A stretch of 51,668 nt of DNA from positions 1-51,668 of the forward strand of contig JAIUMA010000017.1 of assembly GCA_022565795.1 (NCBI GenBank), read 5' to 3'. Within the stretch, counting starts at the first letter, position 1, and each line of letters starts with the position of its first letter. Positions 1 through 51,668 of the stretch are shown here, piece after piece. A model generated the notes under the pieces. It made no database searches, was not told where the DNA came from, and saw nothing but the letters and a program-made list of their open reading frames with translations. This DNA comes from Balneolia bacterium. Its GTDB lineage: Bacteria > Bacteroidota > Rhodothermia > Balneolales > Cyclonatronaceae. A program made the position numbers and the translations under genes.

Positions 1-41
1 ACGCTTTAGCTAAATTTTTTTCCCAGCCCGGCGGTTTTTGG

Positions 42-67
42 TTACCTTTTGTCCGTACAAAAGGTAA
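42..67. repeat. Perfect inverted repeat (11-bp stem, 4-nt loop)
   Basis: The arms TTACCTTTTGT (42-52) and ACAAAAGGTAA (57-67) are exactly complementary around the loop ccgt. No T-tract follows on the plus strand, so it is not a clean terminator of anything upstream. A GC-rich piece (cagcccggcggttttt) sits before the left arm. It could be the end of a dispersed palindromic element or a weak terminator of a gene outside the window. Confidence 0.6.
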
Positions 68-180
68 GAGATGTTTGATTTTAGCTTTATCTAACTTCTG
101 TGGAGTTGTATCTTGATGGCTTGTTAAACAATCATGACATCACCAGTTGTCAACTGCATCACCTTAAAATATTACACGCT

Positions 181-945
181 TTGATAGATACACACTGCCA
201 CATTTACCTGCCGGATTTCATTGATGATTTAGGTGAAGTGCTTGACCGGGCCCATGCAAACGGAATCACCGACATTTTGATGCCGGCTATAGATTTCGAC
301 TCGGAAATCCAGATGAAGGGCATGAGCCATCCGGAGATTCGGTTTCATAAGATGATGGGCGTGCATCCGTGCGAAATCAACAACAGCCGGTGCAACCTGG
401 AGGCGTCGCTGCTGGCGGCCTGTGCAGGGAAAGAAATCGTGGGCGTTGGAGAAACCGGACTGGATTACTATTGGAGTCAGGAGTTTGTAGAGGAACAGAA
501 AATAAGCCTTAGACGGCATTGTAAAGTGGCCAAGTCGCTTAAGAAACCAATCGTTTTGCACAATCGTGATGCAACGAAGGATCTGCTTGATATTATCGAG
601 GAGCAGCAGGACGGCAGCCTGACCGGCGTCTGGCACTGCTTCAACGGCTCGGTGGAAGAGGGAAAGCGCGCCATTGACCTTGGGCTTTATCTCGGAATCG
701 GGGGCGTGGCTACGTTCAAAAACGCCGGCGTGGATAAAAGCGTGAAAGAGCTTCCTTTGGATAAAATGATTCTCGAAACCGATGCGCCCTACCTCACGCC
801 GGATCCGCACCGGGGAAAACGAAACGAGCCGGGCTACGTAAAGCTGGTCGCCGAAAAGCTATGCGATTTGTTTGATTTAGAGCTGCCGGAAATCGACCGC
901 ATCACCACAGAGAACGCCAAGCAGCTGTTTCCCTTGATAAAATGA
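181..945 (+). CDS. TatD family metal-dependent hydrolase
   Basis: Metal-dependent DNase/hydrolase of the TatD (amidohydrolase TIM-barrel) family, a cytoplasmic enzyme linked to 3'-5' exonuclease activity and nucleic-acid quality control. The metal ligands of the family are visible: IDTHCHIY at the N-terminus (HxH), VGVGETGLDYYW (Glu), LHNRD (His), VWHCFNG (His) and LETDAPYLTP (Asp). The open frame extends upstream to a GTG at 100, but those 27 residues show no family resemblance. Starting at the TTG at 181 gives 254 residues, the normal family length, with the metal motif immediately at the N-terminus, so that start is preferred; there is no clear Shine-Dalgarno site for either. It stands alone, followed by a spacer with a dispersed repeat. 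Confidence 0.9.
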   Translation: MIDTHCHIYLPDFIDDLGEVLDRAHANGITDILMPAIDFDSEIQMKGMSHPEIRFHKMMGVHPCEINNSRCNLEASLLAACAGKEIVGVGETGLDYYWSQEFVEEQKISLRRHCKVAKSLKKPIVLHNRDATKDLLDIIEEQQDGSLTGVWHCFNGSVEEGKRAIDLGLYLGIGGVATFKNAGVDKSVKELPLDKMILETDAPYLTPDPHRGKRNEPGYVKLVAEKLCDLFDLELPEIDRITTENAKQLFPLIK

Positions 946-966
946 TGTATGGAGTAAACGAGGGCT

Positions 967-1048
967 AAATCTGCGATAATCCCGACATCTGCCGGCTGAG
1001 CCGGGACAAGTTCCGCGCATAAATCTGTGCTAATCTGCGTCCTGTCCT
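967..1048. repeat. Dispersed intergenic repeat, copy 1 (ATCTGTGYTAATCTGCGTCC type)
   Basis: The spacer after the TatD gene carries AAATCTGTGCTAATCTGCGT followed by CCTGTC (1021-1046). The 12-mer CTGCGTCCTGTC at 1035-1046 recurs exactly at 9221-9232, and the flanking AATCTGTG-type block recurs there in inverted form. A weaker related block (AAATCTGCGATAATC) lies at 967-981. The short motif does not code for protein here. Confidence 0.5.
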
Positions 1049-1104
1049 TCAATTACTTACATTAGACCAGAATCTAAATTATTTTTTAAATCAGAATTTC
1101 AACT

Positions 1105-2181
1105 ATGAAGATTGCCATCAATACAGGCGGCGGAGATGCCCCGGGACTAAATGCAGCCATCAGAGCTGCCACAAAAGCGGCCTTAAAACGAGGCTGGGAA
1201 GTGATTGGCCTGAAAAACGGATACGGATCACTATTTACCGATAAACCGTTTGTGCAGCTTGATCATGATGCTGTGCAGGGGATTACCATGCTGGGCGGAA
1301 CCATTCTGGGAGCAGCAAACCGCGGCAATCCGTTCGAGATGCCGGTCACTAATGAAGACGGCACGAGGGGCACCGAAGACCGTTCCGACGAGGTTATTTC
1401 AAAACTCAAAGAGCTGGGTGTTGATGCGGTTGTGGCCATTGGCGGCGACGGCTCCATGCATATTGCCAATAAGCTGGCACAAAAGGGCATGAAGGTCGTA
1501 GGCGTGCCAAAAACGATCGATAACGACATCTGGGACTGCGACATGACCCTCGGGTTCGATACCGCCTGCTCCATCGCCACGGACGCAATTGACCGCATCC
1601 ATACCACGGCCGAGTCGCACCAAAGGGTGATGATTGTAGAAGTGATGGGCCGCTACGCCGGCTGGATCGCGCTGCATTCCGGTATGGCCGCTACCGCAGA
1701 TATCATTCTGATACCCGAGATTCCGTTTACCATGGAATCTGTCATCAAAAAAATAAATGATGTGCATCGCCATGGCAGGGAGTATGTCATGATTGTGGCA
1801 GCAGAAGGAGCTACGCTTAAAGAGGGTGATCACTTTGTGAAGGGCAAGCAGGAAGGGCAGGCCGAACGTCTCGGCGGACTGGCGCAATTCCTCGAAAAGG
1901 AAATTATGGAGCATACCGATAAAGAGGCCAGGTCAGTTGTCTTGGGACATCAGCAGCGCGGCGGCAGGCCGAGTGCGCTCGACCGCCTTATTTCCCTGCG
2001 TTTTGGTTCTGAAGCCGTACGTGCCATCGAAGACGGCGACTTCAATAAAATGATCGTGATGCAGAAAAACGAAATAACCCGCATCCCGCTGGAGCAGGTT
2101 GCCGGCCGGTTCAAAACGGTGCCGCTGGATGGTGATACCATCAGAACGGCACGGGATCTGGGTAAGTGTCTGGGGGATTAA
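1105..2181 (+). CDS. 6-phosphofructokinase (group with Gly/Lys active-site pair)
   Basis: Phosphofructokinase, phosphorylating fructose 6-phosphate at the committed step of glycolysis; cytoplasmic. The 358 residues carry the family motifs GGGDAPGLNA (8-17), IGGDGS (112-117), PKTIDND (135-141, catalytic Asp139), MGRYAGWIAL (181-190) and LGHQQRGGRPSA. Gly116 corresponds to E. coli Gly104 (ATP-type), whereas Lys136 takes the place of E. coli Gly124, the residue that is Lys in pyrophosphate-dependent enzymes. This Gly/Lys combination belongs to the less studied mixed group, so the phosphoryl donor (ATP or PPi) should not be assumed, and I leave out pfkA as symbol. It is longer than the 320-residue E. 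coli enzyme. The ATG at 1105 follows an AT-rich leader and places the nucleotide motif at residue 8. Confidence 0.93.
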   Translation: MKIAINTGGGDAPGLNAAIRAATKAALKRGWEVIGLKNGYGSLFTDKPFVQLDHDAVQGITMLGGTILGAANRGNPFEMPVTNEDGTRGTEDRSDEVISKLKELGVDAVVAIGGDGSMHIANKLAQKGMKVVGVPKTIDNDIWDCDMTLGFDTACSIATDAIDRIHTTAESHQRVMIVEVMGRYAGWIALHSGMAATADIILIPEIPFTMESVIKKINDVHRHGREYVMIVAAEGATLKEGDHFVKGKQEGQAERLGGLAQFLEKEIMEHTDKEARSVVLGHQQRGGRPSALDRLISLRFGSEAVRAIEDGDFNKMIVMQKNEITRIPLEQVAGRFKTVPLDGDTIRTARDLGKCLGD

Positions 2182-2555
2182 GGTAAATGTATGGATCAGA
2201 TGCGCGCAGATTGCGGCCTGTCTTCAGAACCTTGCTGCGTGTACTCCGGGGTCAAAATTGATCGCTTTTATTTTTATGTGAAGGTTTCACGAATGGATAC
2301 GGAGCGTTTGATTCGGTAGTGGTACCTTAATTCGTCACCTTATCAGTGAATCCTTCGGGCAGGCCTTCTTTTTTTAACTTGAAGGTTTCGAGCCCTAGTT
2401 CAAATACAGGTAAAAAGTGAGAAACCACTCAAATGCCAATCTCTGCCCGTGAGCTGAACTGTGATTAGGTCTGATTTTTCTGATGGGTGTGTTTTTTTCA
2501 TAACAAAATTTAAATAGCTATTTTTGCTGTATCCATGATATAAATATCTAACTAC
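2182..2555. other. Intergenic region at the left edge of an accessory patch
   Basis: No gene is convincing here. A 60-codon frame overlapping the pfk end (2099-2281) has no recognisable features. GAAGGTTTC occurs twice (2280s and 2390s), and a 21-bp sequence at 2446-2466 recurs at 3738-3758. From about 2460 the DNA becomes visibly AT-rich. It may hold decayed remnants of an inserted element, but I cannot identify a transposase. Confidence 0.5.
2446..2466 (+). repeat. 21-bp direct repeat, left copy
   Basis: Begins cccgtgagctgaactgtgat and continues with t; identical over 21 bases to 3738-3758. The two copies lie on either side of the gene pair 2556-3645, outside both coding regions. Confidence 0.8.
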
Positions 2556-3013
2556 ATGATTGTTATAGCGCTATTACTCCTTTCAGGACTTTGGCTGCCT
2601 GATGATGCGGCAAGTGAGCCATTTACAAAAGATTCCCAGCAAGAACGACCCAGTGCCCAAATTCCGAGGATGAAGAGCCCACTACTCGGGGATATGGAGC
2701 CGTCTCCATGTTTTACTCGAATCCTTATTATGAAGAATATCGATTACACATGGAAGTAGCCAGTAGTCAGATAGATATTGTAAATATAGAGATGGTCTCT
2801 GATGAAGCTGTTTGCAACCTGATTGGGTCCCACATCATGGATTCAGGTGAATTTCACAGTTCGGTACAGGACAAGGAGAAAGTATATTTGAAGCATGAGA
2901 CATCTCAGCGATACTTCATCGTATTTTATACATCTCCTGCACAGCCCGGCTTTTCAACAGGCGTATATGTATTAGATTATGATCTGAACAAACTTGGGAA
3001 ATTTGGAGTATAG
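2556..3013 (+). pseudogene. Frameshifted small exported protein, paralogue of the next gene
   Basis: The frame opening at 2556 encodes a hydrophobic leader (MIVIALLLLSGLWLPDDA) but continues out of register. A second frame, open from 2618 and with its first ATG at 2708, encodes the rest, including NPYYEEYRLHMEV and the C-terminus RYFIVFYTSPAQPG...VYVLDYDLNKLGKFGV. That C-terminus resembles the end of the intact downstream protein (FYFVFYVTPAAT...VLVFNSDLEGVALFVI). The two frames overlap between 2618 and 2756, and joining them needs a one-base shift backward, consistent with one deleted base. It is therefore most simply one broken gene; a sequencing error or programmed shift is possible. Function unknown. 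The leader lacks the usual positive N-terminus, so the true start may also be damaged. Confidence 0.5.
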
Positions 3014-3039
3014 AGAAATGCTTGATTACCGAAAATCAA

Positions 3040-3645
3040 ATGAAATACCACAACATCTTACTGGCTATAGCTCTCATACTGACTAGCTCGGTCTATGGCC
3101 AGGATTACGACTACGACTCCCAAAGCTGCTTTAACGAAAAAAGAACGGTTCAGGCAGCTTTATATGAATCGTTAATGAGTGAAGGTAGAATTGAAGCCCT
3201 GAACTCAATGCTCGAAATCCCAATTTCGGAAACTCAAATGTCTTGTATATGTGGTGGTCCTCTGTATTATGATTCTTATATAAGCTTCGCTGAATCGACT
3301 ATAGACTCAATATTGCTTCGGGAACGCCAGGAAGGCAGAAGTGCAGCTGGCCTTGGTCATTTAACAAAAAGTGACTTTAATTTGATGACAGAGGGTGCTG
3401 AATGCACTAATCTTATAAATCATCTTGATACATTTGAATTAAAAGATTCAGAAGAGATTAATCCTCTTCAAAAACCTGTCTTCTTTAAAGCAGATGAGTT
3501 TTATTTTGTTTTTTATGTAACTCCTGCTGCTACCGTTGAGCAATTGTCTGATGGGAGAGTTCAAATACAGGGTCGGATTTCTGGCAAAACCACGGTTTTA
3601 GTTTTTAACTCAGATCTTGAAGGTGTTGCGCTATTTGTAATATAA
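3040..3645 (+). CDS. Hypothetical secreted protein
   Basis: About 201 residues beginning with a clean signal peptide, MKYHNILLAIALILTSSVYG, probably cleaved before QDYDYD, so the mature protein should be periplasmic or secreted. The frame is open to a TTG at 3022, but the ATG at 3040 is preferred because it places the charged n-region correctly. Four cysteines (contexts QSCFN, MSCICGG, AECTN) could form disulfides. The C-terminal segment YFVFYVTPA...TVLVFNSDLEGV matches that of the frameshifted neighbour upstream, which suggests a tandem duplication. I do not recognise the family. The gene is AT-richer than its surroundings, lies between 21-bp direct repeats and looks accessory. Confidence 0.7.
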   Translation: MKYHNILLAIALILTSSVYGQDYDYDSQSCFNEKRTVQAALYESLMSEGRIEALNSMLEIPISETQMSCICGGPLYYDSYISFAESTIDSILLRERQEGRSAAGLGHLTKSDFNLMTEGAECTNLINHLDTFELKDSEEINPLQKPVFFKADEFYFVFYVTPAATVEQLSDGRVQIQGRISGKTTVLVFNSDLEGVALFVI

Positions 3646-3737
3646 TTTAAGGGCAATGAAGTCTGCCCAAGTTGGCAGTTACTGTAGAGCGCAAATTGAA
3701 AGCTAAAAGTTCTAAAACCAATAAACACATAACCCAC

Positions 3738-3758
3738 CCCGTGAGCTGAACTGTGATT
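3738..3758 (+). repeat. 21-bp direct repeat, right copy
   Basis: Identical over 21 bases to 2446-2466. The distance between copies is about 1.29 kb and the interval contains exactly the two related small genes. Confidence 0.8.
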
Positions 3759-3810
3759 TATTCGGTGATAAAAATGCAGCTACCAAACTCATACCGCCCG
3801 CAAACCCGTC

Positions 3811-3922
3811 GCGCCCTTTGTGCAACCCTTCGTGAACCTTAGCGGTTAAGCAAGCCAGAAGGTTTTACCGCTGAGGAACACGAAGTACGGTCCTGAAGGC
3901 AAGCGCGAAGGGCACAACGGTT
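3811..3922. repeat. Imperfect inverted repeat of a dispersed GC-rich unit
   Basis: The left unit has GCGCCCTTTGTGC (3811-3823) and TTCGTGAACCTTAGCGGTTA (from 3829). The right unit, read on the minus strand, has GTGCCCTTCGCGC and TTCGTGTTCCTCAGCGGTAA (from 3884 downward). Both therefore follow the plan CCCTTyG...TTCGTGnnCCTyAGCGGTwAA in opposite orientation, separated by GCAAGCCAGAAGG. This is the form of a dispersed intergenic palindrome rather than coding DNA. Confidence 0.6.
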
Positions 3923-4003
3923 TATTTTTTTTTAACGAGTATAATAGGTTCAGGAAACACCCTGATTCCCTAAATTTGCGAATACCAAAAACCTGAATAA
4001 TCC

Positions 4004-5974
4004 CTATTCCGAAGCCACCATTAGCGGCAGCGGAATATCGATAGCGGCGGCAATGGCGCGAAGGAGGCTTATTTCCCGCTGATTCAGCTTGCCGTCGGCC
4101 GCGATGGCTGCGGCTGCGGTTTCCAGAAACTGCTTGTGGATTTCACCGGTTGACTGCGACAACGAGTCCATAGCTTCTTCCAGCTTGCTCATTGTGATAT
4201 CTGATGCCTGTAGTAGCTTTACGGGAATGTCCCGTCCGGTCTGTTTTTTCAGCTCTTCAGTTGCAGCATTGAACGATTCTTCTGCCGTTCCGCCCGACAC
4301 GTGGCTGAGCGCCGACAGAATAAGCGAAAAACCGGGTATGAGCTCTTCTACACTGGAATAGCGTATTTTTTCTTCCTGTTTCTTATCGAAGTGTGCATCG
4401 AGGCTGTGGAAAAGGATTTGGCGGACCGCGAACTCAAAAATCACCTGCCGACCGTCGGCTTTAATCAGCATGTCGATATTAGCGCGAAACACATCATACT
4501 GCTTTTTACTCATGCTGCGCAGGGCGGGTAGGGCGACGTCAACCAGCGAAATATGGTAGTGTGAAGGCAGCTCCTGTACGTGCCTGAACAGCTGATGCGC
4601 ATTATCGGCCTGCTCGTTAGTAACCGACGGACGCAGGGCATCAACCTGCGTCAGACGTACTTCCCGGTCGGTAGAGAGCAGCAGGGCATACATCAGGTTC
4701 TGAGCACCTGTCAAATCGTGGGCGTCTTCAATAATTCTTTCGCTTAGCTGATCCAGAAGCATTTGGGCACCGCTAAGCTGAAGCGCTGTCACTGTACCGG
4801 CTGCGGCTACGAGGCCTTCTGGTGTGAACACATCCGCACCGCTTTTGAAGCCCGGGAGTGCAGCTTTTTTCTGCTTTTCCTCACGCTCACGTTTTTGACG
4901 TTCGCGTTCACTCTCGCTGGCTTTTTGCTCATGCTCGCGCTGCATGCGCTTTTTCACAGCTTCAACCACATGCGTTGCGTTCATGGCCTCAAGCCGCTTT
5001 TTTACCGGCGGATGTGTGGCAAACAAACTATTCAGCCAGGTTCGCTGACCGGTCGAGAAAAACAGATGACTCATCTCCGCGGCATGAGGATCCTTGATGA
5101 ACGAACCCTCATGAAGCAGCTGAATTTTAGCCAGGGCCGAAGCGATGCCTTCGGGATTTCGAGTGAACTGCACCGCTGCGGCATCGGCCAGATATTCCCG
5201 CTGACGAGAAACGGCCGATTGAATCATACGGCCAAAAATGACGCCCAAATATCCGATAGCGGTAAGGGCAAGACCAAAAGCCATCATGGCTAAGGCGGCC
5301 TGACCGCGATTTCGTCCGCCGCCACCGATGCGCACGTACATCTGGCTGCGCATCAGAATCATGCCGATCAGGTGAATCACCAGGATGCCGTTCAGAATGC
5401 CGATCAGGCGGATATTCAGGCGCATGTCGCCGTTAAAAATATGGCTGAACTCGTGGGCCATCACGCCCTGCAGCTCATCGCGATCCAGGTGTTCAAGACA
5501 TCCTTTGGTTACGCCAATGGCCGCATCTCTGGCTCCGTAACCTGCGGCAAATGCGTTTATGCCGTCTTCATTATCCATCACATAAACCGAGGGAACGGGT
5601 ACGCCTGAAGCGATCGACATCTCTTCAATCACGTTCATCAGGCGGCGCTCTTTGGGGTCGGTGGTCGCGGGCGTAATTCGGCGTCCGCCCATCATTTCGG
5701 CCACGGCGCTTCCGCCAGAACGCAGCTGAATAACCCGGTAGCCGGTACCGGCACTAATAACGATAAGCGTGAAAATAAGAATCGACCAGAACAGGCCGGG
5801 CATCCAGAAAGAAAGGGCTCCGGTCTCAGCGCCGAGGTAGGAGCCACCGCCGGCAAGCAGGAAAAAAGCGGCCAGATAAATGGAGATAATCAGCCCGGCT
5901 ACGGCAAGAATGTAGAAGAATACGAGCTTTTTGGTATTGCGCCGGGCATCATCCTGCGCCTTGAAAAAATCCAT
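4004..5974 (-). CDS. M48 family membrane metalloprotease with C-terminal TerB-like extension
   Basis: Integral-membrane zinc protease of the HtpX/Ste24 (M48) type, expected to act in inner-membrane protein quality control. Of its 656 residues, two N-terminal membrane segments (about 17-42 and 57-80) precede the zinc motif HEFSH (174-178) and the downstream ligand in REYLAD (Glu260); further hydrophobic segments lie near 190-208 and 226-246. HtpX proteins are usually about 290 residues. Here a charged linker (about 340-372, rich in K, R and E) leads to a helical domain of some 280 residues whose end (AAAAIAADGKLNQREISLL) resembles the TerB-like tellurite-resistance fold; that resemblance is my reading, not a search. 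It follows lemA on the same strand (114-bp gap containing a hairpin), a pairing known from many genomes. Confidence 0.92.
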   Translation of the reverse strand: MDFFKAQDDARRNTKKLVFFYILAVAGLIISIYLAAFFLLAGGGSYLGAETGALSFWMPGLFWSILIFTLIVISAGTGYRVIQLRSGGSAVAEMMGGRRITPATTDPKERRLMNVIEEMSIASGVPVPSVYVMDNEDGINAFAAGYGARDAAIGVTKGCLEHLDRDELQGVMAHEFSHIFNGDMRLNIRLIGILNGILVIHLIGMILMRSQMYVRIGGGGRNRGQAALAMMAFGLALTAIGYLGVIFGRMIQSAVSRQREYLADAAAVQFTRNPEGIASALAKIQLLHEGSFIKDPHAAEMSHLFFSTGQRTWLNSLFATHPPVKKRLEAMNATHVVEAVKKRMQREHEQKASESERERQKREREEKQKKAALPGFKSGADVFTPEGLVAAAGTVTALQLSGAQMLLDQLSERIIEDAHDLTGAQNLMYALLLSTDREVRLTQVDALRPSVTNEQADNAHQLFRHVQELPSHYHISLVDVALPALRSMSKKQYDVFRANIDMLIKADGRQVIFEFAVRQILFHSLDAHFDKKQEEKIRYSSVEELIPGFSLILSALSHVSGGTAEESFNAATEELKKQTGRDIPVKLLQASDITMSKLEEAMDSLSQSTGEIHKQFLETAAAAIAADGKLNQREISLLRAIAAAIDIPLPLMVASE

Positions 5975-6029
5975 GGAAGAAGGGTCGGATTGCAGATTGA
6001 AATAAGAAAGGAAAAAAAGGTGATGATAT

Positions 6030-6052
6030 CCCCGGCCTGCTTCGGGCCGGGG
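6030..6052 (-). terminator. GC-rich hairpin between lemA and the M48 gene
   Basis: CCCCGGCC (6030-6037) pairs perfectly with GGCCGGGG (6045-6052) around a 7-nt loop. TGATG/CATCA flanks extend the stem with an internal bulge. On the minus strand the hairpin is followed about 11 nt later by a run of seven T, so it could attenuate readthrough from lemA into the protease gene or stabilise the processed lemA message. Confidence 0.5.
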
Positions 6053-6088
6053 AGCATCACATCATACTATACAAAAATGAAACCTGAT

Positions 6089-6685
6089 TTACGTGAAGGA
6101 GACGTTCACGTTTTTGCGCTCTTCGGCAGGGTTCTCCAGCTCGAACAAGGCCGCTTCGTTAAAGCCGTATATACCAGCAAAAATAATGTTGGGGAATTTC
6201 TCGCGGTTGGTGTTGTAGTGCATCACCGAGTCGTTGAACGACTGACGCGCGAAGGCAATTTTATTTTCCGTTGAGGTCAGCTCTTCCGAAATCTGCATCA
6301 TATTCTGGTTGGCCTTCAGGTCGGGATAGGATTCCGAAAGGGCAAAGAAGCGGGTCAGTGCACCTGAAAGCGCGCCTTCGTTTTGATTGAGCTTCTTAAG
6401 GGCTTCCGGATTTCCGGGATCGGCCGCTACTTCTTTCTCGGCCTGCTGCGCAGAGTTCCGGGCGTTAATTACCGCTTCAAGCGTTTCCTTTTCGTGCTTC
6501 ATGTAGCCTTTGGCCGTTTCAACCAGATTCGGGATAAGGTCGTAGCGGCGCTTGAGCTGCACATCAATCTGGGAGAAGGCGTTCTTGTAACGGTTGCGAA
6601 GCTTTACCAGCCCGTTGTAAATACTCACCTGCCAGATAATGAGAATTACCGGTATGGCAATGAGAATAATAATCAGATAGGTCAT
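6089..6685 (-). CDS. LemA family protein
   Basis: Membrane-anchored helical-bundle protein of the LemA family (198 residues). One N-terminal membrane segment (about 3-22) is followed by the diagnostic QIDVQLKRRYDLIPNLVE (39-56), then KGYMKHEKETLEAVINAR and the conserved late block LTSTENKIAFARQSFNDSV. The topology known for the family is N-terminus out, with the bundle facing the cytoplasm or periplasm depending on species. It is the first gene of a two-gene unit with the M48 protease. LemA partners of M48 proteases are common in Bacteroidota and other phyla and have been linked to envelope maintenance, but the biochemical role is not settled. Confidence 0.93.
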   Translation of the reverse strand: MTYLIIILIAIPVILIIWQVSIYNGLVKLRNRYKNAFSQIDVQLKRRYDLIPNLVETAKGYMKHEKETLEAVINARNSAQQAEKEVAADPGNPEALKKLNQNEGALSGALTRFFALSESYPDLKANQNMMQISEELTSTENKIAFARQSFNDSVMHYNTNREKFPNIIFAGIYGFNEAALFELENPAEERKNVNVSFT

Positions 6686-6942
6686 AATCGGGATCAGTTA
6701 GTTGTAAAGGTGGATACACGATGTGCGCTATACGCAGCTTTTCGGAAATAGATGCGCATTTTGTTAGCGAAGTGTCCCAAGATACGATATTTAGAGTGAT
6801 GAACTATACAGGTATGAGCGAACAGTAGGGCAGGGCTACAGATACTCTGTTAACAAATGAATCGTATTTGCTGAAGGATTTGGCTAAATTGAGACCGTAA
6901 ACAATACGCCCGATTTCTTGTGCATAAACCAATTTTTTTAAA

Positions 6943-7368
6943 ATGAATAAATACACCTACGCGCTTATCAACATTGTTGGAAGCTATTTCGATGAAGCTG
7001 TTGCTCTTTCACCGGGTACCGTTATTGAGGAGCTGTTTGATGGCGATTTCGATGAAACCGACTGGATGGAGGTGCTTATGCAGCTTCAGATGTTGTATGG
7101 GATTAATATTCCGGATGAAATGACCGACGAGCACTCGATGACGCTTCTTGAATTCTCTGAGGAGCTCACCGGCCTGAACGAACTGCCGCCTGAAGACTAC
7201 CCGGAGTTTTTTGAGGCTTGTTTGCACATTCTCGAAGAGTGGAGTGAATTCCGCGAAGGTTTTGATGAAGCCGGCAGTGAAGAGGATATCGAAAAGCTGA
7301 CTTCCTCGTTTGAGGAAAACACGGCTGAAGCTTACGGTAAAATCGACGCTATTTTCGAAAAAAAGTAG
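6943..7368 (+). CDS. Small acidic ACP-like protein lacking the phosphopantetheine serine
   Basis: 141 residues, strongly acidic, no signal peptide or membrane segment. Residues 24-75 align by eye without gaps to acyl carrier protein: DETDWMEVLMQLQMLYGINI followed by PDE (37-59) matches ACP [20 protein letters not shown] plus PDE. Helix II and the IPDE turn coincide, and LLEFSEEL falls where ACP helix IV begins. The serine that carries 4'-phosphopantetheine is Glu38 here, so the protein cannot be a normal carrier. The C-terminal half (80-141) is a separate acidic helical region. ATG at 6943 follows an A/T-rich leader. It is monocistronic, ending at a shared bidirectional terminator. The assignment rests on fold-like similarity only; a chance match in an acidic helical protein is possible. 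Confidence 0.75.
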   Translation: MNKYTYALINIVGSYFDEAVALSPGTVIEELFDGDFDETDWMEVLMQLQMLYGINIPDEMTDEHSMTLLEFSEELTGLNELPPEDYPEFFEACLHILEEWSEFREGFDEAGSEEDIEKLTSSFEENTAEAYGKIDAIFEKK

Positions 7369-7393
7369 ATTATCGGCCAGGATGGTGATATAA

Positions 7394-7430
7394 AAAATGC
7401 CTCCGGGATCAATGATCCCGGAGGCATTTT
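7394..7430. terminator. Bidirectional rho-independent terminator
   Basis: AAAATGCCTCCGGGATC (7394-7410) and GATCCCGGAGGCATTTT (7414-7430) are perfectly complementary around the loop aat, with A- and T-tracts at the two ends. It lies between two converging genes (ends 7368 and 7458) and can serve both. Confidence 0.95.
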
Positions 7431-7457
7431 TAGTACCGGACGACATCACAAACTATT

Positions 7458-8960
7458 TTATAAATCGGGCTCTTCGGCAATAACCGGATTTTCAGTCATT
7501 CGGTCTTCCGGCTCTTTCACAAACGACCAGGAAAGCGCGGACGCTCCGACCGTAACTGCACAGATGATGAGCAGAATGGATTTGTCCGGAATAGCTTCGA
7601 CAACCTCACCAACGGCAAAGCTTGAAACAAGCTGTGGCAGTACTACAGACAGGTTGAACAAGCCCATATAGAGCCCCATCTGATTCTGAGCTACCTTCTG
7701 ACTCATAATCGCAAACGGGAGCGAAATGATGGAAGCCCAGCCGATACCTACGATCATCATGAGAATGTATATAGTCCATGGTGTTAGGCCGAAAAACGCA
7801 ATGGATGCGTATCCCGCAGCCATTATGAAAAGGGCCGTTGCGTGCGTGCGAATTCGCCCGAATTTGTTGGCCAATGGCTCCAGCAGCAGAACGGGTATGA
7901 TGGCCGCTACAAGATTCAGCGTAAAGAAACTCCAGTTTACGACTGTGCCAATTCCTTCGTTACTCAAATCCGGAATTTGAAATTCCACAAAAGCGAAGAA
8001 GTAAATAAACATGCTTTGCACGCCAATCCACGAGAAGGAGTGTGCCGCCAGCACCTTTTGGAATCCGATTTTCCCGGCTTCTTCGGCTGATTTGCCGGCC
8101 TCTTTCTTCATGAGCGCCTGAATAACCAGGTAGAGCGTGAGGCCCAGTGATATCATTTCAACGTAATAGCCGGGCACTTCAAATCCGCTGAGGCGCTTGA
8201 TGATGGCATAAATACCATACAGCAGGAACCCCCAGAGCGGTTTGATATTCATGAAAACTTCTAGCGGAGAGGCGTACTGATGAGGGGTTGGGTCTTTGCC
8301 TTCAAGCGAGCGGGTGATATCATCCTCATCCTCGCCATAACGACCCAGATACCGGGGTTCTTTGATGAAAAACGGTGGGATGATTGAGAACAGGAGCACA
8401 ACTACCGCACCTGAATAAATCAGGAATATGTTCCCCATAGTCGCCCCGATGAAATACGAAAGTACACCAAAGGATCCCGATACAAACTGCATCCAGGTGT
8501 AGCCTTTTGTACGTGCGCGTCCTTCGGGAGTGACATCGGCAATAAGCGAGCGGGTGGGGTTGAAGGAGACGTTGATGGACAAATCGAGGACCATCGATAT
8601 TACAATGGCTATACCCAGGATGGCTTCAACGCCCAGTCCGGCCTGAATGATGCCAATGTTCGGAAGCGCAAGGAGCATCAGTGAGGCTAAAACACCGCCC
8701 ACGAGTATAAATACCCTCCGGCGACCGTTCATCACCCAGACGTTATCACTTATAATACCAATGATAACCTGACCCAGAATACCTGCAATAGGTCCGGTAG
8801 CCCAAACCAGGCCAATATCACTGATGGAAAGATTGTACTGATAGGTGAGCAGCCAGCTCAGCGCCGCGATTTGAATGGAAAGGCCGAGTCCCATAGCTGT
8901 GGCAGGGAGGGCAAGCAGCGCATAAAAGGAGTTTGATAATCGCTTCTGAATTTCGAGCAT
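7458..8960 (-). CDS. MFS transporter, SLC45/sucrose-transporter-like
   Basis: Polytopic inner-membrane transporter of the major facilitator superfamily, 500 residues with about 12 membrane segments. The loop between segments 2 and 3 reads GQVIIGIISDNVWVMNGRRR, the SD...GRRR signature seen in the sucrose/glucoside proton symporters (GPH/SLC45 group). The probable role is uptake of a disaccharide or similar solute with protons, but the substrate cannot be read from sequence. A charged cytoplasmic loop (around 205-235) and a hydrophilic tail (EEPDL end) are visible. No glycosidase or regulator adjoins it. ATG at 8960; a 500-bp spacer lies upstream. Confidence 0.85.
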   Translation of the reverse strand: MLEIQKRLSNSFYALLALPATAMGLGLSIQIAALSWLLTYQYNLSISDIGLVWATGPIAGILGQVIIGIISDNVWVMNGRRRVFILVGGVLASLMLLALPNIGIIQAGLGVEAILGIAIVISMVLDLSINVSFNPTRSLIADVTPEGRARTKGYTWMQFVSGSFGVLSYFIGATMGNIFLIYSGAVVVLLFSIIPPFFIKEPRYLGRYGEDEDDITRSLEGKDPTPHQYASPLEVFMNIKPLWGFLLYGIYAIIKRLSGFEVPGYYVEMISLGLTLYLVIQALMKKEAGKSAEEAGKIGFQKVLAAHSFSWIGVQSMFIYFFAFVEFQIPDLSNEGIGTVVNWSFFTLNLVAAIIPVLLLEPLANKFGRIRTHATALFIMAAGYASIAFFGLTPWTIYILMMIVGIGWASIISLPFAIMSQKVAQNQMGLYMGLFNLSVVLPQLVSSFAVGEVVEAIPDKSILLIICAVTVGASALSWSFVKEPEDRMTENPVIAEEPDL

Positions 8961-9462
8961 GTTGAGTAATCCGGCGGGCGTTTAAACTAAAGCCCCGTTT
9001 GGTAAATTAAGGGTGATGACGCTTAGGTACGGCATCAGAATCTGAGGTAACCTTGCACATTCTCAGCCGCAAAAAGCTCGTGAAATAAGGATCTATAAGC
9101 AGTTCAAAAATTAGTGAAAGCGCTTACATTCTGCAACAGATATTTTAGAACAACATGCAGAATACAAATACTAATGGCTATATGAAATCTGCGCGGCTTT
9201 GCTACATAATTGGCGTTCTTCTGCGTCCTGTCTTTATGGACGCAGAATAACACAGATTAATCCGCACATTAACGAAATAGGTAGATCTTAACCTCACCTA
9301 TTTGAAATGAAGTGAAGCGAAGTTTACCAGCTATTTAACAACTTAGCCCCGCTTATTATCGAAATTTTACAGAACAGGCTGAGAGGTTTGGCGTCTAATC
9401 GTGTGTTATGTCATTCGTCATAACTACGTAACTCACTATCTCACAACTAAATCAAAACCTGA
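8961..9462. other. Divergent intergenic region with a dispersed-repeat hairpin
   Basis: About 500 bp between the divergent MFS and TonB-receptor genes, so it must hold both promoters. No ORF with coding character is seen. The only clear structure is the hairpin at 9221-9245. The A-rich leader aactaaatcaaaacctga directly before 9463 is typical of Bacteroidota translation starts. Confidence 0.5.
9205..9266. repeat. Dispersed intergenic repeat, copy 2, forming a hairpin
   Basis: CTGCGTCC (9221-9228) and GGACGCAG (9238-9245) form a perfect 8-bp stem. Outside it, AATTGGCGTTCTT on the left pairs imperfectly with AATAACACAGATT on the right, so the palindrome extends to about 20 bp per arm. The right arm, read on the minus strand, is the ATCTGTGTTATTCTGCGTCC sequence related to the copy at 1021-1046. 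Confidence 0.6.
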
Positions 9463-12357
9463 ATGTCAGCACCCGCTTCTGTTTCCCGCGCATCCGATAT
9501 GATGATGAAGTTTTTCATTCTGTTTATTCTGTTACTTTTTGTTGTTGCCGTTCCTTCACTGACGGCCCAGGATGGTCGCCCTAATTTGTTTATGACCGGT
9601 ACAATTACCGACGGCGCAGACGGTGAACCTCTGCAGGGTGCAAATGTCGCGCTGTTTTCAGCAGCCGATACGGTTCTTGTACGCGGGGCAACCACAGATG
9701 CAGAGGGTATATTTCAGCTGGTTCGCGTTCCGGCGGGTGATTTCATCTTTCAGGTTTCGTTTGTCGGTTACTTTACCGAGATAGAAAATATCAGCTGGGA
9801 TGGAAGCGCACCCTTAACGAGAAACCTCACTTTGCGGGTTGATGAGCAGCAGCTTGATGAAGTCCGTATCGTTGGCCGTCTTCCCAGAATGGAAGTAAGG
9901 GGCGATACTACGGCTTACAATGCAGATGCATTTACCACCAACCGCGACGCCACGGTCGAAGACCTCATCGCCCGTATGCCGGGTATCGTTGTCCGCGACG
10001 GCCAGGTTGAAGCACAGGGTGAGCAGATTCGCCGCGTTTTGGTAGACGGGAATGAGTTTTTTGGAGATGATGCCACGCTTGCCATTCGCAACCTTCCCGC
10101 TGAAATTGTGCAGCAAATTGAGGTTTTCGATCGTATGGGCGATCAGGCGCGATTTACAGGTTTCGATGATGGCAGCCAGGAAAGAACGCTAAACATTGTT
10201 ACCCGCTCGGGTATCCGGAACGGGCAGTTCGGTCGTCTTCAGACCGGCTACGGATCGGATGAGCGGTATACAGGAAGCGGAAACTATAACTACTTCAGTG
10301 GAGACACCCGTTTTTCAGTTCTTGGCCTCACGAACAATATAAATCAGCAGAATTTTGCCGGTGAAGACCTCGTAGGCGTTAGTGAGGCGGCCGGAGGTGG
10401 AGGTCGCGGTGGACAGTGGCGTGGTCGCGCAGCAACGCGGGAGTTCATGGTTGGACAGCAGCCGGGAATTAGCACCACGCATTCGGTTGGTCTGAACTAC
10501 ATCGATAAATGGGGTCAGGATTTCACCATTAATTCCAGCTATTTCTTCAACGCTTCAGACAACACCAATGAGCGCCTTAGTGAGCGCCAGTACACCGGCG
10601 GATTTGCGGGCGATCAGTTCTACGACGAGTTCTCAAGCGGTTCGGCTGATAACTACAACCACCGCTTCAATATGCGCGCGGAGTACCAAATGACTGAGCG
10701 CAGCTCGTTTGTTTTCACACCACGTGTTAACCTTCAGCAGAACAGTTCGAATAATATTTTTGAAGCATTCACCTTTTCAAACCAGCGGGCCCTGCTCAAC
10801 CAAACCGAGAATGTGAATAGCTCCGATCGTTTTGGCTATGATATGAGCGGATCGCTTTTGTTCCGCCACCGTTTTAACACGCCCGGCCGTACCATGTCGG
10901 TAAATCTTCGCGGTGATGCCAACAACCGCACCGGAGATCAGTTCCGAATCGGCGAAACGGTCTTCTTCGACTCGAATGCCAACGAAATTGTTGAAAATCA
11001 GCGTACCGATATCGATGACGGTGGTTATACAGTGAGCACCAATGTTTCGTTGACTGAGTCGGTTAGCGAGCGTTCGCAGCTGCAGTTAAGCTATAACCCG
11101 TCGTTCAACCTGAACCGCTCCGATCGTGAGGCGTTCATTTTTGTGGAGGAGACCGGCGATTATGACCTGCTCGACGCTTCACTTTCCAACCGGTTTGAAA
11201 ACGAGGTATGGCGTCAGCGCGTGTCGACCGGGTACAACTACCGTCACGACCGCTACCGCCTGAACCTGAACTTTGCCTACGAGAACACGCTTCTCAAGGG
11301 CGCGCAGGAATTTCCGTTTGAGGCCGATACGCGTCAGGTGTACAACAACCTGCTTCCAAGCGCTACGTTAACCTTTAATGTTGGCCAGACCAATAACGTG
11401 CGCATTAACTACAGAACCAACACCCGCACACCATCTGCGAACCAGCTTCAGGACGTAATTGATAACACCAACCCGCTTCGTCTGAGTGGTGGTAATCCGG
11501 ATTTGATGCAGCAGTATACACACTCGCTGTCTACCCGCATTCGTTTTGCAAGTCCGCAGCAGGGAAGCTCAACGGTTGTCTTTCTGAACGCATCCTTCAC
11601 GCAGGACACTATCGGAAACGTTGACTTTATCGCGCAGCAGGACACACTCATCCAGAATAACATTTTCCTGGGGCAGGGATCACGTCTGGTGCGTCCGGAC
11701 AACGTGGGTGATTCATGGAACCTGCGCGCATTTGTCTCCAGAGGATGGGTGATGGATCTCATTAGCAGCAACGTGAATATCAACGGTGGCGGTAGCTTTA
11801 ACAGCACGCCGGCTGCAATCAATGAGCTGCGCTACACCTCAAATACATGGTCGCTGAATTCCGGTGCAGTGGTAAGCAGTAATATCAGCCCGGAGATTGA
11901 TTTCAGACTATCATACCAGGCGAATTACAACATAGTTGATAACTCTGTGCCTACCGGATTTGACCAGAACTACTACGTTGGCACCGCTTCGGCGCGAATA
12001 AATCTGCAGCCTTGGAGAGGACTGATTCTGGAGTCAGATACCAGAATCAGACACTTTAGCGGTCTGCAGGATGATTTTAACAACGACAGCATTTTCTGGA
12101 ATGCGGCTATCGGCTACAAGTTTATGGAAAACCGTGCTGCTGAAATCAAATTCACCGTTGTTGATATCCTGAACCAGAATAACAACATCAACCGTGTGAT
12201 TCAGGATACCTTCATCGAGGACGTTCGTTCTAACGTGCTTTCTCGTTATGCTATGGTAAGTTTCAGCTATAACTTCCGCGCTATTCAGGCCGGTGCGCCA
12301 CAGCAGCAGCGCGGCAGAGGAATGGGCCCGGGCGGTGGCGAGTGGAGACGCGGATAG
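9463..12357 (+). CDS. TonB-dependent receptor / outer membrane beta-barrel protein
   Basis: 964-residue outer-membrane receptor. A signal peptide (hydrophobic KFFILFILLLFVVAVPSL, cleavage near TAQ-DG) is followed by a carboxypeptidase-like regulatory domain (about 42-120, GTITDGADGEPLQGANVAL), a plug domain (about 140-220: ATVEDLIARMPGIVVRDGQ, RRVLVDGNEFFGDD), and a long aromatic beta-barrel of the kind annotated as OMP_b-brl_3. The C-terminus is a Gly/Arg-rich tail (QRGRGMGPGGGEWRRG). Such proteins import substrates with TonB energy or act as surface binders; no SusD-like partner lies next to it, so the substrate is open. ATGs at 9499, 9502 and 9505 (MMMKFF) are alternative starts; 9463 has the A-rich leader. 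Confidence 0.88.
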   Translation: MSAPASVSRASDMMMKFFILFILLLFVVAVPSLTAQDGRPNLFMTGTITDGADGEPLQGANVALFSAADTVLVRGATTDAEGIFQLVRVPAGDFIFQVSFVGYFTEIENISWDGSAPLTRNLTLRVDEQQLDEVRIVGRLPRMEVRGDTTAYNADAFTTNRDATVEDLIARMPGIVVRDGQVEAQGEQIRRVLVDGNEFFGDDATLAIRNLPAEIVQQIEVFDRMGDQARFTGFDDGSQERTLNIVTRSGIRNGQFGRLQTGYGSDERYTGSGNYNYFSGDTRFSVLGLTNNINQQNFAGEDLVGVSEAAGGGGRGGQWRGRAATREFMVGQQPGISTTHSVGLNYIDKWGQDFTINSSYFFNASDNTNERLSERQYTGGFAGDQFYDEFSSGSADNYNHRFNMRAEYQMTERSSFVFTPRVNLQQNSSNNIFEAFTFSNQRALLNQTENVNSSDRFGYDMSGSLLFRHRFNTPGRTMSVNLRGDANNRTGDQFRIGETVFFDSNANEIVENQRTDIDDGGYTVSTNVSLTESVSERSQLQLSYNPSFNLNRSDREAFIFVEETGDYDLLDASLSNRFENEVWRQRVSTGYNYRHDRYRLNLNFAYENTLLKGAQEFPFEADTRQVYNNLLPSATLTFNVGQTNNVRINYRTNTRTPSANQLQDVIDNTNPLRLSGGNPDLMQQYTHSLSTRIRFASPQQGSSTVVFLNASFTQDTIGNVDFIAQQDTLIQNNIFLGQGSRLVRPDNVGDSWNLRAFVSRGWVMDLISSNVNINGGGSFNSTPAAINELRYTSNTWSLNSGAVVSSNISPEIDFRLSYQANYNIVDNSVPTGFDQNYYVGTASARINLQPWRGLILESDTRIRHFSGLQDDFNNDSIFWNAAIGYKFMENRAAEIKFTVVDILNQNNNINRVIQDTFIEDVRSNVLSRYAMVSFSYNFRAIQAGAPQQQRGRGMGPGGGEWRRG

Positions 12358-12407
12358 TAAAAAGAGCGAGCCAGGACTAAAGGCTTTTTCTAAGGTTTTA
12401 TAAAATC

Positions 12408-12446
12408 AAAAAGGGTGATGCCATCACAGACGGCATCACCCTTTTT
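12408..12446. terminator. Bidirectional rho-independent terminator
   Basis: AAAAAGGGTGATGCC (12408-12422) and GGCATCACCCTTTTT (12432-12446) form a perfect 15-bp stem with a 9-nt loop and A/T tracts at both ends, between the converging TonB receptor and subtilase genes. Confidence 0.95.
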
Positions 12447-12481
12447 CGTTCTCTCTACGTCTCTTGATATAGTTTCAAGTC

Positions 12482-15400
12482 TTACTTCACGAGCACCATT
12501 TTTCTGGTCTGGACCATAGTGCCCGTTTGCAGGCGGTACAAATACATACCGCTGGAAAACCCTGATGCATCGAACTGTACGTCGAATCGGCCCGCCTGCT
12601 GGAGCTCGTTCACCAGTACTGCAACGCGTTGTCCCAGCATGTTGAATACTTCCAGCCTAACCTCACCCGCTTCAGGAATGGTGTAGCTGATGAGCGTGGT
12701 CGGGTTGAACGGATTCGGATAGTTTTGATTTAGTGAGAATCCACTGGCTAACTCCGGTTCAGAAACGCTTGTGCTTACATTTGGGTCGATAATTAAGGTA
12801 AAACGACTCTCCTCCAGCTGCATCATTTCGGGCTGCTGTAAACCGGCAACGAGTTCAAGAGAGCTGGTGATTGCATCGCCTGAAGCATTACGCAGCATCC
12901 CTGCTTCATCATCATTTACCATGAACTCATAGTTCATGTCCGGGGTAATTTCCAGCATGTCGCTGGTTTTGTTATCCCGAAGCCAAAGGGTGATGTGGTC
13001 CGGAAGGAACAACATACCGGCAGAAAGAGAAAAGAGACCGCTGCCGGAAGCGCGAAGGTGAAGCGGTACCTCAACGACATCTGAAAACTCCTCTGCCATA
13101 AATCGAGTCTGCCAGTTGCTCTCCTCATCCGTTGTGTAGAGGTGAAGATAATCGGTGCTGAGCGTATTCATACGGGGCACGTTAAATACGAAGGGCTGCT
13201 CACTTCGCGCTTCATCAAATACCAGCAATTGATTCGTGCTGCGGCTGTTGCCTTCTGCAATCAGCTCGACCATGAGCTGCTCAGGCTCGTTAAACAGGCC
13301 GCCGTCTGTACCCGCAGCATGGGACGGACTGAAAGCGATGCTGGCTTCGCTGCTTAGCGACTGCACCCAGAAGCCCTGGAACGGCGCAATTAGCCCGGAA
13401 TGTCCGCCGCCGGGACCAGAGGTGAGGTAGTCAGCGCCTCCTGAACGGTTAGCATCCCAAATAAGAATATTGGCATTGATGTCCTGCGCATCAGCAAAAA
13501 CCTCGTTCCAGTCGAGCGTGAATGGGTAGGGGTTGCTGAGCAGGTGCCAGCCGTCTCCGTCTCCGGTATTCGGGAGCTGCTGTACAAATGACTGGCTGAA
13601 CGGTGTGCCGGGCACTTCAACGGCTTTCGGCCATCCGTTGGGCACCTGGTCGTAGTCATCGTCGTCGAAAACGTAGACCAGAGTGCCGAGAGCTATATCA
13701 CTTTGTCCGTTGCCTGATAACCCGATGTAGCTATCGGCAGAAGCCGGAACGCCAAAACTGCCGGTAGCCTGGTTGAAGTAGAAAACGTTTGGCTGACCAT
13801 GTTCAGCATTGGCACCGGGAAATCCCTGGGTCCAGATGCTGCCAAGCAGGTCTCCATAGGTGGTTGAAGCCACCGGAGAGCCAAGCATTCTCCAGCCTTC
13901 ATTCGGGCCGGAAAGCTCCGTACTGAGGAAATTCCCGACGGTTACCTGCACCGGAATTTCAATTGTAGCATTCTGAGCGTCGTTGGTAGTAATTACCAGC
14001 GTACGTGTGTAGATGCCCGGTTCGAGTCCGCTTGTGTTGATCTCAAGAGTTACGTCTACAGACAGGGATTCGCCTATGGACCCTGATACCGGGGTATATG
14101 ATAAAGCAAAAGATGGTTCTGTTTCGGCCGGAGTTACGCAGCCAGCGATTGCAATTCGTGTGTTCAGGCCGTACGTGCCAACCGAAACCCACTGGTTGTT
14201 TGATTCCAGTATCATGGCGCCAGTACCGTCGCCGTCTGGCTCGTGCGCTGAGCTCACCATACCAAAGTAGTAGGATGACGGGATAAAAGATCCAAGCTGT
14301 GTAATATCAGCACCGATGATCACATCATCCTCTACGGTAATCTCATCGTCGAAGGGAATATACATCGCGTTGGCCATACTGCCTGGCGAGCCGGAGGGGA
14401 GGGAGGATAGTGCGACGGACGTCTGGGTGAGCACCGCTTTTGTGGCGGCATCCCAGACGGTAAAAACTACGTTTCCTGAGCTTCCGGCGCGTTCAAACAG
14501 AAACTCTGCCCCGGAGATAACCAGAGGTTCATTAATTTCGAATAGCTGCCCGAAAGCAATGTCATCGTAAATATTGGTACCGAAAACATAACCGCTTTCT
14601 TCAGACCACCAGTATAATGCAAGCGCAGCCGGTTCAGTCCAGCCCGGAGGATAAATTCTGTCCAGACAGCTGCTTTGGATTGTCTCGCCATTTATACCAC
14701 CGGCATACTCTGCCATGGACTGACGAAAAACCATGGGCTGTGATTTCATCGAGTTGGCAATCGTGCGCTGTGGGCTGGTCACCAATGGACTGTTTGGTGA
14801 AATTCGCTGTGATGGTGATATGCTTGATTCAGCGGTGAGTTTATCGCGAGAGGCCGAAGAGCGTTGGGCTCCGTTTTCGGGGACATCGGTAATTGAGAAG
14901 TTGAGGAATCCATCTCCGGCGTTAGAAATAGTGAAAGAAGCTGATTCGTTTTCATCAGCTCCGAGCAGAAGTGAGAAATCGGAAACGCTAACTACTGCAC
15001 CCGGACTGCCGGTGATTGCCTCATCAAGCTGAATTCGCGAGCGGGTGATGCTATTTGAATCCGTTAGAGGAGTTCCGGTTTGCTGAAGAGCCTGTAGGGT
15101 TTCGTCGACCGTTGCGCCCGGATTTGCCTGTATGTAGAGCGCCCATGCTCCGGCCACGTGTGGCGCGGCCATGGAGGTGCCCTGAAGCCCGTCATAGCTG
15201 TTGTTTGGTCTGGCCGATTCGATTACTTGTCCGGGTGCGAGCAGGTCCAGAATCCCCGCACTGTTCGAAAAGACTGATATGGCATCGAGGGTGGTCCCGC
15301 CATACTTACCCGTTTGGGAAGACCCAACGGAAACCGCCGTTGAAATACAGGCAGGAGCAGAAATTGAGTCTTTGAAGCCATTGTTTCCAGAGGCAACAAC

Positions 15401-16384
15401 TGTAGCAATGTTTACGGACTTAAGCAGGTCCATAGCGTTTTTTGTGGCGGCCCGGTCTGCGTCACAAGCATCATAAAAACGCCCGCCGCCGAGACTCATA
15501 TTTGCCGCTGCGATGGTATAGTTATTCCGATTCTCATAAAGCCAGTTTAGCGCTGCAATTTGATCTGATGTGAAGGACAGCACACAGTCTCTGGTTGCGC
15601 CCATGCCGCATTCAGCCTGAGGAAAACGACTAAAAACCTGCATGGAAATGATGTTAGCATCGCGAGCCACACCGTTAACCTGCCGGCCGCTGTTTATGCT
15701 GCTTCCGGCTACCGTGCCTGCAACGTGGGTTCCGTGTCCGCATCCTTGTATGCTCATATCGCAGTCGTCTGCTGCTCCAGCCCCAATTGCAGAAGAGGCT
15801 CCGTCCGGACACAGTGATTGCGACCCGAACTGCTCCACGTTTGATGAAAAGCAAACCTCCTCGATGACGCGATCACCAAAATGAGGGTGGGTGGATTCAA
15901 CACCTGTGTCCAGAACGGCAACTGTGATGCCTTCACCCGTATAGCCAAGGTCCCAAACCTGCGTGGCGCCAATTATTTCATTGCTCACATTCATAAACGG
16001 CTCGGTGAGCTCATCTAAAACCACATCAGCAACCTGTGGATCGCTTAAAAGCGCAAGAATTCCCTCGCGGTCGGTAATTAAGGCAAAGTGCGGGACATTA
16101 TTGAATTCCTTTAGGTTTTCAATGAGCATTCCGCTTTGTCTCGAAAGAACAGCTTCCCGGTTTTGAATAATTTCAGCGCGCTGCATCTGATGAAGCTGAA
16201 GCTCACCCGGGCGTGGAGCCCTGTAATTCATATTAAGATTCACAATTACAGGAATTTTGCCCATTTCGTGAGCTTTTTCAAGAAGTGTTTCCTGCTGTGA
16301 AGTCAGTTCAGGAGTTTGTGCCATAGCGGGAGATGCTGCATACACGACAAGCAGCGTCACCCAGAATAGTAGTGTTTTTACCAT
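12482..16384 (-). CDS. Secreted S8 (subtilisin-like) serine protease with T9SS type A sorting domain
   Basis: About 1,300-residue exported subtilase. Positions below count from the GTG at 16390, two residues before the preferred ATG at 16384. The signal peptide ends at SPAMA-Q (about 25). A propeptide-like region (26-135) precedes the catalytic domain with Asp161 (VAVLDTGV), His219 (CGHGTHVAG), oxyanion Asn336 (VASGNNG) and Ser406 (GTSMAAPHVAG). Several beta-sandwich regions follow, and the last 85 residues are a Por-secretion type A sorting domain (NYPNPFNPTTLISY...LGQRVAVLV...GMYLYRL...RKMVLVK). It should be exported through Sec and T9SS and bound to or released from the surface for extracellular proteolysis. 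It is monocistronic with a strong terminator. Confidence 0.95.
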   Translation of the reverse strand: MVKTLLFWVTLLVVYAASPAMAQTPELTSQQETLLEKAHEMGKIPVIVNLNMNYRAPRPGELQLHQMQRAEIIQNREAVLSRQSGMLIENLKEFNNVPHFALITDREGILALLSDPQVADVVLDELTEPFMNVSNEIIGATQVWDLGYTGEGITVAVLDTGVESTHPHFGDRVIEEVCFSSNVEQFGSQSLCPDGASSAIGAGAADDCDMSIQGCGHGTHVAGTVAGSSINSGRQVNGVARDANIISMQVFSRFPQAECGMGATRDCVLSFTSDQIAALNWLYENRNNYTIAAANMSLGGGRFYDACDADRAATKNAMDLLKSVNIATVVASGNNGFKDSISAPACISTAVSVGSSQTGKYGGTTLDAISVFSNSAGILDLLAPGQVIESARPNNSYDGLQGTSMAAPHVAGAWALYIQANPGATVDETLQALQQTGTPLTDSNSITRSRIQLDEAITGSPGAVVSVSDFSLLLGADENESASFTISNAGDGFLNFSITDVPENGAQRSSASRDKLTAESSISPSQRISPNSPLVTSPQRTIANSMKSQPMVFRQSMAEYAGGINGETIQSSCLDRIYPPGWTEPAALALYWWSEESGYVFGTNIYDDIAFGQLFEINEPLVISGAEFLFERAGSSGNVVFTVWDAATKAVLTQTSVALSSLPSGSPGSMANAMYIPFDDEITVEDDVIIGADITQLGSFIPSSYYFGMVSSAHEPDGDGTGAMILESNNQWVSVGTYGLNTRIAIAGCVTPAETEPSFALSYTPVSGSIGESLSVDVTLEINTSGLEPGIYTRTLVITTNDAQNATIEIPVQVTVGNFLSTELSGPNEGWRMLGSPVASTTYGDLLGSIWTQGFPGANAEHGQPNVFYFNQATGSFGVPASADSYIGLSGNGQSDIALGTLVYVFDDDDYDQVPNGWPKAVEVPGTPFSQSFVQQLPNTGDGDGWHLLSNPYPFTLDWNEVFADAQDINANILIWDANRSGGADYLTSGPGGGHSGLIAPFQGFWVQSLSSEASIAFSPSHAAGTDGGLFNEPEQLMVELIAEGNSRSTNQLLVFDEARSEQPFVFNVPRMNTLSTDYLHLYTTDEESNWQTRFMAEEFSDVVEVPLHLRASGSGLFSLSAGMLFLPDHITLWLRDNKTSDMLEITPDMNYEFMVNDDEAGMLRNASGDAITSSLELVAGLQQPEMMQLEESRFTLIIDPNVSTSVSEPELASGFSLNQNYPNPFNPTTLISYTIPEAGEVRLEVFNMLGQRVAVLVNELQQAGRFDVQFDASGFSSGMYLYRLQTGTMVQTRKMVLVK

Positions 16385-16566
16385 ATCCACTCGCTTAATG
16401 TTATTTGTCCAATATTGATGGCTTAAATTACATTAAAAATTTTTAATAAAAAAGAATGAACACATAAATAGTTTGCCGGAAATTGACGATTCACAATTAC
16501 TTAAGAAGGGAGTGTTAGGAATCTTTACTGGCGTAAAATGCGCTATGATTTCCGGTTATTTGCCGG

Positions 16567-16938
16567 CTATGGCTGCCGGAAAATGAGGCGATAAGTATAG
16601 GTAAGATACCCGGCTGTGAGAGGTACAAGCGCGTAGACAGCGGCGAACCAGAACGGATTAAAAAAGAAGAGCGCGATGCCGATATTCACAATCAGAATTA
16701 ATATCCAGACAAACCAGCCGGCGCCGAATGCCCGCGATTTTTCGGGCTCTTTGAGTTTTTGCTGCAGCAGGTAGATGAATTCAACAATTAGCGCCATTGA
16801 TATCCACGCAGGACCTAAAAACAATACAGTATTCACAAGCTCGAGATGCCAGAACAAAACATAAGTTACTACAATTACGAGCTTGAGGATGAGAATGCCC
16901 TGCCAAAGCGAGCTTGCGCTGTTGAGAAATGACTGCAT
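16567..16938 (-). CDS. Small polytopic membrane protein of unknown function
   Basis: 123 residues with about four membrane segments (roughly 14-33, 36-58, 72-90, 93-115) and a charged loop QQKLKEPEKSR between the second and third. No catalytic motif is recognisable and I cannot name the family. It lies 50 bp downstream of the DUF1499 gene on the same strand and may be the last member of the cysteine desulfurase-DUF1499 transcription unit. Confidence 0.7.
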   Translation of the reverse strand: MQSFLNSASSLWQGILILKLVIVVTYVLFWHLELVNTVLFLGPAWISMALIVEFIYLLQQKLKEPEKSRAFGAGWFVWILILIVNIGIALFFFNPFWFAAVYALVPLTAGYLTYTYRLIFRQP

Positions 16939-16988
16939 GAAAAATATAAGTTGACCTAAATTACAGTGTAGGGTATTTATCTGAAAAC

Positions 16989-17414
16989 CTAGCGAAGCTC
17001 GTCAGCAAGCATGCGGTAGAAACGGTTGACCCGCCGGCCGTTAACGCCCAAATCACTGTAGCCCGTTCGGCTTGCGCTTCGGATATGGACCAGGGTATCG
17101 CCATCCTCGTGTGGAGTCAGGGCAAGATGCACATCATCCCGAAAACCAAATATTCGGATTCTGAATACCGCATGGACTTCAAATTCCCCGGTTTGTTCTA
17201 CGCTTTCGGCATTCATTTTTTCTAGCACGTTCAGAACGGCCTCCAGAGTACGTTCCGGGCTGACTTTAAATTCCTGTGAACTTCTCTGACAGTTGGGACT
17301 GTCGGGACACTCCTCGAGCGGATTGTCCGAGCTGGCACCCGGTATCTGCGTAGCAGAGAATACCCCCAAAATGATGAGCATCGAAATAAGCAGGGCAGAG
17401 CCGACGGAAGTCAT
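16989..17414 (-). CDS. DUF1499 domain-containing exported protein
   Basis: 141 residues with an N-terminal hydrophobic segment (about 7-22), either signal peptide or anchor. The family signatures are present: CPDSPNCQRSS (36-46, two cysteines) and the C-terminal block SASRTGYSDLGVNGRRVNRF. DUF1499 proteins are exported or membrane-attached and of unknown function. The gene begins 21 bp after the end of the cysteine desulfurase gene on the same strand, so the two are probably co-transcribed; no functional link is established. Confidence 0.88.
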   Translation of the reverse strand: MTSVGSALLISMLIILGVFSATQIPGASSDNPLEECPDSPNCQRSSQEFKVSPERTLEAVLNVLEKMNAESVEQTGEFEVHAVFRIRIFGFRDDVHLALTPHEDGDTLVHIRSASRTGYSDLGVNGRRVNRFYRMLADELR

Positions 17415-17435
17415 AGCGATAGCTGAAGCATTGAT

Positions 17436-18599
17436 TTAGCTGTTAACTTTTTTCAGCATGCGGTTGATAATAGCCGGCACTTTTTCAAGCACATAATCCA
17501 TCTCTTCCATGGTGTTGTACTTGCTTAGGCTAAAACGAATCGATGACTTGGCCGTAGGAGTAACCATGCCAAGCGCCATGAGAACATGCGAAGGCTCTAT
17601 AGCGCCCGATGTGCATGCCGAGCCGTTTGATACGCAGATTCCGTCGATATCGAGATTTAGAAGGAGCATTTCACCATCGAGTGACTCATCTTCGCCAAGC
17701 GGGAAAGAGCAGTTCACAATATGTGGCACACCACGTTCCGGACAGCCGTTGAAAGCAATGAGGTGGGGGAAATGCTCATTAAGACCACCGACCAATTTTT
17801 TGCTGAGTTCTTTTACATGAGCAACGTTTTGCTCACGTTCGGTAGTAGCCAGCTCAATGGCTTTACCAAGGCCAATAATGCCGGGCACGTTAAGAGTCCC
17901 GCCACGACGACGGCGCTCCTGCGATCCGCCTTCCATCCATGATTTCCAGCGTGAACCGCCGCGAACATACATTACGCCGATTCCTTTCGGGCCATGAATT
18001 TTGTGCGCGGAAATGCTCAGGAAGTCAACCGGGGTTTTACTTACGTCAACCGGAAGCTTGCCGATGCTCTGAACGGTGTCGGAGTGAAAGGCAACGCCTT
18101 TTTCGCGACAAACTTCTGCAATCTCTTCGATTGGATTGATGGCGCCAATCTCGTTATTGACGTGCATCAGGCTCACAAGGGCCGTGTCTTCTGTAATGGC
18201 GTCTGCAACCTGTTCGGCGGTGACGTAGCCCTTGGGCTTCACGTCTAAATAGGTGGCACGAACGCCTTCACCGCGGGCATACTGAATAGGATGAAGCACC
18301 GCATGATGCTCGATGCGCGATGTAATAACATGCTTTTTGCCTGTGGCCTTTATCACACCTTTAATAACGGCATTGTTGCTTTCTGTTCCACCGCTGGTAA
18401 AAATGATCTCGGAAACTTCGGCACCGATAGCGCGGGCAACACGCTCGCGTGCCTCTTCCACGGCTACGTTGGTTTGTCGTCCCAGATTATGAATGGATGA
18501 TGCATTTCCGTAATGATCGCTCAGAAATGGGAGCATTTCATCCAGAACACGGGGGTCGAGTTTTGTTGTTGCGGCATTATCAAGGTAAACAGTCGGCAT
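17436..18599 (-). CDS. Cysteine desulfurase (IscS/NifS class I)
   Basis: Pyridoxal-phosphate enzyme that takes sulfur from cysteine, leaving alanine, and supplies it as a persulfide for Fe-S clusters, tRNA thiolation and other pathways; cytoplasmic. 387 residues. Visible are YLDNAATTKLD at the N-terminus, TSGGTESNN (68-76), the PLP lysine in SAHKIHGPKG (Lys200) and the persulfide cysteine in SNGSACTSG (Cys329). The active-site loop is of class I. No iscU, hscA or regulator adjoins it, so its acceptors are encoded elsewhere. It could serve general sulfur transfer rather than a dedicated Isc operon, and I therefore give no symbol. ATG at 18599; first gene of the unit that continues with DUF1499. 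Confidence 0.95.
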   Translation of the reverse strand: MPTVYLDNAATTKLDPRVLDEMLPFLSDHYGNASSIHNLGRQTNVAVEEARERVARAIGAEVSEIIFTSGGTESNNAVIKGVIKATGKKHVITSRIEHHAVLHPIQYARGEGVRATYLDVKPKGYVTAEQVADAITEDTALVSLMHVNNEIGAINPIEEIAEVCREKGVAFHSDTVQSIGKLPVDVSKTPVDFLSISAHKIHGPKGIGVMYVRGGSRWKSWMEGGSQERRRRGGTLNVPGIIGLGKAIELATTEREQNVAHVKELSKKLVGGLNEHFPHLIAFNGCPERGVPHIVNCSFPLGEDESLDGEMLLLNLDIDGICVSNGSACTSGAIEPSHVLMALGMVTPTAKSSIRFSLSKYNTMEEMDYVLEKVPAIINRMLKKVNS

Positions 18600-18777
18600 A
18601 AGACGCTATTTAATAATTTCGTAACGATATCTATTTTACAAGCTCAGAAGATACTGAAACTATGCTCAAATCGGAAGCTGTAATGATGTCTTGGAGCAGT
18701 CAGAATCATGCGGAACAGACTGAGCAGAAGCATGGTTTATCAGCTTATCTGTAACCTGATTTTATCCAAAGTATGAA

Positions 18778-21564
18778 ATGAAGCCCCTCGTATTAGCTGC
18801 TACTTTATTCATTTTCTCAATCCCGGTTTTAGCGACTGCCTCTTTTGCTCAGCTGAGCGATTCGGATTCAGATTCAGATCCGACTTCGCTTCACTGGCTG
18901 ATGTCTGTTCCTGTTTCCGCTGATGGTGAACAGGCTCGACCGCTTAATCAGGATCAGCGTTTGCATCCGCTGGTGCAGCGACTTCTGGGCATATCAGCTG
19001 AAAAGCTAAGTGAGCATGCACGGCTACAGGGCGTTTCGGACCAGGTTTTTGATTTGTATGTGAAGCTGTCTGAAAATATGAGCGGCCAGATGATGTCCGG
19101 CAGCTGGTTCGAAAGCGGTGATGGCCTCTATGCGGCGCGACTCACAATGGATGAACTTACCGAACTGATCACTGACGACCGCTTTCAATGGATTACGCCG
19201 GCAGGGATGTACGAACCACAGCTTAACCGGGCCCGTGCTGAAACCGGAGCAAATTTGGTTCATCAGGGATTGTGGGAATCCACACCTTTGCGTGGTGATG
19301 GCGTTTTGGTAGGTATCTTCGACAGTGGAATTGATTACCGGCACCCTGCTTTTCGCGATCCTGCAGACAGCACCCGCTCGAGAATAAAATATATTTGGGA
19401 TCAGACGCTTACACCGCAAAGCGGCGAGCAGAGTCCGCAACCTCCGTTCAACTACGGAGTACTCTACACCCGCGATGACATTGAGGCGGTTCTGGAAGGT
19501 GGGCAGCCGCTTCGCACAGCTGACCCTACAGGTCACGGCACGCACGTGGCCGGAATTGCGGCCGGCAGCGGTCCGCAGTTTACAGGTATCGCTCCGGAAG
19601 CCGATTTGGTAATTGTGAAAGGGGGCGACCAGTCGTTCAGCGGGGCCAACGTGGTTGCAGCTACGCGCTTTTTTGAATCAGTGAGCCAGATCTATCAGCG
19701 GCCGATTGTGGGAAATTACAGCATTGGGGGTCAGTTTGCCGCTCGTGACGGGACTGAGCCGACCGAGAGAGCTATGGATACTGCGGTTCAAACGCCTGGT
19801 GTAAGCATGGTTTCGGCTGCCGGAAACAGCGGTGCGCAACTACGTTTCTTTGAAGGCCGGGCGGGCTCGGATGACATCATCCTTGAAATTCCATCATACA
19901 CTCCCAGAAATGGTCCGAATAACGACCGCCTGCTGGTTGATATCTGGTTCGATTCCGACGCTCCGGCGGCGCTTGAGGTTACAAGCCCATCAGGCATAAG
20001 CAATACCTGGACGCCCGGGATGTCAGCTACCTTTGCCGATTCAACGGACGGGGTAATCACCGTCGATAACATCATACATGGAGCAAACGGGCACCGCAGA
20101 ATTGTCTTTTTTGTAGGTGATGATGTAGAGCAGTATCCGCCCGCTGAAGGCACATGGCGGCTATCCTTAATCAATACCATGGAATCTTTTAAATCGTGGA
20201 TGGTGCTCAATACAGTAGGGAACCGGACGATTTCCCAGCAGGGAGCGCGAACCGATTACACGGTTACCACACCGGGCACGGGCTTGTCTACCATCACCGC
20301 AGGAGCGTACGTGATGCAAAATAACTGGCTTGACCGAAACGGGAATTTGTTTCAGATCGACTCAAATCCGATTGAAAGCCTCGCTTTCTTCAGCGGTCTT
20401 GGCCCCACTCGTGACGGCAGGATGAAGCCCGAAATCACCTCGCCCGGAAGGTTCGTTGCGGCGGCTCGCGCCCGTGAGAGTAATTTCAACACTAATATAA
20501 CCACGCCCGGCGGAGATTATGCATGGCTTGCCGGAACCAGCATGGCCACGCCGGTAGTGACAGGAGCTGTTGCGCTGCTGCTACAGGCATTTCCTGAAGC
20601 TACCAATGAAGATATTAAACAGGCGCTGATGGAAGGTGCCAGAACGGATTCATTTACCGGAAGTGCAAACAGCAACAGCTGGGGTGCAGGAAAGCTGAAC
20701 CTGCCCGGAGCTCTCGATTATCTTGCGGGAATCAACGGTGGATCGGGCTGGGTACCGATGCATATTTATGCTAACGGGCGTGTACGGGTGTCGGGTGATA
20801 AAAGCTTTATTTTCACGGAAGAAAGAGATGTAATTGTGTATTCACTACCGGAATTTTCGGGCGTGGTAAATGGAGTTACTTTACATGCCGGTGCGATTTC
20901 CGATGTGGAAAGTCCCGGTACGCGTCTTCATCTCTATTTGGTAGAAATTGAAGGCGATAAGGTGCGCAGAGCCCTTGGTGAAAAAGCGACAATTCAGCTG
21001 GCGAATATTACGCCTCAAAACGAATTTTTCGCAGACTTTTCTGATAACGGTGTCCTGATTCCGGAAGGAATGAAAACAGGTATTTTGATACGTCTGGTGA
21101 AGACCAACGATGATTCCTCAGCTCAACTCGAGCTATTGGGCCGGGAGGTCTTTTTACCTTCAAGCGGAGCGAGTACCTGGCATTTAGATTCAGAAACGCA
21201 GCGGCTGCTTAGCAGAAACGGCGATATGATTTATGCCGATGTTTCCGTTGCACGGTTTACAGGCAGTACAGACAATCCTCCGCCCGGATTCAGCCTGCCG
21301 TTTCAGATTTCTTTGGGGAACAATTATCCCAATCCATTTAATGCCCAAACGATAATTCCGTTCGAAATTGAGCAGTCAGCTAACGTTCGCCTTGAGGTGT
21401 ATGACGTGCTTGGAAGAAGGGTGTCTGTATTGGTAAACGAAAACAGAGCTGCAGGCAGGTATGAAGTACCGTTTGATGCAAGAAGTTTAGCCTCAGGAGT
21501 TTACATCTACAGACTAACTACAGATGGTCGTGTATTTACAGAAAAAATGTTGCTTCTGAAGTAG
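18778..21564 (+). CDS. Secreted S8 serine protease with insert and T9SS type A sorting domain
   Basis: 928 residues. Signal peptide to about 24 (ATASFA-Q), then a short Ser-Asp repeat (27-34). The catalytic triad is Asp182 (VGIFDSGID), His253 (GHGTHVAGIAAG) and Ser588 (GTSMATPVVTG), with Asn350 (SAAGNSG). Between Asn and Ser lies an insert of about 135 residues (355-490) rich in beta-strands, resembling the jelly-roll insert of CspB-like subtilases. The last 80 residues form a type A sorting domain (NYPNPFNAQTIIPF...LGRRVSVLV...YIYRL...EKMLLLK), predicting T9SS export. It differs from the subtilase at 12.5 kb outside the core and tail, so they are not recent duplicates. It is followed by two DUF3857 genes on the same strand. 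Confidence 0.95.
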   Translation: MKPLVLAATLFIFSIPVLATASFAQLSDSDSDSDPTSLHWLMSVPVSADGEQARPLNQDQRLHPLVQRLLGISAEKLSEHARLQGVSDQVFDLYVKLSENMSGQMMSGSWFESGDGLYAARLTMDELTELITDDRFQWITPAGMYEPQLNRARAETGANLVHQGLWESTPLRGDGVLVGIFDSGIDYRHPAFRDPADSTRSRIKYIWDQTLTPQSGEQSPQPPFNYGVLYTRDDIEAVLEGGQPLRTADPTGHGTHVAGIAAGSGPQFTGIAPEADLVIVKGGDQSFSGANVVAATRFFESVSQIYQRPIVGNYSIGGQFAARDGTEPTERAMDTAVQTPGVSMVSAAGNSGAQLRFFEGRAGSDDIILEIPSYTPRNGPNNDRLLVDIWFDSDAPAALEVTSPSGISNTWTPGMSATFADSTDGVITVDNIIHGANGHRRIVFFVGDDVEQYPPAEGTWRLSLINTMESFKSWMVLNTVGNRTISQQGARTDYTVTTPGTGLSTITAGAYVMQNNWLDRNGNLFQIDSNPIESLAFFSGLGPTRDGRMKPEITSPGRFVAAARARESNFNTNITTPGGDYAWLAGTSMATPVVTGAVALLLQAFPEATNEDIKQALMEGARTDSFTGSANSNSWGAGKLNLPGALDYLAGINGGSGWVPMHIYANGRVRVSGDKSFIFTEERDVIVYSLPEFSGVVNGVTLHAGAISDVESPGTRLHLYLVEIEGDKVRRALGEKATIQLANITPQNEFFADFSDNGVLIPEGMKTGILIRLVKTNDDSSAQLELLGREVFLPSSGASTWHLDSETQRLLSRNGDMIYADVSVARFTGSTDNPPPGFSLPFQISLGNNYPNPFNAQTIIPFEIEQSANVRLEVYDVLGRRVSVLVNENRAAGRYEVPFDARSLASGVYIYRLTTDGRVFTEKMLLLK

Positions 21565-21645
21565 AGCAATTAAAGCTGTATTTTTTACATTAAACAGTGT
21601 TTTTAATTACTATTTTAAAAGTGTAAAAAAAATCTACAGGAGCTA

Positions 21646-23769
21646 ATGGCTCTGAAGGTTATGCATCTTAATGCTATTATCAATTTTGTCATTTTAATAA
21701 ATCTTGTGGTTATGTTCTTTATTACCCCCGGTTTCTGTTTTCAAACGATTCGTAACATTTTTCTCCTTTCACTTATAATTACTGGATTTGCCGGCGTTTC
21801 GAATGCCCAGGATACCCAGCCCTGGGGCGAAGTTAATGCCTCAATTTTTCAGAATGATAATCTGACCGACGATCCGGATGCAAGAGCTGTCATTCTCTTC
21901 GATAAAGCCGAGGTTTATTATAATGTTGATGGCAACCTCGTAATGAATCGGCATACCCGAATAAAAATTCTTGATCCGGACGGAAGCGACTATACGGATT
22001 TTGCTATCAATCACGCCAGAAGAGGCTTGTCTTCATTAAGGGCACAAACCCTTAACATGAATGTGAGCGGGCAGATTGAAGCTACACAGCTGAGATCATC
22101 AGACTTTATTGAGACTGAACTTCCGGGCAATAGACGCCGTACTACCTTTACCTATCAGCAGCTAGAGCCAGGCTCGGTTGTAGAAGTTCAGTACACCATT
22201 CGTCAGGGTGCCTTTAGCTATATTTCACCCTGGTATTTCCAGCATTCCGAGCCAATTCTTTACAGCGAACTTACCCGTTATACTCCTGAAATTATCCGCT
22301 TCATGCAGCTTACGAGAAGCAGTGCGGTGCAAAATACCGGAAATATCTTTACTCAGAACATCGGCAGCTATCCTCCGGGCTCTAATATTTTCAACGATAT
22401 TTTCTCTGGTGTGGGAGGAAATATCGAACGTGCTTCAGCAAGAAACCTGCCGGCTGTTAGGGAGGACTCTTACATCTCCTCTGTAAACAATTTCAGACTA
22501 CAGGCCATGTTTCAGCTCTATGAGCGCTATAATCCGCAGCAGAGAAGGGCAGAACGCGTACTTGAAGACTGGCAAACCTGGACAGCTTCGCTTGTAAGGG
22601 ATAATGATTTCGGGCGTCAGATTGAGCGTGCAAACCGTGCGATACGCAACAAGGTTGATGAACTTACTGACGGGCTGACTTCGGATCTGGATAAGGCTGA
22701 AGCTATGTACGATTATATCGTGAACTCTGTCTCATGGGACGGCCGGATAGGTATTTATTCTTCTGAAGGCGTTCGCAGCACTTTTAGCGAGAACACAGGT
22801 ACAGGGCCGGACATCACGCTGCTATATTTGGCTATGCTACACGAGGCCGGTATTATTTCCTACCCGATTTTGCTTTCAACGCGTGAGCGTGGATTGCTAT
22901 ACACTGATTATCCGGTAGTAGGGCAGTTTAATCACATGATTGCCTATGCTATTATAGATGGTTTTGAATATCTGATCGAGCCACTCTCTCCGCACCTTCC
23001 GTTTGGAACCCTGAGACCATCAACTCTTAACGGTCAGGGACTTCTGGTTGATCGCCGGAATCCGGGCTGGGTCGAGTTAGAGCCTAGAATGAATGAAAGT
23101 ACCCGTTCACTCGCATCGGTAGCTATCGATGAGGCCGGAAATCTTTCCGGGAGTCTGCAGCTTCGTAAGAGCGGCTACGAAGCGCTTGATACACGTATAG
23201 CACTTTCACAACGAGCTACCAGCAGCAGAGAATACTTGCTAAATGAAGTACTCAGCAGCCTGCCGGGCGCTGAAATAACCAACTACGAGATTAACAATCT
23301 GGAAGACCCCAAGAGCCCGGTCGACACCGAAGTTGAAATTACCCGTGATGGTCATGCCATGATTGCCGGCGATATGATGTATATCGAACCGTTTATGGTT
23401 AACCGCATAGACGAGAACCCGTTTACACAGGTAATTCGTGTTGCGCCGGTTGAGTTTAATTACGGCAGAGAGGAGGTTTTTAACCTCAACCTTACTATTC
23501 CAGAAGGTTATGAAATCGAAGAAGTTCCTGAAAGTGTTCAGCTGATGTTCACCGAGAGAACAAGCTACCAGCAATTGGTGCAGCCGATGGGGAATTCGAT
23601 TCAGATTACGGTGAATTTCAACATCGGGGATCGCACTATTCACCCTGATGATTATGCTTCTCTTCAGGAGTTTTACAGCGAAATCGTAGCGCTGCAGTCA
23701 TCACAAATCGTGCTGAGAAAAATCACTGATGATGCTGATGATATCATTGAAGCCGGACCACAAGATTAA
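21646..23769 (+). CDS. DUF3857 protein with degenerate transglutaminase-like domain
   Basis: 707 residues, exported. The N-terminus has two hydrophobic stretches (about 10-30 and 36-50); the signal peptide likely ends at AGVSNAQ-DTQ. ATG at 21646 has AGGAG four bases upstream; a later ATG at 21712 would give a shorter single signal. A DUF3857 beta domain (about 85-240) precedes a transglutaminase-like core (about 345-450). Where active members have GxCxD, this protein has GTGPD (385-389), so the nucleophilic cysteine is Gly387; His430 (FNHM) is kept and the acid is Glu445. It is thus likely non-catalytic, as in many Bacteroidota DUF3857 proteins. It sits 30 bp before a paralogue with the cysteine present. 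Confidence 0.88.
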   Translation: MALKVMHLNAIINFVILINLVVMFFITPGFCFQTIRNIFLLSLIITGFAGVSNAQDTQPWGEVNASIFQNDNLTDDPDARAVILFDKAEVYYNVDGNLVMNRHTRIKILDPDGSDYTDFAINHARRGLSSLRAQTLNMNVSGQIEATQLRSSDFIETELPGNRRRTTFTYQQLEPGSVVEVQYTIRQGAFSYISPWYFQHSEPILYSELTRYTPEIIRFMQLTRSSAVQNTGNIFTQNIGSYPPGSNIFNDIFSGVGGNIERASARNLPAVREDSYISSVNNFRLQAMFQLYERYNPQQRRAERVLEDWQTWTASLVRDNDFGRQIERANRAIRNKVDELTDGLTSDLDKAEAMYDYIVNSVSWDGRIGIYSSEGVRSTFSENTGTGPDITLLYLAMLHEAGIISYPILLSTRERGLLYTDYPVVGQFNHMIAYAIIDGFEYLIEPLSPHLPFGTLRPSTLNGQGLLVDRRNPGWVELEPRMNESTRSLASVAIDEAGNLSGSLQLRKSGYEALDTRIALSQRATSSREYLLNEVLSSLPGAEITNYEINNLEDPKSPVDTEVEITRDGHAMIAGDMMYIEPFMVNRIDENPFTQVIRVAPVEFNYGREEVFNLNLTIPEGYEIEEVPESVQLMFTERTSYQQLVQPMGNSIQITVNFNIGDRTIHPDDYASLQEFYSEIVALQSSQIVLRKITDDADDIIEAGPQD

Positions 23770-23799
23770 CAGGCAGGCAAAGGAATAAACGTAACTCGT

Positions 23800-25761
23800 A
23801 TGATCATCAGAAAAACTGCAGTAACTGCGTTGCTCACACTCTTTGCCCTGTCTTTTGCAAATAGCCAAGCTCAGGCTGACCGGCCGGAACTTGTAGCTTC
23901 CGGAATCAATCCGATACTTCTGCTAAACAATCCTCCGGTTGTGGTGCGTTCGTACGACCGTGAATTCACCTGGAGGAGTCCGTCGCGCGGACGCATGGAG
24001 GTGCGGAAAGTGGTTACCATCATGAACCGGGAAGGACGCGATTACGCAGCTGAGGTTATTCATTATGATTCATTTATCTCAGCCAGCAACATATCGGGCA
24101 GGATTTATGATGCCGATGGGAAACAGGTAAGGCGAATCCGAAGCCGGCATATTGAGGACTACCCATCGTATTCTGGTTTTTCGCTGGCAAGTGATTCACG
24201 CTATCAAGTCGTGGAGTTTCATCACGACAGCTATCCGTATACGTACGAGATTGAGTACAGATATGACTTCAATGGATTAATCAGCTTTCCGGCCTGGAGT
24301 CCGTTAAATGTCTATTATGCGCTGGAACAGGCAAGCTATTCAGTGGTCGTGCCGGAGAATATCGAAATAAAATACGCCGCCAGAAATCTTGATAAGAAGA
24401 CTGCTGAGCCGGAAATCGAGCAGAGCGGAAACCAGACGAGATATACATGGTTGCTTGAAAATCAGCGACGCTATAGCAGAGGACAATTTTGGCCGACATG
24501 GAATGAGCTGCGGCCGGTATTACTGGTGCAGACTTCAGAATTTGAGTTTGGAGGCTTTGCTGGCAAGCTTGATGAATGGAGCGATTTTGGCGGCTGGATT
24601 CATGAGCTTTGGGACGGCAGGGGAGATCTACCTGCTGATGTTGAACAGCGCGCGCTTGAGCTTATCGATGGCATGGAAGACCGGCATGAAATCATCCAAA
24701 CGCTCTACAGCTTTGTTCAGCAGAATACTCGATATGTTAGTATACCGCTCGGCATCGGCGGCATGCAGACGGAAACGGCCACACACACGGCCAGAACGCG
24801 GTATGGCGACTGCAAAGGACTCACCAACTATTTACGAAGCCTTCTTGCCGTTGCGGGAATAGAATCATACCCGGCTTTAATACGATCAGGCAGCCCGCAT
24901 GATGACGGCATCACCGATATTCCAAATTCCTACTTTAATCACGTTATACTTTGCGTTCCGCCCGATCCTGAAAACGGAGCCGGAGATGATGAAATGATCT
25001 GGGTGGAAGCGACCAGTAACAACTTCACTGCAGGCTATATCGGCTTCAACAATGCTGGTAAAAACGTGCTGGTCTTTGATGAAAACGGGGGTAGAATGAT
25101 GACCACTCCCGAGCTAACCGCAGCAGAAAATATTCGTTATCGCAGATCTGAGATTTCTATCGACGAGCAGGGAAATGCACATGCCAATGTAAGTACCATC
25201 TTCGGTGGGGTTCAGCATGAAAGCGTACTATTTTTGGGAGAGTCAGCCACTCCGCGCGAGCAGCGTAACTTCCTTGACAACTTTATTCAGGCCGGAGATT
25301 TTCGTGTAAACGAATATGAATTCGACAGCCTCGAACTGGAGCCGGGCAAGGCAAAGCTGGATCTCGACCTTACGCTGCCCGCTTATGCCAGAATGATGGG
25401 CAACCGTATTTTCCTGAGTCCGAACATTATGGATCACAGTAGATATCAGGTTGGCACTGAGCAGAACAGGACTGAGCCCATCAGCCTTAGATACCCGTTT
25501 ACAGACGTAGATGAAACCATCTGGCAACTGCCCGAAAACATGAGGCCGGAAGCGATGCCTGATAACATCTCGGTAAGCGTCAGCTTCGGCTCTTACGAGA
25601 TGCGTATCACACACGATGAGGAGGCGAATCAGCTTGTTGTAAATCGCACCATGGAGCTCAATCAGTCACGAATTGATGCTTCTGAGTTTGATGAGTTCAG
25701 AAACTTTATCAATCAGGCTACCAGAGCTGATGCCGCTCAGGTTGTACTTGTAAGAAACTGA
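23800..25761 (+). CDS. DUF3857 protein with transglutaminase-like cysteine-protease domain
   Basis: 653 residues. Signal peptide MIIRKTAVTALLTLFALSFA with probable cleavage near SQAQA-DRP, so periplasmic or outer-membrane facing. DUF3857 region about 50-230 (contains RKVVTIMNREGRDYA and FHHDSYPYTYEIEYRYDF). The transglutaminase-like core carries RYGDCKGLTNYL with nucleophile Cys338, His381 (FNHVIL) and Glu403 (WVEATS, where Asp is usual). A C-terminal beta region follows. The reaction may be peptide cleavage or cross-linking; no substrate is known for the family. It starts 30 bp after the stop of the cysteine-less paralogue, which makes a two-gene operon of a likely pseudo-enzyme and an active partner. 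Confidence 0.9.
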   Translation: MIIRKTAVTALLTLFALSFANSQAQADRPELVASGINPILLLNNPPVVVRSYDREFTWRSPSRGRMEVRKVVTIMNREGRDYAAEVIHYDSFISASNISGRIYDADGKQVRRIRSRHIEDYPSYSGFSLASDSRYQVVEFHHDSYPYTYEIEYRYDFNGLISFPAWSPLNVYYALEQASYSVVVPENIEIKYAARNLDKKTAEPEIEQSGNQTRYTWLLENQRRYSRGQFWPTWNELRPVLLVQTSEFEFGGFAGKLDEWSDFGGWIHELWDGRGDLPADVEQRALELIDGMEDRHEIIQTLYSFVQQNTRYVSIPLGIGGMQTETATHTARTRYGDCKGLTNYLRSLLAVAGIESYPALIRSGSPHDDGITDIPNSYFNHVILCVPPDPENGAGDDEMIWVEATSNNFTAGYIGFNNAGKNVLVFDENGGRMMTTPELTAAENIRYRRSEISIDEQGNAHANVSTIFGGVQHESVLFLGESATPREQRNFLDNFIQAGDFRVNEYEFDSLELEPGKAKLDLDLTLPAYARMMGNRIFLSPNIMDHSRYQVGTEQNRTEPISLRYPFTDVDETIWQLPENMRPEAMPDNISVSVSFGSYEMRITHDEEANQLVVNRTMELNQSRIDASEFDEFRNFINQATRADAAQVVLVRN

Positions 25762-25844
25762 ACTGTTCGCATTTTTGATATCTGCTCAGTGAAGGGTACT
25801 TTATGGTAATTAACCAGTTACTGTTTTGAAAAGGAACTCTACCA

Positions 25845-26129
25845 ATGAATATTGAGCACAAGCTATCCGGCAAAAACGGGCTTTTTTATATCAATGAATC
25901 CGGAAATCGAATTGGCGAGCTGATATACTCTCTGGAGGGAGCAGACGACAGCGTTATGCTGATAAAGCATGTAGAGGTTAAGCCCGAACTCCGAGGACAG
26001 GGCATTGGAAATAAACTTGTGAAGGAAGCAGCAGATCATTCCAGGAGAGAGGGTCTAAAAGTAAGACCGCTCTGTTATTTCGCAAGGGTAAGCATGAGAA
26101 GTGATGACTATAAGGATGTGCTTGCCTGA
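25845..26129 (+). CDS. GNAT-like N-acetyltransferase (small YjdJ-type)
   Basis: 94-residue minimal GCN5-related N-acetyltransferase of the Acetyltransf_CG type. The acetyl-CoA loop is visible as VEVKPELRGQGIGNKLVKEA (QGIGNKL), and the end KVRPLCYFARVSMRSDDYKD matches the family's conserved PLCPFA-like tail. These single-domain proteins are cytoplasmic and their acceptors are unknown. It stands 83 bp after the DUF3857 pair on the same strand, with its own likely start region (ATG preceded by aaggaactctacca). Confidence 0.9.
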   Translation: MNIEHKLSGKNGLFYINESGNRIGELIYSLEGADDSVMLIKHVEVKPELRGQGIGNKLVKEAADHSRREGLKVRPLCYFARVSMRSDDYKDVLA

Positions 26130-26392
26130 GTACACTATCCCGGCAAGATGGCATAAAATCTACGTGGATGAGCAGAGTGTTGGCTCTTTTGCGGAAATTT
26201 TCTACAGAGATTTATCAAAAAAATATATCCACAAAACTGTTGTTTAAAATCATATAGCGAAGCTTTTCGCTTGTTTGTTGATACTCCTGGGTAAGCCTCT
26301 GGAAAAAATTTTAATTAAAAAAGTGTAACAAATCCGATTCCCGTGCATCATACGTATACACAGTAAGTAACTTTAACAAAATCTCTACTACT

Positions 26393-26740
26393 ATGTATGC
26401 CTCCATAGATATACGAAATGCAAATGACGTCCTGATTCAGAACCTGAGTTCAATTAACACGGTTTCTGAGTGGGCCCAAAGATTAAGCTATACATCTGCA
26501 CGAGACTTCGAAGCAGATTACGAACTGTTCCACGGATATGGTGCCGAGACTGCTCTTGAAAGCATGAAGGTGGACATCGCCCGTGAACTGCTTGCCTATT
26601 ACGATGAGCTGACCTATGCGCAGATTGCAGCCAGAATTGGTCAGGAAAACGAGCGTACGCTCAACCAATTTATGAAGAAGCATACCGGACGTAATATCCA
26701 GTACTTCCGTGAGTCGTACCACATGAGAAAAATCGCCTGA
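26393..26740 (+). CDS. Stand-alone AraC-type helix-turn-helix protein
   Basis: 115 residues with no sensor domain. Residues 22-68 (NTVSEWAQRLSYTSARDFEA, then FHGYGAETALESMKVDIARE) fit the first helix-turn-helix of AraC proteins, and 69-112 (YYDELTYAQIAARIGQENER, TLNQFMKKHTGRNIQYFRES) fit the second, ending in the typical F-x-x-x-x-G-x-x-x-x-x-[FY]-R pattern. Full-length AraC regulators are around 290 residues, so this is a DNA-binding domain alone and may be constitutive or controlled by partner proteins. It is monocistronic, with about 260 bp upstream and a terminator downstream. The assignment is by pattern and is moderately sure. Confidence 0.7.
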   Translation: MYASIDIRNANDVLIQNLSSINTVSEWAQRLSYTSARDFEADYELFHGYGAETALESMKVDIARELLAYYDELTYAQIAARIGQENERTLNQFMKKHTGRNIQYFRESYHMRKIA

Positions 26741-26862
26741 GGCGTGTGTTAATCAAATCGGCACTCAAAATTATGTGCCTGACATATCCTGAGATATAAG
26801 GTATACGGGCAACCCCAAAACCCGTTCCCGGCATTAATAACTGTGTACTCCCAAACATAAAG

Positions 26863-26893
26863 AAGGCCGCCGGCAAGTGCCGACGGCCTTTTT
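26863..26893. terminator. Rho-independent terminator, usable from both sides
   Basis: AAGGCCGCCGGC (26863-26874) pairs with GCCGACGGCCTT (26879-26890) with one mismatch and a 4-nt loop; five T follow on the plus strand. It separates the AraC-type gene from the converging DUF4175-like gene. Confidence 0.9.
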
Positions 26894-26918
26894 AAATTCA
26901 CAGTAATGTTAACGTACT

Positions 26919-29900
26919 CTACTCCGATAGAACTTCTTCTCCCTCGAGCTCCTGAAGAATCTGGAAGTAGAGACGAATCAACTGCTGATAATCGTCTGTG
27001 AAGCGTGTCTGATTCGGGTCCTGCAGTCTGTTGCGGATTTCACGCTCCAGCTCTTCAAGAGTCATAGCCGGAGGATCTTCCCGCTCAAACTCACCGGGAG
27101 TTTCGCCTAATCGCTCCTCGCTTTCGTCGCGCTGATCAAACGCTTCACGCGTTTCCAACATTCTCGATAAGATATTCTGCTGGCGTTCTACAAGAATGTT
27201 ATCAGTCGAGCCCCCGCGAAGATCATTTATGGTATCCTCCATATCTTCAAGCATGCGCTCAAACTCGCTAAGCAGCCTGTCGCCCGGACGCAGGTTTCCG
27301 CTGCGCTGAAGTTCCTCAATCTGGCGTCGTATTTCGTTCTGCTGACGCGCCATTTGGTCCAGTCGCTCAATTTCATCCTGGGTCAGACGGTCACCGGCCA
27401 TATCGTTTATGAAGTCCTGAATCATTTGGTTGAGCTGCTGCTGCTGCTCGCCGGTCTGGTCCATTTGCTCCATCATCTGCTCGGCCGACATGCCGCCACC
27501 GCCGCCGCCGTCACCGTCCTGATCGAGCTGATCAATTAAATCTGCAATCATGCCGGTAAGTCTGTTGAGGCCGCCCAGTGAAAGACGCTCGGCGGTAGTG
27601 GCCTGATTTCTGTTCCGTTCGCGAAGATAGTCGATGCTTTGGTCGATGTTCCGCTCGACCTCGCGACGATACTGCAGCGTGGCATTATTGAACTGAGGCA
27701 CTTCCTTGGCTACCTGAAAAAGAGAGTCGACTACGGCAGAAAAGTTCGTGGAAATGTTTCGCTGTGAACGCGCCTGCTGCACAAAAGCCTGGCTGTTAGG
27801 CTCCAGCAAGAGCGTGATTTTATTCTGGTCTTCCTGCGCTTCAGATAGGGTGAGCATGCTGTGGAAGATAGATTTCAGCGCGGCAATGTTCACGTTAATC
27901 TGTTCCTGCTGCATGGAGCTACGCATGGATGTCAATTGCTGACTCATTTCCTGCATGCCGTCACGAATTTCCTGCTGCTGCTGCTGAACCTGATTCGAAT
28001 CATGGTTGTCATCACCAAGCTGATCAATATTCTCCTGCAGCTGCTGCTGTAACCCGTCCATCTGCGGGCTAAGCTCGTCTACCATATCCTGCACGCGCTG
28101 CTGACGACGCTGTGGCGCTCTCTCCGGCATCTGCTCGATTCGTTCCTGAAGCTTTTCGAGTTCCTCCTGAATGCTTTGCTGCTGCTGGGATTGTGAATCA
28201 GGGTCGCCCTCCATTTCCATCACGCGCTCTTCCTGTCTGGCAAGCTCTTCAAGCAGTGCGCTCATACGGTCCAAGTCGGCCTCAAGCCGGAGCTGTTTGA
28301 AAAGCTCAAGCGTACGCTCAAGGCGCTCCTGATAATTCTGCTCACTGAATTCCAGGTTTTCCATTGCGTCACGGATTTGTTGCTGATCCATATTTTGCAG
28401 GCTCTCCTGAAGTTGTTCCAGCATTTCCAGTATAGCCGGATCGTCAATTTCATCCATCAGCTGCTGCAACTCTTCGTACTTACGGCGCGTCTCCTCGCTA
28501 ATGGTGTCCTCGCGCGACATTTCTTCCCGCATGCGATCAAACTCTTCCTGCAGCTCACGAACCTGTTCGGATAAGTCTTCCTGCTGCTGCATCATCTCTT
28601 CGGTCATCCGCTCCTGCTCCCACGTTTCATCCGGATTTTCGATGATGCTTTCACGAAGCTGCCTCAGATTCTCGCGTGACTCCTCCTGCTGTCGGGTGAG
28701 GTCTTCAAGTCTTCTCTCAACATTGTCTTCCTGCTCTTCCTGCTCAAGCAGGCTTTCGGCAAGTGAAGAGGCGCGAATAGTCTGACGTTCAGACCGTGCT
28801 GATTTGAATCCGTTGATTTCATCGTTATCGAAGACCTCAACCCAGTAGGTAACCTCGTCGGAGGTTTGCAGCCTGAGGTCAGACAAATCCCATTCATAGG
28901 TAACGTTAGCCGAAGCCGGTGCCGCTCCGGAAATACGAACCGATCCTTCTCGAACATTTGGGCTGAAGGCCTCACGCACTTCATAATGCAGCCTCATAGA
29001 GCTGAAGCCGTAATCATCACGTGCTTCAATGCGCAGGGTGATGTCCCTCGGATTCAGTATTTGGACTACAGGCTCAGGCGAAACAATGCGAACGGTGGGC
29101 TCCTGATCACGAATTACGCGCAGGTTGAAAGCGTACGGATTTCGGTTCTGAAGCCCTTCATCATCTTCCAGTCTGAAACGCAGGGTGTCCGGTTCGGTAA
29201 TGGTGAGTCCGGCCTTAAACGCGTTAAGGCTGTCGTCGGTAAGTTCAAGCTCCTCCCGGTTGCCATCGTGCAGGGTGATGAATGCACTGCTTAACGCTTT
29301 ATTTGCGGTTGCTTCAATTTCGAGATAGGATCCTTCAGGCATCTCAATTCTCGAAAACGGATAAGTATAGCGCTCCGGCTCAATACCCGTATAAGATGGA
29401 GGGACCACGCGAGCCACAAGTTCTCTGAATCGCGGAATCTGAGAAACGGTGAGCTCATATTTCGGACTCTCAAATTCATCCATTCGGATCACATACTCGG
29501 AGTCCTCAAAAATTTCTTTGGGTGAAGAAACAAATGTTCCCGGTCTGGTTTCCTCCAGTGTGATGGTTCTGAAGCGGTCTTCAACACGGGTTCGAATGCC
29601 CATACTTACCGATTCGGGCTTGTCGCCTTCAAACGTGATTTCAACATAAAAACGGCTGCCTTGTTCTACGTTGCCGGTGCCGGGTTCTACGGTATAAACA
29701 AACGGATTGGGCTTTTCATACGCCTGAAAAAAGGCTAGCGAGCGCTGGGCCGCATCGGTATGCATGAAGCCGTAGAGCAGATTTATAAATAGAAGTCCGG
29801 CAAAAACGAGCATGACTCTGCGGAAAAGTACAGAAGCCGGTGAGTTTCCTATCCATCGTGTAATTCTTCGCTCTGTTCCGGAGTGAGCAGATTCATCGAT

Positions 29901-30308
29901 TTTTTGGAGAGCGGCGAGGTTCTGATCAATAGCCGCATCACGGAGCACATCGGCAGCGTCTACGGTTTGCTGGCTTAGATCGAGCAGGTAGCGAAGCTCA
30001 TGGAGCTCAGTTTCCCGGGTTAGTTTGCGCCTGAAGTCTGTTTCTTGCGGGGCGGGAAGCCGGCGCATCATGCCATACCAAAGCAGACCGCCAACAATGA
30101 CGCCGCTAACCCAGAGGCTTACTTTAAGCAGAGGAGACAGCCATGCGTTCTGCTCGATGAGCATTAGAACGAAGAATACGGCCAGAAAACCGGAGATGCC
30201 GGCTATGGCCAGCGTTAGGACCCGCTGTCGGCGGACTTTGCTCCAGGCGTCGTCTGCGAGCTTTCTGTACTGCCTGATGGCTGCTGAGGTTTCGTTAGGT
30301 TGTTGCAA
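26919..30308 (-). CDS. DUF4175-like large membrane protein with long coiled coil
   Basis: 1,129 residues. Three hydrophobic segments near the N-terminus (about 30-52, 60-80 and 158-180) anchor it in the inner membrane; residues 190-520 form beta-rich, probably periplasmic domains (VVPPSYTG...). From about 540 to the end it is a very long Gln/Glu/Arg-rich helical region, with a GGGGGG stretch near 930. The architecture matches proteins annotated DUF4175 in Bacteroidota; function unknown, possibly envelope organisation. Translation starts at TTG (30308), with no nearby in-frame ATG before the first membrane segment. The CTG/CAG-rich DNA reflects poly-Gln coding. It follows the MBL hydrolase gene by 78 bp and may share its transcript. 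Confidence 0.8.
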   Translation of the reverse strand: MQQPNETSAAIRQYRKLADDAWSKVRRQRVLTLAIAGISGFLAVFFVLMLIEQNAWLSPLLKVSLWVSGVIVGGLLWYGMMRRLPAPQETDFRRKLTRETELHELRYLLDLSQQTVDAADVLRDAAIDQNLAALQKIDESAHSGTERRITRWIGNSPASVLFRRVMLVFAGLLFINLLYGFMHTDAAQRSLAFFQAYEKPNPFVYTVEPGTGNVEQGSRFYVEITFEGDKPESVSMGIRTRVEDRFRTITLEETRPGTFVSSPKEIFEDSEYVIRMDEFESPKYELTVSQIPRFRELVARVVPPSYTGIEPERYTYPFSRIEMPEGSYLEIEATANKALSSAFITLHDGNREELELTDDSLNAFKAGLTITEPDTLRFRLEDDEGLQNRNPYAFNLRVIRDQEPTVRIVSPEPVVQILNPRDITLRIEARDDYGFSSMRLHYEVREAFSPNVREGSVRISGAAPASANVTYEWDLSDLRLQTSDEVTYWVEVFDNDEINGFKSARSERQTIRASSLAESLLEQEEQEDNVERRLEDLTRQQEESRENLRQLRESIIENPDETWEQERMTEEMMQQQEDLSEQVRELQEEFDRMREEMSREDTISEETRRKYEELQQLMDEIDDPAILEMLEQLQESLQNMDQQQIRDAMENLEFSEQNYQERLERTLELFKQLRLEADLDRMSALLEELARQEERVMEMEGDPDSQSQQQQSIQEELEKLQERIEQMPERAPQRRQQRVQDMVDELSPQMDGLQQQLQENIDQLGDDNHDSNQVQQQQQEIRDGMQEMSQQLTSMRSSMQQEQINVNIAALKSIFHSMLTLSEAQEDQNKITLLLEPNSQAFVQQARSQRNISTNFSAVVDSLFQVAKEVPQFNNATLQYRREVERNIDQSIDYLRERNRNQATTAERLSLGGLNRLTGMIADLIDQLDQDGDGGGGGGMSAEQMMEQMDQTGEQQQQLNQMIQDFINDMAGDRLTQDEIERLDQMARQQNEIRRQIEELQRSGNLRPGDRLLSEFERMLEDMEDTINDLRGGSTDNILVERQQNILSRMLETREAFDQRDESEERLGETPGEFEREDPPAMTLEELEREIRNRLQDPNQTRFTDDYQQLIRLYFQILQELEGEEVLSE

Positions 30309-30386
30309 AGTAAGCGTTGATTATGATAGTTACGGCTGTTGGTGTAAACGACCCGGCAGATAAAGTAGTATAAGGAAAACGGCTGC

Positions 30387-31262
30387 TTAAAGGTCGTTTA
30401 GCGTCATTGAGTCGCCAGCCTCGATGTAGCGGCGCCCCTCTTTTAGGGTGATGACTTCATTGTTGGCATCGTGCTCCAGAAACAGATAGCATTTTTTGTC
30501 GTGCCACTTTTTGAGTAACTCCTCTTTTTCGCTCAAGGTTTCGGCCGGCCTCATATCGTAGCCCATCACCCAGGGAAGCGAAACATGAGCTGCGGTCGGG
30601 ATAAGGTCAGCGGCAAACACCAGAGTGAAATCTTCATGCGAAATAACTGGAAGCTGCTGAGAATCGGTGTGTCCGTTTACCATTTCGACTGTAAGGCCTG
30701 TCTCGAACTCATGGCCCGGCTGGGTAAACTTCATCCGTTTGCTTCGGCGAAGCGGCTCCAGATTTTCTTTGTGAAAAGAGGCCCGCTCACGAACATTCGG
30801 GCTGCTTGCGCTGGCCCAGTGGCGCGCTGATACCCAGTACTGTGCGTTTTTGAACACCAGCTCAGGTTCGCCCTCGCTATTGAAAGCCGTTGAGCCACCG
30901 CAGTGGTCAAAGTGGAGATGGGTGAAAATGATGTCGGTCACATCATCAGCTGAGAAGCCGTGGGCTTTCAGGGAGTCGTGCAAGGTTCCGTACGGATAGT
31001 CGAAGTCGTAAATCCGGCTCAGCTTTTCGTTAAACTTGTCACCGGAACCGTTGTCTATGAGATAAAGCCGACCGGTTTGTTCGGATTTGATTAGCAGACA
31101 TCGCATCGCCATATCAATACGGTTTTGCTCATCGGCGGGAATCTGCTTTTCCCACATCGGCTTCGGAATGACGCCAAACATAGCGCCGCCGTCCAGCTTA
31201 AACCGACCGGTTTCGATGGTATAGAGCGTGAATGGACCTTTAGTTACGGAAGAAAGCTTCAT
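30387..31262 (-). CDS. MBL-fold metallo-hydrolase
   Basis: 291-residue cytoplasmic metallo-beta-lactamase-fold hydrolase. The metal motif THLHFDHCGG (114-123, HxHxDH) is intact; further ligands are in VNGHTDSQQL and the later LVFAADLIP, and LIDNGSGDK precedes the motif. The overall arrangement is like the AHL-lactonase/GloB-type group, but the substrate is not inferable; quorum quenching should not be assumed. It begins 19 bp after the Lon-domain gene on the same strand, and the DUF4175-like gene follows, so the three may form one unit. Confidence 0.9.
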   Translation of the reverse strand: MKLSSVTKGPFTLYTIETGRFKLDGGAMFGVIPKPMWEKQIPADEQNRIDMAMRCLLIKSEQTGRLYLIDNGSGDKFNEKLSRIYDFDYPYGTLHDSLKAHGFSADDVTDIIFTHLHFDHCGGSTAFNSEGEPELVFKNAQYWVSARHWASASSPNVRERASFHKENLEPLRRSKRMKFTQPGHEFETGLTVEMVNGHTDSQQLPVISHEDFTLVFAADLIPTAAHVSLPWVMGYDMRPAETLSEKEELLKKWHDKKCYLFLEHDANNEVITLKEGRRYIEAGDSMTLNDL

Positions 31263-31281
31263 AATAGGTTAGTGACAGTCT

Positions 31282-31926
31282 TTAGATATCAATATTAAAA
31301 TTTAGCGGAGGAAATTCTCTGAAGTGCCCGTTTGAGCGAATCGTTTCCCGTACATCTTTAAACGACCGGAGTTTCGGAAGTGAGCGTTTGATGTGGTTGA
31401 AAATAAACTCGAGGCGCTCCAGCTCGGAGTGGATTTCGAGCAGGTTCTGCTTTTGTGCCAGGTCAAATCCGATTAAATGGCCGAAACCGAAAGAGTCTTT
31501 GGGAGTGGGCAGGGCTGGATTTTCGAACTTTAGGTTGGCCAGATCAGACAATTCTTCGAAGAGCTGTATAGTTTTGTCCATCTGCCTTTTAACGGCATCA
31601 TCAGGGTTTGGCTCGTCGGGAAAACGGGTAACTGAGGCCTGAAGATAGGATTTGCTCGAATTGTACGAACTTGAAATAAAGCGATCACCGCCACGACAGA
31701 CAATATCGAATTTGCCGTCATCATAGGCGTTTTCCACCGATTCGATGGTTGCAAAACAGCCCACGCGCGACACTTTATTATCGATGAAACTCACCACGCC
31801 AAACGGCATATCACGATCGAGACACTCGCGAACCATATCCCGGTAGCGGGGTTCGAAAATGTGAAGCGGCAGTTTGTCTCCGGGAAAAAGTACAAGCTGA
31901 AGCGGAAACAAAGGGGTGAGGCTCAT
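31282..31926 (-). CDS. LON peptidase substrate-binding (N-terminal) domain protein
   Basis: 214 residues corresponding to the N-terminal substrate-recognition domain of Lon protease, without ATPase or protease domains. The opening LTPLFPLQLVLFPGDKLPLH continues with IFEPRYRDMVREC, and GVVSFIDNKVSRVGCFATIE is diagnostic. Such free-standing proteins are widespread in bacteria and are thought to bind unfolded or specific protein ligands; no enzymatic activity is expected. It leads the presumed unit with the MBL hydrolase. A 28-bp dyad lies 60 bp upstream. Confidence 0.92.
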   Translation of the reverse strand: MSLTPLFPLQLVLFPGDKLPLHIFEPRYRDMVRECLDRDMPFGVVSFIDNKVSRVGCFATIESVENAYDDGKFDIVCRGGDRFISSSYNSSKSYLQASVTRFPDEPNPDDAVKRQMDKTIQLFEELSDLANLKFENPALPTPKDSFGFGHLIGFDLAQKQNLLEIHSELERLEFIFNHIKRSLPKLRSFKDVRETIRSNGHFREFPPLNFNIDI

Positions 31927-31985
31927 AAGGTCGAATACGGTTTAATGACTGTTCGCTAATGGTTAGATGAAGTTGATGTTGTTAA

Positions 31986-32013
31986 AACTAATTCGGTCAG
32001 AACCGGATTAGTT
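31986..32013. promoter_or_regulatory. 28-bp dyad between the MerR and Lon-domain genes
   Basis: AACTAATTCGGT (31986-31997) and ACCGGATTAGTT (32002-32013) are complementary except for one T/G pair, around a 4-nt centre. It lies 60 bp upstream of the Lon-domain gene and 38 bp downstream of the MerR gene. No T-tract follows on the minus strand, so an operator fits better than a terminator. Which regulator binds is unknown; the adjacent MerR protein is an obvious candidate. Confidence 0.45.
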
Positions 32014-32050
32014 CATAACGGTTTCAAAAAAGGATGGGATGAACCTAAAG

Positions 32051-32419
32051 CTAAAGCTTATCGTGAATTTCCTGCATAAGTAGCCGGATTTCCTTCAGGT
32101 CGCGTTTCAGGTCGACGGGAACAGAAAACATATCGGGCATGTCAGATCCTGTTTTTGATTTTGAACCGGCTGACTGCTTCTGCATTTGTTTTCTCTGCTT
32201 GAGTGCTTTTCGTGCACCCGCCGTGCTGAACTCTTTATCTTTGATGAGCACCTTAAGTTCTAAGATTACGTCGATATCACGCTGGGTATATATGCGGTTC
32301 CCTGCCCTGTTTTTTGACGGACTGAGTTCTGAAAAGACCGATTCCCAATAACGCAGTACATGCGGCTCGACACCAGCCAGCTTGCTTACTTCACCAATGC
32401 TGTAGTAGAGTTTTTCCAT
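32051..32419 (-). CDS. MerR family transcriptional regulator
   Basis: 122-residue winged-helix regulator. YSIGEVSKLAGVEPHVLRYW (6-25) is the MerR recognition helix-turn-helix, followed by the wing NRAGNRIYTQRDIDVILELK and a short dimerisation helix. The C-terminal part (about 78-122) is polar and has no cysteine pattern of metal sensors. This short form is like the MlrA/CarA-independent MerR proteins common in Bacteroidota; effector unknown. It lies upstream of the Lon-domain/MBL unit on the same strand, 124 bp apart. Confidence 0.93.
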   Translation of the reverse strand: MEKLYYSIGEVSKLAGVEPHVLRYWESVFSELSPSKNRAGNRIYTQRDIDVILELKVLIKDKEFSTAGARKALKQRKQMQKQSAGSKSKTGSDMPDMFSVPVDLKRDLKEIRLLMQEIHDKL

Positions 32420-32694
32420 GATGACACCCGTTGCCTATTTAGTAAATACGAGCCCTGTGGAAATCCGGACCGTTATCAGTTTGCTTATTTCCATAAGATA
32501 AAAGAAATGAGCGTAAGATGGGCAGGCTTCATAGATTCTCCATAGATAGTAATATTTGTTCCGAATGCTAAAATCAAACTCCTGCCATATGTTGTTTGTG
32601 ATTCAAGACTTAATATCAGTTGCTTATAAACAGCTAATGCATTGGTTAACAGAAAACACGTTACCTGGAATTAGTAAACACGGACCTTCTATAC

Positions 32695-33819
32695 CTAATC
32701 CGCCCTCATCAAAAAATCCCTCACATCCACAATAGTACGCTCAGGATCTTCCTCCATGGGCACGTGGCCGAGTTCTTCGTAAATAACTAGCTCTGAACGC
32801 TCGATAACGTCGTGTAATCTGTAGCCGGTTCTTACGGGTATCCATGAATCCAGCCGTCCCCAGAGAATCATTACGGGGATTTCGGTATCGTTGATGCTCA
32901 CCGGCTCGGGAAGTTCAGGCAGAATATTTTCCTGCCGGGGCTGAGGCTGTCTTCGGTTAAGGTAGGCCTGACGATTACCCTCGCGCCTCAGAAGTTCGTA
33001 ATAGCGGGTTACGTTTTCAGGCTTAAGGCGTTCAGGATTTCCGTAGACTTCTTTCAGCGAAGCTTCGATGATGAATTTTGGTGTAAGAACGCTGAGCGTG
33101 TTTCTCAGGTACGGGGAGCCAAGCGCACGAAGCACCAGCGACTGTCGCTCATCCGAAGCAACAGCCAGCTGGTTAGCTGAATTCGGTTCGCCGTTTTCAG
33201 CCGTATCAACCCTTTCAATTGTGGTCTTATCTTTAGTTTCGGGTTCTTCGTCGGCAGGCCGGGCCGGGCCAGTGGCAGATGTAAGCAGCCGCCCGCCGTT
33301 GAAAAGGATGACTTTATCGGTATGGTCCGGATAAAGCTGTGCATAGCTGAGTGCCAGTCCGCCACCCATAGAGTTGCCGATCAGCGTCCAGTTTTCGATA
33401 CCCAGATCCCAGCGGATTGTTTCCAGCAAATACATTGATGCACGAAGTGAGTAGTCGCCTTTAGGATGCGGACCAGTAATACCGAAGCCGGGAAGATCAA
33501 CACGTACGATGCGAAATTCATCACTTAGCGTATCGGCCCAGGGATCCCAGGTATGTAGTGAAGCGAACATACCGTGCAAAAGTAACAGGGCCTGTCCGTT
33601 ACCTTCATCTTTAATATGCACCTGCATACCGTCAATATCCATAAAGAGGGATGATTCATCGGTGTATAGATCCATGAGTTTTTCAACCGGGATATCCGGG
33701 CGAATAAGGCTTAGCAAAAGGATAACGAGGATTAGTATAAATCCGGCAATGATGAATCCAATGATTTTGAGAGCTTTCACAGATTTTAAAATCACAAATG
33801 AAATGCGGTTATGCCGCAA
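32695..33819 (-). CDS. Membrane-anchored alpha/beta hydrolase
   Basis: 374 residues. An N-terminal membrane anchor (about 17-39) is followed by an alpha/beta-hydrolase fold: LLLLHGMFASLHTW (oxyanion HG), nucleophile Ser150 in IGNSMGGG, acid in LWGRLDSWIPV and His in ELGHVPMEED. The lid region (about 185-215) is polar and rich in Glu and Pro. It is probably an esterase- or lipase-like enzyme facing the periplasm; the substrate is unknown. The longest frame begins at TTG 33819; GTG codons at residues 9 and 14 are alternatives that keep the anchor. It follows SelO by 57 bp on the same strand and may be co-transcribed. Confidence 0.88.
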   Translation of the reverse strand: MRHNRISFVILKSVKALKIIGFIIAGFILILVILLLSLIRPDIPVEKLMDLYTDESSLFMDIDGMQVHIKDEGNGQALLLLHGMFASLHTWDPWADTLSDEFRIVRVDLPGFGITGPHPKGDYSLRASMYLLETIRWDLGIENWTLIGNSMGGGLALSYAQLYPDHTDKVILFNGGRLLTSATGPARPADEEPETKDKTTIERVDTAENGEPNSANQLAVASDERQSLVLRALGSPYLRNTLSVLTPKFIIEASLKEVYGNPERLKPENVTRYYELLRREGNRQAYLNRRQPQPRQENILPELPEPVSINDTEIPVMILWGRLDSWIPVRTGYRLHDVIERSELVIYEELGHVPMEEDPERTIVDVRDFLMRAD

Positions 33820-33876
33820 AAGTTGTTTGTTCCGTTCCTGTAATCTAACTCAATTCCGGTATTCAGTCATAAAAAA

Positions 33877-35331
33877 TTAAGTACCGCAAAATGTCGTGTA
33901 CTCCCGATCAAAATCGGCAGGCACCTTCTGTAGCTCTTCTTTATCCCAATCTTTTTTGTACGGTATTTGAAGCTGTGCAAGCAGCTTATGGAATGAGGTG
34001 TAATCATCGTGGGCTGAGGCCTTTTCCAAGGCCTCCTCTACAAGATGGTTTCTGGGGATAGCAACCGGATTTGATTTTTGCATCACCTTTAGGGCTTCTT
34101 CAAGACCACTGTGATGTTGTTCAATAATGAACTTCCAGTCGCTGCGTAACTTCATGAAGTTCTCATTGGTTCGAAAGGTCTCGGAAGCCTCATCCGGTTT
34201 GGCAAGCGCAAGGAAAGTATTCGTGTAGTCGGCTTCTGTTTTTTCCATCCAGTCGATCAGTCGTTCAATAAGCTCTGCTTCAATCTTTTCTATGCTTTGA
34301 AATCCCAGCTTTTTACCCATCATACCGTGCCACTGCTCTACAAATGAGGGCTTGAACTGCTGAACTACGGCTTCGGCAGCTTCCCGGGCTTTTTGCTTGT
34401 CATCATCAATAAAGGAAAGAAGAGTTCCGGCAAAGATGGCAAGGTTCCACTGAATGATGCCTGGCTGATTAGAGAAGGCATATCGCTTATTGATATCAAC
34501 GGAGCTGAATGCCGTTGATGGGTTGAATTGATTCATAAATGCACATGGGCCAAAATCGATTGACTCTCCGCTTATACTCATGTTGTCTGTATTCATGACA
34601 CCATGGATAAATCCTACCCTCATCCATTCAAGTACCAGATTAAGTAACTTTTCGGCTACTTGTTCCAGTAGCGATAACGCCTTATTCTCCGATTCACTTA
34701 AATACGGGTAATGTCTGCTGATAGTATAATCGAGAAGCCTTTGCTGATCTTTCGTATCAAGAAATCGTGCGGCATACTCAAAAGTGCCAATTCGAATATG
34801 GCTTGAAGCGGTTCTTGTAAGTACAGCCCCAGGGTGCATTGTTTCTCTGAAAACCGGCAAGCCCGTTTTCGCAATAGCAAGGCTTCCGGTTGCAGGAATG
34901 CCAAGATGATGAAGTGCCTCGCTAATTAAGTACTCGCGCAGCATGGAATAGAGCGTTGCACGTCCGTCGCCCGATCTTGAATACGGGGTTCTGCCACTGC
35001 CTTTAAACTGTATATCGAATCGCTTACCACCGGGTGCGATATGCTCACCTACTAAAATTGCTCTGCCATCGCCTAGCATCGTAAAATGTCCAAACTGATG
35101 ACCTGCGTAAGCCTGCGAAATTGGATCTGCTCCCTCCGGTAAATTTGCACCTGAGAACATTGCAGCAATCTCACTCTTCTCGACACCGGAAAAATCTAAC
35201 CCAAGCTCCTTTGCAAGACGATGGTTCAAAAGTACTGTTTCCGGCTTTTCTGCAGGAAAAGGTTTTACAGCCGAGTAGAATTTTCCAGGAAGCTGTGTGA
35301 AGGTGTTGTCGAAATTCCAGCCAATACTCAT
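33877..35331 (-). CDS. selO: Protein adenylyltransferase SelO (YdiU/UPF0061 family)
   Basis: Pseudokinase-fold enzyme that transfers AMP from ATP to protein hydroxyl side chains, connected with redox homeostasis. About 484 residues from the preferred ATG at 35331 (MSIGWNFDNTFTQLPGKFYS); a GTG at 35388 would add 19 residues with no family similarity. The core reads GDGRAILVGEH, FKGSGRTPYSRSGDGRA, LREYLISEALHHLGIPATGS and the metal-binding HGVMNTDNMSISGESIDFGP. The C-terminus ends FCGT; a Cys stands near the end where animal homologues have selenocysteine, and there is no in-frame UGA. It is upstream of the alpha/beta hydrolase. The 0.9-kb gap before it presumably contains its promoter. Confidence 0.95.
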   Translation of the reverse strand: MSIGWNFDNTFTQLPGKFYSAVKPFPAEKPETVLLNHRLAKELGLDFSGVEKSEIAAMFSGANLPEGADPISQAYAGHQFGHFTMLGDGRAILVGEHIAPGGKRFDIQFKGSGRTPYSRSGDGRATLYSMLREYLISEALHHLGIPATGSLAIAKTGLPVFRETMHPGAVLTRTASSHIRIGTFEYAARFLDTKDQQRLLDYTISRHYPYLSESENKALSLLEQVAEKLLNLVLEWMRVGFIHGVMNTDNMSISGESIDFGPCAFMNQFNPSTAFSSVDINKRYAFSNQPGIIQWNLAIFAGTLLSFIDDDKQKAREAAEAVVQQFKPSFVEQWHGMMGKKLGFQSIEKIEAELIERLIDWMEKTEADYTNTFLALAKPDEASETFRTNENFMKLRSDWKFIIEQHHSGLEEALKVMQKSNPVAIPRNHLVEEALEKASAHDDYTSFHKLLAQLQIPYKKDWDKEELQKVPADFDREYTTFCGT

Positions 35332-35388
35332 AGTCTTTGATTTCAAATAGCTTATAAGGGGTTTATTAGAGATGCTTGATTTAGGCAC

Positions 35389-36324
35389 CGGTTATTTATA
35401 GAATCTGAACACAATGGCGAAAAATGCGGTATACCATAAATCATGTCGATAGCTTGCCATAAGAACAAGGCACACTCGGTACTCATTCCAAAAAGCTGAA
35501 ATGGCTACTCAGGGAAACAAGACTCAGAATAAAGTGTCCTCAAAGGGCGACGGTAGGGAGGTGCGAACTCATCTGGAAATTAAATTCGCAATACCTGCCG
35601 CCATCAGCGGACTTGAAAATTTAGGGTTAGTCTGGATGGAGACTACTTGCTGTGAAAGACTAAGCAGTAATTATGAGTAATTGACAACCTGAAGTGGTCT
35701 AACGTTTTATGGTTCTGCTATATCCAGAATGGCGCAGCGGCCGTGAAGCAGAATAATCTGAACTTCCACTAATTTTATGAGTTGGGGAAAGTGAAGGCAG
35801 GTCTGTCGATGTTAACTTATTTATGCCGAATTGATAACCGTTCGGATTTAAACTTTTATACGTAATAATGAAAAAATCTCAGGCGTTGAGGGTTCAACTC
35901 AGAGACAGATGTGCCTCAATTAGTTATGGAGATAATGCATCAGGGGCTGAGGGTTTTATAAATTTATTATTCACACATGAAAGTAAACAGCCTCTGATAA
36001 GCGTGCTTGCAGCAACGTCGCAGTTTGCCGGTCTATAATATTGACTGTAGAAAACCATGAAAGACGCAGCTTTGTACGTTGAAGTGTCATTTCAATCGGA
36101 ACTCTTGCGCAAGAATTAATTGCAAACATCAAAAAGGAGAGAAAGATGTGCAGACAGTTGAATCCTATAAGCTGAAAGCCTGGAGCCGAAAAAGTCATCT
36201 AAGACAGAGAATGGTTTCATCCGGAGCTCTTGGCAGGCCATAATCAGGACCTTATAAAGAACTCCGAAAGAAACATAAGACTAAAACGTATGACTTTGAC
36301 TTCTGAGGGAAATGCCTGATTCTG
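35389..36324. other. 936-bp gap without a convincing gene
   Basis: This is the longest stretch without a recognisable gene. Short open frames exist: 35501-35680 on the plus strand (59 codons beginning MATQGNKTQN), 35971-36198 on the minus strand (75 codons) and a 36-codon plus-strand frame ending near 36318 (contains REWFHPELLAGHNQDL). None has a recognisable domain or leader. The density of stops and unpatterned codon use suggest decayed coding DNA. It should contain the selO promoter. Confidence 0.5.
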
Positions 36325-37860
36325 TTAAATCATAGCATAGAGCACGCCTAGCACTCCGATTAGGGCGAGAATGTAGACGATTTTTGCCGGCATGACGCCT
36401 TCATTCTCAGCGGCTTTGCCGAATATTCCAAATACGAGAGGATGGACCAAAAACGGCATGGCAAAGACAAAGGCAATCATTCCTGCGGCTTCCGGACCGA
36501 ACATGCCTTCCTGAATCGCGGCAAAAAGTCCAAAATGTGAAATGGCCGAAGCGTTGGCCATCACGGCATCACCTAGAGACATTCCGGAGATTTCAAGCAG
36601 CAGGAGGCCGCCGAAAACAGCAACAAGCTGCCAGCCTAGCGAAAAAACCATCAAACCACGGATCTCATGGTTTTCCTGTCCCTCTGCATTGCGAAGCATT
36701 ATCATGGCAAAGTAGGTGAGAATGAGTCCTGTTAGTACTACAATTAATGTATAGGAGATGATAAGATTTCCTGCAGTTGCGCTTGCGGCCAGAATTGAGA
36801 ATACAAAAATGTGACCAATGAAGGGAATATTAATCATAATCGGTGCACGAAATGCAGCCTTTTTCCCGAGGTCACCCGCAGTGCAGGCGCCGGTCAGACC
36901 GGAGTGTGACAACGCCCCGGCCATACCCGGTGCAAGATTCCTTATGTGATTGGCCTGGCCGAACCAAATCAGAATAGCCAGACCTCCAAACATCCACAGT
37001 AGCTGACCGAAAAATCCGAATGAGAGAACTGCAGTCATTCCGGAAAGCTGAAATGCCTCGGCTATACGTGATCCGCCAACCATGAAGTTTGCCGCAAGAA
37101 CGATTGGAATACCCGCAAACAGAAGAGAGCGAATCGTGGGGCCGAACTGCCAGCGAACCATAACCATGCCCAGCACAACTGATAATATCATCGCAAAAAA
37201 GATTTCCGGAAGCGCGATGTAGGGTCGAACCCATGCCGCTATGTGGTAGGCAATAATCAGAAGGATGATAATGACCCCTGTTTCATAGATACCTTTTCGA
37301 ATATAAACCGCTTTATTGGTAATCTGAGCACGATGGTCAATGAGGATGATGGAAGCCACCAGGCCTAAATAGCCAATGAGCGGATAGAAATCATCAAGCG
37401 GCATTCCTGAAGCATGGCCAATAAACAGGCGTCTCAAGGCCTCGATACCGGTAAGGATGAAGAAACCGCGAACAAGGAACATGAACTGAGTTGCCTTGGT
37501 GCCAAGGAAAAGCTCCTTGGAAGATTGAATAACCATCTCCTCCGAACTGATTTTCTCATTTGCAATAAGCTTGCGGATTTCCTGTCCGCCCACAAAAAAT
37601 GATGCCATCAGAGCGGTGACCGTTACCCGGCTGGTTAGCTCAATCATGGGAAACTGAGGAAGGCCTGGAGTAGCGAGGCCGGTACTAACCATGATGTAGC
37701 CCATCAAGAGGCCAAACACAACAATTATAAGGATAGGTGAATAGCGCGTTCCTGCAACTACGGTTCGTGAAACCAGAACCATCGTAATTACAAGAAGAAG
37801 AGTAAGCCAATACTGGTTCAGAATGTGAACTATGGCAAAGTTATCATATACAAAGTCCAT
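36325..37860 (-). CDS. Polytopic membrane protein, unrecognised transporter-like
   Basis: 511 residues with roughly 12-13 hydrophobic segments and short loops. A polar central stretch, NHIRNLAPGMAGALSHSGLT followed by GACTAGDLGKKAAFR (about 305-340), is rich in small and polar residues and would suit a re-entrant or substrate-binding loop. There is also a charged cytoplasmic loop around 100-125 (RKLIANEKISSEE). I do not recognise the family; the overall look is of a secondary transporter or channel. It is monocistronic, ATG at 37860, with no neighbouring gene to suggest a substrate. Confidence 0.75.
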   Translation of the reverse strand: MDFVYDNFAIVHILNQYWLTLLLVITMVLVSRTVVAGTRYSPILIIVVFGLLMGYIMVSTGLATPGLPQFPMIELTSRVTVTALMASFFVGGQEIRKLIANEKISSEEMVIQSSKELFLGTKATQFMFLVRGFFILTGIEALRRLFIGHASGMPLDDFYPLIGYLGLVASIILIDHRAQITNKAVYIRKGIYETGVIIILLIIAYHIAAWVRPYIALPEIFFAMILSVVLGMVMVRWQFGPTIRSLLFAGIPIVLAANFMVGGSRIAEAFQLSGMTAVLSFGFFGQLLWMFGGLAILIWFGQANHIRNLAPGMAGALSHSGLTGACTAGDLGKKAAFRAPIMINIPFIGHIFVFSILAASATAGNLIISYTLIVVLTGLILTYFAMIMLRNAEGQENHEIRGLMVFSLGWQLVAVFGGLLLLEISGMSLGDAVMANASAISHFGLFAAIQEGMFGPEAAGMIAFVFAMPFLVHPLVFGIFGKAAENEGVMPAKIVYILALIGVLGVLYAMI

Positions 37861-38216
37861 AAAAAATAAGCACGTAGAATGCCGCCGCTTCCGACGGGCT
37901 GAAATAAATAGTTAAAGCACAATTGCTGGGCATCTGCTGAAAAAACATCAAAATAATATATGTGCCCGAACGCGCCTTAAAGTACGGATTTGGCTGATGA
38001 ATAACTATATGGAGATGACAGAGGCGGACTTAGTCGGTTTTTTGTATTCAGATTTCAGTACAGCGTATTGAATCACTACCGTGTTAGGTTAAACAGTATA
38101 CCTTAGAGCCTGATTACTTTGTAATAATTTCAGTGTTGAAATATCTGCACACATTACACGGGTGAAACCCTTATTTTAGCCGGGAAATTAAACAGTAACT
38201 GCAGAGAAGGTTAGAT
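37861..38216. other. Divergent intergenic region
   Basis: 356 bp between the divergent membrane-protein and glycosyltransferase genes. No ORF or strong palindrome is visible. AGAAGG at 38205-38210, six bases before the TTG start at 38217, is one of the few good Shine-Dalgarno-like sites in the window and supports that start. Confidence 0.5.
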
Positions 38217-39164
38217 TTGGAAAAAGTTAGCGTGGTAGTGCCACTGCTCGATGAGGTCGAGTCGCTTGAGGAGCTCCACAACAGAATTATTGACGCACTA
38301 AAAGGCCGGTTTGAGCCGGAAATTGTCTTTGTAGACGATGGCTCCCGAGACGGATCGTGGGATGTTATTCAGAAGCTTTCCGCTCAGCACAGCTACGTGA
38401 AAGGCATACGTTTCCGCAGAAATTATGGCAAAAGCACTGCGCTGCACCATGGTTTTGCGGAGGCAACCGGAAACTATGTGGCAACCATGGACGCCGATTT
38501 ACAGGATGATCCCTTCGAGGTGCCACAAATGATTGATCAGCTGAAAGCTGAGGGGCTCGATCTTGTATCCGGCTGGAAGCAAAACCGGAAGGACCCCATA
38601 ACAAAAACAGTGCCTTCACGCTTTTTCAATTTCGTTACCCGCGTAGTTACCGGAATTCAGCTTCATGATTTCAATTGTGGGCTTAAGGTTTACAGGCGGG
38701 AGGTGATAGAGCGTATCGAGCTCTATGGAGAGAGGCATCGATATATTCCGCTCCTGGCCAACTGGGAAGGGTATCATAAAATCGGGGAGAAACAGGTAAA
38801 GCATCAGGAGCGGAAGTACGGGAAGTCGAAGTTTGGGATTTCAAGGTTTGTTAACGGCTTCCTGGATCTCATCACGCTGCTATTTGTGAACTACTACCGG
38901 CAGCGTCCGATGCACTTTTTTGGCACGGCCGGCGTGTTCTCGATTTTGCTCGGCTCGCTCATTACGGCTTATTTGGTGTTCATGCGGGTATTTTATAATG
39001 AGTTTCTTTCGCGAAGACCGTTGCTGCTGTTCGGTATTCTGCTCATTCTCATCGGATTCCAGTTTTTCTCCATTGGTCTGTTTGGCGAAATGATGGTTCG
39101 CCATCGAAGAGATTCTCAATCGGTAAACATAAGCGGAAAAGTGAATATTACAGAGGTGAAATGA
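38217..39164 (+). CDS. Family 2 glycosyltransferase, polyprenyl-phosphate sugar synthase type
   Basis: 315 residues. An N-terminal GT-A domain (VVVPLLDEVESLEEL, VDDGS at 39-43, DADLQDD at 92-98 for metal/NDP-sugar binding) is followed by two membrane segments (about 233-257 and 268-292). This is the plan of dolichyl- or undecaprenyl-phosphate glycosyltransferases (GtrB/ArnC/DPM1 group), which load a sugar onto polyprenyl phosphate at the inner membrane. The sugar is unknown. The start is TTG at 38217, well placed after AGAAGG. It overlaps the methyltransferase gene by four bases (ATGA), indicating translational coupling. Confidence 0.92.
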   Translation: MEKVSVVVPLLDEVESLEELHNRIIDALKGRFEPEIVFVDDGSRDGSWDVIQKLSAQHSYVKGIRFRRNYGKSTALHHGFAEATGNYVATMDADLQDDPFEVPQMIDQLKAEGLDLVSGWKQNRKDPITKTVPSRFFNFVTRVVTGIQLHDFNCGLKVYRREVIERIELYGERHRYIPLLANWEGYHKIGEKQVKHQERKYGKSKFGISRFVNGFLDLITLLFVNYYRQRPMHFFGTAGVFSILLGSLITAYLVFMRVFYNEFLSRRPLLLFGILLILIGFQFFSIGLFGEMMVRHRRDSQSVNISGKVNITEVK

Positions 39165-39976
39165 GTCAGATTGCCTACGACCCGGTCAAGGACAAGCTGG
39201 CCGTTTATGTAAGAAAGAATCGTTTCCTCCGGACGCTGTTCTACATCACGCTTGACCTTTTTTTTCTTCGCAGCTGGTATGTAAGAAGAAAAGTACGTCA
39301 GTTATTTTCCGGTGAAAAGCGCCCCCTTAGGATTCTGGATGCAGGAAACGGATTCGGACAGTATGATCGCTTCCTCCTCAAAAAAATGTCGGCCGGGCAC
39401 ATACTCGCCGTGGATGTGAAAGAAGACTATCTCGAAGACTGCCGCTACTACTTCAGGGATGAGATTGAAAAGGGCCGCATTACATTCGAAAAGCAGGATT
39501 TACTTGAATTCACTGCAGACGGTTATGACTTCGTTCTCTGTGTAGACGTTCTTGAGCATATACACGAAGACGTAAAGGTGATGCGCAATATGCGTGAGAG
39601 CCTGAAACCGGGCGGGTATTTCCTTATGCATTCCCCTTCCCATCTGGCCGAGGATGATGCCGACGGTGACGAGTTCTTTGTCGATGAACACGCCCGCGCA
39701 GGTTATTCCAATCAGGAATTACGCTCCAAGTTCAAACAGGCGGGACTTAAGCCGGTAGAGATCCGGTACAGCTACGGGCGCTTTGGCCATACAGCATGGG
39801 TAATGATGATTAAGTGGCCGATGCTATTGCTCAATAAGCTTGGCTTTTGGGCCGTTTTGCTGCTCCCGGTTTGGTACGCCATCACCCTAATACCGTCGTT
39901 ATTGCTTAACTGGATTGATCTTCGCGTTTCTAACGTCGAAGGGACAGGTATTCTTGGACTGGCGCAAAAACCGTAG
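39161..39976 (+). CDS. Class I SAM-dependent methyltransferase, membrane-associated
   Basis: 271 residues. SAM-binding motif I is RILDAGNGFGQYD (57-69), with the acidic end of strand 2 in LAVDVKED and the motif FVLCVDVLEHIHEDV following. A hydrophobic segment near the C-terminus (about 222-247, LGFWAVLLLPVWYAITLIPS) may attach it to the membrane. The 4-bp overlap with the glycosyltransferase links the two, suggesting that it methylates a lipid-linked glycan or a related lipid. The substrate is inference only. Confidence 0.88.
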   Translation: MSQIAYDPVKDKLAVYVRKNRFLRTLFYITLDLFFLRSWYVRRKVRQLFSGEKRPLRILDAGNGFGQYDRFLLKKMSAGHILAVDVKEDYLEDCRYYFRDEIEKGRITFEKQDLLEFTADGYDFVLCVDVLEHIHEDVKVMRNMRESLKPGGYFLMHSPSHLAEDDADGDEFFVDEHARAGYSNQELRSKFKQAGLKPVEIRYSYGRFGHTAWVMMIKWPMLLLNKLGFWAVLLLPVWYAITLIPSLLLNWIDLRVSNVEGTGILGLAQKP

Positions 39977-40019
39977 ATGAGAAGTGGCTCATTGTAAAAT
40001 ATTGGTAAACACAATAAAG

Positions 40020-40088
40020 TTGCATTTACCGGGTTGTTGTAACCAAGTTGCATTTGTATATTTTGTTCATGCAACAGTATTGCATTTA
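40020..40088 (+). promoter_or_regulatory. Palindrome and TTGCATTT repeats upstream of the lipoprotein/TonB receptor locus
   Basis: TTGCATTTA/G occurs three times (40020-40028, 40048-40056, 40080-40088). ATGCAA (40069-40074) with TTGCAT (40080-40085) makes a perfect inverted repeat with a 5-nt spacer. Its geometry is like boxes of Fur-family regulators such as Zur or Nur. TATTTTG at 40059-40065 resembles the Bacteroidota -7 element. The whole set lies 55-125 bp before the first lipoprotein ATG. Confidence 0.5.
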
Positions 40089-40143
40089 TGCTAAAGGTTA
40101 ATCCTGAATTGCTTTCTACTAACTAAATAAACCTAACTTACCA

Positions 40144-40872
40144 ATGCTTAACAGAATTACAATAACCCTCCTCATAGTGATTTCCGCTGCCTTATTAACG
40201 TGGTCGTGCAGCGACAGCTCAAGTTCATCGGTTGATCCGGATCCGGAAATTGTTGGCTTCCTCATCGAAGAGCAAGGCGTAGAAATTGTTCGTTATGAAA
40301 GCGGAAGCTATACATTCAATGCCAACTATCCTGAATACGTTGTAGACAACGAGTTCATGCTTAGTACTTCACATCTGGGCGGAAATCTGGTTCGTACTTC
40401 TGCTGAAGAAGAGGAAATAGGCGGTCGCCGTTATTTCACACCATCCGTAACTATTCGCTTTATTATGGATGATGGCGCTGTCGTAGATTTGCCGGAAGAG
40501 AGAACGGAAGGCGGAACAGGTCCTGATATTAATCCTGAAGGTTTCTATCGCCTGAACGTTGAATGGACCGATCCGGCAGATATCCGCGGTGCAAACATTG
40601 AGCAGCACGGTAGTGATGGCTCCTGGATGTTTCACATTCGTGCAGATTATGTAGGCAGCGCAGGTTTAATTTTCCGTGTGGATCGTTGCGGCGGCGAGCG
40701 TGAGCTTGAAGCTGTTCCGGGTGAAAACCATCGTCAGGATCAGATCCGTATTTGCTCTGTGGAAGAAGAGACGGTATTCCGTGCTTCAGCTCCGATGCCG
40801 ATAGCAATAGACAGCTACGACCTGGCAGAGCAGGGAAAATATCCGCACAACAGACACGAGCGTCAGCGTTAA
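40144..40872 (+). CDS. Outer-surface or periplasmic lipoprotein, unknown function
   Basis: 242 residues. Signal peptide with lipobox LTWSC (Cys22), then a Ser-rich linker DSSSSSVDPDP. The mature domain is beta-rich; GFLIEEQGVEIVRYESGSYT and NYPEYVVDNEFMLSTSHLGG correspond to GFQLLLGDDVLVEYFQREYL and NFPEFVHNGEALLLSSENIS of the next protein, so the two are paralogues. The end is His/Arg-rich (PHNRHERQR) and two Cys occur in DRCGGER and IRICSVE. Position ahead of a ZnuD-like receptor suggests a role in binding the imported ligand, perhaps a metal; that is inference from context. Confidence 0.8.
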   Translation: MLNRITITLLIVISAALLTWSCSDSSSSSVDPDPEIVGFLIEEQGVEIVRYESGSYTFNANYPEYVVDNEFMLSTSHLGGNLVRTSAEEEEIGGRRYFTPSVTIRFIMDDGAVVDLPEERTEGGTGPDINPEGFYRLNVEWTDPADIRGANIEQHGSDGSWMFHIRADYVGSAGLIFRVDRCGGERELEAVPGENHRQDQIRICSVEEETVFRASAPMPIAIDSYDLAEQGKYPHNRHERQR

Positions 40873-40926
40873 TACTACGTAGTCGCAGGGCTTAAACGTT
40901 ATAATTGCAAAAAAACCAGCAAAAAA

Positions 40927-41514
40927 ATGACCTCAACCACTGTAAAAGCAGTAGTTCTAATGCTGGGATTTGTTTTCGCAGGCCTCTTTCTGAAGGCCTG
41001 CGAAAATAACCCCGCGAGCAGTACCGATTCTGAACATGCACCAGCTATTGGATTTCAGCTCTTACTGGGTGATGATGTTCTTGTTGAGTACTTTCAGCGA
41101 GAATATCTGTTCGACCCGGAAGGCAATTTTCCGGAGTTTGTTCACAACGGAGAAGCACTGCTGCTCTCATCAGAAAATATATCCGGCGATATGCTGCGTG
41201 ATGTTCGGGTGAGATGGATGGACAGAGACCGGGTCGTTTTTGATCTTGCCGAATTTGGTGAAGAGTCTGGTGGCACGGCTGGCGGTCCCGGAGATTACGA
41301 ACTCCGCTTTGAGTATTTGCTACCCGACGGCAGCCGGGACGTACAGCCCGAAAATGAACGTCCTCTGGAATTTATCTACGACCGTGATTCATCAACCTGG
41401 ACTTTCGATATTTCACTAATTCAAAGCGGTGGATCTGAAGTCCGGATTAACCTGTTCCACTTAGATCACGATGATTTAAGATCCGTTCCTATGCCTGTAG
41501 TTGTAGAAATGTAG
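40927..41514 (+). CDS. Lipoprotein paralogue, unknown function
   Basis: 195 residues. Lipobox LFLKAC (Cys25), short linker ENNPASSTDSEH, then a beta-rich domain paralogous to the preceding lipoprotein (about 28% identity by eye over the first 60 mature residues). The last strand region, INLFHLDHDDLRSVPMPVVV, contains His and Asp that could bind a cation. It starts 54 bp after its paralogue; the ATG is preceded by a run of A. It is followed after 131 bp by the TonB receptor gene, and the three genes probably act together. Confidence 0.8.
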   Translation: MTSTTVKAVVLMLGFVFAGLFLKACENNPASSTDSEHAPAIGFQLLLGDDVLVEYFQREYLFDPEGNFPEFVHNGEALLLSSENISGDMLRDVRVRWMDRDRVVFDLAEFGEESGGTAGGPGDYELRFEYLLPDGSRDVQPENERPLEFIYDRDSSTWTFDISLIQSGGSEVRINLFHLDHDDLRSVPMPVVVEM

Positions 41515-41645
41515 GCTTCGGTAAGGGAATGTTTTCATGTTCAAAGCCTTCTTTTAATTGGTTGAACAAATAAGTTATATTCACTGGGCGAAATTTTCTG
41601 AGTTTTGCTCCGGTTAACATAACTCAACATCTCATATATATTCTA

Positions 41646-44012
41646 TTGAGCGTTTTTATTATCCCAAAGGGACAAAGGACTAAAAAGGTATTACAACCAA
41701 AGCTGCTTTATTTTAATAGAGTGGCTTTTGCTGTTCTGGTCCTTTTATGGCTGGCTCCGTGGGGGGAGCCCTCCGTGGTTTATGCAAATGATGCCGATAA
41801 AACTGAGTCTTCCCGAGGTGTGGTAAAAGGTACAGTAATTAATATTGATGAAGACAGCCCCGTCTCAAACGCAGCTATACTCATTGAGGAGCTCGATCGC
41901 GGTACCGTAAGCCACAGAAATGGTGATTTTCAGTTTAGAAATGTTCCGGCAGGTACTTATTTATTAAGGGTACAGCACGTCGGGTATGATACAGGCTATC
42001 AGCAGATTACCGTAACCGCTGGTGACACCACCTTTGTGGAAATAGGCTTGAGGCGTGGCGTAATTCGCTCAGCAGATGTGGTTGTAAGAGACCACTACAT
42101 GCGCGACGACGAGACAACCGGTGTCGAAAGGGTGTTAACCGGAAGACAGCTCAGGCAACAGCTTGGTCAGACCATAGCCGAGACGCTGGAAGATGAGCCG
42201 GGACTTGCACAAAGAAGCATGGGACCCGCACCGGCCCGCCCTGTGCTTCGCGGATTAGGCGGCGACAGGCTGCTAATACTTGAAGACGGCGGAAGAACAG
42301 GAGACCTGTCGGCTACTGCTGCTGACCACGCGCTCGCCATCGAGCCAATGACGGCTGAGCACATTGAGTTAATCAGAGGGCCATCAGCATTGGTGCATGG
42401 TTCTAATACCTTAGGTGGTGTGATTAACGTGATAAGAGGACAAATTCCGATGGATCATCCCGATCATATACACGCCAGCGGCACGCTTCAGGGTCAGTCG
42501 GTTAACAACGGAGTTGCGGGAGGACTAAGGGCATTTGGCCCGATTAGCAGTTCCCTGGCCTACAGAGTGGATGGAAGTGTACGAACCAGCGGAGATATGA
42601 ACACGCCTGAAGGCCGTTTAGGTAACACGGGCATCACAACGCTGAACGCTTCAGCAGGAGTTAGCTATATCCGTGAGTGGGGTATGGTGGGTGTATCAGG
42701 CAACATTCTGGATACCAAATACGGTGTGCCAGGGGGAATTGGAATTGCTGATGCGCATCCTAATGGTGTTGATATCGAAATGTTCCGCCGATACGCGGAA
42801 TTTCGCAGCCGGGTGAATTTTGGACAAGGCTTTTTCCGCAGGCTGGATACCGACGCGACCTACTCGTTCTACAAGCACGATGAGCTGGAGAAGCCAGATT
42901 TTGAAACCAACAGAAGAATTGTCGGTTCGTCTTTTGGTGTGCTTACTACCAATGTTAAGTCACACCTGCATCACAACAGTTTTGGAATTATCGATAAAGG
43001 ACTCATCGGAATATGGGGAGAGCACCGTGATTATGCATCTGGAGCATTTTCTCAAACGCCGGAAACCATAGAGCAGGCCTTTGCAATTTACTCGTTTCAG
43101 GAGGCCAACCCCGGAAACTGGAACCTGCAAGCAGCGCTCAGATTCGACCACAGAACTATTCAGCCACAGGAAGAGCGACTTTCAATACTTATTGGTGATA
43201 TAAGGGAGCGCTCATTCAGCGGCGTTTCAGCTTCTGCCAGAGTTGCATACTTATGGCAGAACAGAATCAAGACCGGCCTCACGGTCATGCGCTCGTTCAG
43301 GGCTCCGGGTATTGAGGAGCTCTACTCTGAAGGGCCTCATCTTGCGAACTTTTCGTATGAAAAAGGAAATCCTGACCTCAATTCAGAAAGCGGGTTCGGC
43401 AGCGAGCTTTTTGTAGATGCCAACTTCAGCAGAGGAAGCATCCGGGCAGCCGTTTACAGAAATCAGATGAACAACTTCATTTTTCCAAGAAATACTGATC
43501 AACGGGCTACCCGCAGAGACGACCTGAACGTTTACAGATACAGCGAGGAACGAGTGCTTATGACCGGCCTTGAATTGAGCGGTAATTTCCGAATTGCTCC
43601 TTCCTGGCAGGTTTCAGGTTCTGTGAATGCCGTTCGCGGTGATTTCATCGCTGACGGAGATTCGTACCCTTTAGCACGATTCGGAAGCTCTGAAATAGCT
43701 GTTCCAATGATGCCCCCGCTCTCGGGTAGGTTAAACGTAGAATGGAGCCGTAACTACCTTGCGTTGGGAGGAACAACCCGCTTTGCCGGTGCTCAGAATC
43801 GACTCGATGAATTTGAAGAACGCACGGCCGGATATATGCTTTTTGATGCCTACGCCCAATACAGCATCACTACAGGCTCCACGCTGCACACCTTTACGCT
43901 GAACGTGGAAAATATTGCCAACACCACCTATAGAAATCACCTGTCACGGATAAAGGAAATTTACCCTGAGCCCGGAACTAACGTTAGTCTGCTTTATCGT
44001 TTTTACTTTTAA
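41646..44012 (+). CDS. TonB-dependent receptor, ZnuD-like (probable metal uptake)
   Basis: 788-residue outer-membrane receptor. Signal segment about 26-48 (cleavage near VVYA-ND), carboxypeptidase-like domain (about 58-140, GTVINIDEDSPVSNAAILIE), plug (about 160-265) with RPVLRGLGGDRLLILEDGGR and IELIRGPSALVHGSNTLGGV, then a 22-strand-type barrel ending in LLYRFYF. The plug wording is close to zinc receptor ZnuD, and the His/Asp-rich PMDHPDHIHA just after it (268-277) fits metal binding. The substrate is therefore probably zinc or another transition metal; not proven. The only in-frame start before the signal is TTG at 41646; no ATG is available. It is the last gene of the lipoprotein locus. 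Confidence 0.88.
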   Translation: MSVFIIPKGQRTKKVLQPKLLYFNRVAFAVLVLLWLAPWGEPSVVYANDADKTESSRGVVKGTVINIDEDSPVSNAAILIEELDRGTVSHRNGDFQFRNVPAGTYLLRVQHVGYDTGYQQITVTAGDTTFVEIGLRRGVIRSADVVVRDHYMRDDETTGVERVLTGRQLRQQLGQTIAETLEDEPGLAQRSMGPAPARPVLRGLGGDRLLILEDGGRTGDLSATAADHALAIEPMTAEHIELIRGPSALVHGSNTLGGVINVIRGQIPMDHPDHIHASGTLQGQSVNNGVAGGLRAFGPISSSLAYRVDGSVRTSGDMNTPEGRLGNTGITTLNASAGVSYIREWGMVGVSGNILDTKYGVPGGIGIADAHPNGVDIEMFRRYAEFRSRVNFGQGFFRRLDTDATYSFYKHDELEKPDFETNRRIVGSSFGVLTTNVKSHLHHNSFGIIDKGLIGIWGEHRDYASGAFSQTPETIEQAFAIYSFQEANPGNWNLQAALRFDHRTIQPQEERLSILIGDIRERSFSGVSASARVAYLWQNRIKTGLTVMRSFRAPGIEELYSEGPHLANFSYEKGNPDLNSESGFGSELFVDANFSRGSIRAAVYRNQMNNFIFPRNTDQRATRRDDLNVYRYSEERVLMTGLELSGNFRIAPSWQVSGSVNAVRGDFIADGDSYPLARFGSSEIAVPMMPPLSGRLNVEWSRNYLALGGTTRFAGAQNRLDEFEERTAGYMLFDAYAQYSITTGSTLHTFTLNVENIANTTYRNHLSRIKEIYPEPGTNVSLLYRFYF

Positions 44013-44046
44013 TTAATACTGGCCAATCAGCATTAGATAGTGCCGA

Positions 44047-44400
44047 TTAATCGCCGTTATTTTCTCTGTCTTGCTGTATTCTGTGCGCAATCCCGGCAGT
44101 TGCTTCCACATCCATCACAAAAGCAATGCCATGTCCGGGTTCGTTGAGGTCTGTGTTTTTGACAATCTCTTCAAGCACATGATCGGCGCGTTCTGCCGTC
44201 ACAAGCGTTAGAACAATCTCTTTTTCAGGCTCGATAAGCATAGAAAACAGTTTTGCCTTTTCACGGATACCGGTGCCGCGGCCGTAAATAATGGTTCCGC
44301 CTTCAGCGCCGGCTTTTTTTGAGGCCTCAACGACTTTATCGCATGAGCCCTTATCGATGATTGTTACAATCAGTTTAAATTTTTCTGAAGTGTCGACCAT
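44047..44400 (-). CDS. PII-like signalling protein B
   Basis: 117 residues with the ferredoxin-like fold of the PII (GlnB/GlnK) superfamily: KFKLIVTIIDKGSCDKVVEA, then AGAEGGTIIYGRGTG in place of the start of the T-loop, and EPGHGIAFVMDVEATAGI corresponding to the B-loop and final strand. The T-loop is shorter than in GlnB and lacks its uridylylated YRGAEY segment, so glutamine-type control through uridylylation is unlikely. It is the last gene of an operon, 2 bp after a second PII-like gene, behind a DUF1538 transporter-like gene. It likely binds a nucleotide and regulates that membrane protein. A Cys at residue 20 is not shared by its paralogue. Confidence 0.88.
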   Translation of the reverse strand: MVDTSEKFKLIVTIIDKGSCDKVVEASKKAGAEGGTIIYGRGTGIREKAKLFSMLIEPEKEIVLTLVTAERADHVLEEIVKNTDLNEPGHGIAFVMDVEATAGIAHRIQQDRENNGD

Positions 44401-44402
44401 AA

Positions 44403-44744
44403 TTATTCGGCTTGGTTAAGTAAGTGTGCGATTCCTGCTGCTTTGCTCACGTCGAGCAGAAAAGCAATGCCCTGGCCCGGCTCGTCCAGACTTGCCTCAT
44501 CGTTTATGCGATGTAGCATTTTATAGGCCATCTCTTCCTCAACGAGGCTAAAAATAATGTCTTTTTCGGGATCGAATGTGAATCCAAAAAAGGAACCAGC
44601 AGACTCCATACGCGTACCCAGTCCGGGGATGATTGTCCCACCCTGGCAGCCAGCCTGCTTGGTTTTTGCAACCAAATCTGAGCCTTTGCCTTTGTCTACA
44701 ATGGTTATTAGAAGCTTATGTGGCTTTGAAACGCAGTCAGTCAT
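44403..44744 (-). CDS. PII-like signalling protein A
   Basis: 113 residues, same fold as its downstream neighbour: KLLITIVDKGKGSDLVAKTK, GCQGGTIIPGLGTR, and EPGQGIAFLLDVSKAAGI at the B-loop position. The T-loop region (MESAGSFFGFTFDPEKD) differs strongly from that of the paralogue (IREKAKLFSMLIEPEKE), suggesting that the two PII proteins contact different surfaces or report different ligands, possibly as a heterotrimer. It begins 8 bp after the DUF1538 gene ends and ends 2 bp before the next gene, consistent with translational coupling. No uridylylation tyrosine is seen. Confidence 0.88.
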   Translation of the reverse strand: MTDCVSKPHKLLITIVDKGKGSDLVAKTKQAGCQGGTIIPGLGTRMESAGSFFGFTFDPEKDIIFSLVEEEMAYKMLHRINDEASLDEPGQGIAFLLDVSKAAGIAHLLNQAE

Positions 44745-44752
44745 AATCAGAA

Positions 44753-46189
44753 TTATTTGTCTTTTGCTCCATAGAGAATACCCAGAATAAGAACTGCCAG
44801 AATGGGCGTGAGGGCTACTAGTGAAATCATGCCGAAACCCTCAACAAGTGGATCGCTGCCATCTGTAACATTAGAAAAACCAAGCGCAATCGCAACTACA
44901 AAGGTCACTGTCATAGGTCCGGTCGCTACGCCACCGGCATCAAATGCTATTGAAGTAAACTCTCTGCTCGTGAAGTATATCAGCGTGAGTGCAATGATAT
45001 AGCCAGGCAGAACGAGATACATGAGTTCGATGCTGTAGATAATACGAATCATCGCAAGACCGATGGAGAGTGCCACACCGATTGATATAGTGAAAAGCAT
45101 CACTCGCTCCGGAATCGAGCCGCTTGTTACTTTGTCGACTTCCTGAATGAGAACCCGAACAGCAGGTTCTGCAAAGGTCGCTACAAAGCCAAGAAGAATA
45201 CCTATGGGAATTATTATCCAGCTGTTGTCAAGTTCTCCAAGTATAGTTCCCATTTCTGTACCAGCGGGCTGGAATCCAACATGTACACCGTGAAGGAATA
45301 ATGCCATCCCGACCCATGTGAGCACTACGCCTGCAAGCAGCGTCACTACTTTATTGGCTTTCAGCTTCAACATATAAAATTGAAAGAAGATAAAGAAAAG
45401 TACAAGCGGGGTGAGGGCAAATGCGACTTCACCGAGAGTTCCAAGGAAAGTGTAGGATGATTCTCCCTGATCTAGCTCGACATCACTCGGTATGTCATAA
45501 ATGATGCCAAGAAAGAGTACCGCAAGCACGGGCCCGATAGAGGCAAGAGCTACAAGACCGAAACCGTCTTGCGAGCTGGATTTACTTTTTAGTACAGAAG
45601 AAATACCCACGCCGAATGCAATAATGAAGGGAACCGCCATTGGTCCGGTTGTAACACCTCCTGCATCAAAGGAGATAGGTACGAAATTTGGGTCGGAATT
45701 GGGAAGGAATATGATTGTAAATATGAGCGTGTATCCGGCAATCAGAAAATAGTTGATTGACCAGCCTGTAATAATCCTCACCATAGAGAGCGTTACAAAA
45801 ATGGCCAGGCCAAGTGCAACAACAAGAATAAGGCTCGATCTTGGTATGGCACCGCCGGAAGCCTGGTCTACATAACCGGCAAGCACCCAGACGTCAGGTT
45901 CAGCAACGGTTATGGCAAAGCCAAGTATGAAGCTGAACAAAAGTACAATCCATACTTTACCGGTTTTAGGCAAGGCAGATCCAATCATCTCGCCTACGGG
46001 TAACAGACCCATGTGGACACCAATGAGAAACAGAATGAGGCCGCCGGCAACCATGGCCAGACCACTCAGAAAGGCAAAAAAGAACTCGTCGGGTAGAAAA
46101 ATAACCGTGTATTGTAGAAGCACAATTACCGCTGCAATCGGGAAAACAGCCAGGACAACTTCCTTAATTGTGTCTTTTACGAGATCCAT
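44753..46189 (-). CDS. DUF1538 membrane protein with internal duplication
   Basis: 478-residue polytopic membrane protein consisting of two DUF1538 repeats about 242 residues apart. Paired motifs: FLIGVHMGLLPVGEMIG (54-70) with FLHGVHVGFQPAGTEMG (298-314); GFAITVAEPDVWVL (90-103) with GFVATFAEPAVRVL (334-347); FDAGGVTTGPMAVPF (174-188) with FDAGGVATGPMTVTF (416-430). Acidic residues within membrane-like stretches (AEP, FDAGG) suggest cation-coupled transport or a channel. The function of DUF1538 is not established. It is the first gene of the operon with the two PII-like proteins, the usual arrangement for a PII-controlled transporter such as Amt-GlnK or SbtA-SbtB. Confidence 0.92.
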   Translation of the reverse strand: MDLVKDTIKEVVLAVFPIAAVIVLLQYTVIFLPDEFFFAFLSGLAMVAGGLILFLIGVHMGLLPVGEMIGSALPKTGKVWIVLLFSFILGFAITVAEPDVWVLAGYVDQASGGAIPRSSLILVVALGLAIFVTLSMVRIITGWSINYFLIAGYTLIFTIIFLPNSDPNFVPISFDAGGVTTGPMAVPFIIAFGVGISSVLKSKSSSQDGFGLVALASIGPVLAVLFLGIIYDIPSDVELDQGESSYTFLGTLGEVAFALTPLVLFFIFFQFYMLKLKANKVVTLLAGVVLTWVGMALFLHGVHVGFQPAGTEMGTILGELDNSWIIIPIGILLGFVATFAEPAVRVLIQEVDKVTSGSIPERVMLFTISIGVALSIGLAMIRIIYSIELMYLVLPGYIIALTLIYFTSREFTSIAFDAGGVATGPMTVTFVVAIALGFSNVTDGSDPLVEGFGMISLVALTPILAVLILGILYGAKDK

Positions 46190-46213
46190 TCGGTAGATTT
46201 AGTGTGATATTCG

Positions 46214-46269
46214 GTATTTTCAAGCTCTGCATTCTATTTGGAAGCATTGAAAATACAATTTAATTGTAT
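46214..46269. promoter_or_regulatory. Two overlapping perfect palindromes in the divergent DUF1538/IMPase promoter
   Basis: GTATTTTCAA (46214-46223) and TTGAAAATAC (46247-46256) form a 10-bp inverted repeat with 23 nt between. ATACAAT (46253-46259) and ATTGTAT (46263-46269) form a second, 7-bp inverted repeat with spacer TTA. They share bases 46253-46256. The site begins 25 bp upstream of the DUF1538 ATG and ends 58 bp before the IMPase ATG. Confidence 0.55.
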
Positions 46270-46326
46270 GAGGTGGTACTTATTGAGCCAACGAATCCTA
46301 ACTTCTTTTAAGTCCTGAAAATATCT

Positions 46327-47151
46327 ATGGAAAACCGTACAGACCTGCAGATAGCTCATGAAGCAGCTATGAAAGCCTCAGCCGTGATAAAGCACTATGC
46401 AGAAAACAGAGATCAGCTGAATGTTGAGCTCAAAGGAAGACACGATTTGGTTACTCAGGCCGATGTTGAAACCGAAAAAAAGATTGTGGAAATCATTCAG
46501 CACTACCGACCCGATGATGTGATTCTCGGCGAAGAAACCGCTGCACAGCAAAAGCTAACCAATGCGCGCACATGGATTATTGACCCGATTGACGGGACCA
46601 CAAACTTCACGCACGCTTTTCCTGTATTCTGCATTTCTATTGCGCTTTGGGAGAACAAAAGACCCAAAGCTGCTGTCATTTATGAAATAAACTCGGGTGA
46701 GGTATTTACGGCTGAAGAGGGCGGAGGCGCCTTTTTAAATGGTCGACCCATTCGGATATCCGATGCTCAAAAACCGGAAGAGGCGCTTCTCGGTACCGGC
46801 TTCCCGTACCGTGATCTGGAAATAATCGACGACTATCTTGCGCTTCTGAAATGCTTTATGAAAGAAACGCACGGCGTTCGAAGACCCGGCAGCGCGGCCT
46901 ATGATCTGGCGTGTGTCGCAGCCGGACGACTTGACGGTTTCTACGAATATGCACTTTCACCGTGGGATGTAGCTGCAGGCGTGCTGCTGATCCGGGAAGC
47001 CGGGGGCGTTATCGCAGACTGGGATGGCGGTGATGAATGGTTGTTTGGCAAAAGAATTGTTTGCGGCAATGAAGCCATCACCCGATATCTTCTGGACCGT
47101 ATCAAAACCTATATACCGGAGGAGCTCAGAAAAGCCAAGCCACTGAGTTAG
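46327..47151 (+). CDS. suhB: Inositol monophosphatase family protein
   Basis: 274-residue Mg-dependent, Li-sensitive-type phosphatase. The metal sites of the family are present: GEET (68-71), DPIDGTTNF (86-94) and SPWDVAAGVLLIREAGG near 216. It hydrolyses inositol-1-phosphate or related sugar phosphates; bacterial SuhB also has roles in rRNA antitermination in E. coli, not to be assumed here. Full length with a normal start (ATG 46327). It is divergent from the DUF1538 operon and convergent with bshB1, whose stop lies only 9 bp away, with no terminator hairpin evident between. Confidence 0.92.
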   Translation: MENRTDLQIAHEAAMKASAVIKHYAENRDQLNVELKGRHDLVTQADVETEKKIVEIIQHYRPDDVILGEETAAQQKLTNARTWIIDPIDGTTNFTHAFPVFCISIALWENKRPKAAVIYEINSGEVFTAEEGGGAFLNGRPIRISDAQKPEEALLGTGFPYRDLEIIDDYLALLKCFMKETHGVRRPGSAAYDLACVAAGRLDGFYEYALSPWDVAAGVLLIREAGGVIADWDGGDEWLFGKRIVCGNEAITRYLLDRIKTYIPEELRKAKPLS

Positions 47152-47160
47152 CTCCCTCTT

Positions 47161-47907
47161 TTAGCGAATCCGCTTGTGGTTGAGTAAATAACTCAGGTCG
47201 CCAAACGGGATAGGTCCACCGTGATATTGAAACGGTTCTCCGTAGGTGACTCCAATCTGATGACCGAAAACACGGGCACGGCTGCGAAGGGTTTCGAAGA
47301 AGCCTTCACCGGAAATATAGGTTTGCGGTCCTTCATCAGACTCAGGAACGTTGAACTGGGTTTTGAATGCGAGTATAGCCTGCTCTTTTACGGACTGAGT
47401 CTCACTTATGTCGAATACCAAATGAGGTTCAAAAGGGGTGTCCTGCATGTAATAGAAGATATGGGCGGGCCTCCATGGATCCTGCTCAACACCGTCGTTA
47501 TTAACGGTTTTCCTCATTTTTAACCCGCTGTAGAAAAGAGCGTCAAGAGTTAGCTTGTGAGCATGTCCGTGATCGGGATGGCGGTCTACAGGAGAATTGA
47601 TGAAGCAAATATCCGGTTTCAGCTCGCGAACGACCCGCATAATAGCATGTTGATGATTATGGGTGTTTGCAAGACCGTTGTCTGGCAGCCCGAGATTTAG
47701 TCTTGTCTTAAGTCCGAGCACGGAGGCGGCATCCTGTGCTTCCTGAAGGCGCTGCTCGGGTGTGCCGCGCGTTCCCATTTCACCGCGTGTAAGGTCAAGG
47801 ACCCCGCACTTGAGGCCCTGAGCGGCTAGTTTGGCCAGTGTGCCGGCGCAGCAGAGTTCGGTATCGTCAGGATGTGCAGCTATGGCGAGGACATCAAGTT
47901 TTGTCAT
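47161..47907 (-). CDS. bshB1: Bacillithiol biosynthesis deacetylase BshB1
   Basis: Zinc-dependent GlcNAc-malate deacetylase making the second step of bacillithiol synthesis (GlcN-malate from GlcNAc-malate); cytoplasmic. 248 residues, PIG-L/LmbE fold. The metal/catalytic motif AAHPDDTELCC (10-20) and RHPDHGHAH (109-117) are intact, with GEMGTRGTPEQR and LGLPDNGL as further family signatures. The presence of bshB1 indicates that the organism uses bacillithiol; bshA and bshC are not in the window. Its start is ATG 47907. It converges on the inositol phosphatase gene. Confidence 0.94.
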   Translation of the reverse strand: MTKLDVLAIAAHPDDTELCCAGTLAKLAAQGLKCGVLDLTRGEMGTRGTPEQRLQEAQDAASVLGLKTRLNLGLPDNGLANTHNHQHAIMRVVRELKPDICFINSPVDRHPDHGHAHKLTLDALFYSGLKMRKTVNNDGVEQDPWRPAHIFYYMQDTPFEPHLVFDISETQSVKEQAILAFKTQFNVPESDEGPQTYISGEGFFETLRSRARVFGHQIGVTYGEPFQYHGGPIPFGDLSYLLNHKRIR

Positions 47908-48043
47908 AGTAGTAATGCAAAAAAAGAATGAATTAAAAATGATCGTAATTTACGCTGGTAACGTTAGATGAATGTAGTAATGTTTCAGCTAAACCTGTAA
48001 TTTACTATAATAGATGTGCTAAGATTAAATTAAATCTACTGAA

Positions 48044-48250
48044 ATGGAAGAATTTAAAGAAAGACCGGGCGTGAGCGGGATTGATGAAATCAAAAACCTG
48101 TTTGGCCATATCATCACAGAAGATGAATTAAAGAATCAGGTTGGAAACGCAAAAAAGAAGCTGATTGATGAAGTGCAGAAAAAACCTCTGGCAGCTGTGG
48201 CAGTTGCTGCGGCTGTAGGCTTCGTTTTAGGTTCCATCCTGAAACGCTGA
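48044..48250 (+). CDS. Small YqjD/ElaB-like (DUF883-type) membrane-anchored protein
   Basis: 68 residues: polar amphipathic helix (FGHIITEDELKNQVGNAKKK) followed by a C-terminal Ala/Val-rich anchor KPLAAVAVAAAVGFVLGSIL ending in KR. This is the plan of the ElaB/YqjD/DUF883 family, C-tail-anchored inner-membrane proteins that in E. coli associate with ribosomes in stationary phase. It is the first gene of a three-gene unit (gap 7 bp to the next). The family placement is by architecture; sequence similarity is weak because the protein is short. Confidence 0.75.
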   Translation: MEEFKERPGVSGIDEIKNLFGHIITEDELKNQVGNAKKKLIDEVQKKPLAAVAVAAAVGFVLGSILKR

Positions 48251-48257
48251 TTATACC

Positions 48258-48704
48258 ATGGATTTTGATACAAAAACATCAGTAAAAACTATTGTCACCG
48301 ACTTGCAGCGGTACGTGGAAAAACGTATAGAGCTTAAGACGCTTGAATTTCAGGAGAAAGGGGCTGCGCTTGCGGCGGCTGTAATTAGTAACGGAATGGG
48401 CCTCATTATGATGGTACTTGGCCTTTTCTTTCTGCTTGTTGCTGCCGGAATTGGCTTGGGTTATCTGTTCGATAACATGATGCTCGGATTCGTAGCTGTG
48501 GCGCTTATTCTTATAATCTTCGGTTTTTATATCTATAAAACCAGCCGTAATGCTCTTCAGAATAAGCTTCAGCTACAGCTCAACCTGTTTGTTGATTCCG
48601 TGCTGGAGTCTGCCGAAAGAAAAAAAGAGAGCATCGATAAAACTGCCTTGAATCCGGATGATGAGAATCAATCAAGCACAGATTCGGAATCTCCCAAAGT
48701 TTAA
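48258..48704 (+). CDS. Phage-holin-like membrane protein (YqjE/Holin-X type)
   Basis: 148 residues with two central membrane segments (about 38-64 and 69-92) between a polar helix (VEKRIELKTLEFQEKGAALA) and a charged tail rich in Ser, Asp and Glu. The pattern and length fit the PF07332 family, named phage holin but found in chromosomal operons such as E. coli yqjDEK; there is no phage gene nearby. It follows the YqjD-like gene by 7 bp and precedes the third member by 24 bp, so the three are presumably translated from one transcript and sit together in the inner membrane. Confidence 0.85.
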   Translation: MDFDTKTSVKTIVTDLQRYVEKRIELKTLEFQEKGAALAAAVISNGMGLIMMVLGLFFLLVAAGIGLGYLFDNMMLGFVAVALILIIFGFYIYKTSRNALQNKLQLQLNLFVDSVLESAERKKESIDKTALNPDDENQSSTDSESPKV

Positions 48705-48728
48705 CTGATATTTTTAGGAATAAGATTT

Positions 48729-49205
48729 ATGTCGTTATCAAAAAAAGAGAAGGAAATTCTGGAGCGAAGACTGAAGCTACAGGCAGAGCTTGACCAAATT
48801 GAAAAAAAACTCGATGCATCGGTAGGTCAGCTTAGAACTGATGTAGAGAAGAAGGTTTCTGATACCAAAAATAAGCTTTCACCAGCCTACTGGATCCGGA
48901 AATACCCTAATTATGCGATTGGTGCTGCTGTTGCGCTTGGCTTTATTTTCGCGCCAAGACGAAAAAGAGCTTACAATGATGATACTGTAGAAATGAACAG
49001 TGTACAGCAACAAGAGCCCAGGGTGGTTAAGGTACGCGGTCTCAGTACAGGTGATATGATATCTTCAGAACTAAAGCGAATGCTGATGCAGAAGGCAACA
49101 ACATTCATTGTTGATAAGATTGAAGATGCTATCGATCAAAACCTCAATAAAAAAGAAAGCCGCAGACCGGAACATTCTGATACGTCGGATAAACTACAAT
49201 CGTAA
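48729..49205 (+). CDS. Membrane-associated YqjD/YqjK-like coiled-coil protein
   Basis: 158 residues. An N-terminal charged coiled coil (1-50) is followed by KLSPAYWIRKYPNYAIGAAV and ALGFIFAPRRKR (about 51-81), a short hydrophobic anchor like the tail of DUF883 proteins but placed in the middle, then a polar stretch and an amphipathic C-terminal region (LKRMLMQKATTFIVDKIEDA). I do not know a named family. It closes the three-gene unit with the YqjD-like and YqjE-like proteins, and a role in envelope stress or membrane-ribosome association is inferred from that context only. Confidence 0.75.
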   Translation: MSLSKKEKEILERRLKLQAELDQIEKKLDASVGQLRTDVEKKVSDTKNKLSPAYWIRKYPNYAIGAAVALGFIFAPRRKRAYNDDTVEMNSVQQQEPRVVKVRGLSTGDMISSELKRMLMQKATTFIVDKIEDAIDQNLNKKESRRPEHSDTSDKLQS

Positions 49206-49368
49206 AAAGTAGTTAGAGCACTGCGTCAAGTGCCTGCAAAGTGGTAAATTGGCACTCGTTTTCACATCATGAATGCATGTAGTAAAACATAACTCGTAAC
49301 AATTACCGGCTCATTACGTCTAACCGGTCAGTTAACCCAACTCATACAGGTCTTTAATAACAAACCGA

Positions 49369-50724
49369 ATGTCTACTTTTACCAAATGTTTGATTTTATC
49401 AGTGGTTTTCAGCCTTGCTGCATTCTCAACATCTGAGGCGCAGCAGCAAATATCGCTTAATGAAGCGATAGAAATGGCGCTGGGAAACAGCATTGAAATG
49501 CAGCAGGCCAGAAACAATCTTGAGCGCAATGATGCGGCTGTACGTGGTGCTTATGGTCAGTTCCTGCCTAACCTGACAGGTTCCCTAAGTGGCTCTCGTC
49601 AGTCCGGCCGTCAGTTTGACCAGGCTAACGTTACGTTCGATGAGTTTACCCAAAACTCCATCAGTGGTAGCATTAATACAAATATGCCGTTATTTACGGG
49701 CTGGCAAAACATCAGCAATCTGAGAGAAACGCGTGTAAACCGTGAAGCCGGTGAGGAAACCTTTCAGCGTTTGCGTGAAGACACCATTTTTCAGACGGCT
49801 CAAAGTTTTTTGCAGGTAATTTTGAACAAAGAGCTGCTTGAAATTGCTAAAGATAATCTGGAAACGGCTAAAAAACAGCTAGAACAGGTAGATGCTCAGG
49901 TTGAAGTTGGCATGCGCCCGATAGTGGATTTGTTTAATCAGGAGGCTGAGGTAGCTAACAACGAGCTATTAGTTATCCAGCGCCAGCGTGATGTGAACAC
50001 AAGTAAAGTATCGCTTATGCGATTTCTCCAGCTTGATGCTCTCAACGACTATGAATTTGTAGTACCGGATATTGAGACAGAAGGCATCATCCCTCAGGAG
50101 TTCAACCTTGTTGAACTGATTGATGCAGCTATGGAAAGCCGCAGAGACCTTCGTGCAGCCGAGCTCAATGTGGAAGGTTCTGAATTTGCCCTTCGCTCTG
50201 CCCGTAGCGGCTACTGGCCAACACTGAGCCTTTCTGCCGGTGTGAATACTTCCTACGGTGACCGTTACCGCGTACTTGGCGAGCCGGTAAGTTTCTCCGA
50301 TCAGTTTTTTGATCAGCGTATTAACCGGAGCATTGGTGTCAGTCTGAGTATTCCCATATTCGATCGTTTCCAAACCCGCACAAATGTAATAAACCGCTCA
50401 ATTGATCTTAAGAACGACCGGTTGTCTTTAATCGACAGAAAGTCGCTTGTTTATCAGGAAGTGCGTCAGGCGTATGAGGATTATATTACCCTTTCCCAGG
50501 AATTGGTGTCTTCAGAAACTGCTCTTCGTGCTGCAGAAAAAGCTTTTGAAACCCAGCAGGAGCGCTACAACGTAGGTTCCACAACGCTAATTGAGCTTAC
50601 TCAAGCTAACAATGCATTCTTTCAGGCAAGTTCACAACGTGTACAAACTGTATATCAGTTTATTTTCCAGGAGAAGCTTCTTGACTACTTCCTTGGAAAA
50701 ATCACTGAAGATGTATCGCTTTAA
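49369..50724 (+). CDS. TolC family outer-membrane efflux protein
   Basis: 451 residues. Signal peptide (LILSVVFSLAAFSTSEA, cleavage near SEA-QQ), then the duplicated helical-hairpin repeats of outer-membrane efflux factors: QISLNEAIEMALGNSIEMQQ in repeat one, and VELIDAAMESRRDLRAAELN in repeat two, each ending in the long helices typical of the tunnel. It would form the trimeric outer-membrane duct for a tripartite exporter or type I secretion system. No periplasmic adaptor gene is in the window; the next gene is an ABC ATPase, but a terminator separates them. The substrate is unknown. Confidence 0.94.
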   Translation: MSTFTKCLILSVVFSLAAFSTSEAQQQISLNEAIEMALGNSIEMQQARNNLERNDAAVRGAYGQFLPNLTGSLSGSRQSGRQFDQANVTFDEFTQNSISGSINTNMPLFTGWQNISNLRETRVNREAGEETFQRLREDTIFQTAQSFLQVILNKELLEIAKDNLETAKKQLEQVDAQVEVGMRPIVDLFNQEAEVANNELLVIQRQRDVNTSKVSLMRFLQLDALNDYEFVVPDIETEGIIPQEFNLVELIDAAMESRRDLRAAELNVEGSEFALRSARSGYWPTLSLSAGVNTSYGDRYRVLGEPVSFSDQFFDQRINRSIGVSLSIPIFDRFQTRTNVINRSIDLKNDRLSLIDRKSLVYQEVRQAYEDYITLSQELVSSETALRAAEKAFETQQERYNVGSTTLIELTQANNAFFQASSQRVQTVYQFIFQEKLLDYFLGKITEDVSL

Positions 50725-50785
50725 GATATTTATTGAAACCGTTTGTCCCAAACGACGTAATAGTCGGAGCGGGCAATGAAGATTC

Positions 50786-50810
50786 AAGGCTCCTTCGGGA
50801 GCCTTTTTTA
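50786..50810 (+). terminator. Rho-independent terminator with TTCG loop after tolC
   Basis: AAGGCTCC (50786-50793), loop TTCG, GGAGCCTT (50798-50805), then a T-tract to 50810. It lies 61 bp after the tolC-like stop and inside the upstream extension of the ABC frame, which argues against translation of that extension. Confidence 0.93.
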
Positions 50811-50832
50811 TTTACATCAAATAATATCTCTT

Positions 50833-51552
50833 ATGAACACGGAAGCACCAATGATCGACATCCGGGAAATGACCAAGTCTTATATAATGGGAGAGCAGCG
50901 GGTTGATGCACTGCGTGGCGTTTCACTTAGTATCAAGAAAAACGAGTACGTTGCCATTATGGGCCCATCGGGATCTGGAAAATCCACGCTCATGAATATG
51001 ATCGGATGTCTGGATACGCCCACGTCAGGTAACTATTTCCTGAATGGCAGCGACGTGAGCAGTCTTTCGGACGATGAACTGGCAACGGTCCGAAATAAAG
51101 AGATTGGTTTTGTATTTCAGACGTTCAATTTGCTGCCAAGATCGAGCTGCCTGGCCAATGTAGAGCTTCCGCTTATCTATGCCGGTATGCCGGCTACAGA
51201 GCGCAGAGAGCGCGCCATAAAAATGCTTGAAAGCGTAAACTTAGGTGATAGGGTACATCACAGACCAAACGAGCTTTCAGGAGGGCAGAGGCAACGTGTG
51301 GCTGTTGCAAGGGCGCTTATAAACCGGCCCTCCATCATCCTGGCTGATGAGCCTACCGGAAATCTGGACAGTAAGACAGGCGTGGAAATTATGAAGCTGT
51401 TCGAGACCCTCTATCAGGACGGAAATACCATCATCCTGGTAACACACGAAGAAGATATAGCCGGGCACGCACGCAGAATTGTGCGATTAAAGGACGGGCT
51501 TCTGGAAAGCGACGAGCAGGTTCATCACCCTGCAATGGATGTACTGGTGTAA
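50833..51552 (+). CDS. ABC transporter ATP-binding protein (MacB/LolD type)
   Basis: 239-residue ATPase subunit. From ATG 50833: [20 protein letters not shown], Walker [10 protein letters not shown] (44-52), Q-loop VFQTFNLLP, signature LSGGQRQR, Walker [13 protein letters not shown], and the switch His in VTHEEDIA. The wording of the switch and D-loop regions puts it in the MacB/LolD/FtsE group, which moves lipoproteins or exports macrolides and similar compounds. The open frame begins at 50776, but that part runs through a terminator hairpin, so 50833 is the real start. No permease gene follows in the window; a tRNA and terminator come next, so its partner must lie elsewhere. Confidence 0.94.
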
Positions 51553-51582
51553 CTGAATTTGAAAATATTAAGCATAAAAAAA

Positions 51583-51611
51583 GGTCTTAACCGAAGTTAA
51601 GACCCTTTTTA
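51583..51611. terminator. Rho-independent terminator between the ABC gene and tRNA-Glu
   Basis: GGTCTTAAC (51583-51591) and GTTAAGACC (51596-51604) form a perfect 9-bp stem with loop CGAA. A run of A precedes it (51576-51582) and T follows, so it can end both the plus-strand ABC transcript and the minus-strand tRNA transcript. Confidence 0.93.
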
Positions 51612-51615
51612 TGTG

Positions 51616-51668
51616 TACCGCGTACGGGATTCGAACCCGTGCTACCGCCGTGAAAGGGCGGCGTCCTA
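51616..51668 (-). tRNA. tRNA-Glu (UUC), 5' part outside the window
   Basis: Read on the minus strand: anticodon stem CCGCC/GGCGG around the loop CTTTCAC, so the anticodon is TTC (glutamate); then the variable loop, T-stem ACGGG/CCCGT around TTCGAAT, and the 3' acceptor half ACGCGGT with discriminator A. The D-arm and 5' acceptor lie beyond the window end. No CCA is encoded; the bases after the discriminator read CAC. Confidence 0.9.

Follow-up and report, generated by a model that had tools for sequence, protein, structure and literature searches.

A putative DUF1538-family cation:proton antiporter encoded with two PII-like proteins, and the linkage of DUF1538 to PII across genomes

Why should a gene for a DUF1538 membrane protein be followed by two different PII-like genes? 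We asked this of a locus in a 51,668-nucleotide stretch of DNA from a Balneolia bacterium (the window, by which we mean the whole stretch analysed), whose source genome consists of 145 contigs and is 100% complete.

The operon and its products

Three minus-strand ORFs lie head to tail at positions 44047-46189, and their coordinates agree with the tight packing noted in a preliminary description of the sequence, with intergenic gaps of 8 and 2 bp. The first gene (44753..46189, minus strand) encodes a double-repeat DUF1538 membrane protein of 478 aa, as judged from the ORF list, a domain search, an AlphaFold2 model and the Lys+Arg (K+R) bias of its loops. It is followed by P1 (44403..44744, minus strand; 113 aa), a divergent PII-like gene recognised from the ORF list and PII homology, and by P2 (44047..44400, minus strand; 117 aa), the more conserved of the two, recognised from the ORF list and a match to PF00543. 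The flanking genes, a TonB receptor gene (41646-44012, plus strand) and an inositol monophosphatase-like gene (46327-47151, plus strand), are on the opposite strand, so DUF1538-P1-P2 forms a self-contained three-gene unit. The operon promoter is expected in the divergent intergenic region (46190..46326, minus strand), where a single sigma-70-like match (46291-46263, 9/12 positions) is within chance and an Rfam search returned nothing; the sole Rfam match in the window is a partial tRNA truncated by the window end (51616-51668, minus strand). Neither a further DUF1538 gene nor a PF00543 match over the cut-off other than P2 was found in the source genome.

The 478-aa protein contains two DUF1538 domains (PF07556, 468 bits, E 2.7e-141, against a curated cut-off of 22.6), as the preliminary description had read it. 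Repeat 1 covers residues 1-244 (45458..46189, minus strand; domain match 45500-46138) and is predicted to have its N-terminus inside; repeat 2 covers residues 245-478 (domain match 44774..45403, minus strand) and is predicted to be inverted. The protein aligns end to end with both the UmpA and the UmpB model of NCBIfam (NF041627/NF041628; 213.9 and 193.8 bits) and misses their equivalog cut-offs of 490/500 bits by far, as do the PII-linked DUF1538 pairs of Lentibacillus and Methylocystis. UmpA and UmpB are encoded by two adjacent DUF1538 genes of Halomonas zhaodongensis. Together they make an Escherichia coli strain without NhaA, NhaB and ChaA tolerant of salt, lithium and alkali, and they form a pH-dependent antiporter for Na+(Li+,K+) and H+ whose two subunits co-precipitate as a heterodimer (PMC5484666). 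The earlier view of DUF1538 as a family without an established function is therefore outdated. The antiport assignment comes from one paper by one group in one heterologous system, E. coli, and complementation screens by the same group also assigned antiport to several unrelated families. DUF1538 is also listed among features linked to growth pH. Searches for solved relatives of DUF1538 found none by sequence and none by fold, where the best hit (E 0.03, TM about 0.14) is meaningless. From homology, we take the 478-aa protein to be a relative of UmpA/UmpB cation:proton antiporter subunits, with a putative transport activity of its own.

Of the two PII-fold proteins that had been claimed, P2 lies over the PII cut-off (PF00543, 39.9 bits versus 25), whereas P1 lies below it (21.2 bits versus 25, E 3.8e-4) but is 43% identical to P2 (47/110). 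P1 corresponds to the N-terminal half and P2 to the C-terminal half of the fused tandem PIIs of relatives. One such 263-aa tandem protein (L004) carries two Pfam PII domains and models as two PII domains joined by a disordered linker (pLDDT 71), and Foldseek matched the model to many PIIs with probability 1.0. A tree of the PII domains, built to weigh one ancient duplication against several, separates the N halves from the C halves inside each group, with weak support at its deep nodes.

As had been noted, the T-loops are unlike that of GlnB: 14 residues versus 19 in the E. coli protein, in P1, P2 and the family alike. The ATP-phosphate ligands of E. coli GlnB, K90, R101 and R103, are I, G and A in both P1 and P2, and their loss holds across the DUF1538-linked PII family. 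The preliminary description had named PIIs without trimer and ligand-binding features as what would speak against it; this applies in part, in that the canonical ATP-phosphate ligands are missing from both proteins. The 2-oxoglutarate ligand Q39 of GlnB is also replaced, and a Lys aligns with K58 at a place where the alignment can be shifted by one residue. Around the usual ligand cleft, conservation is strong, and stronger in P2 than in P1, for the glycine-rich T-loop base GRGTG, the B-loop PGxGIAF and a charged PEKE motif. Among near relatives, too, P2 is the better conserved protein, which makes it the candidate sensing partner and P1 the candidate diverged partner.

Linkage of DUF1538 and PII across genomes

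Within the window's phylum, 7 of 198 genomes carry DUF1538. The family is commoner in Bacillota, where about a third of the genomes sampled have it (101 of 299 taken around Lentibacillus), and it was present in 16 of 100 genomes around a spirochaete, 15 of these over the cut-off; it also occurs on plasmids. We read the neighbourhoods of 134 distinct loci, selected by DUF1538 alone and covering Bacillota, Spirochaetota, the window's phylum and alphaproteobacterial plasmids. A PII gene lies directly downstream on the same strand at 130 of them, so the conserved association for which the preliminary description proposed a genome survey is present far beyond chance. The two genes are separated by a median of -8 bp, and 116 of the 130 pairs overlap or are within 20 bp of each other; the PLSDB annotation of five plasmid loci agrees with this linkage. 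At the four remaining loci, L088 and L089 are gene or contig fragments, and L011 and L125 carry intact DUF1538 genes.

The arrangement of the two partners varies. Nine loci have a single DUF1538 gene with a single PII. Two separate DUF1538 genes are accompanied by one PII at 22 loci, by a tandem PII at 15 and by two PIIs at 8. Fused DUF1538 genes are found with a tandem PII at 61 loci, plus one irregular case, with two PIIs as in the window at 8, and with a triple PII at 6; L196 would be a seventh by length, with one domain under the threshold. Two different PII proteins thus occur at the window and at some other loci but are not the rule, since a lone PII and a fused tandem are each common among the loci and three domains occur at some. 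A single PII accompanies none of the 76 PII-bearing fused loci versus 22 of the 45 split loci; with only about three switches in the tree, this association of fused DUF1538 with at least two PIIs cannot reach significance and is a pattern only.

The three-PII proteins are about 373-392 aa long (L176:4801-5943, L194, L198, L210, L212 and L214; Pfam assigns three PII domains to the 380-aa product at L176) and adjoin long two-repeat DUF1538 proteins in spirochaetes and in one genome of the window's phylum. It is possible that such a single chain forms a covalent PII pseudotrimer. A three-repeat reading of the long DUF1538 proteins was ruled out: they have two repeats, with inserts that split the match. 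In one spirochaete genome an extra PII gene also lies upstream of the DUF1538-PII pair (L201:358-675).

Three loci (L113, L116 and L126) hold two complete DUF1538-PII operons in direct tandem, and in several Bacillota genomes an RNase P RNA gene lies near the operon (L103, L096, L119, L124 and L130). On alphaproteobacterial plasmids we observed DUF1538-DUF1538-PII cassettes, one on a conjugative plasmid (L041) and one on a mobilizable plasmid (L043); the latter lies between IS66 elements, so the cassette can probably move.

We found no open-licence paper that ties DUF1538 to PII. The parts are of known kinds, whereas that literature appears to contain no description of their combination and how near-universal it is, of the PII fusions or of the inverted-topology series presented below. 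Compared with the preliminary description, the present result is stronger on linkage and symmetry and leaves less open about the function of DUF1538.

Predicted fold and topology

The AlphaFold2 model of the 478-aa protein, built with 14 sequences, is helical and confident (pLDDT 81.5, pTM 0.81). Each repeat has seven helices, of which two are broken. The breaks fall at A96-E97-P98 and F174-D175-A-G-G in repeat 1 and at A340-E341-P342 and F416-D417-A-G-G in repeat 2. The conservation of the acidic residues in these motifs, pointed out earlier for both repeats, holds throughout the family: an acidic residue stands at E97/E341 (AEP) and at D175/D417 (FDAGG) in essentially every one of 237 aligned repeats, and R138/R382 is basic in 97%. 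The Glu and Asp at the broken helices are likely cation/proton sites. Of the ion or anion path that had been suggested, ion translocation is plausible in view of UmpAB, whereas an anion path is without positive evidence.

We counted Lys+Arg in alternate loops of all aligned repeats, with the long insert-bearing type left out. The window protein has a K+R bias of +6 in repeat 1 and -7 in repeat 2. Among fused proteins the mean is +6.9 for the first repeat (positive in 70/70) and -7.7 for the second (negative in 70/70); in two-gene pairs it is +4.8 for the first gene (positive in 43/43) and -5.7 for the second (negative in 45/45). Nine single-repeat genes have a bias of 0.2, ranging from -3 to +3. 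Shifting the loop boundaries did not affect the result. At <60% identity the paired and fused sets form 18-32 clusters and the single-repeat set only 4.

By the positive-inside rule, and on charge alone, we infer that the two repeats of DUF1538 are inverted with respect to each other; the pseudo-twofold symmetry suggested before is supported and sharpened, the repeats having opposite charge topology. The single-repeat genes, with near-zero bias, are dual-topology candidates; they encode seven helices and occur with a single PII (L114, L140 and L169-L175). A series from single-gene dual topology through antiparallel pair to fused repeats is known for DUF606 and EmrE-type proteins (PMC3962082). 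As the helix count is odd (seven), such inverted-repeat genes can fuse directly.

Possible control by PII and comparison with known systems

Two clostridial genomes connect DUF1538-PII operons with c-di-AMP. In each, a c-di-AMP riboswitch (RF00379, above threshold) lies on the same strand upstream of the annotated DUF1538 start, at a distance of 51 bp in one (L156:4549-4696, minus strand) and 19 bp in the other (L111:4471-4598, minus strand); these are 2 of about 100 loci scanned. Of these two genomes, G389 carries only two c-di-AMP riboswitches, the other one lying before the gene of a Na_H_Exchanger protein that has a TrkA_C domain, and G306 carries three, one of them before a Na_H_Exchanger. 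For a genome with ~2 riboswitches and around a thousand transcription units, we estimate that about 0.2 such cases would be expected by chance. This placement ties the operons to cation physiology in a suggestive way. The riboswitch is not conserved before DUF1538 in near relatives of G306 and G389, so the link to c-di-AMP is suggestive only. An Rfam scan found no c-di-AMP riboswitch within the window; the window's genome does encode a diadenylate cyclase domain, which makes c-di-AMP a possible signal there.

Taking these observations together, we favour the reading that the operon encodes an antiporter of the DUF1538/UmpAB family that exchanges monovalent cations (Na+/Li+/K+) for protons, together with cytosolic PII proteins dedicated to its control, and consider it probable; transport, PII binding and ligand are all putative. 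In the 478-aa protein, two 7-helix repeats of inverted topology would be fused into one chain, each supplying two broken helices with one invariant Glu (AEP) and one invariant Asp (FDAGG) that may serve cation and proton. By analogy with GlnK on AmtB and SbtB on SbtA, PII-gated transporters (PMC10710835), the PIIs may bind the cytosolic face of the antiporter and, as dictated by a small-molecule ligand, hold it locked in a single state. They would act as regulators rather than transport subunits, since UmpAB is active in E. coli without any Halomonas PII and PII is thus not needed for transport; the cloned umpAB fragment is described as bearing ORF1-4 only, and the accessible part of the paper makes no mention of PII or of opposite topology (PMC5484666). 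The signal is probably a nucleotide, sensed otherwise than ATP/2-oxoglutarate by GlnB. With the canonical nucleotide ligands lost in P1 and P2, ligand sensing is a guess; our first candidate would be c-di-AMP or an adenine nucleotide that reports salt, K+ or energy state.

Several points count against a PII-gated antiporter: the known PII-gated transporters are trimers whereas an inverted pair is twofold, L011 and L125 have intact DUF1538 genes with no adjacent PII, UmpAB works without PII, the antiport assignment goes back to a single paper, the window protein scores far below the equivalog cut-offs, and the riboswitch is confined to two loci. A different substrate for a PII-gated DUF1538 transporter, such as an anion like bicarbonate, ammonium or an organic ion, with UmpAB antiport as a secondary activity, would fit the established PII partners, which gate ammonium and bicarbonate transporters (PMC10710835), and gains from an antiport claim that comes from one heterologous system and from a fold with no solved relative to fix the mechanism. 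We nevertheless regard this as rather unlikely in view of the direct evidence that UmpAB exchanges Na+, Li+ and K+ for protons (PMC5484666), the riboswitch class common to DUF1538 operons and Na+/H+ exchangers in the same genomes, the listing with growth pH and the conserved paired acidic residues.

That the PIIs serve structure or assembly, for instance by setting the oligomeric state or stabilising the inverted pair, and sense nothing is improbable: loss of the canonical ligand residues and the tendency of PII domain number to track transporter architecture would suit it, but the strong conservation of GRGTG, PGxGIAF and PEKE around the cleft, more marked in P2, suggests a ligand. General nitrogen regulators that merely share the operon would account for PF00543 membership; this explanation is largely contradicted, and very unlikely, because the linkage to DUF1538 spans four phyla, the canonical ATP ligands are missing and P1 and P2 are the only PIIs found in the genome. 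Nothing favours a chance neighbourhood, which adjacency at 130 of 134 loci refutes.

A broader version of the PII-controlled antiporter we put forward only tentatively. The family may have kept antiporters of every inverted-repeat stage, from dual-topology homodimer through antiparallel heterodimer to fusion, with almost obligate PIIs that duplicated and fused along with them as far as a single-chain triple PII. A PII responding to a ligand other than ATP/2-oxoglutarate, possibly c-di-AMP, would then gate a transporter of twofold instead of threefold symmetry and so set the Na+/K+ and pH of the cell. If true, PII control would not stop at nitrogen and carbon uptake but also cover the balance of monovalent cations and pH. 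According to a 2023 review, only transporters able to work as trimers appear to come under PII control (PMC10710835), and a twofold inverted antiporter under PII would test that rule. Through the link to PII, the regulation of salt and pH balance becomes open to direct test. DUF1538 would also be one more of the few families that have single-gene, paired-gene and fused inverted-repeat forms side by side, which bears on a classic question of membrane protein evolution; here the copy number of a soluble partner can be followed in parallel.

Among characterised systems, PstA/DarA, the c-di-AMP-binding PII-like proteins, resemble the PIIs described here in having a PII-like fold without canonical PII ligands and in a connection with c-di-AMP that the riboswitch of two relatives suggests, but are absent from the sequence matches. 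GlnK-AmtB and SbtB-SbtA likewise consist of a PII-fold protein whose gene is linked to one transporter gene. DUF1538 is an unrelated transporter family, predicted to form an inverted pair instead of a trimer, and its PIIs have a T-loop 5 residues shorter, no canonical nucleotide ligands and two or three different domains that are often fused. With UmpA/UmpB, the repeats share the Pfam family, paired homologous 7-helix units and conserved acidic residues, whereas here the units are fused, two PII genes follow and scores are far below the equivalog cut-offs. Compared with EmrE/SMR, Fluc and DUF606, DUF1538 is larger, with seven helices per unit, a linked PII and a topology inferred from charge; as in those families, an unbiased single gene, an oppositely biased pair and fused inverted repeats coexist.
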